Positions 1 through 64,000 of a stretch of 64,000 nucleotides of DNA are shown here, one piece after another. The notes beneath the pieces are model-generated. The model did no database searches and had not been told where the DNA came from. It was given only the letters and a program-made list of their open reading frames with translations. This DNA is from Streptantibioticus cattleyicolor NRRL 8057 = DSM 46488. Its GTDB lineage: Bacteria > Actinomycetota > Actinomycetes > Streptomycetales > Streptomycetaceae. The position numbers and the translations under genes are program-made. How positions within the stretch are numbered: position 1 is the stretch's first letter; every line of letters starts with the position of its first letter. The stretch is from the NCBI RefSeq assembly GCF_000240165.1, contig NC_017585.1:310001-374000 (forward strand), in the 5' to 3' direction.

Positions 1-696
1 GTGGAGGCGAACACCGCCAACATGACGGACCTGGGCGCCTCGGTCAACACCGCCGTCAAGCTCGGCGCCAAGTTCGTCTCCAACAGCTACGGCGGCTCGG
101 AGTCCTCCTCGGACACCGGCTACGACTCCACCTACTTCAACCACCCGGGCGTCGCCATCACCGTCTCCTCGGGCGACGGCGGCTACGGGGTGGAATACCC
201 GGCGTCCTCGCCGTACGTCACCGCGGTCGGCGGCACCGCGCTGAAGCGTGACTCCAGCACCGCCCGCGGCTGGAGCGAGAGCGTGTGGTCCACCTCCAGC
301 ACCGAGGGCGCCGGCTCCGGCTGCTCCGCCTACGAGCCCAAGCCGTCCTGGCAGACCGACAGCGGCTGCGCCGAGCGCACCGTCGCCGACGTCTCGGCCG
401 TCGCCGACCCGGCCACCGGTGTCGCCGTCTACCAGACCTACGGCGGCTCCGGCTGGACCGTCTACGGCGGAACGAGCGTGGCCGCCCCGCTGATCGCCGG
501 CGTCTACGCCGACGCCGGTGCCCCGTCCGCCAGTTACCCCGCCGCCGACGCCTACGCCCACCCCGGCGCGCTCAACGACGTGACCACCGGCTCCACCGCC
601 AGCTGCTCCCCCGCCTACCTGTGCACCGCAGGCACCGGCTACGACGGCCCCACCGGCCTCGGCACCCCCAACGGTCTGGCCGCCTTCACCGGCTGA
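1..696 (+). CDS. S53 (sedolisin) serine peptidase, C-terminal part
   Basis: This is the 3' end of a secreted acid-type serine peptidase of the sedolisin family; the start lies before the window. In window numbering, the SSGDGG motif (D59) matches the oxyanion Asp region and GGTSVAAP (S159) carries the nucleophile Ser, spaced as in the S53 catalytic domain. The catalytic Glu/Asp pair and the prosegment would lie upstream. The last 60 residues hold the Gly/Asp-rich calcium-site region typical of S53 C-termini (a GYD-GPTGLGTPNG-like ending). The GTG at base 1 is only the first in-frame codon and should not be read as the true start. Family assignment is firm; substrate is unknown. Confidence 0.85.
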   Translation: MEANTANMTDLGASVNTAVKLGAKFVSNSYGGSESSSDTGYDSTYFNHPGVAITVSSGDGGYGVEYPASSPYVTAVGGTALKRDSSTARGWSESVWSTSSTEGAGSGCSAYEPKPSWQTDSGCAERTVADVSAVADPATGVAVYQTYGGSGWTVYGGTSVAAPLIAGVYADAGAPSASYPAADAYAHPGALNDVTTGSTASCSPAYLCTAGTGYDGPTGLGTPNGLAAFTG

Positions 697-724
697 CCCC
701 ACCCGGCCGGGGCGGCCCGGACGC

Positions 725-1627
725 CTACGCGTTCCAGGGCCGCCCCGCGTCGAGCAACGCCAGCTCCAGCCCGCGCAGCCGGTCCGGGGCGGCGACCAGT
801 TCGTAGCCGGTGACCCGGTCGCCGGCGCTGGTGACGAGGACGGCGAGCCGCAACCGGCCGTACGGCGCCACCGCGATGCCCACGACGCCGTCGACCAGCA
901 GTGCCTCCGCGAGGTGCGCGTTCCGCCCGAAGACGGCGATCTCCCGGGCCACGGCGTGGGCGCCGGTCACCTCGGCCGGCCGGCCCGCGACCGGCGCCGC
1001 GGGGTCCGCGCGCCGTACGACGTCGGGGGCGAGGACGGCGAGTATCGCGTCGAGGTCGCCCGCCCGCGACGCCGCCAGGAAGGCTTCCACCACGCCGCGC
1101 TGGCGCGCGAGTTCCGCACCGGACACGGCCGGGGCGCCGCGCACCTTGCGGCGGGCCCGGCTGGCGAGTTGCTTGGCGGCGGCGAGCGAGCGGCCGACGA
1201 CGGGCGCGATCTCGCCGAACGGCACCGCGAACATGTCGTGCAGCACGAAGGCGACCCGTTCGGCGGGGCCCAGCCGGACCAGGACGACCAGCACGGCGCG
1301 TCCCACCGAGTCGGCCAGCAGTGTCCGCTGTTCCGGGTCGCCGTCCACGCCGGTGTCCCGGTCCTCCTCGGGCCCCGGCAGCCCGGCCGGCCTCTCCCGC
1401 CGGGCGGCGCGGGAACGCAGCATGTCCAGGCAGATCCGGGAGACCGTGGTGGTGAGCCAACCGCCCATGGTGTCGATGGCGTCCGCGTCGGCGCGGGCCA
1501 GCCGCAGCCAGGCCTCCTGCACGGCGTCCTCCGCCTCGCCGTGCGAGCCGAGCAGGCGGTGGGCGACCGCGCGCAGGCGGTCGCGGTGCGTCTCGAAGTC
1601 CGCCGCGAGGGCGTCGTGCGCGTTCAA
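725..1627 (-). CDS. ECF sigma factor with C-terminal SnoaL-like domain (ECF41/SigJ type)
   Basis: An extracytoplasmic-function sigma factor of 300 aa. Region 2 lies at about residues 10-75 (the EDAVQEAWLRL helix) and region 4 at about 110-165 (PFGEIAPVVGRSLAAAKQLASRARR). A SnoaL-like fold of about 130 aa follows, ending in APDRL, which resembles the NPDKL box of the ECF41 group. In that family the C-terminal domain modulates the sigma core in place of a separate anti-sigma factor. The usual DGGGK linker motif is not visible; the segment reads RADPAAPVAG. A TTG start is used, preceded by GGGGAAAGG. The gene diverges from a nitroreductase across 98 bp, the usual arrangement in which ECF41 factors sit beside oxidoreductases. 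Confidence 0.88.
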   Translation of the reverse strand: MNAHDALAADFETHRDRLRAVAHRLLGSHGEAEDAVQEAWLRLARADADAIDTMGGWLTTTVSRICLDMLRSRAARRERPAGLPGPEEDRDTGVDGDPEQRTLLADSVGRAVLVVLVRLGPAERVAFVLHDMFAVPFGEIAPVVGRSLAAAKQLASRARRKVRGAPAVSGAELARQRGVVEAFLAASRAGDLDAILAVLAPDVVRRADPAAPVAGRPAEVTGAHAVAREIAVFGRNAHLAEALLVDGVVGIAVAPYGRLRLAVLVTSAGDRVTGYELVAAPDRLRGLELALLDAGRPWNA

Positions 1628-1725
1628 CCGGTCACCTTTCCCCGTGGTCGTCCGTCAACACGGTAGGACCCTCCGGCCGTTGGACGGCCGGGGGGCGGAC
1701 GACCGAGGAAGGAAGGGGCATCTTC

Positions 1726-2391
1726 GTGGATGTCTACGAGGCGGTGGCGAGCCGGCGGGCGGTGCGGCGGTTCAGCGCGGAGCCGGTGCCGCGCGAGGCG
1801 CTGGAGCGTGTGCTGCGCGCCGCGAGACGGTCCCCGTCCGGCGGCAACCTCCAGCCGTGGCACCTCTACGTGCTGACCGGCGCGCCCCTGGCGGACCTGC
1901 GGAAACGCACCGCGGCACGGGTGGCCGCCGGCGACCCCGGTGACCCGCGGGAATACCCGATGTACCCGCCGGAGCTGCGATCCCCGTACCGGGAACGCCG
2001 GTTCGCGGCGGCCCGGCAGCGCTACGCCGCGATGGGCATACCCTGGGAGGACGAGCGGGCACGGCACGAAGCCGTCGCCGCCAACTGGGACTGCTTCGGC
2101 GCACCGGTGGCCGCGTTCTGCTACCTCGACCGCGCCATGGGGCCGGGCCAGTGGGCCGACACGGGGATGTACCTGCAGACCGTGATGCTCCTGCTGCGCG
2201 CCGAAGGGCTGCACAGCTGCGCGCAGATGGCCTGGTCGGTGTACCGGTCGACGGTCGCCGAGATCGTGTCGCCCCCGTCGGACCTGATCCTCTTCTGCGG
2301 TTTGTCCATCGGTTACGAGGACGCCGCCGCGCCGCAGACCCGCACCGACCGGGCACCACTCGGCGAGACCGTGACGTTCCTGGACGGGTAG
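1726..2391 (+). CDS. Nitroreductase family flavoprotein
   Basis: A 221-aa protein of the FMN-dependent nitroreductase fold. It opens with a helix and an RRAVRRFSAEPV FMN-phosphate-contact segment, then RRSPSGGNLQPW, the typical Ser/Asn flavin-binding stretch at about residues 35-46. The C-terminal half has the GMYLQTVMLLLRAEGL and ILFCGLSIGYED segments of the family. It should catalyse NAD(P)H-dependent two-electron reduction of nitro, quinone or related substrates as a dimer; the substrate cannot be read. A GTG start follows GGAAGGAAGGGG. It is divergent from the ECF41 sigma gene, its likely regulator, and ends 1 bp from the convergent aldo/keto reductase gene. Confidence 0.88.
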   Translation: MDVYEAVASRRAVRRFSAEPVPREALERVLRAARRSPSGGNLQPWHLYVLTGAPLADLRKRTAARVAAGDPGDPREYPMYPPELRSPYRERRFAAARQRYAAMGIPWEDERARHEAVAANWDCFGAPVAAFCYLDRAMGPGQWADTGMYLQTVMLLLRAEGLHSCAQMAWSVYRSTVAEIVSPPSDLILFCGLSIGYEDAAAPQTRTDRAPLGETVTFLDG

Positions 2392-2392
2392 G

Positions 2393-3334
2393 TCAGCCGG
2401 ACCCGGTCGGGCGGGCGACGGCGTCCAGCGCCGCGAGCGTGGTGGCGTCGAGGTGGATGGCCCCGGCGGCGATGTTCTCCTCCAGGTGGCGGGGGTTGGC
2501 GGTGCCGGGGATGAGGAGGACGTGGGGCGCGTGGCGGAGCAGCCAGGCGAGGCCGATCTGGGCGGGGGTGTGGCCGAGGGAGCGGGCGACGGCGAGGACG
2601 GCCGGGTCGTCGGTGACCTTCGGCACGCCGGGGAAGGCGCCGCCGAGCGGGAAGAACGGAACCCACGCGATGCCTTCCGCGGCGCACAGCCGCAGCATCT
2701 CCTCGTCGTCGCGGGTCACCAGACTGTAGGCGTTCTGGACGCAGACGATCCCGGCCGGGACCGCCCGGCGCAGTATGTCGAGGGTGACGCCGCTCAGGCC
2801 GATCGCGCCGATCTTGCCCGCGTCGCGCAGCGCGGTGAGCACCGCCAACTGGTCGTCGAGGTCGACCCGTTGATCACCCTCGGCCCGCAGTCCCGGACCG
2901 GCGTCGAGGCGGCGGAGGTTGACCACCGGGATGTGGTCGAGGCCGAGGCCGGTCAGGTTGGCCTCGACGCTCGCCCGTAGTTCCTCGGGCCGCTGTGCGG
3001 GGCGGAGCGTGCGGGCGGCGCCGGGGTCGGGTTCGGGGTCGGCGCCGACCTTGCTGACGACCGTGATGCCGTCCTCGGGGCGGAACGCGTCCCGGATGAC
3101 GTCGTTGACGAAACCGTCGCCGTAGAAGTGGGCGGTGTCGACGTGGTCGACGCCGAGTTCGGCCACGCGGCGCAGCAGGGCGATCGCGGCGCGGCGGTCG
3201 GCGCGCAGGTGTTCCAGTTGCATCGCGCCGTAGCCGATGCGGGAGACCGTCCGGCCCGCCAGGTCCGCGGCCCCTCCGGCACGGGGCGCGCCGGAGGCCG
3301 TGTGCTGCGGGGTGAGGGTGCTGTCGGTGGTCAT
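2393..3334 (-). CDS. Aldo/keto reductase
   Basis: A 313-aa (alpha/beta)8 NADPH-dependent oxidoreductase. The catalytic Asp66 and Tyr71 (DTAHFYG) and Lys95 (VVSKVG) are present. The fourth tetrad residue, normally His, falls in VVNLRRLD, so the His is replaced, as in the YdbC-like branch of the superfamily. The first 27 residues are a loose extension before the RIGYGAMQL strand. The gene is divergent from the TetR gene at 3421; two identical-type palindromes lie between them, so it is the probable target of that repressor. It converges on the nitroreductase gene with a 1-bp gap. Confidence 0.88.
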   Translation of the reverse strand: MTTDSTLTPQHTASGAPRAGGAADLAGRTVSRIGYGAMQLEHLRADRRAAIALLRRVAELGVDHVDTAHFYGDGFVNDVIRDAFRPEDGITVVSKVGADPEPDPGAARTLRPAQRPEELRASVEANLTGLGLDHIPVVNLRRLDAGPGLRAEGDQRVDLDDQLAVLTALRDAGKIGAIGLSGVTLDILRRAVPAGIVCVQNAYSLVTRDDEEMLRLCAAEGIAWVPFFPLGGAFPGVPKVTDDPAVLAVARSLGHTPAQIGLAWLLRHAPHVLLIPGTANPRHLEENIAAGAIHLDATTLAALDAVARPTGSG

Positions 3335-3366
3335 GGGCGTCCGTCCTCATGAGACGATGAGTGAAG

Positions 3367-3380
3367 CGGAGGAACCTCCG
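3367..3380. promoter_or_regulatory. TetR operator candidate, copy 1 (CGGAGG-AA-CCTCCG)
   Basis: A perfect 6-bp inverted repeat with a 2-bp centre, repeated 38 bp further on as copy 2. It lies between the divergent aldo/keto reductase and TetR genes. Because the palindrome falls inside the longest reading frame of the TetR gene, the TetR start must be downstream of it. Confidence 0.65.
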
Positions 3381-3404
3381 CTATGGCGACTGTAGCACTA
3401 TTAC

Positions 3405-3418
3405 CGGAGGTCCCTCCG
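3405..3418. promoter_or_regulatory. TetR operator candidate, copy 2 (CGGAGG-TC-CCTCCG)
   Basis: Second copy of the palindrome at 3367, same arms and same 2-bp spacing. Its GGAGG (3406-3410) also serves as the Shine-Dalgarno sequence for the TetR start at 3421, so a bound repressor could block both transcription and its own translation start region. Confidence 0.65.
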
Positions 3419-3420
3419 TT

Positions 3421-4053
3421 TTGAACCGCGCCCACTCCACACCACCGGAAAAGGAACCCGGACCGAAGCGGCGAGCCGCCCGCGCGCCCCGCGCCGACGC
3501 GCTGCGCAACCGCGACCGGCTGATCGCCGTGGCCCGGGCCGCGTTCGCGTCCGCCGACGACACCGTCCCGCTGGAGACCATCGCCCGCGAGGCTGGCGTG
3601 GGGATCGGCACCCTCTACCGCCACTTCCCGACCCGGGAGGCGCTGGTGGAGGCGGTGTACGCCGCCGAGCTCGACGACGTCACCGACGCCGTCCCGGCTC
3701 TGCTGCGGGAGCTGGCGCCGGACGCGGCGCTGCGGGCGTGGATGGACCGCTACGCCGCGTTCATCGCGACGAAGCGCGGGATGCTCGACACGCTCCGGGC
3801 CGGCTGGGCGTCCGGGCGCATCGCCACCCCGTCCACCCGGGAACGCGTCACCGCCGCCATCGCAGAACTCCTCGCCGCCGGGGCCGAAGCGGGGTCGCTC
3901 CGCTCCGACGTCGAGCCGGACGACGTCACCGCGATGCTCGTGGGCGTGCTGCTCTCCACGGCGGAGGCCGACCCCCCGGAACGCACCGGGCGCCTGCTCG
4001 ACCTCGTCATGGCCGCGCTGCGTCCGACCGGCGTTCCCGCCGACGAGGCGTAG
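3421..4053 (+). CDS. TetR/AcrR family repressor
   Basis: A regulator of 210 aa from a TTG start. The start was chosen because GGAGG lies 10 bp upstream and the longer frame would run through two operator palindromes. The N-terminal HTH (about residues 30-75; ETIAREAGVGIGTLYRHFPTREAL) is classic TetR. The ligand-binding part matches the SbtR-like C-terminal type, with a VGVLLSTAEADPPER stretch near the end. It is divergent from the aldo/keto reductase and convergent with the next TetR gene. Autorepression plus control of the reductase is inferred from the two CGGAGG-NN-CCTCCG sites. Confidence 0.85.
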   Translation: MNRAHSTPPEKEPGPKRRAARAPRADALRNRDRLIAVARAAFASADDTVPLETIAREAGVGIGTLYRHFPTREALVEAVYAAELDDVTDAVPALLRELAPDAALRAWMDRYAAFIATKRGMLDTLRAGWASGRIATPSTRERVTAAIAELLAAGAEAGSLRSDVEPDDVTAMLVGVLLSTAEADPPERTGRLLDLVMAALRPTGVPADEA

Positions 4054-4073
4054 CCGCCGGGGAGTTGACCGGC

Positions 4074-4670
4074 TTACGCCCGCTCGCCCGCCGCACCGCC
4101 GCCACTCCAGCCGTGGTCGAGGAGGTCGAAGATCCGGTCGAGGGCGGCCTCGGAGTCGGCGCGGCCGTGGACGAGGGCGACGGCCTCCAGGGCGAAGTGG
4201 GCCAGCGCCTGGCAGCCGGGGTCGCCGGCGGGCAGTCCGGCGTCCTCGGCGATCGCCGAGGCCAGGGCGTTCTCGTGCCGCAGCCACATCCGGCGGGCGT
4301 ACTCGCGCAGCGCCGGGGTGGTCTCGATCAGGCGGAGGAAGTCGGGGAAGCGGGGGTCGTCGCGCACCTGGCGGGCGCGTTCGCCGCGGAGCATCCGGCG
4401 CAGCGCCTGGGGGACACTGTGGCCGGCGGGACGGTCGCGGACGGCGGCGGTCAACGCGGCCTCGCGGTCGGCGTCCTCGTCGAAGACGAGCGCTTCCTTG
4501 CCGTCCGGGAAGTGCTTGAACAGCGTGGTCACGGAGACGTCGGCGGCCTCGGCGACGTCCCGCACGCCCACCGCGTCGTACCCGCGTTCCAGGAACAGCT
4601 CCAGCGCCGCGTCCGCCAGGGCGCGGCGAGTGGCGGCCTTCTTGCGCTCACGGCGCCCCATCTCGGTCAC
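4074..4670 (-). CDS. TetR/AcrR family repressor
   Basis: A 198-aa regulator with a strongly basic N-terminus (RRERKKAATRRAL) and an HTH at about residues 28-60 (VRDVAEAADVSVTTLFKHFPDGKEAL). The C-terminal helices contain the LRRMLRG and LRLIETTPALREYARRMW segments common in actinobacterial drug-responsive TetR proteins. It diverges from a Tet(X)-like flavin monooxygenase; the 119 bp between them include the only AT-rich patch nearby. The natural reading is a repressor that controls the monooxygenase and itself. The effector is unknown. Confidence 0.85.
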   Translation of the reverse strand: MTEMGRRERKKAATRRALADAALELFLERGYDAVGVRDVAEAADVSVTTLFKHFPDGKEALVFDEDADREAALTAAVRDRPAGHSVPQALRRMLRGERARQVRDDPRFPDFLRLIETTPALREYARRMWLRHENALASAIAEDAGLPAGDPGCQALAHFALEAVALVHGRADSEAALDRIFDLLDHGWSGGGAAGERA

Positions 4671-4679
4671 CCCGCCACT

Positions 4680-4725
4680 TTAGCGCATCGGATCAAAAAG
4701 TTGAGCTGTTGCATATATTTAGCGG
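4680..4725. promoter_or_regulatory. AT-rich divergent promoter region, TetR / Tet(X)-like
   Basis: This short stretch (around GATCAAAAAGTTGAGC and GCATATATTTAGC) contrasts sharply with the surrounding GC-rich DNA and holds the small palindrome TCAA-AAAG-TTGA at 4693-4704. It probably contains the overlapping promoters of the two divergent genes. Individual -35/-10 boxes cannot be assigned with certainty. Confidence 0.4.
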
Positions 4726-4789
4726 CTTCACTTACTGTGGTGGCGTCCGGTCGCCCCGGCCGGACCGGCGACACGACAAGGACCCACCC

Positions 4790-5998
4790 ATGACCACCAC
4801 ACCCCGCATCGCCATCGTCGGCGGCGGGCCCGCCGGGCTGATGTGCGCCCGCGTACTCCAGCGGCACGGCATCGAAGCGGCCGTCTACGACGCGGACACC
4901 GCCGTGGACTCCCGCGACCCGGGAGGCACCCTCGACCTGCACGCCGACTCGGGCCAGATCGCCCTGGAGGACGCCGGTCTGATGGACGCCTTCATGGCGC
5001 TGGCCCGTACCGAGGGCCAGGCCAAGACCAGCCGCGACCACCACGGCACCGTCCGCGCCGCGTTCGTCCCCACCGACGACGACACCGCGGCCCCCGAGAT
5101 CGACCGCGGCCAGCTGCGCGCCATGCTCCACGCACACCTGCGGCCCGGCACCGTCCGCTGGGGCCACAAGCTGCTGCGGGTCGCCCCCGACGGCGACGGC
5201 GCGCATCTGCTGGAGTTCGCCGACGGCGGCCGGGTCTCCGCCGACCTGGTCGTCGGCGCGGACGGCGCCTGGTCGAAGGTCCGCCCGCTGCTGACCGACG
5301 CGGTACCGGAGTACCTCGGGGTGTGTTTCCTCGACGTCCGGTACGACGACGTCGACACCCGCCACCCCGGCATCGCCGAACTCGTCGGCCACGGCCACAT
5401 GTTCGCCAACGACGGTGACGGCCGCGCGGTGATCGTCCAGCGCAACAGCGACGGTGTGGTGCGCGGCTACATCGCGTTCCGCGCCGAGGCCGACTGGCAC
5501 ACCCGGGCCGGTGTCGACCTCACCGACCGCGCGGCCGTCCGCGCCTTCCTGCTGCGGGAGTTCAGCGGCTGGTCGGCGCTGATGCGTCCGATGCTCACCG
5601 ACAACGACAGCGACTACCTGCCCCGTGCCTTCCACGCCCTGCCCGCGCCGCTGACCTGGCGGCGGGTGCCCGGCGCCACCCTCGTCGGCGACGCGGCCCA
5701 CCTGATGGCACCGTTCGGCGGGCACGGCACCAACCTCGCCCTCCTCGACGCCGCCGAACTCGCCCGCGCCATCGCCGAGGAGGCCACCGTGGACGCGGCG
5801 GTGGCCCGTCACGAGGCGGCCATGTTCGCCCGCTCCGGCGAACTCGCCGTCCAGTCCAACGCGGCGCTGCGGCGCTTCTTCGCCACCACCTCCCCCGACG
5901 CCCCGCACCTGCCCCCGGACCACGCCGCGGAGCACGAGGAGTACCGGGCGAGGGCGGCCGAGTACCGCCGTCGGCAGGGCGAGGCCGGCCGCGCGTAG
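4790..5998 (+). CDS. FAD-dependent monooxygenase, Tet(X)-like
   Basis: A 402-aa class A flavoprotein hydroxylase. Residues 8-17 form the FAD Rossmann motif (IVGGGPAGLM). GGTLDLHADSGQ and PEIDRGQLRAML follow, closely matching the order and wording of the tetracycline hydroxylase Tet(X). Next come the DGAWSKVRP segment (the DG motif position) and the second FAD motif GDAAHLMAPFGGHGTN near residue 305. The C-terminus keeps a bridging helix. Such enzymes hydroxylate aromatic or tetracycline-like substrates using NADPH and O2. The ATG at 4790 was chosen over the upstream in-frame GTG because that part lies in the promoter patch. A divergent TetR gene supports a drug-inducible unit. True tetracycline inactivation is an inference. 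Confidence 0.82.
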   Translation: MTTTPRIAIVGGGPAGLMCARVLQRHGIEAAVYDADTAVDSRDPGGTLDLHADSGQIALEDAGLMDAFMALARTEGQAKTSRDHHGTVRAAFVPTDDDTAAPEIDRGQLRAMLHAHLRPGTVRWGHKLLRVAPDGDGAHLLEFADGGRVSADLVVGADGAWSKVRPLLTDAVPEYLGVCFLDVRYDDVDTRHPGIAELVGHGHMFANDGDGRAVIVQRNSDGVVRGYIAFRAEADWHTRAGVDLTDRAAVRAFLLREFSGWSALMRPMLTDNDSDYLPRAFHALPAPLTWRRVPGATLVGDAAHLMAPFGGHGTNLALLDAAELARAIAEEATVDAAVARHEAAMFARSGELAVQSNAALRRFFATTSPDAPHLPPDHAAEHEEYRARAAEYRRRQGEAGRA

Positions 5999-6020
5999 GG
6001 CGCCGGGGACGACCGGCCGG

Positions 6021-6794
6021 TCAGCCGTCGAGGGCGGCCCGCGCCGCGGCCACCAGGGCGGGGTCGGTGACGTGGTGGGTGTCCGCCTCGGCCGACGAGC
6101 CCGCGGCGCCCATGGGCACCCAGGCGCCGCCGCGCCGGGCGGGGGCCGGGCGTTTGGCGGAGAGGTGGACGGCGGCGGCCCCGGCGGCGACGAGACGGGG
6201 GATGTCCGACGGGCGCACACCCGCCCCGGCCATCACCTCGACCCCGGGCGCGGCGGCGGCGATCCGGCGGATCGTGGCGACGCCGTCCACCGCGGTGACC
6301 GCGCCGCCGGAGGTGAGCACCCGGTCCACCCCCAGCCCCGGGGCGAGCGCGGCGGCGGCGACCGGGTCGGCGGACTGGTCGATCGCCCGGTGCAAGGTGA
6401 CCTCCACCGCACGCCCCGCCGTCACCGCGGCGTCCCGCGCGGCGGCGACCCACCGGCGCACCGCCTCGGTGTCGAGCGCGCCCTTCTCGGTGAGCGCGCC
6501 GACGACGACGCCCGCGGCCCCGGCGGCGACCACCGACCGCACCTCCGCCGTCATCAGCGCGATCTCCTCGGCGTCGTAGACGAAGTCACCGGGGCGGCAG
6601 CGCACCAGCGCCTGGACCGGCACCCCGGTGGCCACCGCCGCCGCCACGAGCGCCTGCGACGGGGTCACCCCGCCGAGTTCCAGCGATGCGCACAACTCCA
6701 CGCGGTCCGCGCCGCCGTCCCGGGCGATCCGGGCCCCGGCCGGGCTGGTGACGGCGATCTCCAGGGCGGTCCCGGCTCCGGTTGCCGCCGTCAC
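6021..6794 (-). CDS. cutC: CutC family protein (copper homeostasis protein)
   Basis: A 257-aa TIM-barrel protein of the CutC family. It begins LEIAVTSPAGARIARDGGADRVELCASLELGG and carries the QALVRCRPGDFVY and VTLHRAIDQSADP segments typical of the family, followed by VDRVLTSGGA. The family was named from E. coli copper phenotypes but the biochemical role is not settled. Here it overlaps the M81 peptidase gene by 4 bp (GTGA) and lies in a ROK-regulated catabolic locus, which points to a metabolic rather than a metal-resistance job. No copper-site genes are nearby. The tail extends about 25 aa beyond the barrel. Confidence 0.85.
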   Translation of the reverse strand: MTAATGAGTALEIAVTSPAGARIARDGGADRVELCASLELGGVTPSQALVAAAVATGVPVQALVRCRPGDFVYDAEEIALMTAEVRSVVAAGAAGVVVGALTEKGALDTEAVRRWVAAARDAAVTAGRAVEVTLHRAIDQSADPVAAAALAPGLGVDRVLTSGGAVTAVDGVATIRRIAAAAPGVEVMAGAGVRPSDIPRLVAAGAAAVHLSAKRPAPARRGGAWVPMGAAGSSAEADTHHVTDPALVAAARAALDG

Positions 6795-8314
6795 TCGTCC
6801 GCCCCGGTCATCGGCTGGTCGGCGGGGGCGATGACGCGGGCGGTCAGATCGGGGTCGGCCATGTCCGGGTCGAAGGGGAACATCGGGCGGCGGATGCGGC
6901 GGTGGCCGAGCCGCACCAGGTCCTGGTCGACCCCGCCGGGGGTGAGGGCGAGCTTCCAGTCGGCGGCCATGGCGAACAGTTCCGGTTCGAGGTAGCCGAT
7001 CTTGACGATGACGAGGTCGGCGGCGCGCGGGTCGAGCGCCAGGTCGGTGAAGTCCTGCTCGTGGTGGTAGGGCTTGCGCAGTTCGGTGAGGATGACGCGG
7101 ACGCTGCCGACGCGCAGGACGACCTCGGTGACTGCGTCCCGGTCGCCGCGCTTGACGGCGTGGACGACCCCGGTCATGGTGAGCGGTCCGGCGTGCCGGT
7201 CGTCGACGGCGGCGCCGCCGGTGACGGTGACGGTGGCGCCGACCCCGGCCTCCAGGGCGGCGGCGACGGCCTGCGGGGCGGGCAGCGAGGCGTAGATGAC
7301 GGCCGGGCCGTCGGGGCGCTGGAACTCCGGCCGGGCCAGGACGTGTCGCAGCCCCCAGGTGACGTCACCGGCGCCGCCCGCGGTCGGGTTGTCACCGGTG
7401 TCGCTGATGAAGTAGGGGCGGGCGGTGGAGGCGAGCGCCTCGTCGATGCAGGCGTCCAGCGATCCGGTCGGCGCGACGAAGGCGAAGTCGCGCCGGGCCC
7501 GCCAGAAGCCGCGGGCCAGGCGTTCGGCGCCCGCGGTGACGGCGTCCCGGGAGGTTCCGGTGACGACCACCGCCGCGCGGTTGCGGGGTTCGTCGGCCCA
7601 GGCGTAGCCGACCCAGATCGCCGCGTCGATCACCCCGTCCATCGCCTCGACCTCCTCGACCGCCGCGTAGACGCCGCGCCCGGGCTCGATGCGGGTCGAG
7701 GTCTGCTCCCCGGCCAGCAGGACGGGCACCGGGACCCACGCCTTGACCGGCCGCGGGGCGCCGGTGGTGAGCAGGTGCACCAGGTTGCGCGCGGCGCGTT
7801 CCTTGGTCTCCATGTGGTCCTCGTGCGGGGCCATCCGGTAGCAGGTGATCAGGTCGCTGAGGTGGGCCAGTTCGCGGGAGACGTTGCCGTGCAGGTCCAT
7901 GGAGGTCGACACCAGGACGTCGGGGCCGACGACCTCGCGGACCCGGGCGAGGAGTACCGCCTCGGCGTCGTCGATGCCTTCGACGGTCATGGCCCCGTGG
8001 ATGTCGAACCAGACGCCGTCCAGGTGCGGCGTCGCGCGCAGCCGGTCGAGGAGTTCGGCGGAGAGTTCGGCGAAGGCGTCCGCCGTGACCATGCCGCCGG
8101 GCAGCGCCTTGCCCACCAGCGCGCCGCGCCAGTCGGCCGCGTCGGCGAGCGGCCGGCCCGGGGCGAGGAAGGGGTAGCGGGAAAGGACCTCCGGTCCGCG
8201 TTGCGGGTGGAAGGCGGCGGCCCCGGTGCGGGCCGGGGAGAACGTGGACGATTCGATCCCGAGGCCGGCGATGGCGATGACGGGACGGGCGATGGCGGTA
8301 CGCGGTTGCGGCAT
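6791..8314 (-). CDS. M81 family metallopeptidase (MlrC-like)
   Basis: A 507-aa protein of the M81/MlrC family: an N-terminal DUF1485 domain (about residues 10-290, with GIESSTFSP and DIHGAMTVEGIDD) and a C-terminal MlrC domain (about 300-480, with SDTGDNPTAGGAGD). MlrC of Sphingomonas hydrolyses linearised microcystin peptides; other members are poorly characterised hydrolases. His and Asp residues in FDIHGAM and STSMDLHGN are likely metal ligands. The ATG at 8314 was chosen because the frame upstream shows no family sequence and overlaps the ROK gene. It follows the ROK repressor by 26 bp and overlaps cutC, forming a three-gene operon. Confidence 0.88.
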   Translation of the reverse strand: MPQPRTAIARPVIAIAGLGIESSTFSPARTGAAAFHPQRGPEVLSRYPFLAPGRPLADAADWRGALVGKALPGGMVTADAFAELSAELLDRLRATPHLDGVWFDIHGAMTVEGIDDAEAVLLARVREVVGPDVLVSTSMDLHGNVSRELAHLSDLITCYRMAPHEDHMETKERAARNLVHLLTTGAPRPVKAWVPVPVLLAGEQTSTRIEPGRGVYAAVEEVEAMDGVIDAAIWVGYAWADEPRNRAAVVVTGTSRDAVTAGAERLARGFWRARRDFAFVAPTGSLDACIDEALASTARPYFISDTGDNPTAGGAGDVTWGLRHVLARPEFQRPDGPAVIYASLPAPQAVAAALEAGVGATVTVTGGAAVDDRHAGPLTMTGVVHAVKRGDRDAVTEVVLRVGSVRVILTELRKPYHHEQDFTDLALDPRAADLVIVKIGYLEPELFAMAADWKLALTPGGVDQDLVRLGHRRIRRPMFPFDPDMADPDLTARVIAPADQPMTGADE

Positions 8315-8340
8315 GGCTCCTCGTGCGGGTGGTGACGGCG

Positions 8341-9585
8341 TCAGGCGCCGGAGCGGGCGGGGTCGTGGTGCGGCGGGAGAGGGACGGGCGCGGTGGTGCG
8401 GGGGTCGCCGGAGACGGCGTCGAGGGCGCGTTCCAGGGCCCGTTGGAACGCGAACTGGCCGGCGCCGACGAGGCCCGCCTCCGCGCCGAGGCTGGCGCTC
8501 TCGATCACCAGGTGCTTGGTGACCAGCGGGTGGCACCCCTCGTACAGCTGGCTGCGCACCGCCGCGACGAACGGTTCGAGGGTGGACAGGATGCCGCCGA
8601 GGTAGACGGCGTCGGGGTTGAAGAAGTTGACGTTGGCGGCGAGGACCATCCCCAGGTACCTCCCGGCGCGGCGTACCGCGCTGGTGGCCGCCGGGTCGGC
8701 CTCGGTCGCCAGCCGGACCACGTCCTCCGGGGAGCGCACGTCGGCGCCGCCGGCCCGCAGGACGCGGACGAGTGCGGCGCCGGAGGCCACGGTCTCCAGG
8801 CATCCGGTGTTGCCGCAGGAGCAGGGGGTGTCGTCGGCGGCGTCGATGCGCACGTGGGTGATGTCGCCGGCGGCGCCGGTCGCGCCCCGGTAGAGCCGTC
8901 CGTCGACGATGATGCCGGCGCCGATCGCGGAACCGATCTTCACCATGATCGACTGCCGTCGTCCGGCGGGCCGTACCGCGTGTTCGCCGACGGCCATGCA
9001 GTTGGCGTCGTTGTCGACGGCGGCGGGGACCCGGAACCGTTCCTCCAGCCAGGCCGCGACCGGGAAGCCGTTCCAACCGGGCATCCGGGACGGCAGGTTG
9101 ACGGTACCGGTCGCCACGTCCACCGGCCCGGGCAGCGAGAGGCCGACGCCGCGCAGCAGGTGCCGGCCGCGCCGCTCGGCGAGTTCTTCGAGCAGGTCCG
9201 CGAGGCGGGGCAGGGCCGCCTCGGGCCCGTCGGCGATGGCGAACGGCACGGTCGAGACGTCGGCGAGCGTGCCGCCCGGGAGCACCACGGCGATGCCGGC
9301 GTGGCTGCCGCCGAGGTCGGCGGCGAGGGCGAACTCGTCGCTGCCGCCGAGCCGCAGCACCTTGCGGGGGCGCCCGCCGGTGGACGAGTGCGTGCCCTGC
9401 TCGGCCACCAGCCCGCGGTCGATGAGCTGGCCGACCGCGGCCGAGATGGTCGACGGCGCGGCCCCGAGCAGCTTGGCCAGCTCGGTGCGGGAGGTCGCCC
9501 GGCCGGAGGCGATGAGCTGGAGCACGCGCGCGGGCAGGGACGGGGCGCCGGTGCCCGTCCGGTGCGCGTCACTTTTTTCAGGCAT
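8341..9585 (-). CDS. ROK family transcriptional regulator (NagC/XylR type)
   Basis: A 414-aa repressor with a winged HTH at about residues 20-75 (SRTELAKLLGAAPSTISAAVGQLIDRGL) followed by a full ROK sugar-binding domain. DLGGSHAGIAVVLPGG is the ATP/phosphate-like loop, and PCSCGNTGCLETVASG is the intact zinc motif CxCGxxGCxE. It heads an operon with the M81 peptidase and cutC and diverges, across 256 bp, from an ABC importer operon that ends with a ROK kinase. It is therefore the likely local regulator, responding to a sugar or sugar-peptide ligand. Confidence 0.88.
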   Translation of the reverse strand: MPEKSDAHRTGTGAPSLPARVLQLIASGRATSRTELAKLLGAAPSTISAAVGQLIDRGLVAEQGTHSSTGGRPRKVLRLGGSDEFALAADLGGSHAGIAVVLPGGTLADVSTVPFAIADGPEAALPRLADLLEELAERRGRHLLRGVGLSLPGPVDVATGTVNLPSRMPGWNGFPVAAWLEERFRVPAAVDNDANCMAVGEHAVRPAGRRQSIMVKIGSAIGAGIIVDGRLYRGATGAAGDITHVRIDAADDTPCSCGNTGCLETVASGAALVRVLRAGGADVRSPEDVVRLATEADPAATSAVRRAGRYLGMVLAANVNFFNPDAVYLGGILSTLEPFVAAVRSQLYEGCHPLVTKHLVIESASLGAEAGLVGAGQFAFQRALERALDAVSGDPRTTAPVPLPPHHDPARSGA

Positions 9586-9732
9586 GGAGAAAATAACTCC
9601 CGGAACGGAGATCGTGGTGTGACACTACGCCCCGATCCGGTGGTGTGGGAACGGTGGTGTGTGGTGTTCCCGCACGGTCACCGTGCGGCGAATTGCCGTT
9701 ATCCATGCAGGTCAAGTGGGGTGCTTGTCTTC

Positions 9733-9759
9733 TTCTGCGGTTTTTTCAGGACCGCAGAA
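9733..9759. promoter_or_regulatory. 9-bp inverted repeat in the ROK / ABC importer intergenic region
   Basis: TTCTGCGGT and ACCGCAGAA form perfect 9-bp arms with a 9-bp spacer (TTTTTCAGG). The site sits upstream of the importer operon and inside its likely leader or promoter. T6 tracts, two of them within TTTTTTCAGG, recur near 9570, here and near 9785. It could be an operator for the ROK repressor or an RNA hairpin; the sequence does not decide. Confidence 0.45.
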
Positions 9760-9841
9760 ACCAACTTGTTACGGAAGTCGGGCTGTTTTTTCGGCCATCG
9801 ACGTCGTTGACTGGCGGCTCCGTGCCACCTCGAGGAGTGCC

Positions 9842-11692
9842 ATGTCACCAGCTCGCACGGCGGCGGGCCGCCGCCGCACGCTCGTCGCGGGCGCCGCCGT
9901 CTCGGCGGGCCTGCTGCTCGCAGGCTGCGCCGGGGTTGGCGGCGTGCGGCCCGCCTCCCACGACGCGATCAACTACGCGCTGCCCGCGAACTTCACCCCC
10001 AACTGGATCCTGCCGATCGGCACCGCGGCCCATCTGAACACCAACAACGCCTCCATCTCGGCCGCGCTGTGGGAACCGCTGGTCTCCTACGACGGCTCCA
10101 CCGGCACCGTCGGCTGGAACAAGGCGGCCTCCATCGCCACCGCCGCCGACTTCGCCCCGGACGGCAGAAGCGTGCGGATCACCCTCGGGGACCGCCACTG
10201 GAGCGACGGCCACCCGATCACGTCACGCGACGTCGACTTCTGGTACCGCCTCATCAAGGCGGACAAGGCACAGTGGGCCGGCTACAACCCGGGCCAGGCG
10301 CCGGACAACTGGACCTCGCTGAAGATCGCCGACGACCACCACTTCACCCTCACCTTCGACAAGGCGTACAACGCCAACTGGATGCTCGCCAACGAGCTGA
10401 GCCTGATCAGACCGCTGCCGCAGCACGCCTGGGACCGGACCGGCCCCTCCGCGCCCGTCTCCGACGCCGACACCACACCCGAGGGCGCCCGGCGGGTGTG
10501 GGACCACCTCAACACCGTCGCCAAGGACATCTCCGGCTACGCCACCAACCCGCTGTGGAAGACCGTCAGCGGCCCCTACACCATCCGTTCCTTCTCCACC
10601 TCGGGCACGGTGCGGCTCACCGCCAACACCGCGTACGACGGCGGCGAGAAGGCACACATCCGCACCGTCAACCTGCTGCCGTTCACCACCAAGGCGGCCG
10701 AGGAGAACGCGCTGCGCACCGGGCAGGTCGACTACGGCTACGTCGACCCGGCCGACCTCGGACAGCGGAAGCTGTTCACCTCGCACGGGTACCGGATCGA
10801 ACCGTGGACCGGGTGGGCCATCACCTACATGCCGTACAACTTCGAGAACCCGGCGATGGGGGCGGTCTTCCGGCAGTTGTACGCCCGGCAGGCGATCCAG
10901 CTCTCGATCGACCAGGACAGCCTGGTGAAGGCCATCTTCAACGGGACCGCCGTCCCCGGCTACGGACCCGTCCCGCAGGCGCAGGCGTCCAACTTCCTGT
11001 CGCCGGCGCAGAAGGCCAACCCGTACCCGTACTCCACCGCCCGGGCGAGGGCGCTCCTGACCGGACACGGGTGGAGCGAGCGGGACGGGGTGATGGTGTG
11101 CGTCCGGCCGGGGACCTCACCGTCGCAGTGCGGCCCCGGGGTGAAGGGCGGCACCCGGTTCCGGATGCAGGTGCTCTCCCAGTCGGGTTCGACGGTGACC
11201 GACAACATGATGAGTGCCATCCAGTCCTCGCTGTCGGAGAGCGGGATCGCCCTGTCCATCAAGACCGCGCCGGTCAACTCGGTGCTGGCGCAGACCCCGC
11301 AGTGCACCGCCGACCAGCCGTCCTGCGACTGGCAGTTGTCGTTCTTCGGCACCGCCGGCAGCTGGTACTTCCCGGCCTTCCCCACCGGTGACTCGCTCTT
11401 CCAGTCCAAGGGCGGCTCCAACTTCGGCAACTACTCCGACCACCCGGCCGACCGGCTGATCACCGCGTCCACCACCTCCGACTCACCGCAGGCCATGCTC
11501 GACTACAGCGCGGCCCTCGCCAAGGACCTGCCGGTGATCTGGCTGCCGGAGCCCGACTACCAGATCTCGGTGATCAGAGACGGCCTCGGCGGCTTCGCCC
11601 AGGACTCGCTCGCCAACTTCCACCCCGCCCAGTGGCGGTGGACGAAGCCGGCCACCGAAGGCGCCGACCCGACCCGAGCGGAACGCCCATGA
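9842..11692 (+). CDS. ABC transporter substrate-binding lipoprotein, family 5 (oligopeptide type)
   Basis: A 616-aa extracytoplasmic solute-binding protein of the DppA/OppA type. The N-terminus is a lipoprotein signal: basic RTAAGRRR, hydrophobic core, then the lipobox LLAGC with Cys about 30. The ATG at 9842 gives this signal directly and has GAGGAG upstream; the longer frame does not. The body has the family's SVRITLGDRHWSDGHPIT and YNPGQAPDNW segments. It should deliver a peptide or glycan-linked ligand to the permeases encoded just downstream (4-bp ATGA overlap). Confidence 0.92.
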   Translation: MSPARTAAGRRRTLVAGAAVSAGLLLAGCAGVGGVRPASHDAINYALPANFTPNWILPIGTAAHLNTNNASISAALWEPLVSYDGSTGTVGWNKAASIATAADFAPDGRSVRITLGDRHWSDGHPITSRDVDFWYRLIKADKAQWAGYNPGQAPDNWTSLKIADDHHFTLTFDKAYNANWMLANELSLIRPLPQHAWDRTGPSAPVSDADTTPEGARRVWDHLNTVAKDISGYATNPLWKTVSGPYTIRSFSTSGTVRLTANTAYDGGEKAHIRTVNLLPFTTKAAEENALRTGQVDYGYVDPADLGQRKLFTSHGYRIEPWTGWAITYMPYNFENPAMGAVFRQLYARQAIQLSIDQDSLVKAIFNGTAVPGYGPVPQAQASNFLSPAQKANPYPYSTARARALLTGHGWSERDGVMVCVRPGTSPSQCGPGVKGGTRFRMQVLSQSGSTVTDNMMSAIQSSLSESGIALSIKTAPVNSVLAQTPQCTADQPSCDWQLSFFGTAGSWYFPAFPTGDSLFQSKGGSNFGNYSDHPADRLITASTTSDSPQAMLDYSAALAKDLPVIWLPEPDYQISVIRDGLGGFAQDSLANFHPAQWRWTKPATEGADPTRAERP

Positions 11693-12648
11693 CGACCCTC
11701 CTGTACCTGACCAGACGCGTCCTCCAGGCCGCCGTGGTGATCCTCATCGTGACCGTGGTGGTCTTCTGCCTGCTGCACGCGCTGCCCGGCGGACCCGCCC
11801 GCGGCATCCTCGGTCCGCAGGCGACCGCCCAGCAGATCACCCAGTTCAACCACGAGCAGGGGCTCGACCGGCCACTGCCGTTGCAGTACGTCCACTACCT
11901 CGGCACCATGCTCCACGGCGACCTGGGGACCTCCTACACCCTCAACGAGTCGGTCTCCCAGCTGATCTGGCAGCGGCTGCCGAAGACCCTGGTGCTCACC
12001 GTCCTGTCGGCGGTGGTCGGGCTGGTGCTGGCGATCCCGCTCGGCATGTGGCAGGCGGTGCGGCGCAACAAGCCGGCCGACTACGTCATCACGGCGCTGA
12101 GCTTCGTCGCCTACGCGACGCCGGTGTACTTCCTCGGGCTGGTGCTGGTGCTGGTGTTCAGCATGGTGCTGCCCTGGCTGCCGCCGCAGGCACCGCAGGG
12201 CGAGACCCTCGGTGCGGTGCTGTCGGACCCCGCCGCCCTCGTGCTGCCGGTCGTCGCCGGTGCCGCCTCGATGGTCGCGGTCTTCAGCCGCTACATGCGC
12301 GCCGCGACGCTGGAGAACCTCTCCGAGGACTACGTCCGCACGGCGCGGGCCGGCGGCGCCGGCCGGCGCGCCATCCTGTGGCGGCACGTCTTCCGCAACT
12401 CGCTCACCCCGGTGGTGGCGATGCTCGGCTACTACGTGCCGGTGCTCTTCGGCGGCGCGCTGGTGGTGGAGCAGTTGTTCAACTACCCGGGGATGGGGCT
12501 GCTGTTCTGGAACGCCGCCCAGTCCTCCGACTATCCGGTGCTGCTCGGCTGCGTCCTGGTCATCTCGGTCGCCACCGTCACCGGCACGCTGCTGGCCGAC
12601 ATCGTCCAGCGGATCATCGACCCTCGTGTGAAGGCAGGTCGCGCATGA
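11689..12648 (+). CDS. ABC transporter permease, DppB type
   Basis: A 319-aa inner-membrane permease with about six transmembrane helices. The first follows TRRVLQAAVVILIVTVVV, and the N-terminal GLDRPLPLQYVHYL segment between helices 1 and 2 is typical of DppB/OppB. The cytoplasmic EAA loop is near residues 215-245 (YVRTARAGGAGRRAILWRH), the contact site for the ATPases. It overlaps both the binding-protein gene and the second permease gene by 4 bp, so all are translationally coupled. Confidence 0.92.
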   Translation: MTTLLYLTRRVLQAAVVILIVTVVVFCLLHALPGGPARGILGPQATAQQITQFNHEQGLDRPLPLQYVHYLGTMLHGDLGTSYTLNESVSQLIWQRLPKTLVLTVLSAVVGLVLAIPLGMWQAVRRNKPADYVITALSFVAYATPVYFLGLVLVLVFSMVLPWLPPQAPQGETLGAVLSDPAALVLPVVAGAASMVAVFSRYMRAATLENLSEDYVRTARAGGAGRRAILWRHVFRNSLTPVVAMLGYYVPVLFGGALVVEQLFNYPGMGLLFWNAAQSSDYPVLLGCVLVISVATVTGTLLADIVQRIIDPRVKAGRA

Positions 12649-13553
12649 GCGCCGTGCTGCAACCGGGCCGGGCGCTCGGCACCGGGCCGTCCCCGCAGAG
12701 TCCGGCGGCGCCCACGGGCACCCGGCTGGCCGTGCGCCGTTTCGCGCGCAACCGGCTGGCCGTCGCCGGCCTGGTGGTGGTCGTCCTCTTCGTGCTGTTC
12801 TGCTTCGTCGGCCCGTTCCTGTACCGCACCGACCAGATGCACACCGCGCTGTCGGAGGTCAACCTCCCCCCGAGCCTGCGGCATCCGCTGGGCACCGACG
12901 CGGTCGGGCACGACGAACTCGGGCGGCTGATGTACGGCGGCAAGGTGTCGCTCCTGGTCGGCCTCGCGGCCGGTCTGCTGGCGACCGTGATCGGCACGCT
13001 GTGGGGCGCGGTGGCCGGGTACGCGGGCGGCTGGGTGGACGCGGTGATGATGCGGGTCGTCGACGCCGGCATCGCCATCCCGGCGCTCTTCATCCTGCTG
13101 GTCATCTCCGCGATCCTCACCCCCGGCGTGCCCGGGCTCGTGCTCATCCTGGGCATCGTCTCCTGGCTGGTGCCCTCGCGCCTGGTGCGGGCCGAGACGC
13201 TCACCCTGAAGAACCGCGATTACGTGCACACGCTGCGCGCCATCGGCGGCACGCACACCCGGGCGATCACCCGCCACATCCTGCCCAACACGGTCTCCAC
13301 CATCGCCGTCGCCGCCACCTTCCAGGTCGCCGACGCGATCCTGCTGGTCGCCTACGTCTCCTACCTGGGCCTGGGCGTGCAGCCGCCGGCCACCGACTGG
13401 GGCGGGATGCTCTCCGCGGGCCTGACCGCCGTCTACTCCGGCCACTGGTGGCTCATCCTGCCGCCCGGCCTCGCCGTCATCCTCGTCGTGTGCGCGTTCA
13501 ACGCCATCGGCGACGGACTGCGCGACACCTTCGACGTCAGGGGACGGGGATGA
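12645..13553 (+). CDS. ABC transporter permease, DppC type
   Basis: A 302-aa permease partner with an N-terminal OppC_N region (RFARNRLAVAGLVVVVLFVL), the HPLGTDAVGHDELGRLMYGG motif that marks DppC/OppC proteins, and an EAA loop near residues 195-225 (YVHTLRAIGGTHTRAITRH). It pairs with the DppB-type subunit to form the membrane channel. Both junctions are ATGA overlaps. The ATG at 12645 is the only start consistent with the family N-terminus. Confidence 0.92.
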   Translation: MSAVLQPGRALGTGPSPQSPAAPTGTRLAVRRFARNRLAVAGLVVVVLFVLFCFVGPFLYRTDQMHTALSEVNLPPSLRHPLGTDAVGHDELGRLMYGGKVSLLVGLAAGLLATVIGTLWGAVAGYAGGWVDAVMMRVVDAGIAIPALFILLVISAILTPGVPGLVLILGIVSWLVPSRLVRAETLTLKNRDYVHTLRAIGGTHTRAITRHILPNTVSTIAVAATFQVADAILLVAYVSYLGLGVQPPATDWGGMLSAGLTAVYSGHWWLILPPGLAVILVVCAFNAIGDGLRDTFDVRGRG

Positions 13554-15250
13554 CCGCCACCACCACGCACGAACCGATCCTCCGCCTCGACGACCTGGAC
13601 GTCGCGTTCACCACCGAGACCGGGCGGGTGCCCGCGGTGCGCGGGGTCTGTCTCGACGTACGCCCCGGCGAGACCCTGGCGCTCGTCGGCGAGTCCGGCT
13701 CCGGCAAGTCCACCGTCGCCCTGGCCGCCATGGGCCTGCTGCCCGGGAACGCGCACGCCACCGGCCGGGCACTGATCGCCGGGACCGACGTCCTCGCCGC
13801 CCGCGAGTCCGACCTGACCGGGTTGCGCGGACGCACCGTGTCGATGGTCTTCCAGGAACCGGCGACCGCCCTCGACCCGCTCACCCGCGTCGGCGCCCAG
13901 ATCGCCGAGGTGGTGCGCAACCACCGTGACGTCTCCGCCCGCGAGGCCCGGCACGCCGCCGTGGAGCTGCTGCGCCGCGTCGGCATCCCGGACCCCGAGC
14001 GGCGCGCGTCGGCCTACCCGTTCCAGCTCTCCGGCGGTCAGCGGCAGCGCGTCGTCATCGCCATGGCCATCGCCAACGACCCCGGGCTGCTCATCGCCGA
14101 CGAACCCACCACCGCGCTCGACGTCACCGTGCAGACCGAAATCCTCGACCTGCTGCGCGAGTTGGCGGTGGACGCCGGGACCGGGGTGCTGCTCGTCACC
14201 CACAACATGGGGGTGGTCGCCGACTTCGCCGACCGGGTCGCCGTCATGCTGCGCGGCGAGATCGTGGAGACCGGGCCGGTCGAGGAGGTCCTGCTGCGCC
14301 CGGCGCACGAATACACCAAGCGGTTGCTGGCGGCGGTGCCGAGGCTCACCGTCGCGGAGGCCGGGGCGGCGGACACGGACGGCGCCGGGGACCGTGCGGA
14401 AGGCAGCGGCACGGCGTCGGAGGCACCCGTGGTCGACCTCGACCGGGTCGGTGTGGTCTTCGGCCGCGGCAGCCGTGCGGTGCGCGCGCTCGACGGCGTG
14501 TCGCTGACCGTCCGGCCCGGGGAGACCGTCGGACTGGTCGGGGAGTCCGGCTCGGGGAAGTCGACCGCCGCCCGCGTCGCGCTGGGGCTGATCCGACCGT
14601 CCTCCGGCAGCGTGTCGCTCTTCGACACCGATCTGCGCAAGGCGTCGGCACGCACCCGCCGTACCCTGCGTGCGGGCATCGGGGTGGTGCTCCAGGACCC
14701 GGTGGCCTCGCTGGACGCCCGGATGACGGTGGGCGAGTGCGTGGCCGAGCCGCTGCGCGTCCACCGCCGCGACCTGCCGGCCGCGGAACGCCGGGCGCGG
14801 GTGGCGGAGGCGCTCGAACGCGTCCAGCTCCCGCGGGCCCTCGCCGACCGCGCCCCGCGGGAACTCTCCGGCGGCCAGCGGCAGCGCGTCAGCCTCGCCC
14901 GCGCCCTCGTCCTCGAACCGCAGCTCCTGGTGGCCGACGAGCCGACCAGCGCCCTCGACGTCAGCGTGCAGGAAGCGGTGCTGACCGTGATCGCCGAGTT
15001 GCAGCGGGACCTCGGTTTCGCCTGCCTCTTCGTCTCGCACGACCTGGCCGTGGTGCAGCGCTTCGCCCAGCGCGTCGTCGTCATGCGCGGCGGACACGTG
15101 GAGGAACACGGCACCACCGGGACGACGTTGCTGCGTCCGCGGACCGACTACACCCGGCGGCTGCTGGCCGCCGTCCCCGTCCCCGACCCCGTTCTGCAAC
15201 GCCAACGCCGCCTGCGACGGCAGGCCGCCGGATCAGGAGCCGACGCGTGA
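13550..15250 (+). CDS. ABC transporter ATP-binding protein, fused DppD-DppF type
   Basis: A 566-aa protein with two complete nucleotide-binding domains. Domain 1: Walker A GESGSGKST at about 47-55, signature LSGGQRQR, Walker B LLIADEPTTALD. Domain 2 repeats the set from about residue 330 (GESGSGKST, LSGGQRQR, LLVADEPTSALD). The linker between them is Ala/Asp/Gly-rich. It powers the DppB/DppC-type channel and acts on the cytoplasmic face. Fusion of the two ATPases into one chain is common in actinobacterial peptide importers. It overlaps both neighbours by 4 bp. Confidence 0.93.
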   Translation: MTATTTHEPILRLDDLDVAFTTETGRVPAVRGVCLDVRPGETLALVGESGSGKSTVALAAMGLLPGNAHATGRALIAGTDVLAARESDLTGLRGRTVSMVFQEPATALDPLTRVGAQIAEVVRNHRDVSAREARHAAVELLRRVGIPDPERRASAYPFQLSGGQRQRVVIAMAIANDPGLLIADEPTTALDVTVQTEILDLLRELAVDAGTGVLLVTHNMGVVADFADRVAVMLRGEIVETGPVEEVLLRPAHEYTKRLLAAVPRLTVAEAGAADTDGAGDRAEGSGTASEAPVVDLDRVGVVFGRGSRAVRALDGVSLTVRPGETVGLVGESGSGKSTAARVALGLIRPSSGSVSLFDTDLRKASARTRRTLRAGIGVVLQDPVASLDARMTVGECVAEPLRVHRRDLPAAERRARVAEALERVQLPRALADRAPRELSGGQRQRVSLARALVLEPQLLVADEPTSALDVSVQEAVLTVIAELQRDLGFACLFVSHDLAVVQRFAQRVVVMRGGHVEEHGTTGTTLLRPRTDYTRRLLAAVPVPDPVLQRQRRLRRQAAGSGADA

Positions 15251-16185
15251 CCCGACCCCTGACACACCCCACGGTCGTCGCCGGCGTCGACATCGGCGGC
15301 ACCACCACGCAGGTGGTGCTGTGCACCCCCGACCTGGCCGTAGTGGCGCACACCCAGATCCCCACCCCGGCGGCCCAGGGCGGCCCGGCGATGATCCGCG
15401 CCGCCCTCGACGCGCTGCGCCGGCTGCTCGGCCAGTCGCCCCGCAGGCTGGCGGGCGTGGGGGTCGGCGCGGCCGGGGTGGTGGACACCGCGACCGGCCG
15501 CGTCCTGGTGGCCAGCGACTCCTTCCGCGACTGGGCCGGCTTCCCGGTCACCGCCACCATCGAGGCCGAACTGGGCGTACCGGCGTTCCTCGACAACGAC
15601 GTCAACGCCTTCCTGCGCGGCGAGGTCGCCAAGGGCGCCGTCCAGGGCGAGCGCGACGTGCTCGGCATCACCCTCGGCACCGGTGTCGGCGGCGCCCTGT
15701 GCCTGGGCGGGACCCTGCTCGACGGGGCGCACGGCGCGGCCGGGGAGATCGGCCACATCCCCGGCTTCGGCGACCTGCCGTGCACCTGCGGCGGACGCGG
15801 CCACCTGGAGACCCTCGCCTCCGGCCGCGCCGTCGCCACCCACTACGCGCGGCGTACCGGACACCGCACCACCGCCCGGCACATCGCCGCCGCGGCGGAG
15901 AACGGTGACGCCGACGCCCGGGCCGTCTTCCACGCCGCCGGAACCGCCGTCGCCCGTGCCGTCCTGATCACCGCGGGCCTGCTCGACGTCACCACCGTGG
16001 TCCTCGGCGGCGGCCTCACCCACGCCTGGCACCTGCTGCACCCCGCGATCCGCCAGGCGCTGGAGGCCGAACCGCCGGTCAGCGCCCAGCCGATCCGCCT
16101 GGAGCGCACCCGGCTGGCCGGTCACGCGGCGGCCATCGGCGCGGCCTGCCTGGCCGGTCCGCGCCCGGCGCCGGTCGGGGCGTAG
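15247..16185 (+). CDS. ROK family sugar kinase
   Basis: A 312-aa ROK protein without an HTH, so probably a kinase. DIGGTTTQVVL is the ATP-phosphate loop, DNDVNAFLRGE supplies the catalytic-base Asp region, and GLGTGVGGAL-like and GAAGEIGHIP segments follow. The zinc motif reads CTCGGRGHLE, so the third Cys of CxCGxxGCxE is His; a His could still bind zinc. It closes the importer operon (GTGA overlap), suggesting that the imported ligand contains or releases a hexose or amino sugar that is phosphorylated here. N-acetylmannosamine, glucosamine or glucose kinase are all possible. Confidence 0.85.
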   Translation: MTRPLTHPTVVAGVDIGGTTTQVVLCTPDLAVVAHTQIPTPAAQGGPAMIRAALDALRRLLGQSPRRLAGVGVGAAGVVDTATGRVLVASDSFRDWAGFPVTATIEAELGVPAFLDNDVNAFLRGEVAKGAVQGERDVLGITLGTGVGGALCLGGTLLDGAHGAAGEIGHIPGFGDLPCTCGGRGHLETLASGRAVATHYARRTGHRTTARHIAAAAENGDADARAVFHAAGTAVARAVLITAGLLDVTTVVLGGGLTHAWHLLHPAIRQALEAEPPVSAQPIRLERTRLAGHAAAIGAACLAGPRPAPVGA

Positions 16186-16197
16186 CCGTCCGGCCGT

Positions 16198-16229
16198 GGC
16201 GGGTCCGGCCGGTGTGCGCCGGGCCCGCC
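16198..16229. terminator. Bidirectional terminator hairpin between ROK kinase and cobN
   Basis: A 12-bp stem (GGCGGGTCCGGC with GCCGGGCCCGCC, one T-G pair) and an 8-base loop lie between the two convergent stop codons. There is no U tract, as is common for strong hairpin terminators in GC-rich actinobacteria. Confidence 0.7.
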
Positions 16230-16243
16230 GCCACCCTCACCGG

Positions 16244-19876
<3,633 letters not shown>

Positions 19877-19925
19877 GCGGTCGCTGGCCTTCCTCGGGGT
19901 CCGCGCCCCGGGCGGTGTCGGATGG

Positions 19926-19956
19926 CTCCGCCGCGCGCCAAGTGGTGCGCGGCGGA
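19926..19956 (-). promoter_or_regulatory. Expression-platform hairpin of the cobN cobalamin riboswitch
   Basis: Directly after the aptamer (reading the minus strand) comes CCGCCGCGC, a short loop, then GCGCGCGGCGG, a very stable stem. It is followed by a second smaller hairpin (CGGGG/CCCCG) and GGAAGG ahead of the cobN ATG. The first stem is the best candidate for the part that alternates with the aptamer kissing loop; no U tract follows it. Confidence 0.55.
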
Positions 19957-20085
19957 AGGGAGTTCCTGGCTCACCCGGCCCCGGGGGGCGGGCTCACAGT
20001 GGCGGGACCGCGCCGGATTCGCACCGGGCTTCCTCCCTGGTCGCCATGGTGGCGGTGGTGGAACGGATGATCCACCGAGGAGCAT
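19950..20085 (-). promoter_or_regulatory. Cobalamin (B12) riboswitch upstream of cobN
   Basis: On the minus strand the conserved core is clear: GGTGCGAATCC, then GCGGTCCCGCCACTGTGA (the B12-box region, about 19993-20027), and GAGCCAGGAACTCCC at 19958-19972. Order and spacing match the AdoCbl/Cbl riboswitch. It lies in the cobN leader, which fits feedback control of B12 synthesis. The 5' boundary and P1 pairing are approximate. Confidence 0.88.
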
Positions 20086-20148
20086 AGTAAGGGGCACCGA
20101 GGAATGGCGGGGAGTACACCGGGTGCGATCATCGGTATGCTCGCGGCC

Positions 20149-21432
20149 ATGTCAACGGCTTCCACCCCTCCGTCGTCCCAGGCCGCGGCGGTCTCGCGGG
20201 ATCGCGGTGACGCCTGCCCGGGGGCGCTGCGGCTGCACGCCGCGGACGACGGGGCGCTGGCCCGCGTCCGGCTGCCCGGCGGTGTGCTGACGACCCGTCA
20301 GGCCGAAGCGCTGGGGTCGGCGGCACTGCGGCTGGGCGACGGCGACCTGCATCTGACCTCACGCGGCAACGTGCAGTTGCGCGGGCTGCCGGCCGGGTGC
20401 GGTGCCGAACTGGCCGGGCTGCTGGAGGCCGCCGGGCTGCTGCCGTCCCCGGGACACGAGCGGGTGCGCAACGTCGTCGCCTCGCCGCTGTCCGGGCTCG
20501 ACGGGCACGGGCTGCGGGACGTACGGCCGTGGCTCACCGGCCTCGACGCGCTGCTGTGCGCGAGCGAAGCGGCCCGCGAGCTGTCCGGGCGCTTCCTGTT
20601 CGCGCTGGACGACGGGCGCGGGGACGTCGCCGGGCTCGGCGCCGACGTCACGGTGCGGGCGGTTCCGGACGGGGACGCCCTGGTGCGCCTCGGGGCGTCC
20701 GGGACGGCGCTGCGGGTGCCCGGCGGGCAGGCGGCGCGGGCCACGCTGACGGCCGCCGAGGTCTTCCTCGACGCCGCGCGGGCGAGCGGGACGCGTGCCT
20801 GGCGGGTGGCCGAACTCGCGTTGCCTGCCGAGGAGTTGACGGCCGCGCTCGGCCGCCGTCTGACGGCGGACGGCATCAACCACGCGACGGGCGTACCGGA
20901 GGCCACCGGCACCGGCGGTCCGCTCCCCGGGGTGACCGGCGACGCCTTGTCGGTCCACGTTCCGCTCGGCCGGCTGTCCGCCGCGCAGTGGCGGGAGCTG
21001 ACCCGGGCCGCCCGCGGTGAGCTGCGGCTGACCCCCTGGCGCGGCGTCGTCCTGCCCGCACCGGGCCTCACCCCCGAGCGGGCGGCCGACGCGCTCGCCC
21101 GGCTGCGCGCCGTCGGCCTGGTCACCGACCCCGACTCGCCCTGGCCGCGGGTGGGCGCCTGCGTCGGCCGCCCCGGCTGCGCCAGGTCACGGGCGGACGT
21201 GCGGACGGACGCCGCCGCGGCCCTGGACGCGGCCGGACTCCCGGGCCTCCCCCTGTACTGGTCCGGGTGCGAACGCCGCTGCGGTCACCCCGTGGGCGAC
21301 CGGATCGACGTGGTGGCCGCCGAGGACGGCGGCTACCGGGTGAGCGTCACCGCCTCCGGCCGGGCGCCGCGCACCGCCACCGTGGACCACCCCTCCCGAC
21401 TCGCCACCGTCCTGGCGGCGATCACCTCATGA
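20149..21432 (+). CDS. cobG: Precorrin-3B synthase CobG (nitrite/sulfite reductase fold)
   Basis: A protein of about 427 aa of the sulfite/nitrite reductase-like family that oxygenates precorrin-3A in aerobic B12 synthesis. [13 protein letters not shown] is the ferredoxin-like half-domain motif. The C-terminal CVGRPGC and [10 protein letters not shown] supply four cysteines for an Fe-S cluster. The start at 20149 is favoured by TATGCT (20136-20141) seven bases upstream, as for a leaderless mRNA. An alternative ATG at 20104 has AAGGGG in front. It overlaps cobH by 4 bp (ATGA). The dedicated B12 role rather than nitrite reduction follows from the neighbours. Confidence 0.88.
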
Positions 21433-22100
21433 GCCGTATCCCCGACGAGAGCAGCGAGAAGAATACCGTGTCCCGCTACGACTACGAGAAGGACGGCGCG
21501 GCCATCTACCGCCGGTCGTTCGCCACCATCCGCGCGGAAGCCGATCTGGCGGGGCTGCCCGCCGACGTCGCCCAGGTCGCCGTGCGGATGATCCACGCCT
21601 GCGGGATGACCGACCTCGTCGGCGACCTGGCGTACACCCCCGCCGTGGTCGCCCGGGCCCGCGCGGCGCTGCGTTCCGGCGCGCCGATCCTGTGCGACGT
21701 CCAGATGGTGGCCAGCGGCGTGACCCGCAAGCGGCTGCCCGCCGGCAACGACGTGCTCTGCACGCTCTCCGACCCGGCCGTCCCGGAACTGGCGGCGAAG
21801 CTCGGCACCACGCGGACCGCCGCCGCGCTGGAGCTGTGGCGGGACCGGCTGGAGGGTGCCGTGGTCGCCGTGGGCAACGCGCCCACCGCGCTCTTCCGCC
21901 TGCTGGAGATGGTCGAGGAGGGCGCCCCCCGGCCCGCCGCCGTCATCGGCGTGCCGGTCGGCTTCGTCGGCGCCGCCGAGTCCAAGGACGCCCTGGCCGC
22001 CCACCCGTCCGGGGTGGACCACCTCGTCGTCCGGGGCCGCCGGGGCGGCAGCGCCCTCGCCGCCGCCGCGCTCAACGCGATCGCGAGTGAGGAAGAGTGA
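21429..22100 (+). CDS. cobH: Precorrin-8X methylmutase
   Basis: A 223-aa CobH/CbiC protein that moves the C11 methyl to C12, giving hydrogenobyrinic acid. It shows [18 protein letters not shown], then IHACGMTDL with the catalytic His, the [10 protein letters not shown] substrate-binding segment, and [13 protein letters not shown], all in family order. A start at 21429 overlaps the cobG stop; a GTG at 21468 is an alternative. Translationally coupled to cobG and cobIJ. Confidence 0.95.
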
Positions 22101-23587
22101 GCGCCAAGCTGTACGGGGTCGGGCTCGGCCCGGGTGACCCGTCCCTGATGACCGTCCGGGCGGTCGAGGTGATCGCCGAGGCCGACGTGATCGCCTACCA
22201 CAGCGCCCGCCACGGCCGTTCCATAGCCCGGTCCATCGCCGCCCGGCACATCCGCGCCGACCACGTCGAGGAGCCGCTGGTCTACCCGGTGACCACGGAG
22301 ACCACCGACCACCCGGGCGGCTACCGGGGCGCGATGGAGGAGTTCTACGCCCAGGCGGCGGCCCGGCTGGCCGCGCATCTGGACGCGGGGCGTACCGTCG
22401 CCGTCCTCGCCGAGGGCGATCCGCTCTTCTACGGCTCGTACATGCACATGCACAAGCGGCTCGCCGACCGCTACCCCACCGAGGTCGTCCCCGGTGTCAC
22501 CTCGGTCTCCGCCGCCGCGGCGCGGCTGGGCACCCCGCTCGCCGAGGGCGAGGAGGTGCTGACCGTGCTGCCGGGCACGCTGCCCGAGGAGGAGCTGACC
22601 GCCCGGCTCGCCGCCACGGACGCCGCCGTGGTGATGAAGCTGGGGCGCACCTTCCCCAAGGTCCGCGCGGCGCTGGCCGGTTCGGGACGGCTGGCCGAGG
22701 CCCGGTACGTCGAGCGGGCCACCATGGCCGGGGAGCGGCTGGCCCAACTGGCCGACGTGGCCGAGGAGTCGGTGCCCTACTTCTCGGTGGCGGTGGTGCC
22801 CGGCCGGGCCGGCGCCGGACGGCCCGCGCCGGACGGGCCCGGCGAGGTGGTCGTGGTCGGCACCGGCCCGGCCGGGCCGCAGTGGCTGACCCCGCAGACC
22901 CGTGCCGCCCTGGCCGCCGCCGACGACCTCGTGGGGTACACCACGTATCTGGACCGGGTGCCGGAGCGTCCCGGTCAGCACCGGCACGGCTCGGACAACC
23001 GGGTGGAGTCCGAACGCGCCGAGTTCGCCCTCGACCTGGCCCGGCGCGGCCGTCGCGTCGCCGTCGTCTCCGGCGGCGACCCGGGGGTCTTCGCGATGGC
23101 CACCGCCGTGCTGGAGGCCGCCTCCCGCCCGGAGTACCTGGACGTCCCGGTACGGGTGCTGCCGGGGGTCACCGCGGCCAACGCGGCAGCCGCCCGGGCC
23201 GGCGCCCCGCTCGGCCACGACTACGCCGTCGTCTCGCTGTCCGACCGGCTCAAGCCCTGGGAGGTCATCGCCGGCCGGCTGCGTGCCGCGGCCTCGGCCG
23301 ACCTGGTCCTCGCGTTGTACAACCCCGGCTCCCGCAGCCGTACCTGGCAGGTGGGCAAGGCCCGGGAGGTGCTGCTGGAGCACCGGGCGCCGACCACCCC
23401 GGTGGTGGTCGCGCGTGACGTGGGCGGCCCCGGCGAGCGGGTGCGGATCGTGCGCCTGGCCGAGCTGGACCCGGCCGAGGTCGACATGCGCACCATCCTG
23501 CTGGTCGGCTCCTCGCAGACCCGCACCGTGCGGCGGGGGGACGGCGAGGAGGTCGTCTGGACCCCGCGCCGGTACCCGACGGGGTGA
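22097..23587 (+). CDS. cobIJ: Fused precorrin-2 C20-methyltransferase / precorrin-3B C17-methyltransferase
   Basis: A 496-aa fusion of two SAM-dependent tetrapyrrole methylases. Residues 1 to about 235 are CobI/CbiL ([15 protein letters not shown] glycine loop, [13 protein letters not shown]). Residues about 250-496 are CobJ/CbiH ([40 protein letters not shown]). The linker is Gly/Pro/Ala-rich. The two domains act on either side of the CobG ring-contraction step. The fusion is common in actinobacteria. A GTG start overlaps cobH by 4 bp. Confidence 0.94.
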
Positions 23588-23611
23588 GCGCGGGCGGCGC
23601 CGCCCGGGGGC

Positions 23612-24364
23612 TCAGCCGTCCTGCCGGGCGGCGCGCTCGCCGATCCAGCGGGCCGCCTCCTCGGGGCCGGACACCACCGGCACCCCCTCGGGGACCGGCG
23701 GGCGGCGGACCACCACCACCGGAATCCCGGCCTCCCGGGCGGCGGTCAGCTTCGGCGCGGTCGCCGCTCCCCCGCTGTCCTTGGTCACCAGCACCTCCAC
23801 GCGGTGGCGGCGCAGCAGTTCGCGTTCCCCGTCGAGGGTGAACGGGCCGCGGTCGAGGACGACGTCCATCCGCGCCGGGTGCGGGGCCTGCGGCGGGTCC
23901 ACCGAACGCACCAGGAACCACAGGTCGTCCAGGGCCGCGAAGGTGGCCAGACCCATCCGTCCGGTGGTGAGGAAGACCCGCCGGCCGAGGTCCGGCAGCA
24001 GCCGGGCCGCCTCCTCCAGCGAGGCGGCCTCGTGCCACCGGTCGCCCTCGACGGGGACCCAGCCGGGGCGGCGCAGGGCGAGCAGGGGAACATGGGCGGT
24101 GGCGGCGGCCCGCGCCGCGTGGAAACTGATCGTCCCGGCGAAGGGGTGGGTGGCGTCGATGAGCACGTCGACGGCGTGGTCGCGCAGCCACCCGGCGAGC
24201 CCCTCGGCCCCGCCGAAGCCGCCGACGCGCACCTCGCCCGGGGGCATCCGGGGGCTGGCGACCCGCCCGGCGAGCGAACTGGTCACCCGCCGGCCGGGGA
24301 CGGCGTCCAGCACCTCGGCCAGCCGCCGGGCTTCCGTGGTTCCGCCCAGTATCAGTACGTGCAT
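23612..24364 (-). CDS. cobK: Precorrin-6A reductase
   Basis: A 250-aa CobK/CbiJ protein, the NADPH-dependent reductase of precorrin-6A. It starts MHVLILGGTTEARRLAEVL, the family Rossmann loop. It continues with DATHPFAGTISFHAARAA, VFLTTGRMGLATFAAL and VLVTKDSGGAATAPKLTAA, the known substrate/NADPH-binding segments. The longer upstream frame is antisense to cbiD and shows no family sequence, so ATG 24364 is used. It diverges from cbiD with 18 bp between start codons, so their promoters overlap the opposite coding regions. Confidence 0.93.
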   Translation of the reverse strand: MHVLILGGTTEARRLAEVLDAVPGRRVTSSLAGRVASPRMPPGEVRVGGFGGAEGLAGWLRDHAVDVLIDATHPFAGTISFHAARAAATAHVPLLALRRPGWVPVEGDRWHEAASLEEAARLLPDLGRRVFLTTGRMGLATFAALDDLWFLVRSVDPPQAPHPARMDVVLDRGPFTLDGERELLRRHRVEVLVTKDSGGAATAPKLTAAREAGIPVVVVRRPPVPEGVPVVSGPEEAARWIGERAARQDG

Positions 24365-24382
24365 GGAGGTCCGGGTCCGTTC

Positions 24383-25519
24383 ATGAGCAATGACGTGCGA
24401 GGGGCCGGCGAGCCCACCGGGGGCCGCGGTGCCCAACTCAAGCACACCGGGCTGCGGCCCGGCTGGACCACCGGTGCCTGTGCGACGGCGGCCACCACGG
24501 CCGCGTACACCGCCTTGCTGACCGGGGCCTTCCCCGACCCGGTGACGGTGACGCTGCCGAAGGGGCAGACGCCGTCGTTCGCGCTGGCGGCGGAGGAGCT
24601 GACCGGCGGGTACGCGATGGCGGGGATCGTGAAGGACGCGGGGGACGACCCGGACGTCACCCACGGCGCGCTGGTGCGGGCCACGGTACGGCGGTTGCCG
24701 GCCGGATCCGGTGTGGTCTTCCGGGCGGGCCCGGGGGTGGGCACCGTCACCCGTCCCGGGCTGCCGCTGCCGGTCGGCGAGCCCGCGGTCAACCCGGTGC
24801 CGCGCCGGATGATGCGCGAGCACGTCGCCCGCGTCGCCGAGGCGCACGGCGGCACCGGGGACGTCGAGATCACCGTCTCCGTCGACCACGGCGAGGAGAT
24901 CGCCCGCTCCACCTGGAACCCGCGGCTGGGCATCCTGGGCGGCCTGTCGATCCTGGGCACCACCGGCGTCGTCGTGCCGTACTCGTGCTCGGCGTGGATC
25001 GACTCGATCCGGCGCGGTGTCGACGTGGCCCGGGCGGCCGGGCGCACCCATGTCGCCGGGTGCACCGGGTCGACCTCCGAGAAGACCGTGGTCGCCGAGT
25101 ACGCGCTCCCCGAGGACGCCCTGCTGGACATGGGGGACTTCGCGGGCGCGGTGCTCAAGTACGTCCGCCGGCATCCGGTGGAGCGGCTGACGATCTGCGG
25201 CGGCTTCGCCAAGTTGTCGAAACTCGCCGCCGGCCATCTGGATCTGCACTCCGGGCGTTCCCAGGTCGACAAGGGCTTCCTCGCCGAGGTGGCCCGCCGC
25301 GGCGGCGCGGACGAGGCGCTGGCCGCCGAGGTGGCCGCCGCCAACACGGGCCTGGCCGCGCTCCAGTCGTGTCTGGTGGCCGGGGTGCCGCTGGGTGATC
25401 TGGTCGCCACGGCCGCCCGCGACCAGGCGCTGGCGGTGCTGCGCGGGGCGCCGGTCGCGGTGGACGTGATCTGCATCGACCGGGCGGGGACCGTGGTGGG
25501 CCGCAGCGCGGTGGCCTGA
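24383..25519 (+). CDS. cbiD: Cobalt-precorrin-5B (C1)-methyltransferase
   Basis: A 378-aa CbiD protein. It shows the diagnostic GWTTGACATAATTAAYTALL near residue 27, VKDAGDDPDVTHGA, NPRLGILGGLSILGTTG, and ICGGFAKLSKLAAGHLDLHS. CbiD methylates C1 in the anaerobic pathway; here it sits among aerobic-route genes (cobG, cobN), and no cobF is visible in this window. The ATG at 24383 starts 18 bp from the divergent cobK start. It converges on cobM with a 7-bp gap. Confidence 0.94.
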   Translation: MSNDVRGAGEPTGGRGAQLKHTGLRPGWTTGACATAATTAAYTALLTGAFPDPVTVTLPKGQTPSFALAAEELTGGYAMAGIVKDAGDDPDVTHGALVRATVRRLPAGSGVVFRAGPGVGTVTRPGLPLPVGEPAVNPVPRRMMREHVARVAEAHGGTGDVEITVSVDHGEEIARSTWNPRLGILGGLSILGTTGVVVPYSCSAWIDSIRRGVDVARAAGRTHVAGCTGSTSEKTVVAEYALPEDALLDMGDFAGAVLKYVRRHPVERLTICGGFAKLSKLAAGHLDLHSGRSQVDKGFLAEVARRGGADEALAAEVAAANTGLAALQSCLVAGVPLGDLVATAARDQALAVLRGAPVAVDVICIDRAGTVVGRSAVA

Positions 25520-25526
25520 ACGGCGG

Positions 25527-26276
25527 TCAGTGCGGGTGGCGTTCGCGTTCCGGCGAGTACAGGTGGCTGTCGCGGAAGTGCTCGGCGCCGAGCGTGCGTC
25601 CCACCATGATCACGGCGGTGCGCACCACCCCGGCCTCCTTCACCTTCCCGGCGATCTCCGCCAGCGTGCCCCGGATGACCAGTTCGTCCGGGCGGGAGGC
25701 GTAGGCCACGACGGCGGCGGGGCAGTCGGCGCCGTAGTGCGGCAGCAGTTCGCCGACCACGCGGTCGACGTACCGGGCCGCCAGGTGGAGCACGATCAGC
25801 GCGCCGCCGCGGCCGAGGGTGGCCAGGTCCTCGCCGTCGGGCATGGCGGTGGCGCGCTGGGCGACGCGGGTGAGGATCACCGTCTGGCCGACGGTCGGCA
25901 CGGTCAGCTCCCGCTTCAGCGCGGCAGCCGCGGCGGCGAACGCGGGGACCCCGGGGACCACCTCGTACGGCACCCCCGCCGCGTCCAGCCGCCGCATCTG
26001 CTCGGCCACCGCGCTGAACACCGACGGGTCCCCGGAGTGCAGCCGCGCCACGTCGTGCCCCTCCTGGTGCGCGCGGACCAACTCGGCGGTGATCTGGTCC
26101 AGATCGAGGCGCGCGGTGTCCACCAGGCGTGCGTCCGGCGGGCATTCGGCCAGCAGCTCGCGCGGCACCAGGCTCCCCGCGTACAGGCAGACCCGGCAGG
26201 CGGCGAGCGTACGGGCACCGCGCACCGTGATCAGGTCGGCGGCGCCGGGTCCGGCGCCGATGAAGTACACGGTCAT
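25527..26276 (-). CDS. cobM: Precorrin-4 C11-methyltransferase
   Basis: A 249-aa SAM-dependent tetrapyrrole methylase. TVYFIGAGPGAADLITVRG is the SAM glycine loop. CLYAGSLVPRELLAECP, ARLHSGDPSVFSAVAEQM, VVPGVPAFAAAAAALKRELT and LHLAARYVDRVV are characteristic of CobM/CbiF. It methylates C11 of precorrin-4. The ATG at 26276 starts the family sequence; the long frame upstream is antisense to the next gene. It converges on cbiD and stands at the edge of the B12 block. Confidence 0.94.
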   Translation of the reverse strand: MTVYFIGAGPGAADLITVRGARTLAACRVCLYAGSLVPRELLAECPPDARLVDTARLDLDQITAELVRAHQEGHDVARLHSGDPSVFSAVAEQMRRLDAAGVPYEVVPGVPAFAAAAAALKRELTVPTVGQTVILTRVAQRATAMPDGEDLATLGRGGALIVLHLAARYVDRVVGELLPHYGADCPAAVVAYASRPDELVIRGTLAEIAGKVKEAGVVRTAVIMVGRTLGAEHFRDSHLYSPERERHPH

Positions 26277-26352
26277 CTGTCTGCTCCCGCGAGGTCGTAC
26301 GGCTTTGTTGCACCCTAGTCGCAGCAGCGGCACCCGTACGGAGCCGGGGTCG

Positions 26353-26377
26353 GCCATCTGACGTTGCGTCAGATGGC
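26353..26377. terminator. Hairpin at the end of the NmrA-like gene
   Basis: GCCATCTGACG and CGTCAGATGGC are perfect 11-bp arms with a 3-base loop (TTG). The hairpin overlaps the stop codon of the minus-strand gene at 26369 and lies before cobM, so it probably ends that transcript. Confidence 0.65.
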
Positions 26378-27262
26378 GGCCACCGCGGGCTTGAGGGTGT
26401 CCTCGCACCACTGCCGGAAGGTGGTCGGGCCGGTCACCGCGTTCGGCAGCGTCCGGGTGGCGCCGCGGTCGTAGCCGTCGTCCTTGGCGGCCATCATGTC
26501 GAGCATGGCCTGGGCCATGGCGTCGGAGAACCCGGCGCCGGTGAGCCGGTCCCGCAGCGCTTGGCCGGGGATCCGGCGGTAGCGCACCGGGGTGCCCAGC
26601 ACCTCGGAGACGACGGCGGCCATGTCGTCGTTGGACAGGTCCTCCGGTCCGAGCACCGGGACCTCCTCCTGACCGCTCCACGAGGTGTCCAGCAGCAGGC
26701 GGGCGGCGACGTCGGCGATGTCGCGGGTGGCGACGACCGGCGACGGCAGATCGGGCGCGGTGACGTCGAAGAAGGCACCCTGTTCCCTGATCGCCCCGGC
26801 CTGCCGCAGCATGTTCTCCATGAACCCGGGCAGGCACAGCGCCCGGAACGCCACCCCGGTGCTCGCGATCAGGTCGTCCATGGCGAGCGAGGCGGTCACG
26901 TGCCCGGCCCGCCCGGCGTACGGGGTGCCGCGGCCCAGGGTGCTCACACCGACGACGCGTTTGACGCCCGTGGCGCGCATCGCCTCGGCCGCGGGGCGGG
27001 TGAAGCCGACGTACGCCTCCTCGGCGCCGGCGGCGCGACGGTCGGCGGGCAGCAGCCAGAACACGGCGTCGGCGCCGTCGAAGGCACGGGAGACGACCCG
27101 GGCGTCGCCGTGCGAGCCCTGGACCACCTCGGCCCGGTCGCGGACGGCGGCGTCGAGCCGGGCCGGGTCGCGCGCGATGACGCGGACGGACTCGCCGGCG
27201 GCGAGGAGCCGGGTGAGGACCTGGCGGCCGATGTTCCCGGTGGGAGCGGTGATGACGATCAC
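26369..27262 (-). CDS. NAD(P)-binding protein, NmrA/QOR2-like
   Basis: A 297-aa atypical short-chain dehydrogenase. MIVITAPTGNIGRQVLTRLL contains the NmrA-type NAD(P) motif (GNIGRQ) at residues 5-14. VRVIARDPARL, the arginine-containing second strand, suggests NADPH. Such proteins are quinone reductases or redox-sensing regulators rather than classical SDRs, and no YxxxK pair is evident. It is divergent from a TetR gene with an inverted repeat between them and is the likely target. Confidence 0.88.
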   Translation of the reverse strand: MIVITAPTGNIGRQVLTRLLAAGESVRVIARDPARLDAAVRDRAEVVQGSHGDARVVSRAFDGADAVFWLLPADRRAAGAEEAYVGFTRPAAEAMRATGVKRVVGVSTLGRGTPYAGRAGHVTASLAMDDLIASTGVAFRALCLPGFMENMLRQAGAIREQGAFFDVTAPDLPSPVVATRDIADVAARLLLDTSWSGQEEVPVLGPEDLSNDDMAAVVSEVLGTPVRYRRIPGQALRDRLTGAGFSDAMAQAMLDMMAAKDDGYDRGATRTLPNAVTGPTTFRQWCEDTLKPAVAAI

Positions 27263-27302
27263 GGCATCTCTCCAGCAGACTGGGGGCGGATGATCGAGCT
27301 AG

Positions 27303-27325
27303 GTAAACTAGACCGTACCGTTTAC
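27303..27325. promoter_or_regulatory. TetR operator candidate between NmrA-like gene and TetR
   Basis: GTAAAC and GTTTAC are 6-bp arms of an inverted repeat with an 11-bp interior (TAGACCGTACC) that is itself partly symmetric. It lies 20 bp before the TetR start and about 40 bp before the divergent gene, a position suited to repressing both. Confidence 0.55.
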
Positions 27326-27344
27326 TTTTTGGGGACACAAGTCG

Positions 27345-27989
27345 ATGAGCCGAGCAAGCGAGCCGCGGCGGCGGGGCGAACAGCGGCGCGGTGCGGAACT
27401 GCGCCGCCACATCCTGTTCGTGGCCAAGGACGTCTTCCTGGAGACCGGCTACGAGCGGGCCTCGATGGACACCGTCGCCTCCCGCGCCGAGACCTCCAAG
27501 CGGTCGCTGTACGCGCACTTCGAGAGCAAGGAGAAACTCTTCCTCGCGGTGCTCGACCTCATCCGCGAGCTGTACCTGGGCAAGCTGCGTACCCCGGACG
27601 CCTACGCCGAGGACCCCGCCGAGGCGGTGACGCTCTTCTGCGGGCGGTTCCTGGAGCTGATGACCTGGGAGGCGCAGGTACGCACCTGCCGGCTGGCCAT
27701 CGCCGAGGCCGAACGCCTGCCGGGCAGCTCCACCGCCTACTTCGACGCCGTCTTCGCCACCACCCACGAACGGCTCACCACATACCTGGCCGACCACTCC
27801 CCCCTGGCCGGCCCGGACGCCACCGCGCTCGCCGAGGACCTCCTCGCCCGCACCGTCCTGCCCAAGCTCTTCCGCACCCTCCTCGGCGTCGACCCCGCCC
27901 TCACCGCCACCCCCGGCGACGCCGCCGCCGTCGAGAACGTCGACCTCACCGAGATCCGCCGCACCGTGACCACCGCCCTGCCCCGCTGA
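27345..27989 (+). CDS. TetR/AcrR family repressor
   Basis: A 214-aa regulator with an arginine-rich N-terminus and an HTH at about residues 38-72 (SMDTVASRAETSKRSLYAHFESKEKLF). The C-terminal domain includes FLELMTWEAQVRTCRLAIAEAERLP, as in AefR/TetR_C_7-type proteins. It is divergent from the NmrA-like gene and separated from it by the 27303 palindrome, implying autoregulation and control of that gene. It converges on the SnoaL-like gene at 28011. Confidence 0.88.
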   Translation: MSRASEPRRRGEQRRGAELRRHILFVAKDVFLETGYERASMDTVASRAETSKRSLYAHFESKEKLFLAVLDLIRELYLGKLRTPDAYAEDPAEAVTLFCGRFLELMTWEAQVRTCRLAIAEAERLPGSSTAYFDAVFATTHERLTTYLADHSPLAGPDATALAEDLLARTVLPKLFRTLLGVDPALTATPGDAAAVENVDLTEIRRTVTTALPR

Positions 27990-28010
27990 CCCCCTCGCCC
28001 CGTGCCGGAC

Positions 28011-28502
28011 TCACGCCCCTCCGGACGCCCCGACCCGCTCCGTCGGCCCACCGAACGCCAGCACCAGCGTGCGGGAGGCGAGCAGCCACTCGCCGTCGAC
28101 CACGCGGAAGACGTCCTCGTAGTGCCCGACGTTGGCGGGAAGACGGGGCGGCAGCATGCCGGAGGTGTGGCCGTCGACGCGGTAGGTGGTGAAGTAGGTG
28201 GTCGCCACCGCCGTCGTCGCGGAGGTGACGGTGACCAGGAGGTTGGTGCACATCCGGCGCGACAGCCGGTCGGCGGGGCGGGAGCCGAAGTAGTCGCGCA
28301 ACGCCTCCCGCCCCGCCACCCGCCGACCGCCCTCGGGCCACTGCCACACACCGTCCGGCGTGAACAGGTCCGCCACGGTGGCCGGGTCACCCAGGTCGAG
28401 CCTGCGGACGAGCTCGAGGATCAGCCGCTCGCAGGCCCGCTCGGCGAGCAGGAGGTCGGTCGAGGACAGGGACTCGGTCGGCGCCAGGGGCTCGGTGTCC
28501 AT
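28011..28502 (-). CDS. Nuclear transport factor 2 / SnoaL-like family protein
   Basis: A 163-aa single-domain protein of the cone-shaped alpha+beta barrel fold. An N-terminal helix pair (LLLAERACERLILELVRRLDLGDPATVADLF) leads into TPDGVWQWP, then VAGREALRDYF and a C-terminal GHYEDVFRVVDGEWLLASRTLVLAF sheet, the SnoaL_4 pattern. Members include ring-hydroxylating dioxygenase small subunits, isomerases and many unknowns. No catalytic dyad is obvious. It is followed by no partner gene. Confidence 0.78.
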   Translation of the reverse strand: MDTEPLAPTESLSSTDLLLAERACERLILELVRRLDLGDPATVADLFTPDGVWQWPEGGRRVAGREALRDYFGSRPADRLSRRMCTNLLVTVTSATTAVATTYFTTYRVDGHTSGMLPPRLPANVGHYEDVFRVVDGEWLLASRTLVLAFGGPTERVGASGGA

Positions 28503-28602
28503 GCCCCAGTCCTACCACCTCGGACCGGGACGGTGCGGGTCCGTTGAGTCGTCGGCGGGGGCCGGGGGGCGACGAAACACCACAGGCTGCCCAAGCCCTC
28601 AC

Positions 28603-29879
28603 TCAAGGGGTCAGCCGGTGCAGGTCACGCGGGAAGAGCGCGGTGCGGCGGATGTTGTCCGCACGCACCAGGCGGGCGGTCCACCGTTCGAGGCCGAGGG
28701 CGAAGCCACCGTGCGGCGGCATCCCGTGCCGGAAGGCGGACAGGTAGCCGGCGTACGGCTCGGTGGCCTCGCCGCGCGCGGCAAGCGCGGCCACGTAGTC
28801 CTCGTAACGGTGCAGCCGCTGGCCGCCGGTGACCAGTTCCAGCCCGCGGAAGAGCAGGTCGAAGCTGTTGGAGTGGGCCGGGCGGCCCGGTTCGGGGTGG
28901 GTGTAGAAGGGCGCTTGGCCATCGGGTAGCCGGTGACGAACAGGAACTCGCTGCCGTGTTCACGCAGCGCCCACTCGCTCAACGCCCGCTCGTGCGCCGT
29001 GGCGAGGTCGGGCTCGTCCGCGCCGAGCAGGGCCATCGCGTCGGCGAAGTGGACGTGCGGGATCTCGGCCGGCACCTCGGGCAGCGTGGCCTGAAGCAGT
29101 CGGACGGCCTCGCCGGCCCGGCGGGCGACCTCCTCCGTCATCGCCGCGACGACCTCCCGCACCACGGCCATCACGTCGTGGTGGACGCCGATGAAGCCCA
29201 GTTCGGCGTCGAGACTGGTGTACTGCGCCAAGTGGCGTGCGGTGTCGTGGGGTTCGGCGCGGAAGACCGGCCCGGTCTCGTAGACCCGCTCGAAGACACC
29301 GACCATGGTCTGCTTGAAGAACTGCGGGGACTGGGCGAGGTGGGCGGGGCGGCCGAACCAGTCGACGGTGAAGACATCGGCCCCGGACTCGGTCGCCGAG
29401 GAGACCACCTTCGGGGTGTGGATCTCGGTGAACCCCTGGGCGTCCAGGGCCGCACGGAAGCCCGCCACGGAGGCGGCGGAGATCTGGTGCGGAGCCCGCA
29501 ACCGCGGGTGCCGCAGGGTGACCGGGGCGTGGTCCAGGACGGTGGGCAGGGCGGCGGGCACGGTGGGCCGGTGCAGCCCGAACGGCGGTGCCTGCGCCGG
29601 GCCGGACAGCGGCTCGACCACCGGTGAGGTCAGCTCGACCCCGCCGGGCGCCTGCGGGTTGGCGGTCACCGTGCCGCGCACCCGCAGCACGGTCTCCTCG
29701 GGGAGGCCGCCGTCCGCCCCGGACGCCACGATCTGGCCGAGTCCGGAACGGTCGCGCAGGACGAGGAAGGTGACGTTCTTCAGCTCACGGCGGCGGTGCA
29801 GCCAGCCGCAGACTTCGACGGTCTCACCGACGTGGGCCGCCAGCTCGGCGGCGAGTACACGGGTGGCAGGACGGATCAT
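28603..29879 (-). pseudogene. aspS2: Archaeal-type (non-discriminating) aspartyl-tRNA synthetase with a single-base frameshift
   Basis: A class IIb synthetase of about 425 aa if read through one frameshift. The N-terminal OB-fold anticodon domain is VEVCGWLHRRRELKNVTFLVLRD (about residues 17-40). Motif 2 is near FRAEPHDTARHLAQYTSLDAE, and motif 3 in the second frame is GFALGLERWTARLV. The length and lack of the bacterial GAD insertion mark the archaeal, often tRNA(Asn)-mischarging, type. The frame breaks after FVTGYPMAKRP: one base is missing in a G-run at 28909-28911, and the rest (FYTHPEP through DLHRLTP) is intact one frame over. This is either a recent mutation or a sequencing error. A T-box leader precedes it. 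A housekeeping AspRS is expected elsewhere. Confidence 0.82.
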
Positions 29880-29894
29880 CGCGGCCCTCCAGGG

Positions 29895-30148
29895 GCGTCG
29901 TGGTGATCCCTTGGGGGTGCGGGCGAGAAGGGTGACTCGCTGTGCCACCGCACCTTCGCCGCCGCCTTCGGCAACGGCCTCGTTCGGGCCCGATGACGGG
30001 GGCCGGCCGGCGGGGCATGGGGCCCACGGGCCGTTCCTCCCCGCACTCGGGAGGGTCTTCACCCCGGTACGCGGGACTGCCTTCACAGCTGCCAGCAGCT
30101 CTCTCGACCCGCGCGGATCCGGGGATACTCGGCTCCGTCGACGCGTTG
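29895..30148 (-). promoter_or_regulatory. T-box riboswitch with aspartate specifier upstream of the AspRS gene
   Basis: Read on the minus strand, this leader has the T-box landmarks in order. There is an AGTA loop-E motif (30129-30126), two stacked helices (30124-30119 with 30067-30062; 30113-30108 with 30075-30070), and the apical AGAGAGCTGCTGG...GTGAAGGCAG element (30104-30077). The 3' side of the specifier loop is TGAAGAC with candidate specifier GAC, Asp (30057-30055). The T-box bulge is GGTGGCACAGCG (29949-29938), within a helix pairing AAGGTG with CACCCTT. TGGC would pair with the GCCA end of a tRNA whose discriminator is G, as tRNA(Asp) has. No U tract follows, so control of the GGAGGG ribosome site is more likely than attenuation. 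Confidence 0.78.
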
Positions 30149-30154
30149 CACGCC

Positions 30155-30184
30155 AGCGTAGGGGGGAGCGGCCGACGGCGACAA
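30155..30184 (-). promoter_or_regulatory. Probable promoter of the T-box/AspRS transcript
   Basis: TTGTCG (30184-30179), an 18-bp spacer and TACGCT (30160-30155) read on the minus strand place the start of transcription near 30148, immediately before the first T-box helix. The divergent phosphotransferase gene begins at 30277. Confidence 0.45.
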
Positions 30185-30276
30185 CGGAATTGGGCCCGCA
30201 GCGGATCCGGCGCCGGCCGACGGTCGTCACGCGGGACGCGATAACCGTTTGACGCCCTTTCCCCGACGGCGGTGGG

Positions 30277-31185
30277 ATGGGAGCCGTGACCACCGAGCAG
30301 ACGGATCCCGGCCCGCGCCTCGTCGACGAGGGCCTGGTGCGGCGGCTGGTCGCCGGGCGGTTTCCGCGGTGGGCCGACTTGCCGGTGGCGCGGGTCGCGT
30401 CCGGCGGCACGGTCAACGCGATGTACCGGCTCGGTGACGACATGGTCGTACGGCTGCCGTTGGTGGCGGGCGGGGTGGAGGACGTCGTCCGGGAGCGGGA
30501 GTGGCTGCCGCGACTCGCGCCCCTGCTGCCCACGGCGGTGCCGGAGGTGCTCGCCGCCGGGGAGCCGGCCGAGGGGTATCCGTGGCCGTGGTCGGTGTAC
30601 CGGTGGCTCGCGGGAGACAACCCGAGGGAAGGCGCGGTACGCCAACCGATGGCCCTGGCACGGGAGTTGGCCCGCTTCGTGACCGCGATGCGCGGCGTTT
30701 CCCTGCCGGGAGCGCCCGACGCCCACCGTGGCGGTCCGCTGGACTCCCTCGACGCGTCGACCCGTTCGGCGATCGAGGCGCTGCGCGGCATCCCGGAGGA
30801 GGGGATCGACTGCGACGCCGTGACCGCCGTGTGGGAGGACGCGCTGCGCGAGCCGGGGTGGTCGGGGCCGCCGGTGTGGCTGCACGCCGATCTCATGCCG
30901 GGCAACCTGCTGGTGGACGGCGGCCGGCTGACCGCGGTGATCGACTTCGGCTGCCTGGGCGTCGGCGACCCGGCCTGCGACCTCTTCCCCGCCTGGAACC
31001 TCCTCCCGGCCGACGCGCGCGACGTCTTCCGCGCGGCGCTCGACGTGGACGACGCCACCTGGAACCGCGGCCGGGCACGGACGCTCTCCCAGGCCCTGAT
31101 ATCACTCCCCTACCACCGTGACAGGAACCCGGCGATGGCCCGCAACGCCCGGCACGTGATCCGGGCCGTGCTGGACCCGCGCTAG
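30277..31185 (+). CDS. Aminoglycoside phosphotransferase (APH) family protein
   Basis: A 302-aa kinase-like protein. VARVASGGTVNAMYRLGDDMVVRLP covers the nucleotide loop and the conserved Lys/Arg region, HADLMPGNLLV near residue 204 holds the catalytic Asp and Asn, and VIDFGCLGVGDPACDLFPAWN supplies the metal-binding DFG. Close actinobacterial relatives are annotated as APH-family proteins; their substrates are often unknown and need not be antibiotics. The ATG at 30277 was used; a GTG at 30289 is possible. It is divergent from the AspRS T-box leader and alone in its transcript. Confidence 0.88.
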   Translation: MGAVTTEQTDPGPRLVDEGLVRRLVAGRFPRWADLPVARVASGGTVNAMYRLGDDMVVRLPLVAGGVEDVVREREWLPRLAPLLPTAVPEVLAAGEPAEGYPWPWSVYRWLAGDNPREGAVRQPMALARELARFVTAMRGVSLPGAPDAHRGGPLDSLDASTRSAIEALRGIPEEGIDCDAVTAVWEDALREPGWSGPPVWLHADLMPGNLLVDGGRLTAVIDFGCLGVGDPACDLFPAWNLLPADARDVFRAALDVDDATWNRGRARTLSQALISLPYHRDRNPAMARNARHVIRAVLDPR

Positions 31186-31253
31186 ACGCGGCGCACCCTC
31201 CACCGGCGCCGCGCCCCACCGGGCGGACGCGGCGGCTGCGCGGGCCCGCCGGG

Positions 31254-31481
31254 TCAGACGAAGACGGCGAAGGCCAGGAAGAACGCGGCGAAGAGGGCGA
31301 CCGCGATCAGGATCAGGGTCATGGGGAGTTTGCCCCAGCCCTTCGTCGGGTTGTGCGTCTCGCGGGGGCCGGCGCCGGGCATGCTGCTCTCCGCCGGGGG
31401 CGTCTCCCCCGGCGGCACACCACCACCCGGCTCCAGACCGGGCGCGGTCCGCGGATCGGGATCAGGGTTCGGCTGGGTCAT
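31254..31481 (-). CDS. Small membrane protein, DUF6480-like
   Basis: A 75-aa protein. The first 50 residues are Pro/Gly-rich and polar (NPDPDPRTAPGLEPGGGVPPG, a stretch that recurs in streptomycete DUF6480 proteins), followed by one C-terminal transmembrane helix of about 21 residues (MTLILIAVALFAAFFLAFAVFV). Topology is probably N-in with a short tail. Function is unknown. GGGTAC lies 10 bp before its start, reminiscent of a stress sigma -10 element. Confidence 0.75.
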   Translation of the reverse strand: MTQPNPDPDPRTAPGLEPGGGVPPGETPPAESSMPGAGPRETHNPTKGWGKLPMTLILIAVALFAAFFLAFAVFV

Positions 31482-31800
31482 GGCCTTCGGGTACCCGTTC
31501 CGGACGGAAAGCCACGGCTCGAATGCGTTCCGGGGCGGGAGAACGCGTCCTCACCCGGTCGCGTCGTAGGCAGGGAGGCGCCGACCGTCCGGCGCGCGGA
31601 CCTTCCGGACGGTTCCTCGCCCGGGTCGGTGACCGCCAGGTCACGTCGGTTTCGCGCCCGGCGCCGGGCACCCGCCGCGGGGCGGCTGTCACCGCATGCG
31701 TACTCACTCTTTCGTGGGGCGCACCGGCCTGTCGGCCCTCCGCGGGGCGAGCGGTTGGGACGATCCGGCGGGTAGCGGAACGACACGGAAAGGCGCATCC
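31482..31800. other. 319-bp divergent intergenic region with two inverted repeats
   Basis: No convincing gene is seen here. It is the upstream region of both the DUF6480-like gene and the EF-hand gene. ACCGTCCGG (31584-31592) and CCGGACGGT (31605-31613) form perfect 9-bp arms. GTGACC (31629-31634) and GGTCAC (31639-31644) form 6-bp arms. GGGTAC at 31492-31497 and GGGTAG at 31770-31775 resemble -10 elements of SigB-type general-stress promoters, but matching -35 boxes are not clear. Confidence 0.5.
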
Positions 31801-32334
31801 ATGGACACCCTCACGGCGAAGCGGCACATCTTCACCATGCTGGACACCGACGGTGACGGCGTCATCTCGCGGCGGGAGTATCTGGCCCGGCCGGAGCGGG
31901 CGGCGAGGGCGCTGGGACGGGACGGGGACGATCCCCTGGTGCGGGCGGCGCGGGTGGCCCATGAGCGGGTGTATGCCTCGATGGACGCGGACGGCGACGG
32001 CAGGGTGACGTTCGAGGAGTACGCGACGTGGGCGGGGGGTGAGGTGTTCGACGGGGTCTGCCGGCAGGCGTTGGGGGCGTTGTTCGACCTGGCCGACGCC
32101 GACGCGGACGGGGCGCTGGCGCGGGCGGAGTTCACGCGGCTGCGTTCGGTGCTCGGGAACGACGCCGGCAACGCGGCGAAGGCGTTCGACGCGCTGGACA
32201 CCGACGGGGACGGACGCGTGGGCCGCGACGAGTACCTGGCGTCCATCCGGTCCTACGTGGCCGAGGGCGCCTCGCCGATGGCCGAGGCCCTGCACGACGG
32301 CGGCGGCCAGGTCGCCGGCGGCCCCTTCGCCTGA
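31801..32334 (+). CDS. Four-EF-hand calcium-binding protein
   Basis: A 177-aa calerythrin-like protein with four canonical 12-residue loops: D15-E26 (DTDGDGVISRRE), D62-E73 (DADGDGRVTFEE), D99-E110 (DADADGALARAE) and D133-E144 (DTDGDGRVGRDE). All have acidic residues at 1, 3, 5 and Glu at 12, so all four should bind Ca2+. There is no signal peptide, so it is cytoplasmic, probably a buffer or sensor. The ATG at 31801 starts directly at the first hand; upstream in-frame sequence has no family character. It ends 8 bp before the convergent oxidoreductase gene. Confidence 0.9.
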   Translation: MDTLTAKRHIFTMLDTDGDGVISRREYLARPERAARALGRDGDDPLVRAARVAHERVYASMDADGDGRVTFEEYATWAGGEVFDGVCRQALGALFDLADADADGALARAEFTRLRSVLGNDAGNAAKAFDALDTDGDGRVGRDEYLASIRSYVAEGASPMAEALHDGGGQVAGGPFA

Positions 32335-32341
32335 TGTTGTG

Positions 32342-33373
32342 TCAGATTCCGTGACGGCGGTCGCCGAGGACCTGTTCGGACACGTCGCGTTCGGCCCGCG
32401 CCGAGAAGGCACCGGGGGCCCGCCGGGCGGTGACGGCGCGGCGGGTCTCCTCGGCGATCAGGTCGGCGTTGACGGCGGCGGCGGCCCGGACCCCGGCGGC
32501 GGCGGAGCCGATGACCTGTTCCATCAGGTTGGTGGCGTTGCCGGCCACCCACACCCCGGGCACCTCGGTGGCGCCGGTGGGGTCGGCCGCGAGGTAGGTG
32601 CCGATCACGGTGCCGGCCACCTCCTGGGCGACCGGCTTCAGGCCGAGGCCGGCCAGGAAGTCCACCCGGGCGGTGAGGCGCGAGGCGACGGCGAGGGCGC
32701 GGCGGCGCACGAGGGTGCCGTCGGCCAGCCGTAGTCCGGCCAGCCGCCCGCCGTCCTGTTCCACCGCGGTGACCTCGCCGTCGACCACCGCGATGCCACG
32801 GGCGGCCAGTTGCTCGTACTCCTCCTCGTCCGGCTCCGGCGCGGTGTGCAGGAAGAGGGTGACGTCGTCGCTCCACTGCCGCCACATCAGCGCCTGGTGC
32901 ACCGCCATGGGTCCGGTGTTCAGGACGCCGATCGGCTGGTCGCGTACCTCCCAGCCATGGCAGTAGGGGCAGTGCAGGACGTCCTTGCCCCACAGCGCGG
33001 CGAGGCCGGGGACCTCGGGGACCTCGTCCACCAGGCCGGTGGCCACCAGCAGCCGCCTGCCGTGCGCGGTGCCGCCGTCGGCGAGGCGGACGGCGAAGCC
33101 GGTGCCGTCCCGTTCCACGTCGGTGACCCGGCCGGAGCGGATCCGGCCGCCGTAGGACCGCACCTCGTCCCGTCCGGCGGCCAGCAGCTCGACCGGCGGC
33201 CGGCCCTCCGAGCCGAGGTAGCCGTGGACCCCGTCCGCCGGGGCGTTGCGCGGTTCGCCGCCGTCGACGACCAGCACCGACCGTCGCGCCCGGGCCAGGA
33301 TCAGCGCACCGCTCAGACCGGCCGCGCCGCCACCGATCACCACCACGTCGTACCGTGCCGTGTTCTCGTTCAT
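32342..33373 (-). CDS. FAD-dependent pyridine nucleotide-disulfide oxidoreductase, thioredoxin-reductase-like
   Basis: A 343-aa flavoprotein. DVVVIGGGAAGLSGALILARA is the FAD motif at residues 9-29, CPYCHGWE near residue 140 keeps a CxxC redox pair as in thioredoxin reductases, and GVWVAGNATNLMEQVIGSAAAG is the C-terminal FAD loop. The NADPH motif region (IGVLNTGPMAVH) is degenerate compared with GxGxxA. The ATG at 33373 is preceded by AAGGAGG. It is divergent from an XRE-cupin regulator, the usual arrangement for this actinobacterial pair, and is probably its target. Confidence 0.87.
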   Translation of the reverse strand: MNENTARYDVVVIGGGAAGLSGALILARARRSVLVVDGGEPRNAPADGVHGYLGSEGRPPVELLAAGRDEVRSYGGRIRSGRVTDVERDGTGFAVRLADGGTAHGRRLLVATGLVDEVPEVPGLAALWGKDVLHCPYCHGWEVRDQPIGVLNTGPMAVHQALMWRQWSDDVTLFLHTAPEPDEEEYEQLAARGIAVVDGEVTAVEQDGGRLAGLRLADGTLVRRRALAVASRLTARVDFLAGLGLKPVAQEVAGTVIGTYLAADPTGATEVPGVWVAGNATNLMEQVIGSAAAGVRAAAAVNADLIAEETRRAVTARRAPGAFSARAERDVSEQVLGDRRHGI

Positions 33374-33418
33374 AAGGCTTCCTCCTTCTGACCGCAGCGT
33401 GCGCCCGCCCTTCCGTTC

Positions 33419-33447
33419 TTGACAAACCTCCTTGCCATAACAGCAAA
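33419..33447 (+). promoter_or_regulatory. Probable promoter of the XRE-cupin gene (leaderless)
   Basis: A perfect TTGACA (33419-33424) is followed after 17 bp by AGCAAA (33442-33447), a weak -10. Transcription would begin about at the GTG start (33455), giving a leaderless message. This also argues against the upstream TTG as start, because that codon lies within the -35 box. Confidence 0.5.
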
Positions 33448-33454
33448 TGGGACC

Positions 33455-34048
33455 GTGGCTGACGACGATCACCTGGCAGACGTCCTGACCGGACTGGGAC
33501 CTCGGCTGCGTGCTCTGCGGCAGGCACGCGGGCTCACCCTGACCCGGCTCAGCGCGGTCACCGGGATCTCGGTGAGCACCCTGTCGCGGCTGGAGTCGGG
33601 GCGCCGGGAGCCGACGCTGCGGCATCTGCTGCCGCTCGCCACGGCGTACGAGGTGCCCCTGGACGAACTGGTCGGCACGCAGACCGGCGACCCCCGCGTC
33701 CACCCCCGGCCGTTCACCCGGCACGGCCAGACCTGGATCCCGCTGACCCGTTACCTCGGCGGGATACACGCCTACAAGCAGGTGCTGCCCGCCGCGCGGA
33801 CCCCGCGCACGGGGCGCCCCGCGCAGAACACGCACGAGGGCTACGAGTGGATCTACGTCCTCTCCGGCCGCCTGCTGCTCTCCCTCGGCGACCGCGATCT
33901 GGTGCTCACCGCCGGGGAGGCCGCGGAGTTCGACACCCGCCTCCCCCACGGCATCGCCAACGCCGGGGAGCACCCCGTGGAATGGCTCGCGCTCTACGGG
34001 GCGCAGGGCGAACGCATCCACGTACGCGCCCGCCCGGCGGACGGCTGA
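33455..34048 (+). CDS. XRE family regulator with C-terminal cupin domain
   Basis: A 197-aa protein. The HTH_3 domain spans about residues 15-65 (RLRALRQARGLTLTRLSAVTGISVSTLSRLESG). A cupin_2 beta-barrel follows (about 120-185; HEGYEWIYVLSGRLLLSLGDRDLVL, ending in ADEHRLPHGIANAGE-like residues). Such regulators sense small molecules or redox state and usually control the adjacent gene, here the thioredoxin-reductase-like flavoprotein. The GTG start at 33455 is favoured by promoter position. Confidence 0.88.
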   Translation: MADDDHLADVLTGLGPRLRALRQARGLTLTRLSAVTGISVSTLSRLESGRREPTLRHLLPLATAYEVPLDELVGTQTGDPRVHPRPFTRHGQTWIPLTRYLGGIHAYKQVLPAARTPRTGRPAQNTHEGYEWIYVLSGRLLLSLGDRDLVLTAGEAAEFDTRLPHGIANAGEHPVEWLALYGAQGERIHVRARPADG

Positions 34049-34077
34049 CGTCCGTACCCGGTGGACCCGGTGACGGC

Positions 34078-34758
34078 TCAGCCCTCTCCCGCCGCCACCG
34101 CTCTGACCTGGGCGAAGTACGCACGGTGGGCGCGGCCCTCGCCGATGGCGCCGCTCACCACGCCGACGGCGCCGAAGAGCAGCGCGCCGCCGCCGACGAG
34201 CCATTCCGGCACGGTGCCGCCGGAGGCGGGCAGCACGTAGGAGGGGTCGCCCGGGTCGTAGCGCACGGCGACCTCGGCGCCCCGCGGCAGCCCCTTGACG
34301 CGGCCGTTGTCGGCGTCGTACGTACGGCCGCCGACGGTCCAGTGGTACGAGCAGGTGCCGCCCTTGGCGGAGCCGCCCCGGCACTCGTCGATCACCGCGG
34401 AGGTCCGGGTGCGCAGCACGATGTCGTCCCGCACCTGGCTGACGACCCCGCCCAGCCCGCCGACCGCGATCAGCCCGCACAGGAAGGTCACCGGGAACCA
34501 CGCTTCGGTGCGGGCGGCGACCCCCGACTCCTCGGCGAGTTCGGCCGCGGTGTTGTTGACGCGTACCGCCAGCGGTCCGCCGGCGATCAGGGTGAGCAGC
34601 CCCGCGGCCATGAAGCTGACGATCAGGTAGCGCAGTCCGAGCAGCGCCTCCAGCACCAGCACCGCGGCCACGACGGCCAGGTAGGCCGCCCCCAGCGCGG
34701 TGGTCCGGCGGCCGAGCCGCAGCACCCGCTGAGCCGCCTTCGTCCCCCCGTTGATCAC
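34078..34758 (-). CDS. DUF3592-like membrane protein
   Basis: A 226-aa protein with about four hydrophobic helices: two near the N-terminus (GAAYLAVVAAVLVLEALL; LIVSFMAAGLLTLIAGG), one near residue 95 and one near the C-terminus (WLVGGGALLFGAVGVV). The extracytoplasmic loop between helices 3 and 4 contains TCSYHWTVGGRTYDADN and AEVAVRYDPGDPSYVLP, a pattern of the DUF3592 family. Two Cys in that loop could form a disulfide. Function is unknown. It converges on the XRE-cupin gene. Confidence 0.6.
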   Translation of the reverse strand: MINGGTKAAQRVLRLGRRTTALGAAYLAVVAAVLVLEALLGLRYLIVSFMAAGLLTLIAGGPLAVRVNNTAAELAEESGVAARTEAWFPVTFLCGLIAVGGLGGVVSQVRDDIVLRTRTSAVIDECRGGSAKGGTCSYHWTVGGRTYDADNGRVKGLPRGAEVAVRYDPGDPSYVLPASGGTVPEWLVGGGALLFGAVGVVSGAIGEGRAHRAYFAQVRAVAAGEG

Positions 34759-34917
34759 GCCCGGACGATAACAGACGGTTTCGAGGGCCTCTGCGCCCCG
34801 GTGCCGGCACCTCCGGTCCGGTTGAGGACGGGTTCCCTGCCGAGCAGCGCGCCGCGCAGCCGCAGGTGAGCCTCGCCGCCATCGACGACCGCTACACCGA
34901 AGCGAATTGACACCCCG

Positions 34918-35409
34918 TCAGACACTCACCCGCGCGACGAACGCGGTGACGTTGGCCACCGTCCGGCCGACCTTCTCCTCCACCGTGAGCGTCTCGTGCA
35001 GGCGGATGCCCGAGCCGCTTTCCTTCCTGCCTCGTACGTAGAGCGAGCAGGAGAGGTCGTCGCAGATGTAGGCGCCCACGGAGTCGCCCTGTTTGCCGGC
35101 CTTGCCAGCTTTCGGGGCGACCATCAGTGAGACGCCGCCGTCGCGGGTGGTCAGGCAGATCGAGCACATGCTGCGCCGCGTCTGCCAGGAGGCGGCGGCG
35201 GGGCAGCGCAGGGCGAGGCCGCGCGGGCGGCCGTCGACCATGGTGACCAGGTAGGCGCGGTCGGGTGCCTGGGGGTCGCGCCAGCCCAGGTAGTCGAGGT
35301 CGGCCCAGGGCCGCTCCGCGAGGTCGCGCGGGACGGCCAGGCGCTTGGCCTCGCCCTTGGTGCAGTTCACGAAGGAGGCGCGGATCTCTTGTTCGGTCAG
35401 CGGTTCCAT
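34918..35409 (-). CDS. FBP domain protein (FusB/elongation-factor-G-binding-like zinc finger)
   Basis: A 163-aa protein matching the FBP C-terminal treble-clef zinc-finger family. Four cysteines are placed as CSICLTTRDGGVSLMVAPK and CDDLSCSLYVRG, the zinc site that in FusB-type proteins contacts EF-G and rescues fusidic-acid-stalled ribosomes. The first 75 residues are helical and lack the longer FusB N-terminal domain. An ATG at 35409 lies next to a perfect 21-bp palindrome shared with a divergent TetR gene, so expression is probably inducible. Confidence 0.82.
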   Translation of the reverse strand: MEPLTEQEIRASFVNCTKGEAKRLAVPRDLAERPWADLDYLGWRDPQAPDRAYLVTMVDGRPRGLALRCPAAASWQTRRSMCSICLTTRDGGVSLMVAPKAGKAGKQGDSVGAYICDDLSCSLYVRGRKESGSGIRLHETLTVEEKVGRTVANVTAFVARVSV

Positions 35410-35423
35410 AAGGGCAGCCTAAT

Positions 35424-35444
35424 TTGCCTAAAGGCTTTAGGCAA
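35424..35444. promoter_or_regulatory. Perfect 21-bp palindrome, operator for the TetR gene at 35480
   Basis: TTGCCTAAAG and CTTTAGGCAA are perfect 10-bp arms around a single central G. The site lies 14 bp from the FBP-protein start and 35 bp from the TetR start, in a short AT-rich patch. Symmetry, length and location make it the strongest operator candidate in the window. Confidence 0.78.
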
Positions 35445-35479
35445 GTGCATAATCGTTTATGGCACAGAGGAGGAAGCCG

Positions 35480-36052
35480 ATGGCACGCGTAGGACTGACC
35501 ACGGAACGTCTGGTCCGGGCCGGGGCGGAGCTGGCGGACGAGGTCGGGTTCGACCAGGTGACCGTCTCGGCGCTGGCCCGACGGTTCGACGTGAAGGTCG
35601 CGAGCCTGTACTCGCACGTGAAGAACTCGCACGACCTGAAGACCCGGATCGCCCTGCTCGCCCTGGAGGAACTCGCCGACCGGGCCGCCGACGCGCTGGC
35701 GGGACGGGCCGGCAAGGACGCCCTGGCCGCCTTCGCCGACGTCTACCGCGACTACGCCCGGGAGCACCCCGGCCGCTACGCCGCGGCCCAGTTCAGGCTC
35801 GACCCCGAGGCGGCGGCGGCCAGCGCCGGCGTCCGGCACGCGCAGATGACCCGGGCGATCCTGCGCGGCTACGACCTGACCGAGCCCGACCAGACCCACG
35901 CCGTACGCCTGCTGGGCAGCGTCTTCCACGGCTACGTGAGCCTGGAGCTGGGCGGCGGCTTCAGCCACAGCGCCCCCGACTCGCAAGCGACCTGGGAACG
36001 CGTCCTCGACGCCCTCGACGCCCTGCTGCGCAACTGGCCCACGCCGTCCTGA
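35480..36052 (+). CDS. TetR/AcrR family repressor (WHG-domain type)
   Basis: A 190-aa regulator with an HTH at about residues 25-60 (VTVSALARRFDVKVASLYSHVKNSHDL) and a C-terminal TetR_C_33/WHG domain (LLGSVFHGYVSLELGGGFSH). The start at 35480 has AGGAGGAAG upstream and is preferred to the ATG at 35459. It is divergent from the FBP-domain gene and probably represses both through the 35424 palindrome. The SGNH hydrolase gene follows after 51 bp and may be co-transcribed. Confidence 0.9.
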   Translation: MARVGLTTERLVRAGAELADEVGFDQVTVSALARRFDVKVASLYSHVKNSHDLKTRIALLALEELADRAADALAGRAGKDALAAFADVYRDYAREHPGRYAAAQFRLDPEAAAASAGVRHAQMTRAILRGYDLTEPDQTHAVRLLGSVFHGYVSLELGGGFSHSAPDSQATWERVLDALDALLRNWPTPS

Positions 36053-36103
36053 CCGACCCGTACCCCTCCCCCTCCCCCGCACCTCGACCGAGAGGCGATC
36101 ACC

Positions 36104-37282
36104 ATGAACGCCGGCACCGACTGGATCACCACACCCATCACCGAAAGCCTTCTGCGCGGCGCCATCGAGCTGGAACCCACCACGCACGGTGTGCTCCCGC
36201 ACCGGCTGCCCGCCTGGGCCCGCGCGCAGTGCACCGACGGCCAGCTCGCCATGGCGGAGTCCCAGCCCTCCGGTGTACGGCTGGCCTTCCGCACCCGGGC
36301 CACCACCGTGGAGCTGGACACGCTGCCCACCAAGCGGGTCTACCCCGGCATGCCGCCCCGCCCGGACGGCCGCTACGACCTGATCGTCGACGGCCGCCTG
36401 GCCGGCCAGGCCAGTGTGACCGGCGGCAACGTCCTGACCATCGACATGACCAAGGGCACCTTCACCACCGAGGCCGGCCCGGTCGGCACCCTGCGCTTCG
36501 GCGGTCTGCCCGACCACGCCAAGGACGTCGAGATCTGGCTGCCGCACAACGAGACCACCGAACTCGTCGCGCTGCGCACCGACGCCCCCGTCGAGCCCGC
36601 CGACGACCGGGGCCGCAAGGTCTGGCTGCACCACGGCAGTTCGATCAGCCACGGCTCCGACGCCGCCAGCCCCACCACCACCTGGCCCGCGCTCGCCGCC
36701 TCCCTCGGCGGTGTGGAACTGGTCAACCTCGGGTTCGGCGGCAGCGCCCTGCTCGACCCGTTCACCGCCCGCACGATGCGCGACACCCCGGCCGATCTGA
36801 TCAGCGTCAAGATCGGCATCAACCTGGTCAACAACGACCTGATGCGGCTGCGTGCCTTCACCCCGGCCGTCCACGGCTTCCTGGACACCATCCGGGAGGG
36901 CCACCCCACCACACCACTGCTGGTCGTCTCCCCCGTCTACTGCGCCATCCACGAGGACACCCCGGGGCCGACCATGCCGGACCTGGACGAACTCAGCTCC
37001 GGACGGCTGCGGTTCCGGGCGGCCGGCGTCCCGGCCGAACGCGCCCAGGGCAAGCTGACCCTCAACGTCATCCGCGACGAACTGGCCCGGATCGTGGCCC
37101 AGCGGGCCGACGACGACCCGAACCTGCACCACCTCGACGGCCGGGAACTCTACGGCGCCGCCGACTACGCCGAACTCCCGCTGCCCGACGAGGTCCACCC
37201 GGACGCCGCCACCCACCGGCGCATGGGCGAACGCTTCGCCGGCCTCGTCTTCTCCGGCGACGGCCCGTTCACGAGCCGCTGA
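36104..37282 (+). CDS. SGNH/GDSL family hydrolase with N-terminal beta-sandwich
   Basis: A 392-aa protein. Residues 1 to about 165 look like the beta-sandwich domain seen before SGNH esterases of the acetyl-xylan-esterase-like type. The SGNH domain follows, with block I WLHHGSSISHG near residue 175 (nucleophile Ser), NLGFGGS near 208 (Gly block), and DEVHPD near 363 (Asp and His of the triad). No signal peptide is seen. The reaction is probably ester hydrolysis; the substrate is unknown. It lies downstream of a TetR gene and overlaps the convergent epimerase gene by 14 bp. Confidence 0.85.
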   Translation: MNAGTDWITTPITESLLRGAIELEPTTHGVLPHRLPAWARAQCTDGQLAMAESQPSGVRLAFRTRATTVELDTLPTKRVYPGMPPRPDGRYDLIVDGRLAGQASVTGGNVLTIDMTKGTFTTEAGPVGTLRFGGLPDHAKDVEIWLPHNETTELVALRTDAPVEPADDRGRKVWLHHGSSISHGSDAASPTTTWPALAASLGGVELVNLGFGGSALLDPFTARTMRDTPADLISVKIGINLVNNDLMRLRAFTPAVHGFLDTIREGHPTTPLLVVSPVYCAIHEDTPGPTMPDLDELSSGRLRFRAAGVPAERAQGKLTLNVIRDELARIVAQRADDDPNLHHLDGRELYGAADYAELPLPDEVHPDAATHRRMGERFAGLVFSGDGPFTSR

Positions 37283-38201
37283 CGGCGAACCAGCGCACGG
37301 TGGCGGCCAGGGCGTCCGGCAGCGGGGTGGCACCGACCCCGAACGCGGCCGTGAAGGCGCTGTCGTCCATCACGAACGGTTCGGTGTGCCAGTAGAACAG
37401 CTCGGCGTACTCGGCCATGAAGGCCTCGTCGAAGGGCCCCCAGGGGCGCGGTTCGGCGACCACGTCGACGTCGAGCGGCTTGCCGGTGATCTCGCCGATC
37501 AGGTCGAAGACCTGCCGGGTGGTCCTGGCCGGGGCGACGGGCAGGTGCCACAGGCGGCCCGCCGCCTCGTCGCGTTCACCCAGGGTGGCCAGGCCGCGGG
37601 CGAGGTCGGGGACGTAGGTGTAGCTGCGCGGCAGGTCGATGTCGCCGAAGGCGGCGACGTTCGCACCGCGCAGGGCGGGCGGGAAGACACTGGCGCCGAG
37701 CGAGGCGACCAGGGTGCGGGGCCCGAAGAAGTCGGCCGCCATGCCGAGGGCCACCCGTACGTCGCCGGCGCGGTGGGCGTCCAGGTAGCGCCGGGCGATC
37801 CCGGCGCGGACCCGGCCCTTGCGTGAGGTGGCGGCGAACGGCGTGTCCTCGGTCATCGGCACGCCGCCGGTCGGCCCGTACAGGTTCAGCGTCTCGACGG
37901 TCACCAGTGTGGCCTCCCCGACGGCCGCGAGCAGCGCCCGCTGGATGCGGGGCAGCGCGTCCGGCTGCTGCTGGTAGGGGACGTGCGTGCAGTTGTAGAC
38001 GACCGCGGCGTCCGCGACGACCTCACGCAGCCGCGCCGCGTCGGTGACGTCGGCCGTGACGAGTTCGACCCCGTCGGGCAGGGCGGCGCGGCCGGACCTG
38101 TTGACGGCGCGCACCCGGTGCCCGCGGGCGAGGAGTTCGTCGACGAGGGCGAGTCCGGCGGGTCCGGTGCCGAGTACCACGTGCCGGTTGCGATCGCTCA
38201 T
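37269..38201 (-). CDS. NAD-dependent epimerase/dehydratase family protein
   Basis: A 310-aa extended-SDR-like protein. The N-terminal VVLGTGPAGLALVDELLARGHRVRAVNRSG is a Rossmann loop reading GTGPAGL. TADVTDAARLREVVADAAVVYNC follows, as in nucleotide-sugar epimerase-like or NmrA-like proteins. The YxxxK catalytic pair is not in a typical position, so catalysis is uncertain. It is divergent from a TetR gene and is its likely target. The 14-bp tail overlap with the hydrolase gene is convergent. Confidence 0.84.
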   Translation of the reverse strand: MSDRNRHVVLGTGPAGLALVDELLARGHRVRAVNRSGRAALPDGVELVTADVTDAARLREVVADAAVVYNCTHVPYQQQPDALPRIQRALLAAVGEATLVTVETLNLYGPTGGVPMTEDTPFAATSRKGRVRAGIARRYLDAHRAGDVRVALGMAADFFGPRTLVASLGASVFPPALRGANVAAFGDIDLPRSYTYVPDLARGLATLGERDEAAGRLWHLPVAPARTTRQVFDLIGEITGKPLDVDVVAEPRPWGPFDEAFMAEYAELFYWHTEPFVMDDSAFTAAFGVGATPLPDALAATVRWFAVSGS

Positions 38202-38275
38202 GCCGTCTCCAGATCTCGATGTGTTAGTTGGTCGTACTTTTGTTACACCCCTTAACTCCCGATACAGTGACTCGC

Positions 38276-38959
38276 GTGAGTGAGAATGTCAAGAAGCCGA
38301 CGAGTCCACGCCAGCGCTACCGGGTGCAGAACCGCGAGGAGATCAAACGGCTCGCCACCGAGCAGCTCGCCCGCTCCGGCCCGGCCGGCATCTCGCTGTC
38401 GCGGATCGCGGGGCGGATGGGCTTCACCGCCCCCGCGCTCTACCGGTACTTCGCCAACCGCGACGAGCTGATCACCGAGCTGATCGTGGACGCCTACGAG
38501 GACCTGGCCACGGCCGTCGAGGCCGCCGTCGAGGAGGGCTCCGAGCCCCGGCACCAACTCGGCGAGCTGGCCGGGGCCGTCCGGCGCTGGGTGCTCGCCC
38601 ACCCGCACCGCTATCTGCTGATCGCGGGCGCCCCGCTCCCCGGCTACCGGGCGCCGGAGCGGACGACGGAATCGGCCCGCCGCGTCCTCGGACCGTTCGT
38701 CGCCGTCTTCGCCCGGCTGCCCCGCGACCCCGGCACCGGCCTCGACCGGCAGTTCCAGCACTGGCTGGAGACCGACGACGCGGCCGGTGACTGGGTGCGT
38801 ACCTACCACGGGGACGCCGCCGCGCTACGGGCCGCGGTGAGCGCCTGGTCCCGCATGCACGGCGTGCTCAGCCTGGAGCTGCAAGGCAACTTCGGCGGGA
38901 TGGACTTCGACCCCGAACTCCTCTTCGTCACCGAGGTGATGGCGCTCGCCGGGGGGTGA
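38276..38959 (+). CDS. TetR/AcrR family repressor (WHG-domain type)
   Basis: A 227-aa regulator. The GTG at 38276 is chosen because TACAGT (38264-38269) lies 6 bases upstream, typical of a leaderless promoter. The HTH at about residues 30-65 (ISLSRIAGRMGFTAPALYRYFANRDELI) is followed by a TetR_C_33-like domain with WSRMHGVLSLELQGNF. It diverges from the epimerase-like gene and converges on the SDR gene. It probably controls the epimerase-like gene. Confidence 0.88.
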   Translation: MSENVKKPTSPRQRYRVQNREEIKRLATEQLARSGPAGISLSRIAGRMGFTAPALYRYFANRDELITELIVDAYEDLATAVEAAVEEGSEPRHQLGELAGAVRRWVLAHPHRYLLIAGAPLPGYRAPERTTESARRVLGPFVAVFARLPRDPGTGLDRQFQHWLETDDAAGDWVRTYHGDAAALRAAVSAWSRMHGVLSLELQGNFGGMDFDPELLFVTEVMALAGG

Positions 38960-38977
38960 CGCCACCGACGGACGGGG

Positions 38978-39769
38978 TCAGGCGCGCATGCCGCCGTCGA
39001 CGCGCAGGACCGTGCCGGTGACGTAGGAGGCGCGGTCGCTCAGCAGCCAGGCCGCGACCTCGGCGATCTCCTCCGGCTCGGCCGCGCGGCGCAGCGGGGT
39101 CCGCGCGTTGAGCCGGTCGATGACGCCGGGGGAGTTCGCGTCCCACGCGCGCAGCATCTCGGTGAGCGTGGTGCCCGGGGCGATGGCGTTGACGCGGATG
39201 CCTTCCGGGCCGTAGGTGACCGCGGCCGACTCGGTGAGGCTGTTGAGGGCCCGCTTCATCGCGCCGTACACGGGCAGTTCGGAGTTGGCCCCCAGGCTGC
39301 CGACGCTGGAGGTGTTGACGATGGCGCCGGTCCGGGCGGTGGCGCGGATGGCGGCCACCTCGGCGGCCATGGCAGCCCACTGGCCCTTGAGGTTCACGGC
39401 GTAGACGTGGTCGAGATCGGCCTCGGCCACCTGGTCCAGCGGGCCCGGCGGCACCCCCGTCGCGCCGTTGTTGAAGGCGACGTCCAGCCTGCCGTAGACC
39501 TCCACGACGCGGTCGACCGCGCGGCGCACCTGGGCCGCGTCGGACAGGTCGCACACCACGTGGTCGGCGGTGCCGCCGGCCGCCCGGATCTCCTCGGTCA
39601 CCGCCGCCAACTGGGCCTCGGTACGCGCCGACAGCATCACCAGGGCGCCTTCCCGGGCGAACAGCCGCGCCGCGGCGGCGCCGATGCCGCGGCCGGCACC
39701 GGTGATGAAGGCGACCTTGCCGGCCAGCAGTCCGGGTGCGGTGATGTCGGTGTTGGTTGTCTCGTTCAT
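38978..39769 (-). CDS. Short-chain dehydrogenase/reductase (classical SDR)
   Basis: A 263-aa classical SDR. TGAGRGIGAAAARLF is the cofactor loop at about residues 23-38, NNGATG the NAG-like motif, and NTSSVGSLG with Ser, then YGAMKRAL with the catalytic Tyr and Lys, complete the active site. LRVDGGMRA ends the chain as in the family. It oxidises or reduces an alcohol/ketone using NAD(P). It is divergent from an MmyB-type HTH regulator across a 27-bp palindrome and is its likely target. Confidence 0.92.
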   Translation of the reverse strand: MNETTNTDITAPGLLAGKVAFITGAGRGIGAAAARLFAREGALVMLSARTEAQLAAVTEEIRAAGGTADHVVCDLSDAAQVRRAVDRVVEVYGRLDVAFNNGATGVPPGPLDQVAEADLDHVYAVNLKGQWAAMAAEVAAIRATARTGAIVNTSSVGSLGANSELPVYGAMKRALNSLTESAAVTYGPEGIRVNAIAPGTTLTEMLRAWDANSPGVIDRLNARTPLRRAAEPEEIAEVAAWLLSDRASYVTGTVLRVDGGMRA

Positions 39770-39799
39770 GGCGGCAAGCCTGTACCGGACCGCGCGGCC

Positions 39800-39826
39800 C
39801 AGCCAGGCACCAGCGGTACCTGGCTG
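39800..39826. promoter_or_regulatory. 27-bp inverted repeat between SDR and MmyB-type regulator
   Basis: CAGCCAGG and CCTGGCTG are perfect 8-bp outer arms; inside, ACC and GGT pair around a central AGC. The site is about 30 bp from each divergent start codon and is a strong operator candidate for the HTH regulator at 39856. Confidence 0.65.
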
Positions 39827-39855
39827 ATCCCCCGGCGCCCGCGCACACTGGGGGC

Positions 39856-40707
39856 GTGGACAAACGAGAACTCGCCGGTTTCCTGCGCAGCAGACGTGAG
39901 CGGATCTCCCCCGCCGACATCGGTCTGCCCGCCGGGCCGCGCCGCCGTACCCCGGGGCTGCGCCGGGAGGAGGTGGCGCAGCTGGCGTTCATCTCGACCG
40001 AGTACTACACGCGGCTGGAACAGGCCCGCGCCCCGCGTCCGTCCCGCGAGGTGCTCGCCGGGCTGACCCGCGCGCTGCGCCTGACGGACGCCGAACGCGA
40101 CCACCTCCACCACCTCGCCGGCACCCCGCCCGGCCCGCCGCCCGGCCCCTCCCGCGAGGTGCGTCCGAGCCTGCTGGACCTGCTGCGCCGGCTGCCCCAG
40201 GCCGCCGCGCTCGTGCTGTCGGCGACGTACGAGGTGATCGCCTGGAACGACCTGGCGGCGGCGCTGCTGGAGGACTTCTCCGCCCTGTCGCGCCGCGACC
40301 GCAACCTGGTGCGCCGTGCCTTCCTCGGGCCGCGCCCGGACGGACGGCGACTGTACGGGCTGTCGGACGCGGACACCTTCGCCCACACCATGGCGCAGAA
40401 CCTGCGGGCCACCGCCGCCCGTTACCCGGACGACCCGGAGGTGACCGGCCTGGTGGACGAACTCCTGGCCGGCAGCGCGGAGTTCGCGGGGGTGTGGGCC
40501 TCGCACGGCGTACGGGCCGAACCCACCTTGTGCAAGACGCTCCACCATCCGCTGGTGGGCCCGGTGCACGTCAACTGCGACGTGCTCGACGTCACCGACC
40601 GGGACCAGCGGGTCGTCATCTACACGGCGGCGCCCGGTTCCCCGTCCGAGGAGGCGCTACGGCTGCTGGCGGTGGTGGGCACGCAGCGGATGGAGGTGTC
40701 CGGCTGA
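39856..40707 (+). CDS. XRE family regulator with MmyB-like ligand-binding domain
   Basis: A 283-aa protein. The N-terminal HTH contains TPGLRREEVAQLAFISTEYYTRLEQARAPRPS (about residues 35-68), the wording typical of the MmyB/methylenomycin regulator family. The C-terminal MLTR ligand-binding domain (about 105-270) has LVLSATYEVIAWNDLAAALL and VWASHGVRAEPTLCKTLHHPLVGPV. A GTG start at 39856 gives a leaderless message. It diverges from an SDR gene that it probably controls. Its last 88 bp overlap the convergent pyridoxamine-oxidase-like gene. Confidence 0.9.
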   Translation: MDKRELAGFLRSRRERISPADIGLPAGPRRRTPGLRREEVAQLAFISTEYYTRLEQARAPRPSREVLAGLTRALRLTDAERDHLHHLAGTPPGPPPGPSREVRPSLLDLLRRLPQAAALVLSATYEVIAWNDLAAALLEDFSALSRRDRNLVRRAFLGPRPDGRRLYGLSDADTFAHTMAQNLRATAARYPDDPEVTGLVDELLAGSAEFAGVWASHGVRAEPTLCKTLHHPLVGPVHVNCDVLDVTDRDQRVVIYTAAPGSPSEEALRLLAVVGTQRMEVSG

Positions 40708-41171
40708 GCGAGGGGCCGGCCGATCCGGAAGCCGGTGACGACATCGGTGCTGATCCGGATCGCGTGCGCCATCGCGCCGCCGACCCACGGCCGCAGGGTG
40801 TGGTGGTAGCGGCGCAGCCGTTCCGGATCCGTCACCGGGGCGGCGACGCCGGTGACCACGACGCTCCATCCGGTGCGCCGTACGGGGTCGAGCGCGTCGG
40901 CCTCGTAGGCGACCACCGCGCCCTGGCCGGCCGGACCGAGCAGGGCCGCGCCGCAGTGGGTGCGGATGATCACCTCGTCGCCGTCGAGCAGATGGTTGAC
41001 CGGCCGGATCGCCGGCAGCGCCCGGTGGCTGAAGACCACCCGCCCCACCGGCACACTCGCCAGCAGGTCCAGCGCCTCCTGGCGTGACATCGCCGGTCCG
41101 GGCGGCGGTTCGGCGTCGCCGGGGCGGCCGGCCGCTCGCCCGCGGTCGCTGACGGTGCTCATGGCCCCCAT
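40620..41171 (-). CDS. Pyridoxamine 5'-phosphate oxidase family protein
   Basis: A 183-aa split-barrel flavin/F420-binding-like protein. EALDLLASVPVGRVVFSHRALPAIRPVNHLLDG is the family's first strand pair, followed by VVAYEADALDPVRRTGWSVVVTGVA. The last 29 residues are coded antisense to the end of the HTH gene and look non-homologous, so the functional domain ends near DVVTGFRIGRPL. Start at 41171 or 41162. In Streptomyces and mycobacteria such genes are often hypoxia- or stress-induced; a DevR-type site lies upstream. Confidence 0.85.
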   Translation of the reverse strand: MGAMSTVSDRGRAAGRPGDAEPPPGPAMSRQEALDLLASVPVGRVVFSHRALPAIRPVNHLLDGDEVIIRTHCGAALLGPAGQGAVVAYEADALDPVRRTGWSVVVTGVAAPVTDPERLRRYHHTLRPWVGGAMAHAIRISTDVVTGFRIGRPLAQPDTSIRCVPTTASSRSASSDGEPGAAV

Positions 41172-41198
41172 TCACGCACGCGGCCACCGGGGTCCGGT

Positions 41199-41214
41199 AG
41201 GGCCCAAGGTCCCT
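41199..41214. promoter_or_regulatory. DevR/OsdR-type operator candidate upstream of the pyridoxamine-oxidase-like gene
   Basis: AGGGCCCAAGGTCCCT fits the dormancy-regulator pattern GGGNCNNNNGNCCC completely and is 28 bp upstream of the gene start. The assignment rests on pattern match plus the known habit of such regulators to control this gene family. Confidence 0.45.
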
Positions 41215-41233
41215 GGGCCGTGTCGTCAGGCCG

Positions 41234-41806
41234 TCACGCCGCGAAGCCCACGGTGGTGACGTATTCGTACTGGCCCCACTGGGAGCCGAGGTCGGTGATG
41301 TGGTCGGTCCAGGCGTTGTCGAGTGCCTGGTCGTCGCCGGCCGCCCAGGCGTCCACCAGGCGTTCCCAGTGGCGGATGTTGAGGGTGCGGTAGGGGACGA
41401 CGCGCTGGCGGGGACGGAGGACGTGGCTCTGGTCGAGCGGGTGGATCTCGACACGGGTGCCCCGGCCCTGGCGGTTGAGGCGGCGCAGCAGGTAGCGGGC
41501 GACGTTGTGGCGGCGCACGGTGCGGTAGGCGGTCTCGACGGCGTCGAGGTTGGCCCGGGTGGGGCGGCGTCCGCCCTTGAGCCAGGCGTTGAGGGTGCGG
41601 TCGGTGACGGTCAGCCCGGCGGACCGGGCGGCGGCGCGGGCGTGCGGGGTGCGGGTGAGGTAGTGCAGCCGGGCGAGGAGGCCGCGGTTGGTGGTGACGG
41701 GGGTGGCGATGAACCCCGCGAGGTCGTCGAGGCGGGCGGCGACGGCCTGGTGGCCCTTGACGCCGCGGGCGCCGTACTTGCCGAAGTCGATGGTGCGTTC
41801 GGGCAC
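41234..41806 (-). CDS. Tpg-like protein (candidate terminal-protein relative)
   Basis: A 190-aa basic protein. An HTH-like segment at about residues 58-84 (GLTVTDRTLNAWLKGGRRPTR) is followed by a basic helix (about 95-118, RTVRRHNVARYLLRRLNRQG) and a C-terminal alpha/beta part with HWERLVDAWAAGDDQALDNAW. The layout (HTH with R-[TY]-x-G-x-x-RP wording, basic region, then a helix with a GDD-like turn) recalls Streptomyces Tpg, the protein bound to linear chromosome ends and about the same length. Sequence identity looks low, so this is a structural-order argument. The GTG start has AAGGAG upstream. It is 22 bp downstream of a Tap-like gene, matching the tap-tpg order. Confidence 0.5.
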   Translation of the reverse strand: MPERTIDFGKYGARGVKGHQAVAARLDDLAGFIATPVTTNRGLLARLHYLTRTPHARAAARSAGLTVTDRTLNAWLKGGRRPTRANLDAVETAYRTVRRHNVARYLLRRLNRQGRGTRVEIHPLDQSHVLRPRQRVVPYRTLNIRHWERLVDAWAAGDDQALDNAWTDHITDLGSQWGQYEYVTTVGFAA

Positions 41807-41828
41807 GCCAGGGGCTCCTTCGTCGCGG

Positions 41829-43373
41829 TCAGTCGTCGTGCCCGTCGGCGGCGGCCGGGCCGTGCGGGTCGTCGCCGATGGTGTAGGTGTCCTTCACCTT
41901 GACCTCGAAGACACCGCGGCCCTCGGGGAAGACACGCCGCCAGTCGCCGGTGACGTGGAACTCGTCGGTGCCCATCGCGCGCACCACCATCAGCCCCTCG
42001 CTGTGCGCCTTGTACGTCTTCATCCACAGGTTGGCGAACGCCTGCGAGCGGATCAGGTGCATCCAGTCCGGGCGGTACAGCTCCCGGTTGTAGTTGGACT
42101 CCCCCATGGTGGCCACGAACTTCGAGTACATCGCCTTGACGTACTCCATGGTCACCTCGTCGCCCTCGGCGAGCGCCCGCTCCCGCGCGTCCTTGAGGGC
42201 GACCCGGAACTTCTCCAGCAGGTTCTCCGTGGCGCCGGAGGTGAACGACTCGTGGATCTCGGGCGGGTCGCACAGCCCGTACGCGGGCGAGGAGAGCCGC
42301 AGCAGCAACCGCAGGGTCGGCTCGGTGACCCACAGCGGCCCGGGTTCGTCGCGGGCGCCGAGCGGGTTGGGCAGGACGTCCTCGTGGTGCCACGCGGGCG
42401 GGGTGATCAGGTGGACCCCCGCGCGGCGCCGGTCGTGGCCGGGACCGGCGGAGTGTTCCAACTGGCCGATCGGCAGATGGGTCTTGAGGGCGGACAGGTA
42501 GGCGCCGTTGACGTCGAGCGCGGTGACGTGGTGGGTGCCGGCGGGCAGCGCGGGCCGCGTCCACTTGGGGCGGGCCTCCCACACCTGGTCGGCGTCGCGC
42601 GCGGTGGGCTTGCGGAGGATGTCGGGGAGCCAGGGGTGGGCCACGATGTCGTACCGGCCCCCCTTGCGGCAGTGGTCGAGCAGTCGCATCGCGTCCGGGA
42701 TCGCCCGCCTGACCAGCGCCGCCGTCGCCGCCTCCACGTCACCGGAGTGCTCGGCCAGCGCCGCGGCGACCGCCTCCCCGATCAGGTCGCTCCGCTCGGC
42801 GACCGGCCGCACCCGGCGCCCCACCGGCTCGACGGGAACCCCGGCCCGTTCGGCGGCCCCGCTCCCCCGGACCGCCGCCGCGCACTCGGCCGGGTCCAAG
42901 TGCTGCGGAAACCCCGCGAGTTCGTGCCCGGCGTCCCGCCCGCACAACACGCAGGGCCGTGGGACGGCCAGGCGTCGGGGGCTGTCGGCGGAGTCGGGGG
43001 TGTCGCCGGGGGTGGCGGTGTCGGCGGGCGCGCCGTCCGGACCGGCGGGCGCGGCGTCGCCGGGGGTGACGGGTACACCGTCGGCGATCCGCCCGGCGGT
43101 GGCGGCGGGCGCCGGGGATTCCGCCGGTGCCGGGGGGAGTTTGTCTTCGGCGCCGCGGAGGAAGTAGGCGTACTTGGCGCGGGTCTCGCCGCCGGGGTCG
43201 CGGCCGGATTCCCAGCCGGCGACGGTGGAGGCGGCGACCCCGAGGGCGCGGGCGACCTGGGCGCGGGAGAGGCCGAGCGCTTCGCGCAGGGCCCGGCGGC
43301 GTTCGGGTGGCGGGAGTTCGTCCTCGTGCCCGGCCTGGGCGAGGAGCGCGTCGATCGCCTCGAAGCCGTTCAC
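41829..43373 (-). CDS. Tap-like protein: HTH, zinc-finger-like motif and family-B-polymerase-like motifs
   Basis: A 514-aa protein from a GTG start that overlaps the XRE gene by 4 bp. Residues 24-60 form an HTH (LGLSRAQVARALGVAASTVAGWESGRD) very like the N-terminus of the telomere-associated protein Tap. An Ala/Pro-rich linker leads to C141-x2-C144, H150, H158 and C164, a possible zinc site. The C-terminal half has ALDVNGAYLSAL (D287), EYVKAMYSKFVATMGES (K413) and MGTDEFHV (D470/E471), in the order and approximate wording of family-B polymerase motifs A, B and C. Tap itself recruits Tpg to telomere DNA. Polymerase activity is only inferred. Confidence 0.55.
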   Translation of the reverse strand: MNGFEAIDALLAQAGHEDELPPPERRRALREALGLSRAQVARALGVAASTVAGWESGRDPGGETRAKYAYFLRGAEDKLPPAPAESPAPAATAGRIADGVPVTPGDAAPAGPDGAPADTATPGDTPDSADSPRRLAVPRPCVLCGRDAGHELAGFPQHLDPAECAAAVRGSGAAERAGVPVEPVGRRVRPVAERSDLIGEAVAAALAEHSGDVEAATAALVRRAIPDAMRLLDHCRKGGRYDIVAHPWLPDILRKPTARDADQVWEARPKWTRPALPAGTHHVTALDVNGAYLSALKTHLPIGQLEHSAGPGHDRRRAGVHLITPPAWHHEDVLPNPLGARDEPGPLWVTEPTLRLLLRLSSPAYGLCDPPEIHESFTSGATENLLEKFRVALKDARERALAEGDEVTMEYVKAMYSKFVATMGESNYNRELYRPDWMHLIRSQAFANLWMKTYKAHSEGLMVVRAMGTDEFHVTGDWRRVFPEGRGVFEVKVKDTYTIGDDPHGPAAADGHDD

Positions 43374-43648
43374 CGGGCCGCCTCCGGGCGGGACGGGCGG
43401 CGGTGGGCGGCGGGCAGCGCCTCGCAGGCCCGGGTGGGCCCGGCGAGCAGGTCGAGCACGTCGATGCCGTAGTGCGCGGCGAGCGTGTCGCAGTCGGCCA
43501 GGCTCCACGCCGCGGTGCCCGCCTGCCGGCGGCTGACCTGTGTCTGGTTGAGGCCGAGGGCCGCGGCGACATCGGCCTGCGACTCCCCGGTGATCTGCAT
43601 CAGCGCGGCCACCGCGGCCCGCACCCGCTCACCCGACCCCATCCGCAT
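43370..43648 (-). CDS. Small XRE family regulator
   Basis: A protein of about 92 aa that is mostly one HTH (ESQADVAAALGLNQTQVSRRQAGTAAWSLADCDTLAAHYG). The ATG at 43648 is preferred because TAGTAT ends seven bases before it, as for a leaderless mRNA; an ATG at 43672 is the longer alternative. An 11-bp inverted repeat brackets this promoter. It is the first gene of an operon with the Tap-like and Tpg-like genes and probably represses it. Confidence 0.75.
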   Translation of the reverse strand: MRMGSGERVRAAVAALMQITGESQADVAAALGLNQTQVSRRQAGTAAWSLADCDTLAAHYGIDVLDLLAGPTRACEALPAAHRRPSRPEAAR

Positions 43649-43677
43649 GGCCCCGATACTACCAGCGGCCATGCGGA
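43642..43677. promoter_or_regulatory. 11-bp inverted repeat around the XRE/Tap-like/Tpg-like operon promoter
   Basis: TCCGCATGGCC (43642-43652) and GGCCATGCGGA (43667-43677) are perfect arms with a 14-bp spacer that contains the TAGTAT -10 element on the minus strand. A regulator bound here would close the promoter; the XRE protein encoded first in the operon is the obvious candidate. Confidence 0.68.
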
Positions 43678-43802
43678 AACCGACTGAGGTATGCGGTGCG
43701 GCACCGCGGCGCGTCCGGCCGTCCCGGCGTCCGGTCGGGAATCGCCGGGGTAAACCGGTCCAGTTGTCCCATCACACCGTAAGCTCCGCGTCCACGGCAG
43801 CA

Positions 43803-43825
43803 GGTGATTTCCGTGCGCAATCACC
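43803..43825. terminator. Hairpin overlapping the end of the GntR gene
   Basis: GGTGATT and AATCACC are 7-bp arms with a 9-base loop; the hairpin includes the GntR stop codon (minus strand). It may end the GntR transcript. The remaining 125 bp to the XRE gene show nothing else. Confidence 0.4.
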
Positions 43826-44534
43826 CGTTCCCGTGGGGTGCCCGGAACGTCTCGTCGAGGGCCGACGACGCCTCGGCGGGGTTTCCGGCGGCGACCGCGC
43901 GGTAAAGGGTGCGGTGGGCGGCGGTCATTCGGGACCGGTTATCCGGCAGACGGTTCACGGCGGCGTTACGCTCGGTGGTGAGTTCGCGCAGCGGGCGGCG
44001 CAGGGCGTCGGCGAAGAAGGAGAGGGCGGGGTTGCCGGCCGCGCACAGCAGGGCATCGTGGAATTCCCGGTCCGCGGTGTCGTTCTCCTCGGCGGTGACC
44101 GCGGTCTCCATCGCCTCCAGGGCGGCGCGCACCGGGGTCAGCCGGCCGGGGTCGCCCGCGGCGGCCAGCTCGATGGCGGCCTGGCGTTCCAGGGCGGCGC
44201 GTACGCTGAGCAGATCAGTCGCGGTCAATCCGCAGGCGGCGACGGCGAGTTCGAGGACGAGGGCGAGCCCGGAGGAGTCCAGCGCCTGCACGTAGGTGCC
44301 CGATCCGGGCACGCGACGCAGGATGCCCAGTCCTTCGAGGAGTTGGATCCGGTCACGTAGCGCGGTGCGGCTGACGTCCAGCCGTTCGGCCAGGGCACGC
44401 TCGCTGGGCAGGCGGTTTCCGACCCCGACCGTGCGGATCGTCTCGCAAAGGTGCCTGATCAGGTGGTCCGGGCTCCAGCGCTCGCCGGTGACGGGGGCCG
44501 GGGCCGCCGGTGCCGGGGTCGCCTTGTCGGACAT
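43821..44534 (-). CDS. GntR family regulator, FCD (FadR-like) subgroup
   Basis: A 237-aa regulator. The winged HTH (about residues 22-85) has RLPSERALAERLDVSRTALRDRIQLLEGLGILRRVPGSGTYV, and the all-helical FCD domain follows (LLSVRAALERQAAIELAAAG, DREFHDALLCAAGNPAL, MTAAHRTLYRAVAAGN), with the Asp and His residues that usually bind a metal and a carboxylate effector. It diverges from a LysR gene; an ATTGGT-CGT-ACCAAT palindrome of the FadR/TGGT-N-ACCA class lies between. With the LysR it flanks the 3-methylaspartate-type gene run and may respond to an amino or organic acid. Confidence 0.9.
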   Translation of the reverse strand: MSDKATPAPAAPAPVTGERWSPDHLIRHLCETIRTVGVGNRLPSERALAERLDVSRTALRDRIQLLEGLGILRRVPGSGTYVQALDSSGLALVLELAVAACGLTATDLLSVRAALERQAAIELAAAGDPGRLTPVRAALEAMETAVTAEENDTADREFHDALLCAAGNPALSFFADALRRPLRELTTERNAAVNRLPDNRSRMTAAHRTLYRAVAAGNPAEASSALDETFRAPHGNG

Positions 44535-44626
44535 GGCGTGCAACCTCGTTTCGCTGAGTTCGCGCTGGCGCGTTTTCGTTTGGTCCCGGCATGTCACGTG
44601 CCCGAAACACCGGAATGGTTGCGGCG

Positions 44627-44641
44627 ATTGGTCGTACCAAT
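44627..44641. promoter_or_regulatory. FadR-type operator for the GntR/FCD regulator
   Basis: ATTGGT-CGT-ACCAAT is a perfect 6-bp inverted repeat with a 3-bp centre, matching the TGGTNNNACCA operators bound by FCD-subgroup GntR proteins. It lies 92 bp upstream of the GntR start and 110 bp upstream of the LysR start. Confidence 0.7.
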
Positions 44642-44750
44642 TTAAGGTGCCGTCGGTTTGTTGGTGTTTTGGTGACCAGGTCAGGTTGTCCCGTGGCGGT
44701 GTCCGCGTCCAGCGGCATTCGCAGAAGTCTCGCCTGGGTGACGAGGGGGC

Positions 44751-45665
44751 ATGGTGGAAATTCGGCAACTCGTGACGTTCCGTAAGGTGGCGGCCGTCCT
44801 GAGTTTCACGAGGGCGGCTGCGGAGCTGAACTACGCGCAGTCCAGTGTGACCAGCCAGATCCGCAACCTGGAGGCGTCGCTCCAGGCGGAGCTGTTCGAC
44901 CGGCTCGGGGGACGGATCCAGCTCACGGAGGCGGGTCGGCGGCTGGTGGGGTACGCGGACCAGATCCTCGCCCTGGTGGAGGAGGCGCGGGCACAGGTAC
45001 CGGGCGGCGGCGAGCCCGCCGGCACACTCGCGATAGGGACCATGGAGTCCATCACCTCCTACCGGCTGCCGCCGCTGCTGGAGATGTTCCATCACCGATA
45101 TCCGAGAGTGCAGTTGTCGCTGCGGCCGAGTCTGTGCGCGGAGACCTGCCAGCGGCTGCGGCAGGGCACGTACGACGTCGGCTTCATGATGGAGGCGGAG
45201 ACCGAGCACGAGGGCGTCGAGACCGAGGTGCTGGTCCGCGAGCCGCTGGTGCTGGTGGCGGCCCCGCACCATCCGATGGCCGGTCCGGCGGCCGGGCCGG
45301 TCACGCTGGAGGCGCTGCGGTCGGCCACCGTGCTGGCGGCCGAGCCCGGATGCGCCTACCGCGACCTGTTCGAGCGGGAGTTGAGCGCGGGGACCGCGGA
45401 GCCCTTCTCGTTCCTGGAGTTCGGGACGATCGAGGGGATCAAGCGGGGGGCGATCGCCGGGCTCGGGGTGAGTCTGCTGCCGCAGATCACGGTGGCCGAG
45501 GAGATCGCGGCCGGGGAGCTGGCGGTGCTGCCGTGGGAGCCCCCGTTCGAGGTCTTCACGCAGCTGGCGTGGCGTCAAGGCAAGCGGCTCTCTAGGGAGT
45601 TGCGGATGTTCATCGACGAGACGGTGCGGCTGGTACGCGAGGAGGTCCCGGCCCGCAGCGCCTGA
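44751..45665 (+). CDS. LysR family transcriptional regulator
   Basis: A 304-aa LysR protein. HTH at residues 1-60 (MVEIRQLVTFRKVAAVLSFTRAAAELNYAQSSVTSQIRNLE), then a two-lobed type-2 periplasmic-binding-like effector domain (GTLAIGTMESITSYRLPPLLEMFHHRYPRVQLSL). It is divergent from the GntR gene and convergent on the dioxygenase gene, so it does not share a promoter with the amino-acid gene run but is adjacent to it. Effector unknown. Confidence 0.92.
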   Translation: MVEIRQLVTFRKVAAVLSFTRAAAELNYAQSSVTSQIRNLEASLQAELFDRLGGRIQLTEAGRRLVGYADQILALVEEARAQVPGGGEPAGTLAIGTMESITSYRLPPLLEMFHHRYPRVQLSLRPSLCAETCQRLRQGTYDVGFMMEAETEHEGVETEVLVREPLVLVAAPHHPMAGPAAGPVTLEALRSATVLAAEPGCAYRDLFERELSAGTAEPFSFLEFGTIEGIKRGAIAGLGVSLLPQITVAEEIAAGELAVLPWEPPFEVFTQLAWRQGKRLSRELRMFIDETVRLVREEVPARSA

Positions 45666-45727
45666 TCCGTGCCGTTCGGCGCCCGCGTTCCGGCGCGGTG
45701 CGCGGCGGCGGATGTGCCACGTGACGC

Positions 45728-45758
45728 GGTCCGCGCCCCCTGGTGGGGGACGCGGACC
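45728..45758. terminator. Bidirectional terminator hairpin between LysR and dioxygenase genes
   Basis: GGTCCGCGCCCCC and GGGGGACGCGGACC form a long, nearly perfect stem with a 4-base loop in the gap between two convergent stop codons. There is no U tract. Confidence 0.75.
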
Positions 45759-45777
45759 GTTCGCGTGACCGCCTTCG

Positions 45778-46854
45778 TCAGAAGTGGACCCGGCGGTTGT
45801 CGGGGGTCACGCGGTAGCGGATGCTCCACTGGTTGCGGCGGACGTAGGTGCGCTGCAGCCAGCGGTCGGCGCCGTCGTAGCGGGCGGTGAACTGCGAGCG
45901 GGCGTGCAGGCCCTTGCGGTTGTTGATGAGCAGGGCCTGGCCGGGCCGGAGGAAGACCTCGTGGGCCACTTCCCGGCAGGCCGCCTGGAGGCGGTCGAGC
46001 GCTGCCTGCCCGCCGCTGGTCATCGCGCGGACGCCGTTGGCGGAGACGGAGATCTCCGGGGAGTCGTCGGGACCGCTGATCACCGGCACCGGATCGGAGA
46101 GCACGTCGTTGCCGCCGGCCACCTCCCGGACGTAGGAGCCGGGGGCGTTGAGCCGGAAGACCGGGGAGCGCAACGTCTCCAGCGTGCCGGCGTCCAGGGC
46201 GCGGCTGATGTCACGGGCGTCGGCGTAGTAGGTGGCCGCCACGCCCTCGTGGTCGGCGCGCAGGCAGCTGAGGACGAGGAAGTCGGGGTTGCTGACGTCG
46301 TAGCGGCCTATGGAGTCGTGGACGATGTCGTTGTGGAAGTTGAGGAAGACGGTGGAGCCCTGGTTGGTCTGGGTCATCGAGCCGCCGGCCACCGGGATCA
46401 CGTCGTGGACGAGCTGGCCGCGCTTCTCGGTCAGGAAGCCGACCGGCTCGCCCAGCAGCCCGGTCAGTCCCAGCAGGACGCCTTCGGCGACGTAGCTCGC
46501 CTTGTCGCGGCTGGGACCGCCGTCGGACGGGGTGTCGGGGAGCCCCCGGTCGACGGGGAGGTTGCGGACGTAGCCGACGCCGGCGGTGTCGATGTGGCGG
46601 CCGAAGTCGAGCATCTGCTGGAGGATGCCGATCGGCAGCCCGGCGAAGATCTGGTGGTAGCGGGCCATCGCCAGGTCGATGTCGGTCGTCGGATCGGGGA
46701 GGGCGGCCAGCTGCTCGCCGATGGCGTCGCGGACCGCGTCCGGCAGGACGATCTCGGTGAGTGTGCGCACCGGGGCGTTGTTCGTGGCGTCGGCGGAGGC
46801 GGCGGCAGAGGTGGCGGCGGTGGTGGTGACGGTGGTGTGGTCGATGACGGTCAT
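45778..46854 (-). CDS. Fe(II)/2-oxoglutarate-dependent amino-acid hydroxylase, VioC/AsnO/clavaminate-synthase type
   Basis: A 358-aa oxygenase, the same length as VioC. The facial triad is H174-x-D176 (FLNFHNDIVHD) and distal His317 (NRKGLHARS), with Arg331/Arg335 (DRWLQR) placed to bind 2-oxoglutarate. Characterised relatives hydroxylate the beta-carbon of arginine, asparagine or related amino acids, or act in clavam formation. The first 28 residues are a Thr/Ala-rich extension. It is the last gene of the mutase/kinase run, 134 bp after the kinase gene, so its substrate may be 3-methylaspartate or a product derived from it. Confidence 0.85.
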   Translation of the reverse strand: MTVIDHTTVTTTAATSAAASADATNNAPVRTLTEIVLPDAVRDAIGEQLAALPDPTTDIDLAMARYHQIFAGLPIGILQQMLDFGRHIDTAGVGYVRNLPVDRGLPDTPSDGGPSRDKASYVAEGVLLGLTGLLGEPVGFLTEKRGQLVHDVIPVAGGSMTQTNQGSTVFLNFHNDIVHDSIGRYDVSNPDFLVLSCLRADHEGVAATYYADARDISRALDAGTLETLRSPVFRLNAPGSYVREVAGGNDVLSDPVPVISGPDDSPEISVSANGVRAMTSGGQAALDRLQAACREVAHEVFLRPGQALLINNRKGLHARSQFTARYDGADRWLQRTYVRRNQWSIRYRVTPDNRRVHF

Positions 46855-46988
46855 GTCAATCACTCCGGTTCTCGGTTTCCGATGGTGCTCGGGACGACGG
46901 GTTTCGGGACGTGGTCGTGGGTGGTGCGGCGGGGCCGGGCGCCGGGGAGTCGGGTGCTGCCGCCTCCCCGGCGACGGACGCCCCGGGG

Positions 46989-48077
46989 TCATACCGCGGT
47001 CAGCCGGGGCTCTTCGGCGTACAGCTCGTCGTGGAGCCGTTGGGCGAGCCCGACGGCCTCGTGCTCGTCGGCGGCGGTGTGCACCTCGGCCTGGCTGCCG
47101 CGCAGCGCGGTGACCGGGATCCCGGTGATCTCGGCGGGCGGCAGGTCGTGGCGGCGCTGGAACTCCGCCAGGTCCAGGAATCCGCCGATGAGCGCCACCC
47201 GGGGGCCCTCGCTCAGCCGGACCGCGTCCACGCCCTGGGTGCGGAAGGTGCTGTAGGCGAGGTCGGCCTCGGTGTCGTCGCGGTGGTTCAGGACGACCGA
47301 GCGCCGGTTGACGATCACCGCGGCGGCCGGGTCCCCGGTGGCCCCGATGACCGTACCGGCCCGGAAGGGCTCGGTGTTGAGCCGGCAGACGATGCTGATG
47401 CCGTGCTGCCGAGCGAGTTGGACGGCGCGGCGGTGCAGGACCTTGGCGCCGTAGGTGGACAGGGCCGCGGCGGTCTCGTAGGAGACCTGGCGCATCAGGC
47501 GGGTGCCGGTGACCAGGTTGGGGTCGGCGCTGTAGATGCCGTCGACGTCGGAGTGGATCTCACAGCGGGAGGCACCCAGCGCCGCGGCGACGATGATCGC
47601 GGAGAGGTCGGAGCTGTTCTTGCCGAGCCAGGTCGGGCGCCGTTCCGCGTCGACCGCCTGGCCGCCGGGGACGATCACCACGTCGTGTCCGGCCACCGCC
47701 CGCTGGAGCGGCGTCGGGTCGATCTCCTCGATGCGGGCCCACATGAAGGACGAGTTGGTGGTCACCCCGAGCTGGTGGCCGGCGAGGACGGTGGCCCGGC
47801 GGCCCTCCCGGTGGACCGCGGCGGCCAGCAGCTGGGCGCTGACGGTGTCGGCGAGGGTGAGCAGTGCGGCGGCGTTCGAGTCGGCGGGGTGCGGGTCGAT
47901 CTCGTGCAGCCGGTCGCGCAGGGCCTCGGTCTCGCCGGGCATCGCGCTGACGATCACCGCCAGCGGCCGGCCCTCGTTCTCGACCCGCTGGACCAGGGCC
48001 CGGGCCAGGCGGCCGTACGCCTGGGGGGTGGGGAAGCTGGATCCGCCGAACTTCAGGACGTCGGGTGTGGTGTTCAC
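46989..48077 (-). CDS. Divergent aspartate kinase
   Basis: A 362-aa amino-acid kinase-fold protein. VLKFGGSS replaces KFGGTS at the N-terminus, TWLGKNSSDLSA matches the TTLGRGGSD ATP-site motif, and EIHSDVDGIYSADPNLV and GAKVLHRRAVQLA follow. Only about 110 residues remain after the kinase domain, so the usual pair of ACT domains for lysine/threonine feedback is shortened. It should phosphorylate the beta-carboxyl of aspartate or, given the neighbours, 3-methylaspartate. The GTG start overlaps the semialdehyde dehydrogenase stop by 4 bp. Confidence 0.85.
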   Translation of the reverse strand: MNTTPDVLKFGGSSFPTPQAYGRLARALVQRVENEGRPLAVIVSAMPGETEALRDRLHEIDPHPADSNAAALLTLADTVSAQLLAAAVHREGRRATVLAGHQLGVTTNSSFMWARIEEIDPTPLQRAVAGHDVVIVPGGQAVDAERRPTWLGKNSSDLSAIIVAAALGASRCEIHSDVDGIYSADPNLVTGTRLMRQVSYETAAALSTYGAKVLHRRAVQLARQHGISIVCRLNTEPFRAGTVIGATGDPAAAVIVNRRSVVLNHRDDTEADLAYSTFRTQGVDAVRLSEGPRVALIGGFLDLAEFQRRHDLPPAEITGIPVTALRGSQAEVHTAADEHEAVGLAQRLHDELYAEEPRLTAV

Positions 48078-49120
48078 AGCGTGCCTCGCTCCAACAGGGC
48101 CTCGGCGATCTGGATGGCGTTGAGCGCCGCGCCGATGCGGATGTTGTCGGCGACCAGCCACAGCCAGAAGCCGCGCGGGTTGTGTTCGGCCACCCGGACC
48201 CGTCCGACGTGGACGTGGTCGGGCCGGTCGGCCACGGTGCGGGGGGTGGGGAACGCGCCGGGGGTGTCCTGGTCGTGGACGGTGACCTCGGGCAACGCGG
48301 CCAGCAGGGCGACGAGTTCGGCGCGGTCGACGGGGTTGTGGCATTCGATCCAGGCCGCCTCGGAGTGGCTGTTGACCACGGGGACGCGCACACAGGTGGT
48401 GGTGACGTCGAGGTGGGGCAGGCCGAGGATCTTGCGGGACTCCTGGAGCATCTTCTGCTCCTCGAAGGTGAACCCGCTCTCCAGCAGCCGGTCGATGAAG
48501 GGGACGACGTTGAACGACAGGGACGGGGTGAACTCCTCGGCGGGGCCCGGGTCGGCGGGGTCGGCCAGGGAGGCGGCGGTGGCCTCGCGCAGTTCGGCGA
48601 CGCCGGAGTGGCCTCGTCCGGAGGCCGCCTGGTAGGTGCTGACGACGGCCTGCCGGATGCCCCAGCGGGCTTCCACCGGCTGCAGCAGCCGTACCAGCGG
48701 GATGGTGGAGCAGTTGGGGTTGGCGATCACCCCGCTGACCGGGCGGCGGTCGAGTTCGTGGGCGTTGACCTGCGGGACGACCAGGGGTGAGTCGGGGTCC
48801 ATCCGGAAGTGGCTGGTGTTGTCGATGACCAGCGCGCCCTGGGCGACGGCGTGCGGGGCGTACTTGGCGCTGACCGAGGCTCCGGCGGAGAAGAACGCCA
48901 GGTCCACCTGGGAGAAGTCGAACCCTTCGAGGTTCTGCACCGGGTAGGGGCGGCCGTCGACGGTGAGTTCGCGGCCCACGGAGCGGGCGGAGGCGACCAG
49001 GTGGACGTCCCGGTAGCGGAAGCCGCGTTCCTCGATGAGCTGGATGAGGGTGTTGCCGACCAGGCCGGTGGCGCCGACCAGAGCGATACGGGGGGCGGTG
49101 GGATCGGTCACGAGAGTCAT
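48074..49120 (-). CDS. asd: Aspartate-semialdehyde dehydrogenase
   Basis: A 348-aa Asd. RIALVGATGLVGNTLIQLI is the NADP loop, NPNCSTIPLV carries the catalytic Cys137, and VVNSHSEAAWIE holds the conserved His-containing strand. It reduces aspartyl (or methyl-aspartyl) beta-phosphate to the semialdehyde. The SGRGHSGVAEL segment differs slightly from the usual SGTGKAGIDEL. It is coupled to the kinase (GTGA) and exporter (ATGA) genes. A second asd for lysine synthesis is expected elsewhere in the genome. Confidence 0.93.
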   Translation of the reverse strand: MTLVTDPTAPRIALVGATGLVGNTLIQLIEERGFRYRDVHLVASARSVGRELTVDGRPYPVQNLEGFDFSQVDLAFFSAGASVSAKYAPHAVAQGALVIDNTSHFRMDPDSPLVVPQVNAHELDRRPVSGVIANPNCSTIPLVRLLQPVEARWGIRQAVVSTYQAASGRGHSGVAELREATAASLADPADPGPAEEFTPSLSFNVVPFIDRLLESGFTFEEQKMLQESRKILGLPHLDVTTTCVRVPVVNSHSEAAWIECHNPVDRAELVALLAALPEVTVHDQDTPGAFPTPRTVADRPDHVHVGRVRVAEHNPRGFWLWLVADNIRIGAALNAIQIAEALLERGTL

Positions 49121-50067
49121 CGGGTCGCTCCGCTGGTCGAGGGGACGGTGGCGGTGGTGGCAGCCGCTGCCTTGCGGCGCGGGGCGAACTTCCAGCCCAG
49201 GTTGTTGCCGAGGCTGGCGGCGACGATGAGCGGCAGCCCGAGCGCCTGGAGCACGGTGATGTGGTGGCCGTAGACGATCCAGTCGCCCAGCATCGCCACG
49301 GCCGGGTAGACGTAGGCGAGGACGGCGATCTTCGCGGTGGGCAGCTTCTGGTACGAGGAGTACATCAGGATGTACATCAGGCAGGTGTGGATGACGCCGA
49401 TCCCCACCAGCCAGGCCCAGCCGGAACCGAGGTGGCCGGTCTGGCTCAGGTTGGTGAAGGGCAGCAGCAGCGGGATGCCGACGACGACCTGCACCAGGGC
49501 GATCAGATGCGGGCGCACCCCGGTGAGCTTCTTGGCGATGATGGTGGCGAACGCGTACAGCAGCGCGGCCAGCAGTGCCTGCCCGAGTCCGACGAGATAG
49601 CGGCTGCCCGAGGTGAGGTCGGACGGTGAGATGTCGGCGACCAGGATCAGTCCGACGAAGGCGACGGCCAGCCAGCCCATCTTGGTGCGGGTGATCTTGT
49701 CGCGGAAGACGAGGGCGCCCAGCAGCACCACGTAGAAGGGTTGGGTGTGGTAGACGACGGTCGCCATCGAGATCGAGGTGGACTTGTACGCCTCGAACAG
49801 GAACGCCCAGTTGAAGACGATGAACACGCCGCCCAGCGCGGCCAGCGCCAGCTTCTTGGGGGTGAAGCCGTGGTTCTTGAACAACCCCCGCACCAGGCAG
49901 TACAGGCCCAGCGCCACCGCGCCGAAGACGCAGCGGAAGAAGACGGCGTTGAACGGGGAGGCACCGGACTCGGTGACGAAGATGCCGAGGGATCCGGAGA
50001 GCACCATCGCGGCGGTGAGTTCGATGGCTCCCTTCTTCTCCATGATGCGCGTTGTTGATTCGGACAT
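49117..50067 (-). CDS. EamA/DMT-family transporter
   Basis: A 316-aa membrane protein with about ten hydrophobic helices in two EamA repeats (repeat 1 to about residue 150, repeat 2 from about 165). Typical RhaT/YddG-like features are ESGASPFNAVFFRCVFGA, STSISMATVVYHTQPFYVVLLGA and PTAKIAVLAYVYPAVAMLGDW. Such proteins commonly export amino acids or metabolites. The C-terminal 20 residues are Ala/Thr-rich. AAGGAG precedes ATG 50067. It starts the sub-operon with asd and the kinase and is likely to export the pathway product. Confidence 0.9.
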   Translation of the reverse strand: MSESTTRIMEKKGAIELTAAMVLSGSLGIFVTESGASPFNAVFFRCVFGAVALGLYCLVRGLFKNHGFTPKKLALAALGGVFIVFNWAFLFEAYKSTSISMATVVYHTQPFYVVLLGALVFRDKITRTKMGWLAVAFVGLILVADISPSDLTSGSRYLVGLGQALLAALLYAFATIIAKKLTGVRPHLIALVQVVVGIPLLLPFTNLSQTGHLGSGWAWLVGIGVIHTCLMYILMYSSYQKLPTAKIAVLAYVYPAVAMLGDWIVYGHHITVLQALGLPLIVAASLGNNLGWKFAPRRKAAAATTATVPSTSGATR

Positions 50068-50228
50068 GACAGACTCCTTCTCGGAAGGGTGGTGCGGGCG
50101 TTCGCACAAGGGCGCGGGAGGTCCGCGGGGTCGGGTGGGGCGGCGCGCTCGCCGGGCGTTCGCGGTGGTCGCGGTCTTCGCCGGAGCGGCGGCGCGGCGG
50201 GGGAGGCGGCGGCAGGGCCGCGGGTGGA

Positions 50229-51305
50229 TCAGTGCAGCGGGTGGGCGTAGTGCAGACCGCCCCTGGTGAACAGCTCGTTGAGGCCGCGGGGGACCGACAG
50301 TCCCGAGTCGGGGCCGAGGTTGCGGTCGTAGATGTCACCGTAGGTGCCGACGGCTTCCAGGACCCGCCGGGCCCAGCCCTCGTCCAGGCCGAGGGAGACA
50401 CCGTGCTCGCCGGCGGTGCGGGCCGCCTCGGCGAGCGCGTCGCCACGCCGGGCCGGCGGTGCCTGCTGTGCCGCGTACTCGGCGCTGACCAGGAACCACA
50501 GCACCCACCGGCACACCCGGAACCACGCCGCGTCGTCGTCGCGCACCGCCAGCGCCATCGGCTCCCGGGAGATCGCGGTGTCCAGGATGCGGTGCGCCCC
50601 GGGGTCGGCCAGCGCGGCCCGTTCGCCGGCCAGCGCGATGCGGTCCAGCACGTAGGCGGCGCACTCCCCGCTGTCGTACCCGGCCCGTGCCTCGCCCGGG
50701 GTGGGGTACTCGACCGGTTCGACGCTCAGCCCGCGCGGGCCGAACCAGGCGGCCAGGTTGGCGGCGCTGGTGGTGCCGGCCTGGACCGCCAGCCGCCGTC
50801 CGGCGAGTTGTTCCGGCTCGGTGATGCCGTCCGCGGCACGCACCAGGAACCCCTCGCCGTCGTAGGCGGTGACGCCGGCGAAGAGCACCGGCCAGCCGGC
50901 CTCCCGGCCCAGCGTCCAGGACACGTTGCAGGTCACGATGTCGGCCTCGCCGGCCACCAGCCGCTTCAGCCGGTCGGCCGGGTCGGTGGGCAGCCACTCC
51001 ACGGCGTCGGCCGAGCCGAGTACCGCGGCGGCGACCGCCCGGGCGATGTCGGCGTCCAGCCCGCTCCAGCCGCCCTGGCCGTCGGGGAGCGAGAGCCCGC
51101 GGATCCCCCGGCTGACCACGGCACGGACCACCTTCGCCGAGCGGACGGCGGCCAGCGTCGGGGAGGAACGCAGCGCGGGCGGTGAGTGCGGGGTACGGTC
51201 CGTCGGTGGCGCCGAGGCCGTGGTCGTCCTCGTGGGCGCGGGTGCCGTCGTCGTGGCCGCTGTCGTCGTGGAGGTGGCCGGCGGTGTCGTGGTGGTGGTG
51301 TTCAC
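50229..51305 (-). CDS. AapJ-like amino-acid-binding protein without signal peptide
   Basis: A 358-aa protein. From residue 60 it follows the general L-amino-acid binding protein AapJ closely: GIRGLSLPDGQGGWSGLDADIARAVAAAVLG, ADIVTCNVSWTLGREAGW, and VTAYDGEGFLV. The first 45 residues are Thr/Pro/Ala-rich with no hydrophobic stretch and no lipobox, so export is not evident. No permease or ATPase gene is adjacent. It overlaps the mutase large-subunit gene by 4 bp (GTGA). It may be a cytoplasmic amino-acid-binding protein or an enzyme derived from the fold, as cyclohexadienyl dehydratase is. Confidence 0.8.
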   Translation of the reverse strand: MNTTTTTPPATSTTTAATTTAPAPTRTTTASAPPTDRTPHSPPALRSSPTLAAVRSAKVVRAVVSRGIRGLSLPDGQGGWSGLDADIARAVAAAVLGSADAVEWLPTDPADRLKRLVAGEADIVTCNVSWTLGREAGWPVLFAGVTAYDGEGFLVRAADGITEPEQLAGRRLAVQAGTTSAANLAAWFGPRGLSVEPVEYPTPGEARAGYDSGECAAYVLDRIALAGERAALADPGAHRILDTAISREPMALAVRDDDAAWFRVCRWVLWFLVSAEYAAQQAPPARRGDALAEAARTAGEHGVSLGLDEGWARRVLEAVGTYGDIYDRNLGPDSGLSVPRGLNELFTRGGLHYAHPLH

Positions 51306-52639
51306 GCGAGCTCCTTGAAGTGCGGTCCGATGAGCTGTTCCCGGTCGAAGCGGCGCTCGTTGAAGCCGAGCATGTCGATCAGTCCGCGGGCGGTCAGCCG
51401 GTGCTGCGCGGTCTCCTCGGCGCGCAGGGTCCGTACCGGCATCGCCCCAGGGTCCGCCCACACCAGCCGTCCGTGGTGGTCGATCCGGGCCCGCGAGCGG
51501 TTGGCGTTGTCGCGGTGGAGGCAGAACGGGACGTCCAGGTGGCCGGAGGAGAACGCCCGGACCAGTGCGGAGCCCACGTCGTCGCCGAGTTCGAGGGTGG
51601 AGGTGAGCAGCATGCGCGCCTCCTCGTAGATGCCGGTGTCGGAGGCGGTCGCCGCGGTGGGCGCCAGCGCCTCGTCCTCGGCGACGGCGGCGGCGAACTC
51701 CAGCGCGTCGATGTTCTCGCCGATCGAGGGGATCCGCGCGGCCTCCGCCGGGGTCTTGACGATGAGCCGCTCGGTGCCGGTGCGCACCGCCAGCCGGACG
51801 CTCTCCTCCAGGATCCGGTAGGCCCCCACCGGGGTGCGCGGGAAGACCCCCATGTAGGTGTAGAGCACCACGTGCCACTCGGCACCGCCCAGCCATTCCC
51901 CGGCGAGTCTGCGCAGCGCCGCCAGCGCCTCGACGTCCTGTTCCGGATGGGTCTGCTGGGCGTAGCTGACGGAGATGTCACGCAGCCCGTTCTCCCGGAA
52001 GAACATCCCCTCCAGGACCGAGAGCGCCACCAGCAGGCTCGGCGGGCACAACTGGCCCAGCATGCAGCCGCCGAAACTCTCCAGGTGCACCGGCTCGTCC
52101 AGCCCGGCCAGCAGCCGGCAGCACTCCGCCCACGCCTGCACCGCCTGGGGTAACGGCACTCTGCTGTAGGGCAGGCAGTACGAGACGGGGCCGCCCTCGG
52201 TGGCGTCCGCGCCGGCCTGGACCAGCGCGGTGAACAGTTCGTACGGCAGCGCCGAGCCGTGCCGCACCTGGACGGGGAAGTCCTCCCCGGCCACCGATTC
52301 GAGCATCTCCCGGGTCGCGCCGGAGCCGTGCGCCACCACCGGGAAGCCGTTGAGGTCGGCTCCGGCGGCCAGCGCGTCCCGGGCCGAGGCGTGGTCGTTG
52401 ACCCGCGTGTAGCTGTCGACGGTGATCGTGCCCACGGTCGTCCCGCGGGCGGCGCGGACCGCCTCCAGCCCGGCCCGCATCTGGTCGCTCCGGCCGAACC
52501 CCATCCGCGGCTGCACCACCAGCCGGCCCTCGTCGGCGGCGCGCCGCACGAACCGGGAGAAGCGCCCGGCGGGGGCCGTCGTCGTTGTCGTCGGGGCCGT
52601 TCCGGCGGCCCGTTCCAATGTCGTTCGGGTGCCCATCAC
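51302..52639 (-). CDS. glmE: Glutamate mutase epsilon subunit
   Basis: A 445-aa TIM-barrel subunit of coenzyme-B12-dependent glutamate mutase (methylaspartate mutase), slightly shorter than the 483-aa clostridial form. It shows RLVVQPRMGFGRSDQMRAGLEAVR, GTITVDSYTRVNDH, VRHGSALPYELF, ATEGGPVSYCLPYSRVPL and LESFGGCMLGQLCPPSLLVAL in family order. With the sigma subunit it interconverts L-glutamate and L-threo-3-methylaspartate. The N-terminal 25 residues are Thr/Ala-rich. A GTG start overlaps the sigma-subunit stop by 4 bp. In streptomycetes this pair is found in nikkomycin and lipopeptide pathways. Confidence 0.93.
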   Translation of the reverse strand: MMGTRTTLERAAGTAPTTTTTAPAGRFSRFVRRAADEGRLVVQPRMGFGRSDQMRAGLEAVRAARGTTVGTITVDSYTRVNDHASARDALAAGADLNGFPVVAHGSGATREMLESVAGEDFPVQVRHGSALPYELFTALVQAGADATEGGPVSYCLPYSRVPLPQAVQAWAECCRLLAGLDEPVHLESFGGCMLGQLCPPSLLVALSVLEGMFFRENGLRDISVSYAQQTHPEQDVEALAALRRLAGEWLGGAEWHVVLYTYMGVFPRTPVGAYRILEESVRLAVRTGTERLIVKTPAEAARIPSIGENIDALEFAAAVAEDEALAPTAATASDTGIYEEARMLLTSTLELGDDVGSALVRAFSSGHLDVPFCLHRDNANRSRARIDHHGRLVWADPGAMPVRTLRAEETAQHRLTARGLIDMLGFNERRFDREQLIGPHFKELA

Positions 52640-53106
52640 ACCTCTCCCGCCTGCGATCCGACCAGCGCCGGCCGGGCCGGTTCACCGCTGACCGCGAGGA
52701 AATCCTCGAAAGCCTGGAGTCCCGCGTCGGCCTCGAATACCCCGTCGAATCCCCCTTCGATCAACTCGCCGCTGAATCCGGCGTTCTCCGCTCCGCGGAT
52801 TCCGAGTTTTCCGCCGATGACCACGCGCAGTTCGCCGAGTTCCGGGTCCTGCCGCAATCTGCGGATCAACCGCAGCCCGTCCAGGTGGCCGTGTCCGTTG
52901 ACGGTGCTGATGACCAGCACGTCCGGCCTGACCCGGCGGCATTCCTCCAGAATGACGTCGTCGGGAACGCAGGCGCCGAGGTTGACGACCTCACCACCCC
53001 GCTCCTCCAGCAGAAGCTGAAGGAAAACCAGGTTCCACATGTGGGCGTCGGACGAAACACTAGAGACGATATACCGGCCACTTACGACCGGAGACAGTAC
53101 GTTCAC
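52636..53106 (-). CDS. glmS: Glutamate mutase sigma subunit (B12-binding)
   Basis: A cobalamin-binding protein of about 156 aa. The cobalt-ligating His is His22 in SSDAHMWN, the DxHxxG motif with Asn in place of the last Gly. ISTVNGHGHLDGLRLI and VVIGGKLGI match the remaining B12-pocket strands of MutS/GlmS. The GTG at 53106 was chosen because GGAGG (53122-53118) lies 11 bp upstream; TTG 53124 is a longer alternative. It is the first gene of the run and translationally coupled to the epsilon subunit. Adenosylcobalamin is the expected cofactor. Confidence 0.9.
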   Translation of the reverse strand: MNVLSPVVSGRYIVSSVSSDAHMWNLVFLQLLLEERGGEVVNLGACVPDDVILEECRRVRPDVLVISTVNGHGHLDGLRLIRRLRQDPELGELRVVIGGKLGIRGAENAGFSGELIEGGFDGVFEADAGLQAFEDFLAVSGEPARPALVGSQAGEV

Positions 53107-53393
53107 CGGAGTTCTCACCTCCAATTCCTGGGCACGTCAACAACGTTAGGCGTGGCCGCGCACACTCGTCCACGTTCCGCCTCACCACCGTCCCGATGGC
53201 CCCCATCGATCCGCGCGATGGCCCCGATTCCCGCAGGCCACGGCGTCGCCGCCGGGCGGAGGACGGTGGTTGACGCCCTTCGCGCGGCGGCTTCGGGGTC
53301 ACATCGGCCCGTCCGCCGCCCCGGTCGCGGACGCCGGTGACGTAGGACCGCAACTCCCGCCCGCAGTGCGGTGGTTGGGCCGTGGACCATTTC

Positions 53394-53409
53394 TAGGTCG
53401 GGTGACCTA
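53394..53409. promoter_or_regulatory. TetR operator candidate (TAGGTC-GGGT-GACCTA)
   Basis: A perfect 6-bp inverted repeat with a 4-bp centre. It abuts the TATATT -10 element and lies directly upstream of an operon that ends in a TetR gene, so autoregulation is likely. Confidence 0.65.
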
Positions 53410-53413
53410 TATT
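53408..53413 (+). promoter_or_regulatory. -10 element of a leaderless promoter for the gene at 53421
   Basis: TATATT ends seven bases before the ATG at 53421, so the transcript should start at or next to the start codon. The palindrome at 53394 overlaps its upstream side. Confidence 0.6.
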
Positions 53414-53420
53414 GGGGATC

Positions 53421-54509
53421 ATGCGTGATGAACTCACCTTCGACGCCGACGGCCCGGTGCTGCTCGTCGGCGGATACGGCACGGTCGGCGCGGAGTTGGC
53501 GCGGATGGCGGCGCCGGTGTGGCCGCTGGTGCTGGCCGGGCGGAACGTGCGGCGGGGAGCGGGGCTGGCGGAGGAGACCGGGGCGGAGTTGCGCCGCTGG
53601 GACCTGGCGGATCCGGCGCCGTTCCGGGCCCGGGTCGCCGCGGTGGCCACCGTGGTCAACGACCCCGACGACCGGGTGCTGCGGGCCGCGATCGCCGGCC
53701 GGGTGCCGTACGTGGACGTGACCCGGTGGACGGCTCGGGTGCAGCGCGCGGCGACGGTCGCCGCCCTGGCGGCGCCGGAATCGCCGGTGCTGTTCTCCTC
53801 CGCGTGGATGGGCGGGGTGACCAGCCTGGTCGCGGCCCATCTGGCCGGGCGGCTCGGTGGCGCGGACCGGATCGACGTGGCGATCCGCTGGGACGTGAAG
53901 GACCGCGCGGGCGCCGACTCGGTGGAGTTCATGGACCGCCTCGGCCTCGACTACGAGGTGGTACGGGGCGGGCGGCGACACACCGTCATGCCGCTCGGTG
54001 ACGTCCGCCGGGTACGCGTCGGCGACTCGCTCACCCGGGTCGCCGGGATCGACACGCCCGAGCAGTTCACCCTCCCCCTCACCCTGGCCGCCACCACCGT
54101 CACCACCCGGATCGGCTTCAGCTCGCCCGCCTCCACGGCGGCCCTGCTGGCCGTCGGACGCCTCGGGTTCTTCCGCTGGGGTCGCGGTGAGCGCTTCGCC
54201 GCCGCCCGTCGCGGACTGCTGTACGCGCCCGGCGACGGCGGCACCGCCCAGCTGCGCGTCGACGTCCACCACGGCCACGACACGCTCACCGCCATGGTCA
54301 CCGACCCGGCGGGCCAGGCCCATCTGACCGCCGTCGGTGCCCTGTCGGCGCTGCGCCGGGTCCGTGGCGAGGACGGCGCCGCCGCGCCCCGGGGCGTCGT
54401 CTTCCCGGAACAGCTTCCCCACCCCGGCTCCGTACCCGGGGCCCTCGCCGCGCACGGCGTCCGGCTCACCGTCGAGTCGACCGCCACCGGCAGCGGGGCG
54501 GCGGCGTGA
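53421..54509 (+). CDS. Saccharopine dehydrogenase-like NAD(P)-binding protein
   Basis: A 362-aa protein. LLVGGYGTVGAELARMA is the Rossmann loop (residues 14-30), followed by VVNDPDDRVLRAAIAGRVPYVDVTRWTARV, a pattern of saccharopine-dehydrogenase NADP-domain proteins. The C-terminal half is specific to actinobacterial members and includes GFSSPASTAALLAVGRLGFF. The substrate is unknown; members reduce or oxidise imines and similar compounds. The ATG at 53421 is the leaderless start. It is followed by a TetR gene with a GTGA overlap. Confidence 0.78.
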   Translation: MRDELTFDADGPVLLVGGYGTVGAELARMAAPVWPLVLAGRNVRRGAGLAEETGAELRRWDLADPAPFRARVAAVATVVNDPDDRVLRAAIAGRVPYVDVTRWTARVQRAATVAALAAPESPVLFSSAWMGGVTSLVAAHLAGRLGGADRIDVAIRWDVKDRAGADSVEFMDRLGLDYEVVRGGRRHTVMPLGDVRRVRVGDSLTRVAGIDTPEQFTLPLTLAATTVTTRIGFSSPASTAALLAVGRLGFFRWGRGERFAAARRGLLYAPGDGGTAQLRVDVHHGHDTLTAMVTDPAGQAHLTAVGALSALRRVRGEDGAAAPRGVVFPEQLPHPGSVPGALAAHGVRLTVESTATGSGAAA

Positions 54510-55183
54510 GCGACCCGGCACGTTCCGCCCCGGAGCAACGCCCCGCGGCGACCGGCAAGGGCGCCCGGCGGCGCGCCGAACTGCTGGACGCCGCCGAGCG
54601 GATCCTGCACGAGTCCGGCTACCCCGAGCTGACCATGCGTGCCGTCGCCGCCCTGGCGCGGACCCGTCTCGGGCACCTCCAGTACTACTTCCCGACCCGC
54701 TCCGCCCTCGTCGCGGCCGTGCTGCGGCGCACCCTCGACCGTTCCCTGGACAGGCTCACCCCGCTGCTCGACGGCGGCGCCGCGGGCACCCCGCCGGATC
54801 CGGAAGGCGTCGTGCGCCGGCTGCTGACGGAACACGACGACCCCCGGCTCGTCCGCGTCTACGCCGAGTTGTGGGCGCTGGCCGGGCGGGACGAGACCGT
54901 GGCCGAGGTGGTGCGCGCCTTCTACCGCGACTACCGGGACCAGGTCGCCGCGTTCGTCCGGGCCCGCGACCCCGGCCTGCCCGAGGCGACCTGCCAGGCG
55001 CGTGCCGAGGTGTTCACCATGCTCCTGGAGGGCGCCTCCCTGTTCCGTTCCGGGATCACCGCCCACCGTGCCGAGCGCACCGACGCCCAACTCACCGCGG
55101 TCGCCGCCGCGTTGCTCGACGGCGGGACGAGGATTACCACCGGGGGTTCCGGGGCACCCGCGCATCAGGGTGGTGACCGGTAG
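54506..55183 (+). CDS. TetR/AcrR family repressor
   Basis: A 225-aa regulator coupled to the saccharopine-dehydrogenase-like gene by a 4-bp overlap. The HTH at about residues 38-72 (LTMRAVAALARTRLGHLQYYFPTRSALV) is slightly unusual in having Gln-Tyr-Tyr in the recognition helix. The C-terminal domain has MLLEGASLFRSG. It probably represses its own operon through the 53394 palindrome. It converges on the P450 gene. Confidence 0.88.
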   Translation: MSDPARSAPEQRPAATGKGARRRAELLDAAERILHESGYPELTMRAVAALARTRLGHLQYYFPTRSALVAAVLRRTLDRSLDRLTPLLDGGAAGTPPDPEGVVRRLLTEHDDPRLVRVYAELWALAGRDETVAEVVRAFYRDYRDQVAAFVRARDPGLPEATCQARAEVFTMLLEGASLFRSGITAHRAERTDAQLTAVAAALLDGGTRITTGGSGAPAHQGGDR

Positions 55184-55241
55184 GCCCCCGGGGCGGGTGG
55201 AGCTGGTGGTGCGAACCCGTCCCGGGGCTCCCCGTGGCCGG

Positions 55242-56417
55242 TCACCAGGTGACGGGCAGTGCGGCGAGGCCGCCGGTGAGGCGGTCGTGGCGCAGCCGGA
55301 CGGCGTCGCGGGGAACGGCCAGGCGCAGGCCGGGCAGCCGGGCGGGGACGCGGGAGAAGACTTCACGCAGTTCGATCCGGGCGAGACTGGCGCCGACGCA
55401 GTAGTGGAAGCCGTGCCCGAAGGACAGGTGCGGGTTGGGGCGGCGGGTGATGTCGAACGCGTCCGGGTCGGGGAAGACCCGGTGGTCGCGGTTGGCGGCG
55501 TGGGTGGCGAGGAGCACGGCGCTCCCGGCGGGCAGTGTCGTGCCGCCGACGGCGATGTCGTCGTGGGCGTAACGCGGCAGCCCGCCGGTGGTGGTGAGCG
55601 CGGACAGGCGCAGGATCTCCTCGACGGCGCCGTCGGCGAGTGCGGGGTCGGCACGGAGCGCGGCCAACGCCTCGGGGTGGTCCAGGAGCAGCAGGATCCC
55701 GAGGTCGATGCGGGTCACGGTGGTCTCGTGGCCGGCGAAGAGCAGCATCGCCGACAGGTCCGCGATGTCGTCGTCGGTGAGGGCGGCTTCGCGCTGCGCG
55801 GCGACGAGGTCGGAGATCACGTCCTCGCCGGGGGTGCGGCGCTTGTCCGGGATCAGGTCGCGTACGTAGCCGACGAGTTGGTCACGGGCCGCGCCGGCCA
55901 GGTCGGGGTCGGTGAGTGAGGTCAGTTCGGTGGCCCAGCGGCGGAAGCGCGGATGGTCCGCGTAGGGGACGCCGAGCAGTTCGCAGATGACCATCACCGG
56001 CAGCGGTACGGAGAAGACGTCGTGCCAGTCGGCGGGCGGCGCGGGCAGCTCGTCGAGGAGGCGGTCGACGAGGTGGGCGATCCGGGGCTGGAGCGCGCGC
56101 ATCCGGCGGGCGGAGAAGGCCGGGGTGAGCAGCGCGCGCATCCGGCGGTGGCGGGCCCGTTCGGTGTCGTGGTCGCCGACCGGGCCGCCGAGCAGCACGG
56201 ACGCCGACACGCGTGCGGCGCGCTCCGGTTCGGGGTGGGACCGGCCCAGCCGTTCGTCGCCGAACAGGGCGGTCACGTCCGCGTGCCGGGTGACCAGCCA
56301 GGCCGGGTCGCCCACCGCGGTGTGCACCGGGGCGACCGGCTCGTCGTCCTGGAGTTCGCGGTAGCGCGGCGCGATGGCGAGTACGTCGTCGGCGGGCGGA
56401 AAAGGCAGTCGTTCCAC
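55242..56417 (-). CDS. Cytochrome P450 (CYP107/105-like)
   Basis: A 391-aa soluble bacterial P450. The I-helix oxygen motif is FAGHETTVT, the ExxR of the K-helix is in VEEILRLSA, the PERF-like stretch is DPDAFDITRRPNPHLSFG, and the heme ligand Cys is in FGHGFHYCVGASLAR near residue 340. It needs ferredoxin and reductase, and none is adjacent. The GTG start at 56417 follows GAGGAG. It is divergent from a TetR gene with a TGTATAC...GTGTACA palindrome between them, so it is probably ligand-induced. Substrate is unknown. Confidence 0.93.
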   Translation of the reverse strand: MERLPFPPADDVLAIAPRYRELQDDEPVAPVHTAVGDPAWLVTRHADVTALFGDERLGRSHPEPERAARVSASVLLGGPVGDHDTERARHRRMRALLTPAFSARRMRALQPRIAHLVDRLLDELPAPPADWHDVFSVPLPVMVICELLGVPYADHPRFRRWATELTSLTDPDLAGAARDQLVGYVRDLIPDKRRTPGEDVISDLVAAQREAALTDDDIADLSAMLLFAGHETTVTRIDLGILLLLDHPEALAALRADPALADGAVEEILRLSALTTTGGLPRYAHDDIAVGGTTLPAGSAVLLATHAANRDHRVFPDPDAFDITRRPNPHLSFGHGFHYCVGASLARIELREVFSRVPARLPGLRLAVPRDAVRLRHDRLTGGLAALPVTW

Positions 56418-56453
56418 GGGGTCGTCTCCTCGGTCGGCCGGGGTGGCGCCTTC

Positions 56454-56473
56454 TGTATACGCGAGAGTGTACA
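56454..56473. promoter_or_regulatory. TetR operator candidate between P450 and TetR
   Basis: TGTATAC and GTGTACA are 7-bp arms (6 of 7 match) with a 6-bp spacer (GCGAGA). The site is 36 bp from the P450 start and 52 bp from the TetR start. Confidence 0.55.
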
Positions 56474-56525
56474 CATGGACGTCTACACACCTTCGGGAGA
56501 GCGGACGGGATGGGAGGATGAGGAC

Positions 56526-57107
56526 ATGACGCGCACCGAGGAGAGACCGGGAGGCAGGCGGCTGCTGCCGCGGGACGAGCGGCGCGCGCAGCTCATCCGC
56601 GCCGCCGCCACCGCCTTCGCCCGCCAGGGCTTCGCCGCCACCGGCCTGGAGGACGTCGCCCGCGAGGCCGGCGTGACCCGGGCGATCATCTACCGGCACT
56701 TCGCCTCGAAGACCGTGCTCTACCAAGCCGTGCTCGACGACACCCAGGAGCGGCTGCGGGCCCGCCTCGGGCCACCCGACCGGTACGACGAGGGCACCGT
56801 GCGGGCGCTGGTGGAGGCGGCCTGCGACGACCCCGACGGGTTCCGCATGCTGTTCCGGCACGCCCAGCGCGAGCCGGAGTTCGCCGCGCACGCCGAGGAA
56901 CGCAGCCGCGCAGCCGCCCGCACCGCCGAACGCCACCTCCGCGATGTCCTCCCCGACCCCGGCCACCGCCGCTGGGTGGCCGGACTGATCCCCGCGCTCA
57001 CCATCGAGCTGGTGCTCTCCTGGCTCGACGCCGGCCGGCCCGTCGGCGAGGACGACCTGGTGCGGACCATCCGCGCCACCTCCCGCGCCCTCGCCCGCCG
57101 GGGGTGA
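56526..57107 (+). CDS. TetR/AcrR family repressor
   Basis: A 193-aa regulator. The start at 56526 is chosen for its GGAGGATGAGG upstream; an ATG at 56475 would overlap the operator. The HTH spans about residues 34-68 (TGLEDVAREAGVTRAIIYRHFASKTVLY). The C-terminal part has DPDGFRMLFRHAQREPEFAAHAEE, a common actinobacterial TetR layout. It is divergent from the P450 gene. Confidence 0.88.
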   Translation: MTRTEERPGGRRLLPRDERRAQLIRAAATAFARQGFAATGLEDVAREAGVTRAIIYRHFASKTVLYQAVLDDTQERLRARLGPPDRYDEGTVRALVEAACDDPDGFRMLFRHAQREPEFAAHAEERSRAAARTAERHLRDVLPDPGHRRWVAGLIPALTIELVLSWLDAGRPVGEDDLVRTIRATSRALARRG

Positions 57108-57142
57108 GGGCGCACCGCCCCGGTGTTCGCGGCGGCCGTGAC

Positions 57143-57164
57143 TTGACCTTCACCCTGGCGTCAA
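57143..57164. promoter_or_regulatory. MerR-type inverted repeat upstream of the MFS gene
   Basis: TTGAC (57143-57147) and GTCAA (57160-57164) flank a 12-bp spacer, resembling the TTGAC...GTCAA operators that MerR/TipA-type activators occupy between -35 and -10. The transporter starts 17 bp downstream. The repeat is the only visible control element. Confidence 0.4.
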
Positions 57165-57180
57165 CGTCGAGGCTGCTGCC

Positions 57181-58425
57181 ATGCGAACGACACGGAACCC
57201 CTCGACCCAACCCCGGCAGCGGCCGGGCGCCTCGTGGGCGCTGACCGTCCTGACGGTGTGCGCCTTCACCCTCGGCACCGGGGAGATCATGATCGCCGGG
57301 CTGCTGCCCCGGATGGCGTCGGACACCGGGGTGTCCCTGGCCACCGCCGGGCTGCTGGTGAGCGCCTTCGCGCTGACGGTGGTGGTGGGCGGCCCGGTGC
57401 TGGCGCTGACCTGCGGCCGGGTACGCCGCCGCCGGCTGGTGGCGGCCTGCATGGCCTGCTACGCGGTGGGCAACGTGGTCTCCGCGGTGGCCCCCTCCTA
57501 CCTGCCGTTGGCGCTCGGCCGGGTCCTCGCGGCGCTCGCCCACTCGGCGCTGATGCCGCTGTTCTTCGGGCTGGCCGCGGACGTCGTCCCGGCGCACCGG
57601 CGCGGTTCGGCGGTGGCCCGGGTCTCGCTGGGGTTCGCGCTCGCCATGATCGCGGGGTTGCCGATCGGCACCGCGCTCGGCCAGTGGCTCGGCTGGCGCG
57701 CCACGTTCTGGGCCGTGGCGCTGCTCACGGTGGCGGTCGCGGTGCCGTTGGCCGCGCTGACCCCGGACGCGCCGGGCGGTGAAGAGTCCGGTTCCCGCGG
57801 GGAGTTGAGGGTGCTGGGCGATCGCCGGGTACGGATGGTGACCGCGGTCACCGCGCTCGCCGCCGCCGCGGCGTTCACCGCGTACACCTACGTCACGCCG
57901 CTGCTGACCGACACCGCCGGTTTCCGCCCGTCGGCCGTGACGGTGCTCCTGCTGCTGTTCGGTGTCGGCGGTACGGTCGGCAACCTGGTGGGTGGCAAGC
58001 TCACCGACCGGTCCGTCCTCGGCGGGGTGTGCGCCGGGCTGGCGGCGCTCGCCGGTTCGCTGCTGCTCCTGGGTATGACGGCACACGTTCCGGCGGCGGC
58101 CGTGGTGTGCCTCTTCGGGTTCGGCGCCGCCTACTACGCGGTGATCCCCGCGGTGAACACCCGGATGCTCGACGTCGCCTCCGGCCGGGCCCGCACCCTG
58201 GCGCTGACGGTGCAGAGTTCGGCGTTCAACCTCGGCACGGCGCTGGGCGGTTGGCTCGGCGGCCGGGTCATCGCCGTGGGGGCCGGCTTGCGGTGGCTCC
58301 CGCTGGCCGGCGGGGTGGTGGCGCTCGCGGCGCTGGCGCTGGCCGCCGGGGAGGCGGCGGGCGAGCGCCGTCGGTCGTCGCGCGGTCAGGTGTGCCGGGA
58401 CAGGAAGGTGACGAACGCGATGTAG
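57181..58425 (+). CDS. MFS transporter, DHA1/AraJ-like
   Basis: A 414-aa permease with twelve predicted helices. The first contains LTVLTVCAFTLGTGEIMIAGLLP, a typical AraJ/DHA1 start (sugar efflux and drug transport members). The motif-A-like loop is CGRVRRRRLV after helix 2, and TLALTVQSSAFNLGTALGGWLGG lies in helix 11. It probably exports a small hydrophobic or sugar-like compound by proton antiport. The last 40 bp overlap the convergent small membrane-protein gene. Confidence 0.9.
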   Translation: MRTTRNPSTQPRQRPGASWALTVLTVCAFTLGTGEIMIAGLLPRMASDTGVSLATAGLLVSAFALTVVVGGPVLALTCGRVRRRRLVAACMACYAVGNVVSAVAPSYLPLALGRVLAALAHSALMPLFFGLAADVVPAHRRGSAVARVSLGFALAMIAGLPIGTALGQWLGWRATFWAVALLTVAVAVPLAALTPDAPGGEESGSRGELRVLGDRRVRMVTAVTALAAAAAFTAYTYVTPLLTDTAGFRPSAVTVLLLLFGVGGTVGNLVGGKLTDRSVLGGVCAGLAALAGSLLLLGMTAHVPAAAVVCLFGFGAAYYAVIPAVNTRMLDVASGRARTLALTVQSSAFNLGTALGGWLGGRVIAVGAGLRWLPLAGGVVALAALALAAGEAAGERRRSSRGQVCRDRKVTNAM

Positions 58426-58793
58426 GCGAGGGCGGCGGTGGCCAGGAACCAGAAGTACGGGTCGCCGCTCCTTCCGGACGCCAGCTCACCGATGAAGGCG
58501 CAGAGGTTCCCCACGGTGAGCACCACGCCCGTGCCGGCCCAGGCCCGCCCGCCGATCCGGGCGAACCGCTCGTCGGGTTCCTTGTCGGTGAGGCCCTGGT
58601 ACGTCTCGCTCCGGCGCCCCAGCAACACCAACGCCAGGCTGCACGCCGCCAGGATCCCGAACGTCACCAGGCCGACGACGAGGCGGCCGCCGACAGCGGC
58701 GGCCACCAGGCAGGCGGCTCCGACGGCGAGGAAGAAGCCGGGGACGGACCGCCTGGCCGTGTCACGGGGCGTCTGCCGGGCTCTCGTCGACAT
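58386..58793 (-). CDS. Small four-helix membrane protein
   Basis: A 135-aa protein with four hydrophobic segments (GFFLAVGAACLVAAAVGG; LVTFGILAACSLALVLLG; VVLTVGNLCAFIGELA; FWFLATAALAYIAFVTFL). Between helices 2 and 3 is a polar, acidic loop (TDKEPDERFARIG). Start ATG 58793 overlaps the small XRE gene by 32 bp, so the two are co-expressed. This XRE-plus-four-helix pair is common in streptomycetes. Function is unknown. Confidence 0.78.
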   Translation of the reverse strand: MSTRARQTPRDTARRSVPGFFLAVGAACLVAAAVGGRLVVGLVTFGILAACSLALVLLGRRSETYQGLTDKEPDERFARIGGRAWAGTGVVLTVGNLCAFIGELASGRSGDPYFWFLATAALAYIAFVTFLSRHT

Positions 58794-58974
58794 GGAACAT
58801 CTCCTCAACGCTGACCTGGAAGAACTTGGCCATGGACAGGGCGAGCGGCAGGGAGGGCGTGTACCGCTCGGTCTCGATGGCGTTGATCGTCTGCCGTGAG
58901 ACCCCGAGTGCCGTTCCCAACTGGCCCTGCGAGAGCCCCCGCGCCGACCGCAGTTCCCTGACGCTGTTCCGCAC
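58762..58974 (-). CDS. Small XRE family regulator
   Basis: A 70-aa protein that is essentially one HTH_3 domain (RELRSARGLSQGQLGTALGVSRQTINAIETERYTPSLPLALSMAKFF), the YozG/HipB-like type. It overlaps the four-helix membrane-protein gene by 32 bp. GTG is the start. A 20-bp inverted repeat with TTGACA inside it lies just upstream, so autoregulation and a leaderless transcript are likely. Confidence 0.9.
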   Translation of the reverse strand: MRNSVRELRSARGLSQGQLGTALGVSRQTINAIETERYTPSLPLALSMAKFFQVSVEEMFHVDESPADAP

Positions 58975-58975
58975 G

Positions 58976-59023
58976 TGTAAAGCGTACTTGTCACCCCGTG
59001 CGCGGTGTCAAGCGTGCTTTACA
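58976..59023. promoter_or_regulatory. 20-bp inverted repeat upstream of the XRE/membrane-protein pair
   Basis: Two 20-bp arms (58976-58995 and 59004-59023) match at 17 of 20 positions when one is reverse-complemented; the outer part is TGTAAAGC / GCTTTACA. The minus-strand TTGACA and a TACGCT box lie within it. It is the likely operator-promoter of the small XRE gene. Confidence 0.65.
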
Positions 59024-59054
59024 TCGCTGGGCGGGCTCGCGGGGGAGGTGGCGG

Positions 59055-59082
59055 TTGACCTGGCACTAAACTCCCGTACGCA
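59055..59082 (+). promoter_or_regulatory. Probable promoter of the MerR gene
   Basis: TTGACC (59055-59060) and TACGCA (59077-59082) are separated by 16 bp. The Shine-Dalgarno GGAGGAG follows before the ATG at 59108. Confidence 0.45.
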
Positions 59083-59107
59083 CCACCCACGTCCCGGAGG
59101 AGACACC

Positions 59108-59488
59108 ATGCGCATCGGTGAACTCGCCCGCGCGACCGGCACCACCACCCGGGCACTGCGCTACTACGAGGAGCACGGGCTGCTGCGCCCGGGGCGTTCC
59201 GCGAACGGGTACCGCGACTACCCGGCGGACGCCGTGCGGGTGGTGGCCAACATCCGGACGCTGCTCGCCGCCGGGCTCACCACGGACGACCTCGCGCTGA
59301 TCGACGGCTGCCTGCGGGACGAACTCGTCGGCGGCCACGTGTGCGACGACCCCGCCCCGAAGAGGGAGGTGTTCGAACAGCGCCTCGCCCTCGTCCAGCA
59401 GCGCATCGACGACCTCACCCGGGTCCGCGACCAACTCCGGGACCGCCTCGCCGGGTTGTGCCCGGAGGCCGCCGCGTCCGCGGCGTGA
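59108..59488 (+). CDS. MerR family transcriptional regulator
   Basis: A 126-aa regulator. The N-terminal winged HTH is classic (MRIGELARATGTTTRALRYYEEHGLLRPGRSANGYRDY), followed by a dimerisation helix (RLALVQQRIDDLTRVRDQLRDRLAGL). Three Cys (in DGCL, HVCD, GLCP) are present but not in a SoxR or metal-loop spacing, so the signal is not clear. ATG 59108 has GGAGGAG upstream. It stands alone; the divergent small XRE gene is its upstream neighbour. Confidence 0.9.
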   Translation: MRIGELARATGTTTRALRYYEEHGLLRPGRSANGYRDYPADAVRVVANIRTLLAAGLTTDDLALIDGCLRDELVGGHVCDDPAPKREVFEQRLALVQQRIDDLTRVRDQLRDRLAGLCPEAAASAA

Positions 59489-59547
59489 GCGCACACCTCA
59501 CCCGTCCCGCCGTGGCGCTCACGGAGTTTCACCCCGGCGCACCGGGC

Positions 59548-59581
59548 TGACCGCCCGAGGTTCCTCCGCTCGCGGCGGTCA
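59548..59581. terminator. Hairpin downstream of the MerR gene
   Basis: GACCGCC and GGCGGTC are 7-bp arms around an 18-20-base loop, located between the convergent MerR and LuxR stop codons. The remaining 130 bp show nothing further. Confidence 0.4.
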
Positions 59582-59713
59582 CCTGCCGGGATTCCCCACA
59601 CCTCGCGCGGTCCGGACCATCGAGACGGACCCGGCCGTCCGTACCGTCGAACGCGTCCGCGCTCCGCCGGGGTCGGGGGCTGCCCGGAAGGGCCGGGGCG
59701 GTTGCCCGGTTGA

Positions 59714-60379
59714 TCAGATGTAACCTTCCCGAAGGGCATAAGCGACGGCGTGCGCCCGGTTACGCAGGTGCAGCCGGGTGGTGAGCCCGTGGATGACGTT
59801 CTTGACCGTGCGTTCGGAGTAGGCCAGCTTGCGCGCGATCTCGCCCGTGTCGAGCCCCTCGGCGACCAGCCTGAGCACGTCGGCCTCGCGCGGCGCCAGA
59901 CCGGAGGAGGGCTGACCCGGATGGCCGGACGCGTTGCGCTGGAGGGCACCGACCCGGTCGATGAGGCGGCCGAGCAGGTCGGCGGGGAGGTCGCCGTCGC
60001 CCCGGAAGGCGGCCAGGACCGCTTGGACGAGGCGTTGGGCGGTGGCCTCATGGCGCCAGACGACGACGCCGACGCCGCACTCGATCACCTGGATCAGTTC
60101 GGCGTCGCGGATCACGCCCGCCACGAGTACCGGCCGGGCCTTGTCGGTGTGCACCAGGGTGCGCAGCCGGGTCAGGGCGGCCTCGTCGGGAGTTTCGGTG
60201 ATGAGCACCGCAACCGCGCCCGCCGGTGTCTCCGTCTCATCCACCAGGTCGAGCGCCGGGTGCCGGCGCAGGTGGCTGAGGGCTCCTGCCCGGGAGATCG
60301 GGTCCGGTGCGTGTATCGCCACCGGGATCCGCGCTCCGGGCTCCGTCTCGCTGGGTGTGGTCCGGATTGAACTACGCAA
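59714..60379 (-). CDS. LuxR-family regulator with degenerate receiver-like domain
   Basis: A 221-aa protein. Residues about 18-135 look like a response-regulator receiver (PVAIHAPDPISRAGALSHLRRHP) but the phospho-acceptor Asp position reads VAVLITE, so phosphorylation is doubtful. The C-terminal HTH_LuxR is intact (LAPREADVLRLVAEGLDTGEIARKLAYSERTVKNVIHGLTTRL). A TTG start at 60379 follows GGGGAAG. It diverges from a large ATP-binding LuxR regulator; three CCGGCACCACGA repeats lie between. The two genes form a conserved-looking streptomycete pair. Confidence 0.86.
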   Translation of the reverse strand: MRSSIRTTPSETEPGARIPVAIHAPDPISRAGALSHLRRHPALDLVDETETPAGAVAVLITETPDEAALTRLRTLVHTDKARPVLVAGVIRDAELIQVIECGVGVVVWRHEATAQRLVQAVLAAFRGDGDLPADLLGRLIDRVGALQRNASGHPGQPSSGLAPREADVLRLVAEGLDTGEIARKLAYSERTVKNVIHGLTTRLHLRNRAHAVAYALREGYI

Positions 60380-60423
60380 ACCGCTTCCCCTGGCTCGTCA
60401 CCCGCCCCCTGCCCTGCGGCGGA

Positions 60424-60510
60424 CCGGCACCACGATGCCGTGGTCCGGGCCGTCCCGGCATCGTGGAACGCCGCGCCGGCACCACGAGATCGGCCGCACC
60501 GGCACCACGA
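60424..60510. repeat. Three direct repeats CCGGCACCACGA between two LuxR-type regulators
   Basis: Exact copies begin at 60424, 60476 and 60499, with partial inverted copies (GCATCGTGG, GCCGTGGTCC) between the first and second. All lie in the 166-bp divergent region of the LuxR-like and LAL genes and are candidate binding sites for one or both. Confidence 0.6.
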
Positions 60511-60545
60511 CACCCGAACCGACACGTCCACGATGGGAGGCAACG

Positions 60546-63494
60546 ATGTCCGGCCCGCTGCCGCTGCGGGAACGCGGCGAGACCCTGGCCTCGGTGGCCA
60601 CCGAGGCCGCCCGCGCCCGCGCCGGATCGGGCCGCCTGGTGCTGATCCGCGGCGCCACCGGAACCGGCCGCACCGCGCTGCTGGAAGCCGTGGCCGAACA
60701 CGCGGCGGCCGGCGGCATGCGGGTGTTGCGGGCCCGCTGTTCGCCGGAGGACACCGCGGTGCCCTTCGCCGCCGTGCACCAACTCCTCGCCCACGGGCCG
60801 GAGCCGGCGGATCCGGAGCCGCCGCCTCCGGGGCTCGGCGGTGAGCCGTCACCGGCCGGCGACGGGTACGACCGGGACCGGGCCGCGTGGCTGTGGCACC
60901 GGTTGCGGGCCCGCGCGGCCGGCGGACCGCTGCTGGCCGCGGTGGACGACGTCCACCTCGCCGACCCCGCGTCGCGCCGCTGGCTCACCGAGGCGGCCCG
61001 GCGGATCGACCACGCGCCGGTGCTGCTGGTGGTGACCGAACGCAGCCAGTACGACATCGATCCCCCGGCGCCCGGGCTGGCGCACGCGCTCTCCCCCGCG
61101 CTGGTGCGTACCCACACGCTCGCCCCGCTCGGCGCGGACGCCGCCGCGGAGTTGGTGCGCGCCGCCGTTCCGGGCGGCGACCCCGGGACGGACTGGGTGG
61201 ACGACTGCGTACGGGCCGCCGCGAGCACCCCGTTGCTGCTGCGGGCGCTCCTGGACGACCTGCGCACCGGCACCGGGCAGAACGCGGGCCCCGCTCCCGT
61301 CCCGGAGTCCTGCGCCGCCCTGTACCCGGGCAGCTATCCGGCCACCGTGTCGTGGTGGCTGGAGAGCGCCGGGCCGGCCACCGCGGAGGTGGCCCGGGTG
61401 CTCGCCACGCTCGGCTGCGGCGGGCCGGGCGACGCGTGCCACGGCGAGGGCGACGCGGAGTTGCTCGCCGAGGTGACCGGCGCCGATCCGGCCCGGGTAC
61501 GCGGCTGGCTCACCGCGATGACCCGCCTCGGCCTGCTGGCCGTCGACGCGCACGGCCGGGTGCGGTACGCCCATCCGCTGCTGCGTGACGCGGTGTTGTG
61601 CGGCTGGCCCGCGTCACGCCGGCGGGCGGCGCACCGTACGGTCGCCGAGGCGTTGCTGCGGCGCGGGGAGTGCGCCGGGGCGGTGGCCGGGCAGTTGCTG
61701 CCGGCCTTCCCGGTGGGCGCGCCGTGGGCGGTGGAGGTGCTGCTGGACGCCGCCGCGGGCGCGGTACGGGACGGCCGCGCCGATGACGCCCTGGCGTTCC
61801 TGCGCCGGGCGCTGGACGAGCCGTTGGCGCCCGCGCGGCGGGCCGCGGTGCTGACCGAGCTGGGTTCGCTGGAGTTCGCCGCGGCCCGCCCGTCGGCCGG
61901 GATACCACGGCTGGTGGAGGCGGTACGGGTGCCGGGGGCGGCCCGGGACCGGGTGCGGGCGGCGGTGGCGCTGGGCACCGCGATGGCCGAGCGCGGTGAG
62001 GTGCGCGCCGCCCTCGACGTGCTGCGCGACCTGGGTCCCCAGCTCGCCGGCCACCCCGATCTGGCCCGCGCCGTCCACCTCGCCTCGGCGCTGCTGTCGG
62101 ACCAGGACCAGGGGGCGCGGCGGGAGGTGTACGAGTGGTTGCGGGAGACCGCGGAGCGGACGCCGGGCGCGCTCGGCCCGGCCGGGCAGGCGCTGTTGGT
62201 GCGGTACGAGTCGACGGCCGGGCTGACGTCGGCGCGGCGGGCGATGGAACGGGTGCGGGGGCTGCTGGAGGAGCCCGCCGACTCCCTTGGCGAACCGTTC
62301 CTGCTGGGCACCGCCGCCGCGGTCGCCCAGTGGGCCGACGAACTCGACGAGGCCGAACGCCTGGTCCGGCGCGGACTGGCCGGGCAGCGCGCCTCGTTGC
62401 TCCACCCGATGCAGGCGGCGATGGTCAACACCCGGGCGGACATCGCCGCGGCCCGCGGGGACTACGCCGCCGTGCTGGCGCTGCCCGAGGCCCGGCCGTG
62501 CCCCGAGAACCCCCCGAAGGCCGCCCGCCGGCTCAACGTCCAGGCGCACGCGGTGATCGCGCTGGTGGAGACGGGCCGGATCGGGGAGGCCGAGCGCCTC
62601 GCGGCCGGCTTCGATCCGCGCAGCGTCAACGACGGGTGGGAACGCAACCGGTTCCTGTACGCGCGGGGGGTGTTGCGCGCCGCCACCGGTGATCCGGCGG
62701 GCGCGCTGGACGACTTCACCGAGTGCGGGCGCCGTCAGTCGGCGCGGGACGTGATCAGTCCGGTGGTCACCCCGTGGCGTTCGGCGGCGGCCGGCTGCCG
62801 GCTGGCGCTGGGCCGCCCCCGGGACGCCCTGGTGCTGGCCGAGGAGGAGCTGCGGCTGGCCGAGGTGTGGGGTACGCCGCGGCTGGTGGGGCGGGCGCTG
62901 CGGGCGCTGGCCGAGGCGACCGGTGGCCGGCGCGGGGTGGAACTGGCCGCGGAGTCCGTCCGGTTGCTGCGGGACACCCCGGTGGCCACCGAACTCGTCC
63001 CGGCGCTGATCGCCTACGGCCGGCAGCTGACCGCGTCCGGGGAACGCGCCCGGGCCCGCGAGCCGTTGCGCGAGGCCGCCGAACGGGCCGAACGGCTGGG
63101 CGCGGTCCGGCTGCGCGCGGTGGCCGAGGAGGCGCTGCGCGAGGGCGGCGTCCGGCGGGCGGCGACCGCCCGTACCGGCTCCGCGGCGCTGACCGGCAGC
63201 GAGCGCCGGATCGCCGCCCTCGCCGCCGACGGCCGCACCAACGACGAGATCGCCGCCCTGCTGCACGTCGCCCGGCGCACCGTGGAGACCCATCTGACCA
63301 GCGCCTACCGGAAGCTGGGGATACGCCGCCGGACGGCGCTGGCCGCCGCCCTCGCCCACCGTCCGGCCGAGGCCGCCGTACCCGGCGACGCCCTGGAGTC
63401 CGCCCGTCCCGGCGCCGACCCCTGCCCGCTGCGCCGCGCCGCGCAGCACCCGGCCGGGAGCCGCCGGCCGTCGGTGCGGGACGGCGGCGGCTGA
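60546..63494 (+). CDS. Large ATP-binding LuxR-family (LAL) regulator
   Basis: A 982-aa regulator. An N-terminal AAA/STAND ATPase holds Walker A (RGATGTGRTALLE, near residue 35) and Walker B (LLAAVDDVHLAD, near 135). A long helical-repeat middle (TPR-like, about 380-860) follows, and a C-terminal HTH_LuxR lies at about 880-945 (LTGSERRIAALAADGRTNDEIAALLHVARRTVETHLTSAYRKLG). LAL proteins activate secondary-metabolite and carbon genes in streptomycetes. ATG 60546 follows GGGAGG. It is divergent from the LuxR-like gene. Confidence 0.93.
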   Translation: MSGPLPLRERGETLASVATEAARARAGSGRLVLIRGATGTGRTALLEAVAEHAAAGGMRVLRARCSPEDTAVPFAAVHQLLAHGPEPADPEPPPPGLGGEPSPAGDGYDRDRAAWLWHRLRARAAGGPLLAAVDDVHLADPASRRWLTEAARRIDHAPVLLVVTERSQYDIDPPAPGLAHALSPALVRTHTLAPLGADAAAELVRAAVPGGDPGTDWVDDCVRAAASTPLLLRALLDDLRTGTGQNAGPAPVPESCAALYPGSYPATVSWWLESAGPATAEVARVLATLGCGGPGDACHGEGDAELLAEVTGADPARVRGWLTAMTRLGLLAVDAHGRVRYAHPLLRDAVLCGWPASRRRAAHRTVAEALLRRGECAGAVAGQLLPAFPVGAPWAVEVLLDAAAGAVRDGRADDALAFLRRALDEPLAPARRAAVLTELGSLEFAAARPSAGIPRLVEAVRVPGAARDRVRAAVALGTAMAERGEVRAALDVLRDLGPQLAGHPDLARAVHLASALLSDQDQGARREVYEWLRETAERTPGALGPAGQALLVRYESTAGLTSARRAMERVRGLLEEPADSLGEPFLLGTAAAVAQWADELDEAERLVRRGLAGQRASLLHPMQAAMVNTRADIAAARGDYAAVLALPEARPCPENPPKAARRLNVQAHAVIALVETGRIGEAERLAAGFDPRSVNDGWERNRFLYARGVLRAATGDPAGALDDFTECGRRQSARDVISPVVTPWRSAAAGCRLALGRPRDALVLAEEELRLAEVWGTPRLVGRALRALAEATGGRRGVELAAESVRLLRDTPVATELVPALIAYGRQLTASGERARAREPLREAAERAERLGAVRLRAVAEEALREGGVRRAATARTGSAALTGSERRIAALAADGRTNDEIAALLHVARRTVETHLTSAYRKLGIRRRTALAAALAHRPAEAAVPGDALESARPGADPCPLRRAAQHPAGSRRPSVRDGGG

Positions 63495-63561
63495 ACGGGC
63501 AGGAGCAGTACGAGGGTTCGCGGCCCGGACCCGGCCGAGCCACGAGGGAGGAGAGGATCCG

Positions 63562-63840
63562 ATGGGTGCGCAGGGGCAGATACCGATGGCCTGGCACGAC
63601 GGGCAGCTCCACATGCCCGCGGCCGATGTCGCCCGGCTGTTGCGCAGCATCGCCGCGCTGTGGAGCGAGTGGACGGCGGCCGGGGAGCCGGAGTTGGACC
63701 GGCAGACCGCGGACACGCTGGCGGGCACCCTGACCGATGTCGCCGACCAGCTCGACCTGGCCTGCATCGCCGAGGTGACCGACGCCCGCCTCGGCCCCGG
63801 GGCGCAGGGCGGCGCGGGGGCGGACCCGGGGACGGGCTGA
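63562..63840 (+). CDS. Small hypothetical protein, possibly DUF6213-like
   Basis: A 92-aa protein with no signal peptide. The centre is helical (MPAADVARLLRSIAALWSEWTAAG and TADTLAGTLTDVADQLDLACIAEV), the tail Gly/Ala-rich. It resembles the streptomycete DUF6213 family in my reading, but this was not checked. The ATG at 63562 follows GAGGAGAGGATCCG, a good ribosome site, 67 bp after the LAL gene, so co-transcription is possible. Function is unknown. Confidence 0.65.
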   Translation: MGAQGQIPMAWHDGQLHMPAADVARLLRSIAALWSEWTAAGEPELDRQTADTLAGTLTDVADQLDLACIAEVTDARLGPGAQGGAGADPGTG

Positions 63841-63888
63841 GCGGCCGGCCCTGGTCGCTCCGTCAGCCCTCCGCGTCGGATTTCCCCG

Positions 63889-64000
63889 TCAGCCTTCTCC
63901 GTTGACGCGCCGGAGCAGTTCCAGCAGGGTCGCGCGGTCGGCGTCGGTCAGGGCGGCGAAGCAGGTGGTGAGGACCTGGTCGGCGACGCGGTGCCCGGCC
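63889..64000 (-). CDS. Probable MarR-family regulator, C-terminal end (cut by window edge)
   Basis: The last 36 codons of a minus-strand gene read AGHRVADQVLTTCFAALTDAD, then RATLLELLRRVNGEG and a stop. The sequence resembles the final helix of MarR regulators (a DADRATLLELLRRV-like ending). Too little is present to be certain of the family; the start lies beyond 64000. Confidence 0.5.
   Translation of the reverse strand, partial: AGHRVADQVLTTCFAALTDADRATLLELLRRVNGEG

What the first reader, a model, noticed from the sequence alone, without database searches (positions are those of the whole stretch)
41234..43648. Tap/Tpg-like cassette with family-B-polymerase-like motifs
A small XRE gene, a Tap-like protein and a Tpg-like protein form one operon in the order tap-tpg. 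The N-terminal HTH of the large protein is very like Tap. Its C-terminal half carries motif-A-like DVNGAYLSAL (D287), motif-B-like KAMYSKFVATMG and motif-C-like GTDEFHV (D470) in polymerase order. If real, this is a divergent telomere-replication pair, or a protein-primed replication remnant of a mobile or linear element, and suggests that Tap itself descends from a polymerase.
Basis: partly seen in the sequence, partly recalled or inferred. Interest (0 to 1): 0.78.

Follow-up and report, generated by a model that had tools for sequence, protein, structure and literature searches.

The report
Telomere polymerase cassette of Streptomyces-type replicons

Summary
An XRE gene, a 514-aa Tap-like protein (TapL) and a 190-aa Tpg-like protein (TpgL) form one operon on the 1.81-Mb linear megaplasmid of Streptantibioticus (Streptomyces) cattleyicolor. 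It is the only tap/tpg-type locus in the genome.

TapL shares with archetypal Tap both the N-terminal HTH and the C-terminal domain (profile-profile probability 98.8; HMMER finds known Tap genes at about 1e-8 to 1e-14). The C-terminal domain matches protein-primed family-B polymerases. By profile, D287 aligns with phi29 D249 and D470 with D458, at twice the score of any shuffled control. In fold search the best match for this domain is phi29 polymerase, and nearly all other matches are family-B polymerases.

Replicons ending in the Sg2247-type telomere carry the cassette: 27 of 42 such plasmids against 0 of 16 with archetypal-like ends. On four cassette contigs the telomere core lies 3-6 kb away, at a contig end. 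Published work calls the proteins for this telomere class unidentified, and says Tap has no polymerase motif.

Best reading: TapL primes end-patching on TpgL using a degenerate, exonuclease-less family-B palm. Catalysis and telomere binding are inferred. The models are of middling confidence, the first motif-C Asp is Gly, and the canonical motif-B Lys is absent in TapL (present in Tap).

The parts
43370..43672 (-). XRE-family HTH gene, first gene of the operon; probable autoregulator
   Evidence: HTH families in Pfam and PHROGs. An XRE homologue lies directly upstream of TapL in 57 of 80 related loci. Stop overlaps the TapL start by 4 bp.
41829..43373 (-). TapL, 514 aa: Tap-like telomere-associated protein with an N-terminal HTH and a C-terminal family-B-polymerase-like domain
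   Evidence: NF047542 N-terminal match; C-terminal domain homologous to Tap and to protein-primed PolB.
43137..43328 (-). N-terminal XRE-type HTH of TapL (about residues 16-79), predicted telomere/DNA binding
   Evidence: HTH_3 E 9.4e-9; model pLDDT above 95 with HTH-repressor matches.
42882..42953 (-). Putative zinc knuckle of TapL, C141-x2-C144-x13-H158-x5-C164
   Evidence: Identical in all 78 relatives that cover it; metal binding inferred from the pattern.
41874..42788 (-). PolB-like domain of TapL (residues 196-500)
   Evidence: AF2 models m359d7133db3c and mf3548ef539cd; Foldseek and VIA matches almost all family-B polymerases.
42486..42515 (-). Motif-A-like DVNGAYLSAL (D287, N289, steric-gate-like Y292)
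   Evidence: D287 aligns with phi29 D249; invariant in 81 of 81 and in 13 of 13 divergent members. Tap equivalent is DxNxAF.
42102..42137 (-). Motif-B-like KAMYSKFVATMG (K413, Y416, K418)
   Evidence: MYSKF aligns with phi29 LYGKF. The canonical Lys seven residues before Tyr is Met in TapL but Lys in Tap (K-x6-[IV]-G-K).
41946..41966 (-). Motif-C-like GTDEFHV (G468, T469, D470)
   Evidence: D470 aligns with phi29 D458 (DTD to GTD). D470 invariant in 81 of 81 and 13 of 13. Sits in a predicted beta-turn-beta, strands 462-467 and 471-475.
41234..41806 (-). TpgL, 190 aa: candidate terminal protein (protein primer)
   Evidence: Same size class as Tpg (185 aa); HTH-bearing part matches Tpg at profile level (Prob 71.8, E 3.5e-5). 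Follows TapL in 61 of 80 loci, with two more cut or frameshifted; a gene of this size follows every divergent relative with annotation. Single copy in the genome.

Best explanation
The operon encodes the end-patching machinery of Sg2247-type telomeres. After internally initiated replication leaves a 3' single-stranded overhang that folds into tight hairpins, TapL (through its HTH and putative zinc knuckle) binds the folded overhang and holds TpgL at the 3' end. The TapL C-terminal domain, a minimal family-B polymerase palm and fingers without an exonuclease domain, uses D287 and D470 as metal ligands. It joins the first nucleotide(s) to a hydroxyl of TpgL and extends a short oligonucleotide, as shown for Tap-Tpg in vitro; a host polymerase fills the rest. 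TpgL stays on the 5' end as the cap. The XRE protein probably regulates the operon. Shown here: gene order, conservation, homology to Tap, profile and fold similarity to protein-primed PolB, linkage to the telomere type. Inferred: catalysis, metal ligands, priming residue, telomere binding, regulation.
For: Homology to Tap: HTH; C-terminal domain by hhalign Prob 98.8, E 7e-17 over 220 columns, control region Prob 0.1; an HMM of the family finds archetypal Tap genes at about 1e-8 to 1e-14 per genome. PolB link: profile alignment to nine protein-primed polymerases Prob 82, E 1e-5, with D287-D249, MYSKF-LYGKF and GTD470-DTD458 (numbers of the 575-aa phi29 enzyme). Real score 50.1, best of 60 shuffles 24.4, reversed 14.5. 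A single Microbacterium tectivirus polymerase, a curated DNA_pol_B_2 member, matches at E 2e-5 with shuffles at most 26.3. Folds: top PDB hit phi29 polymerase (E 3.3e-4; domain alone E 4.5e-3), nearly all other C-terminal hits PolB; viral library topped by phage DNA polymerases. Telomere link: pSCAT begins with hairpin-rich palindromes. 27 of 42 plasmids with this telomere at an end carry the close cassette, against 0 of 16 with archetypal-like ends (Fisher p 4e-6). All four genomes with clear telomere hits carry it. The telomere core lies 3-6 kb from the cassette in L097, L134, L141 and L124. SirexAA-E and S. seoulensis chromosomes end in it. Sole such locus in this genome. Biochemical precedent: Tap+Tpg and Tac+Tpc alone make TP-primed DNA (PMC4513846).
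Against: AF2 models are of middling confidence (pLDDT 69 and 64, pTM 0.38 and 0.43); whole-alignment TM-scores are low (0.1-0.26), and palm Z values of 7.0-7.4 lie in a range the tool warns about. No Pfam polymerase match for any member. The first motif-C Asp is Gly, and the usual motif-B Lys is missing in TapL. Tap does not reach PolB directly. TpgL resembles Tpg only weakly. Thirteen of 42 telomere-bearing plasmids had no cassette in the lists seen. The cassette lies about 350 kb from a contig end here, and the chromosomal ends of this assembly do not reach a recognisable telomere.
Confidence: 0.8

Rival explanations
1. The C-terminal domain is PolB-derived but catalytically dead. TapL is a telomere-binding scaffold that positions TpgL for a host polymerase such as DinB.
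For: Gly replaces the first motif-C Asp and the canonical motif-B Lys is absent in TapL. DinB1 or DinB2 is needed in vivo for linear replicons (PMC4513846).
Against: The two Asp residues equivalent to the metal ligands are invariant from 25 to 100% identity, unusual for a dead enzyme. The homologue Tap, with Tpg, makes DNA without added polymerase (PMC4513846).
Confidence: 0.12
2. The cassette is a telomere pair, but the PolB resemblance is coincidental; the domain is an unrelated, novel polymerase or binding fold, as the Tap literature assumed.
For: No curated family match; middling models; a 2015 paper states that Tap has no polymerase motif.
Against: Motif order, spacing and identities; a profile score twice the best of 60 shuffles; two models whose hits are almost exclusively PolB, led by phi29.
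Confidence: 0.08
3. The link between cassette and Sg2247-type telomere is hitch-hiking of linked plasmid segments; another protein pair patches these ends.
For: Many records are related Streptomyces plasmids; 13 of 42 telomere-bearing plasmids had no cassette in the lists seen.
Against: Association holds over plasmids of about 70 kb up to whole chromosomes, from positions 3 kb to over 300 kb from the end, and with cassettes of 64-80% identity in the domain. No other Tap or Tpg relative in this genome.
Confidence: 0.1
4. A vestigial or regulatory HTH operon of no telomere function.
For: Lies among ordinary genes about 350 kb from a contig end.
Against: dN/dS about 0.23 and intact ORFs in the relatives; telomere association.
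Confidence: 0.03

Closest known systems
Tap-Tpg of Streptomyces chromosomes (archetypal telomeres; NF047542)
   Same: N-terminal HTH, homologous C-terminal domain with matching motif-A and motif-C Asp, followed by a terminal-protein gene of about 185-190 aa.
   Different: TapL lacks Tap's middle domain (514 against about 700 aa), carries a CxxC...H...C knuckle, has Tyr where Tap has Phe in motif A and lacks Tap's K-x6-[IV]-G Lys. TpgL is only weakly alike. It goes with Sg2247-type, not archetypal, telomeres; an XRE gene precedes it.
phi29-type and tectivirus protein-primed family-B DNA polymerases (PF03175)
   Same: Profile and predicted fold of palm and fingers, motif A DxNxxY, YxKF of motif B, second Asp of motif C; works with a terminal protein encoded next door. 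The nearest single sequence found is a Microbacterium tectivirus (MuffinTheCat) polymerase.
   Different: No exonuclease domain, GTD instead of DTD, no Pfam match, fused to an HTH, tied to replicon ends rather than a phage genome.
Tac-Tpc of SCP1
   Same: Another cognate pair with TP-primed polymerase activity in vitro (PMC4513846).
pRL2-type pair described in the literature (Tap/helicase-like plus Tpg/adenovirus-TP-like; PMC8743542)
   Same: Relatives of the TapL domain fused to a DnaB-helicase domain and followed by a terminal-protein-sized gene were found here, which may correspond.
   Different: The pRL2 sequence itself was not compared.

Membership tests
Archetypal Tap (NF047542) | Score above curated cutoff (600 bits) | tested here: not met
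   87 bits, N-terminal region only
Archetypal Tap (NF047542) | N-terminal HTH | tested here: met
   E 1.2e-24 over residues 4-122
Archetypal Tap (NF047542) | Homologous C-terminal domain | tested here: met
   hhalign Prob 98.8, E 7e-17; HMMER about 1e-8 to 1e-14 to known Taps
Archetypal Tap (NF047542) | Binding to telomere palindromes and to its terminal protein | not testable with these tools
   Needs biochemistry
Tpg terminal protein | About 185 aa, HTH, gene next to tap | tested here: met
   190 aa, HTH-region match, adjacent to TapL
Tpg terminal protein | Full-length homology and priming Thr | tested here: inconclusive
   Prob 71.8, E 3.5e-5 over 120 columns with the divergent set; Prob 21 with close relatives; priming residue not identified
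Family-B DNA polymerase, protein-primed (PF03175) | Pfam gathering score | tested here: not met
   No hit in TapL or 13 relatives
Family-B DNA polymerase, protein-primed (PF03175) | Motif-A Asp with steric-gate Tyr | tested here: met
   D287 and Y292 aligned with phi29 motif A, invariant
Family-B DNA polymerase, protein-primed (PF03175) | Motif C DTD, both Asp | tested here: not met
   GTD: only the second Asp (phi29 D458 equivalent) kept
Family-B DNA polymerase, protein-primed (PF03175) | Motif B K-x6-YG | tested here: not met
   Y-x-K-F kept, Lys at -7 is Met in TapL; kept in Tap as K-x6-[IV]-G-K
Family-B DNA polymerase, protein-primed (PF03175) | Palm and fingers fold | tested here: inconclusive
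   Best hits phi29 and nearly only PolB, but models have pLDDT 64-69 and TM-scores are low
Family-B DNA polymerase, protein-primed (PF03175) | 3'-5' exonuclease domain | tested here: not met
   No room: the domain starts shortly before motif A, and the N-terminal part is HTH plus linker and knuckle
Sg2247-type telomere system | Telomere of that type on the same replicon | tested here: met
   pSCAT nt 1-47 core; class assignment of pSCAT and chromosome in PMC8743542

The most novel reading that the evidence does not exclude
All Tap-type telomere proteins of actinobacteria (archetypal Tap, this TapL, and forms fused to DnaB-helicase or other heads) are one modular family of exonuclease-less, terminal-protein-primed family-B DNA polymerases, sharing ancestry with actinobacterial tectivirus or linear-plasmid polymerases. 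Streptomyces thus does encode a B-family telomere polymerase, and TapL-TpgL is the missing pair for Sg2247-type telomeres.
Probability: 0.72. Interest if true: 0.9.

Novelty: new variant of a known kind. Interest (0 to 1): 0.84.

Why it matters
Two open questions become directly testable. First, the literature reports no identified telomere proteins for Sg2247-type ends (S. rimosus, S. albidoflavus J1074, S. cattleya); this operon is a specific candidate with clear deletion and reconstitution tests. Second, Tap and Tac were shown to polymerise DNA but described as having no polymerase motif; the alignment proposes the active site (motif-A Asp, motif-C Asp) in both Tap and TapL. If right, bacterial chromosome-end replication uses a domesticated protein-primed polymerase, linking linear chromosomes to linear plasmids and phages.

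Tried and rejected
Direct sequence searches of TapL or its 13-member profile against Pfam and PDB gave no polymerase. Searches for relatives in viral contigs and phage records found none. The domain-alone model was not better than the full-length one. Tap C-term against polymerases directly: not significant; a joint Tap+TapL profile was not actually built because the helper script failed, so those two numbers only repeat the TapL profile. Protein search of 100 family genomes failed twice and was replaced by smaller sets. SCP1 (tac-tpc) record not held. Yang et al. 2017 (Tap as primase) not held, so whether it already places an active site in Tap is unchecked. No telomere core in the window itself. 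The first telomere DNA search over family genomes gave many weak internal hits at E 1e-3 to 1e-5 that I treat as chance; only hits below about 1e-6 were used. Considered and rejected: beta-glucosidase-like weak hits, chance.

Full report
WHAT IS THERE. On the minus strand, XRE (43370-43672), TapL (41829-43373) and TpgL (41234-41806) are packed with a 4-bp overlap and a 22-bp gap. The window is bases 310001-374000 of contig C1, a 1,812,548-bp contig that corresponds to the linear megaplasmid pSCAT of Streptantibioticus cattleyicolor (100% TapL match in NC_016113.1; identical end segments). The neighbours are ordinary (a pyridoxamine-oxidase-like gene; by inspection FCD/GntR- and LysR-type regulators). 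Archetypal Tap is absent from the genome, and TapL and TpgL are each single copy.

CONSERVATION. TapL relatives are numerous: 145 plasmid records and 321 confirmed stretches in bacterial genomes, almost all Streptomyces. Across 81 full-length or C-terminal proteins D287, N289, Y292, R397, K413, Y416, K418, W437, R442, G468-T469-D470-E471 never vary, nor does a C-x2-C-x13-H-x5-C cluster (141, 144, 158, 164) where present. Thirteen divergent members, down to 25% identity, keep D287 and D470. Median dN/dS over the C-terminal domain is about 0.23. TpgL directly follows in 61 of 80 loci, plus one cut by a contig end and one frameshifted; of 14 genomes lacking it in cis, 12 have an intact copy elsewhere. 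An XRE homologue precedes TapL in 57 of 80.

RELATION TO TAP. The NCBIfam Tap model matches residues 4-122. With the HTH removed, the TapL-family C-terminal profile aligns to the Tap C-terminal profile at Prob 98.8, E 7e-17 over 220 columns, while Tap's middle region gives 0.1. Independently, a HMMER search of whole genomes with the TapL C-terminal alignment returns the known tap genes at about 1e-8 to 1e-14. Tap keeps D-x-N-x-A-F, K-x6-[IV]-G-K and S-D-C.

RELATION TO FAMILY-B POLYMERASES. The same TapL profile aligned to nine protein-primed phage polymerases gives Prob 82, E 1e-5 over 184 columns, with motif A (D287 on phi29 D249), motif B (MYSKF on LYGKF) and motif C (G-T-D470 on D456-T-D458) in register. 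The score is 50.1 against at most 24.4 in 60 shuffles and 14.5 for reversed polymerases; it survives removal of any one member, falling most without the Microbacterium tectivirus polymerase. That single sequence, a Pfam DNA_pol_B_2 member, alone matches at E 2e-5 and itself has E-T-D in motif C. AF2 models show beta-strand, D287, helix; two long helices; a long helix; then a beta hairpin with D470 at the turn. Foldseek's best PDB hit is phi29 polymerase for both models, and almost every other C-terminal hit is a family-B polymerase; VIA-align superposes 99-113 residues of 258-499, most at about 3-4 A, on PolB palms at Z 6.8-7.4, and the domain-alone list is nearly all PolB at Z 4.7-6.1. The viral library gives phage DNA polymerases first. 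Limits: pLDDT 64-69, low TM-scores, no Pfam hit. That phi29 D249 and D458 bind the metals is from general knowledge of this enzyme.

LINK TO A TELOMERE TYPE. pSCAT starts with GCGCGCGG-[hairpin]-CACGACGCG-[CTA-loop hairpin] and further three-base-loop hairpins; PMC8743542 places pSCAT and the S. cattleya chromosome in the Sg2247 class and says no Tap, Tpg, Tac or Tpc relative could be found in Sg2247-type genomes. The S. albidoflavus J1074 genome paper postulates a yet unidentified pair (PMC3937824). Of 42 plasmids with this core within 150 bases of an end, 27 carry the close cassette in cis and at least 2 a divergent one; 0 of 16 with archetypal-like ends do (Fisher p 3.9e-6, not corrected for relatedness). 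All four family genomes with clear telomere hits have the cassette. SirexAA-E and S. seoulensis chromosomes end in the core. In 1.59 Mb of fetched loci the 18-base core pattern occurs 14 times (some loci overlap) against 0.0007 expected; every instance is at a contig end or just after a run of N, and four of them lie 3-6 kb from a TapL gene (L097, L134, L141, and L174 beside L124). Plasmid pRLB1-9.2 bears dnaB-TapL-TpgL and this telomere, although a study of that strain reported no Tap or Tpg homologue on its linear plasmid (written pRLB1-9.1 there; PMC7205883).

MECHANISM. Tap+Tpg and Tac+Tpc alone deoxynucleotidylate the terminal protein and extend it (13 nt for Tap), yet the authors found no polymerase motif and called these a new class (PMC4513846). 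The simplest reading is that TapL does the same on Sg2247-type overhangs with a degenerate PolB palm, TpgL being the primer. Steps inferred, not shown: catalysis, metal ligands, telomere binding, the priming residue, regulation by XRE.

MEMBERSHIP. TapL works like a protein-primed PolB and is a distant homologue, but I do not file it as a standard PF03175 polymerase: motif C DTD, the motif-B Lys and the exonuclease domain were tested and are not met. It is likewise a Tap-superfamily member but not an archetypal Tap (below cutoff, no middle domain).

OPEN POINTS. The 2017 paper naming Tap a primase was not available, so part of the active-site idea may already be published. Tac and GtpB could not be compared. 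Seventeen of 80 loci lack TpgL in cis; thirteen telomere-bearing plasmids had no cassette in the lists I could see.

Noticed in passing
L043:1429-3900, L049:1186-3957, L050:1225-3696 (L045 and L046 longer): The PolB-like tail is modular: it is fused to a DnaB-helicase C-terminal domain or sits in proteins of more than 1000 aa, often within a few kb of plasmid ends, and is followed by a 182-212-aa gene.
   Followed up: partly
NZ_CP108270, CP108311, CP108874, CP109577, CP107962, CP021119, CP108236, CP108988, CP107763, CP108823, CP075613, CP109439: Twelve plasmids carry the telomere core 0.7 to 15 kb inside the end and no close cassette; perhaps pseudo-telomeres or replaced ends.
   Followed up: no
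L064, L066, L070-L075, L084, L086, L091, L095, L101, L111, L124, L125, L131: TapL without TpgL within 6 kb (XRE kept in many); 12 of 14 such genomes have TpgL elsewhere, two (L070, L111) none found.
   Followed up: partly
L174 (scaffold of L124, about 658269): A telomere core directly follows a run of N inside a 7.16-Mb scaffold, 6 kb from TapL: possibly a replicon end joined wrongly during scaffolding.
   Followed up: no
G135, G132, G197, G251: TapL-type domains also occur outside Streptomycetaceae within the class, and on a Brachybacterium linear plasmid.
   Followed up: no
Locus L193 (MuffinTheCat polymerase): The actinobacterial tectivirus polymerase has ETD in motif C and is the nearest single polymerase to TapL found, a hint to the origin.
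   Followed up: partly
Contig C2 left end (L036, 1-1700): About 1.7 kb of degenerate C/A-rich repeat at the chromosome contig end instead of telomere palindromes; may be assembly or biology.
   Followed up: no
G075:C1:4173-5096 (L155): A 7.08-Mb single-contig genome carries TapL about 4 kb from its left end, though the assembled end itself shows no telomere.
   Followed up: no
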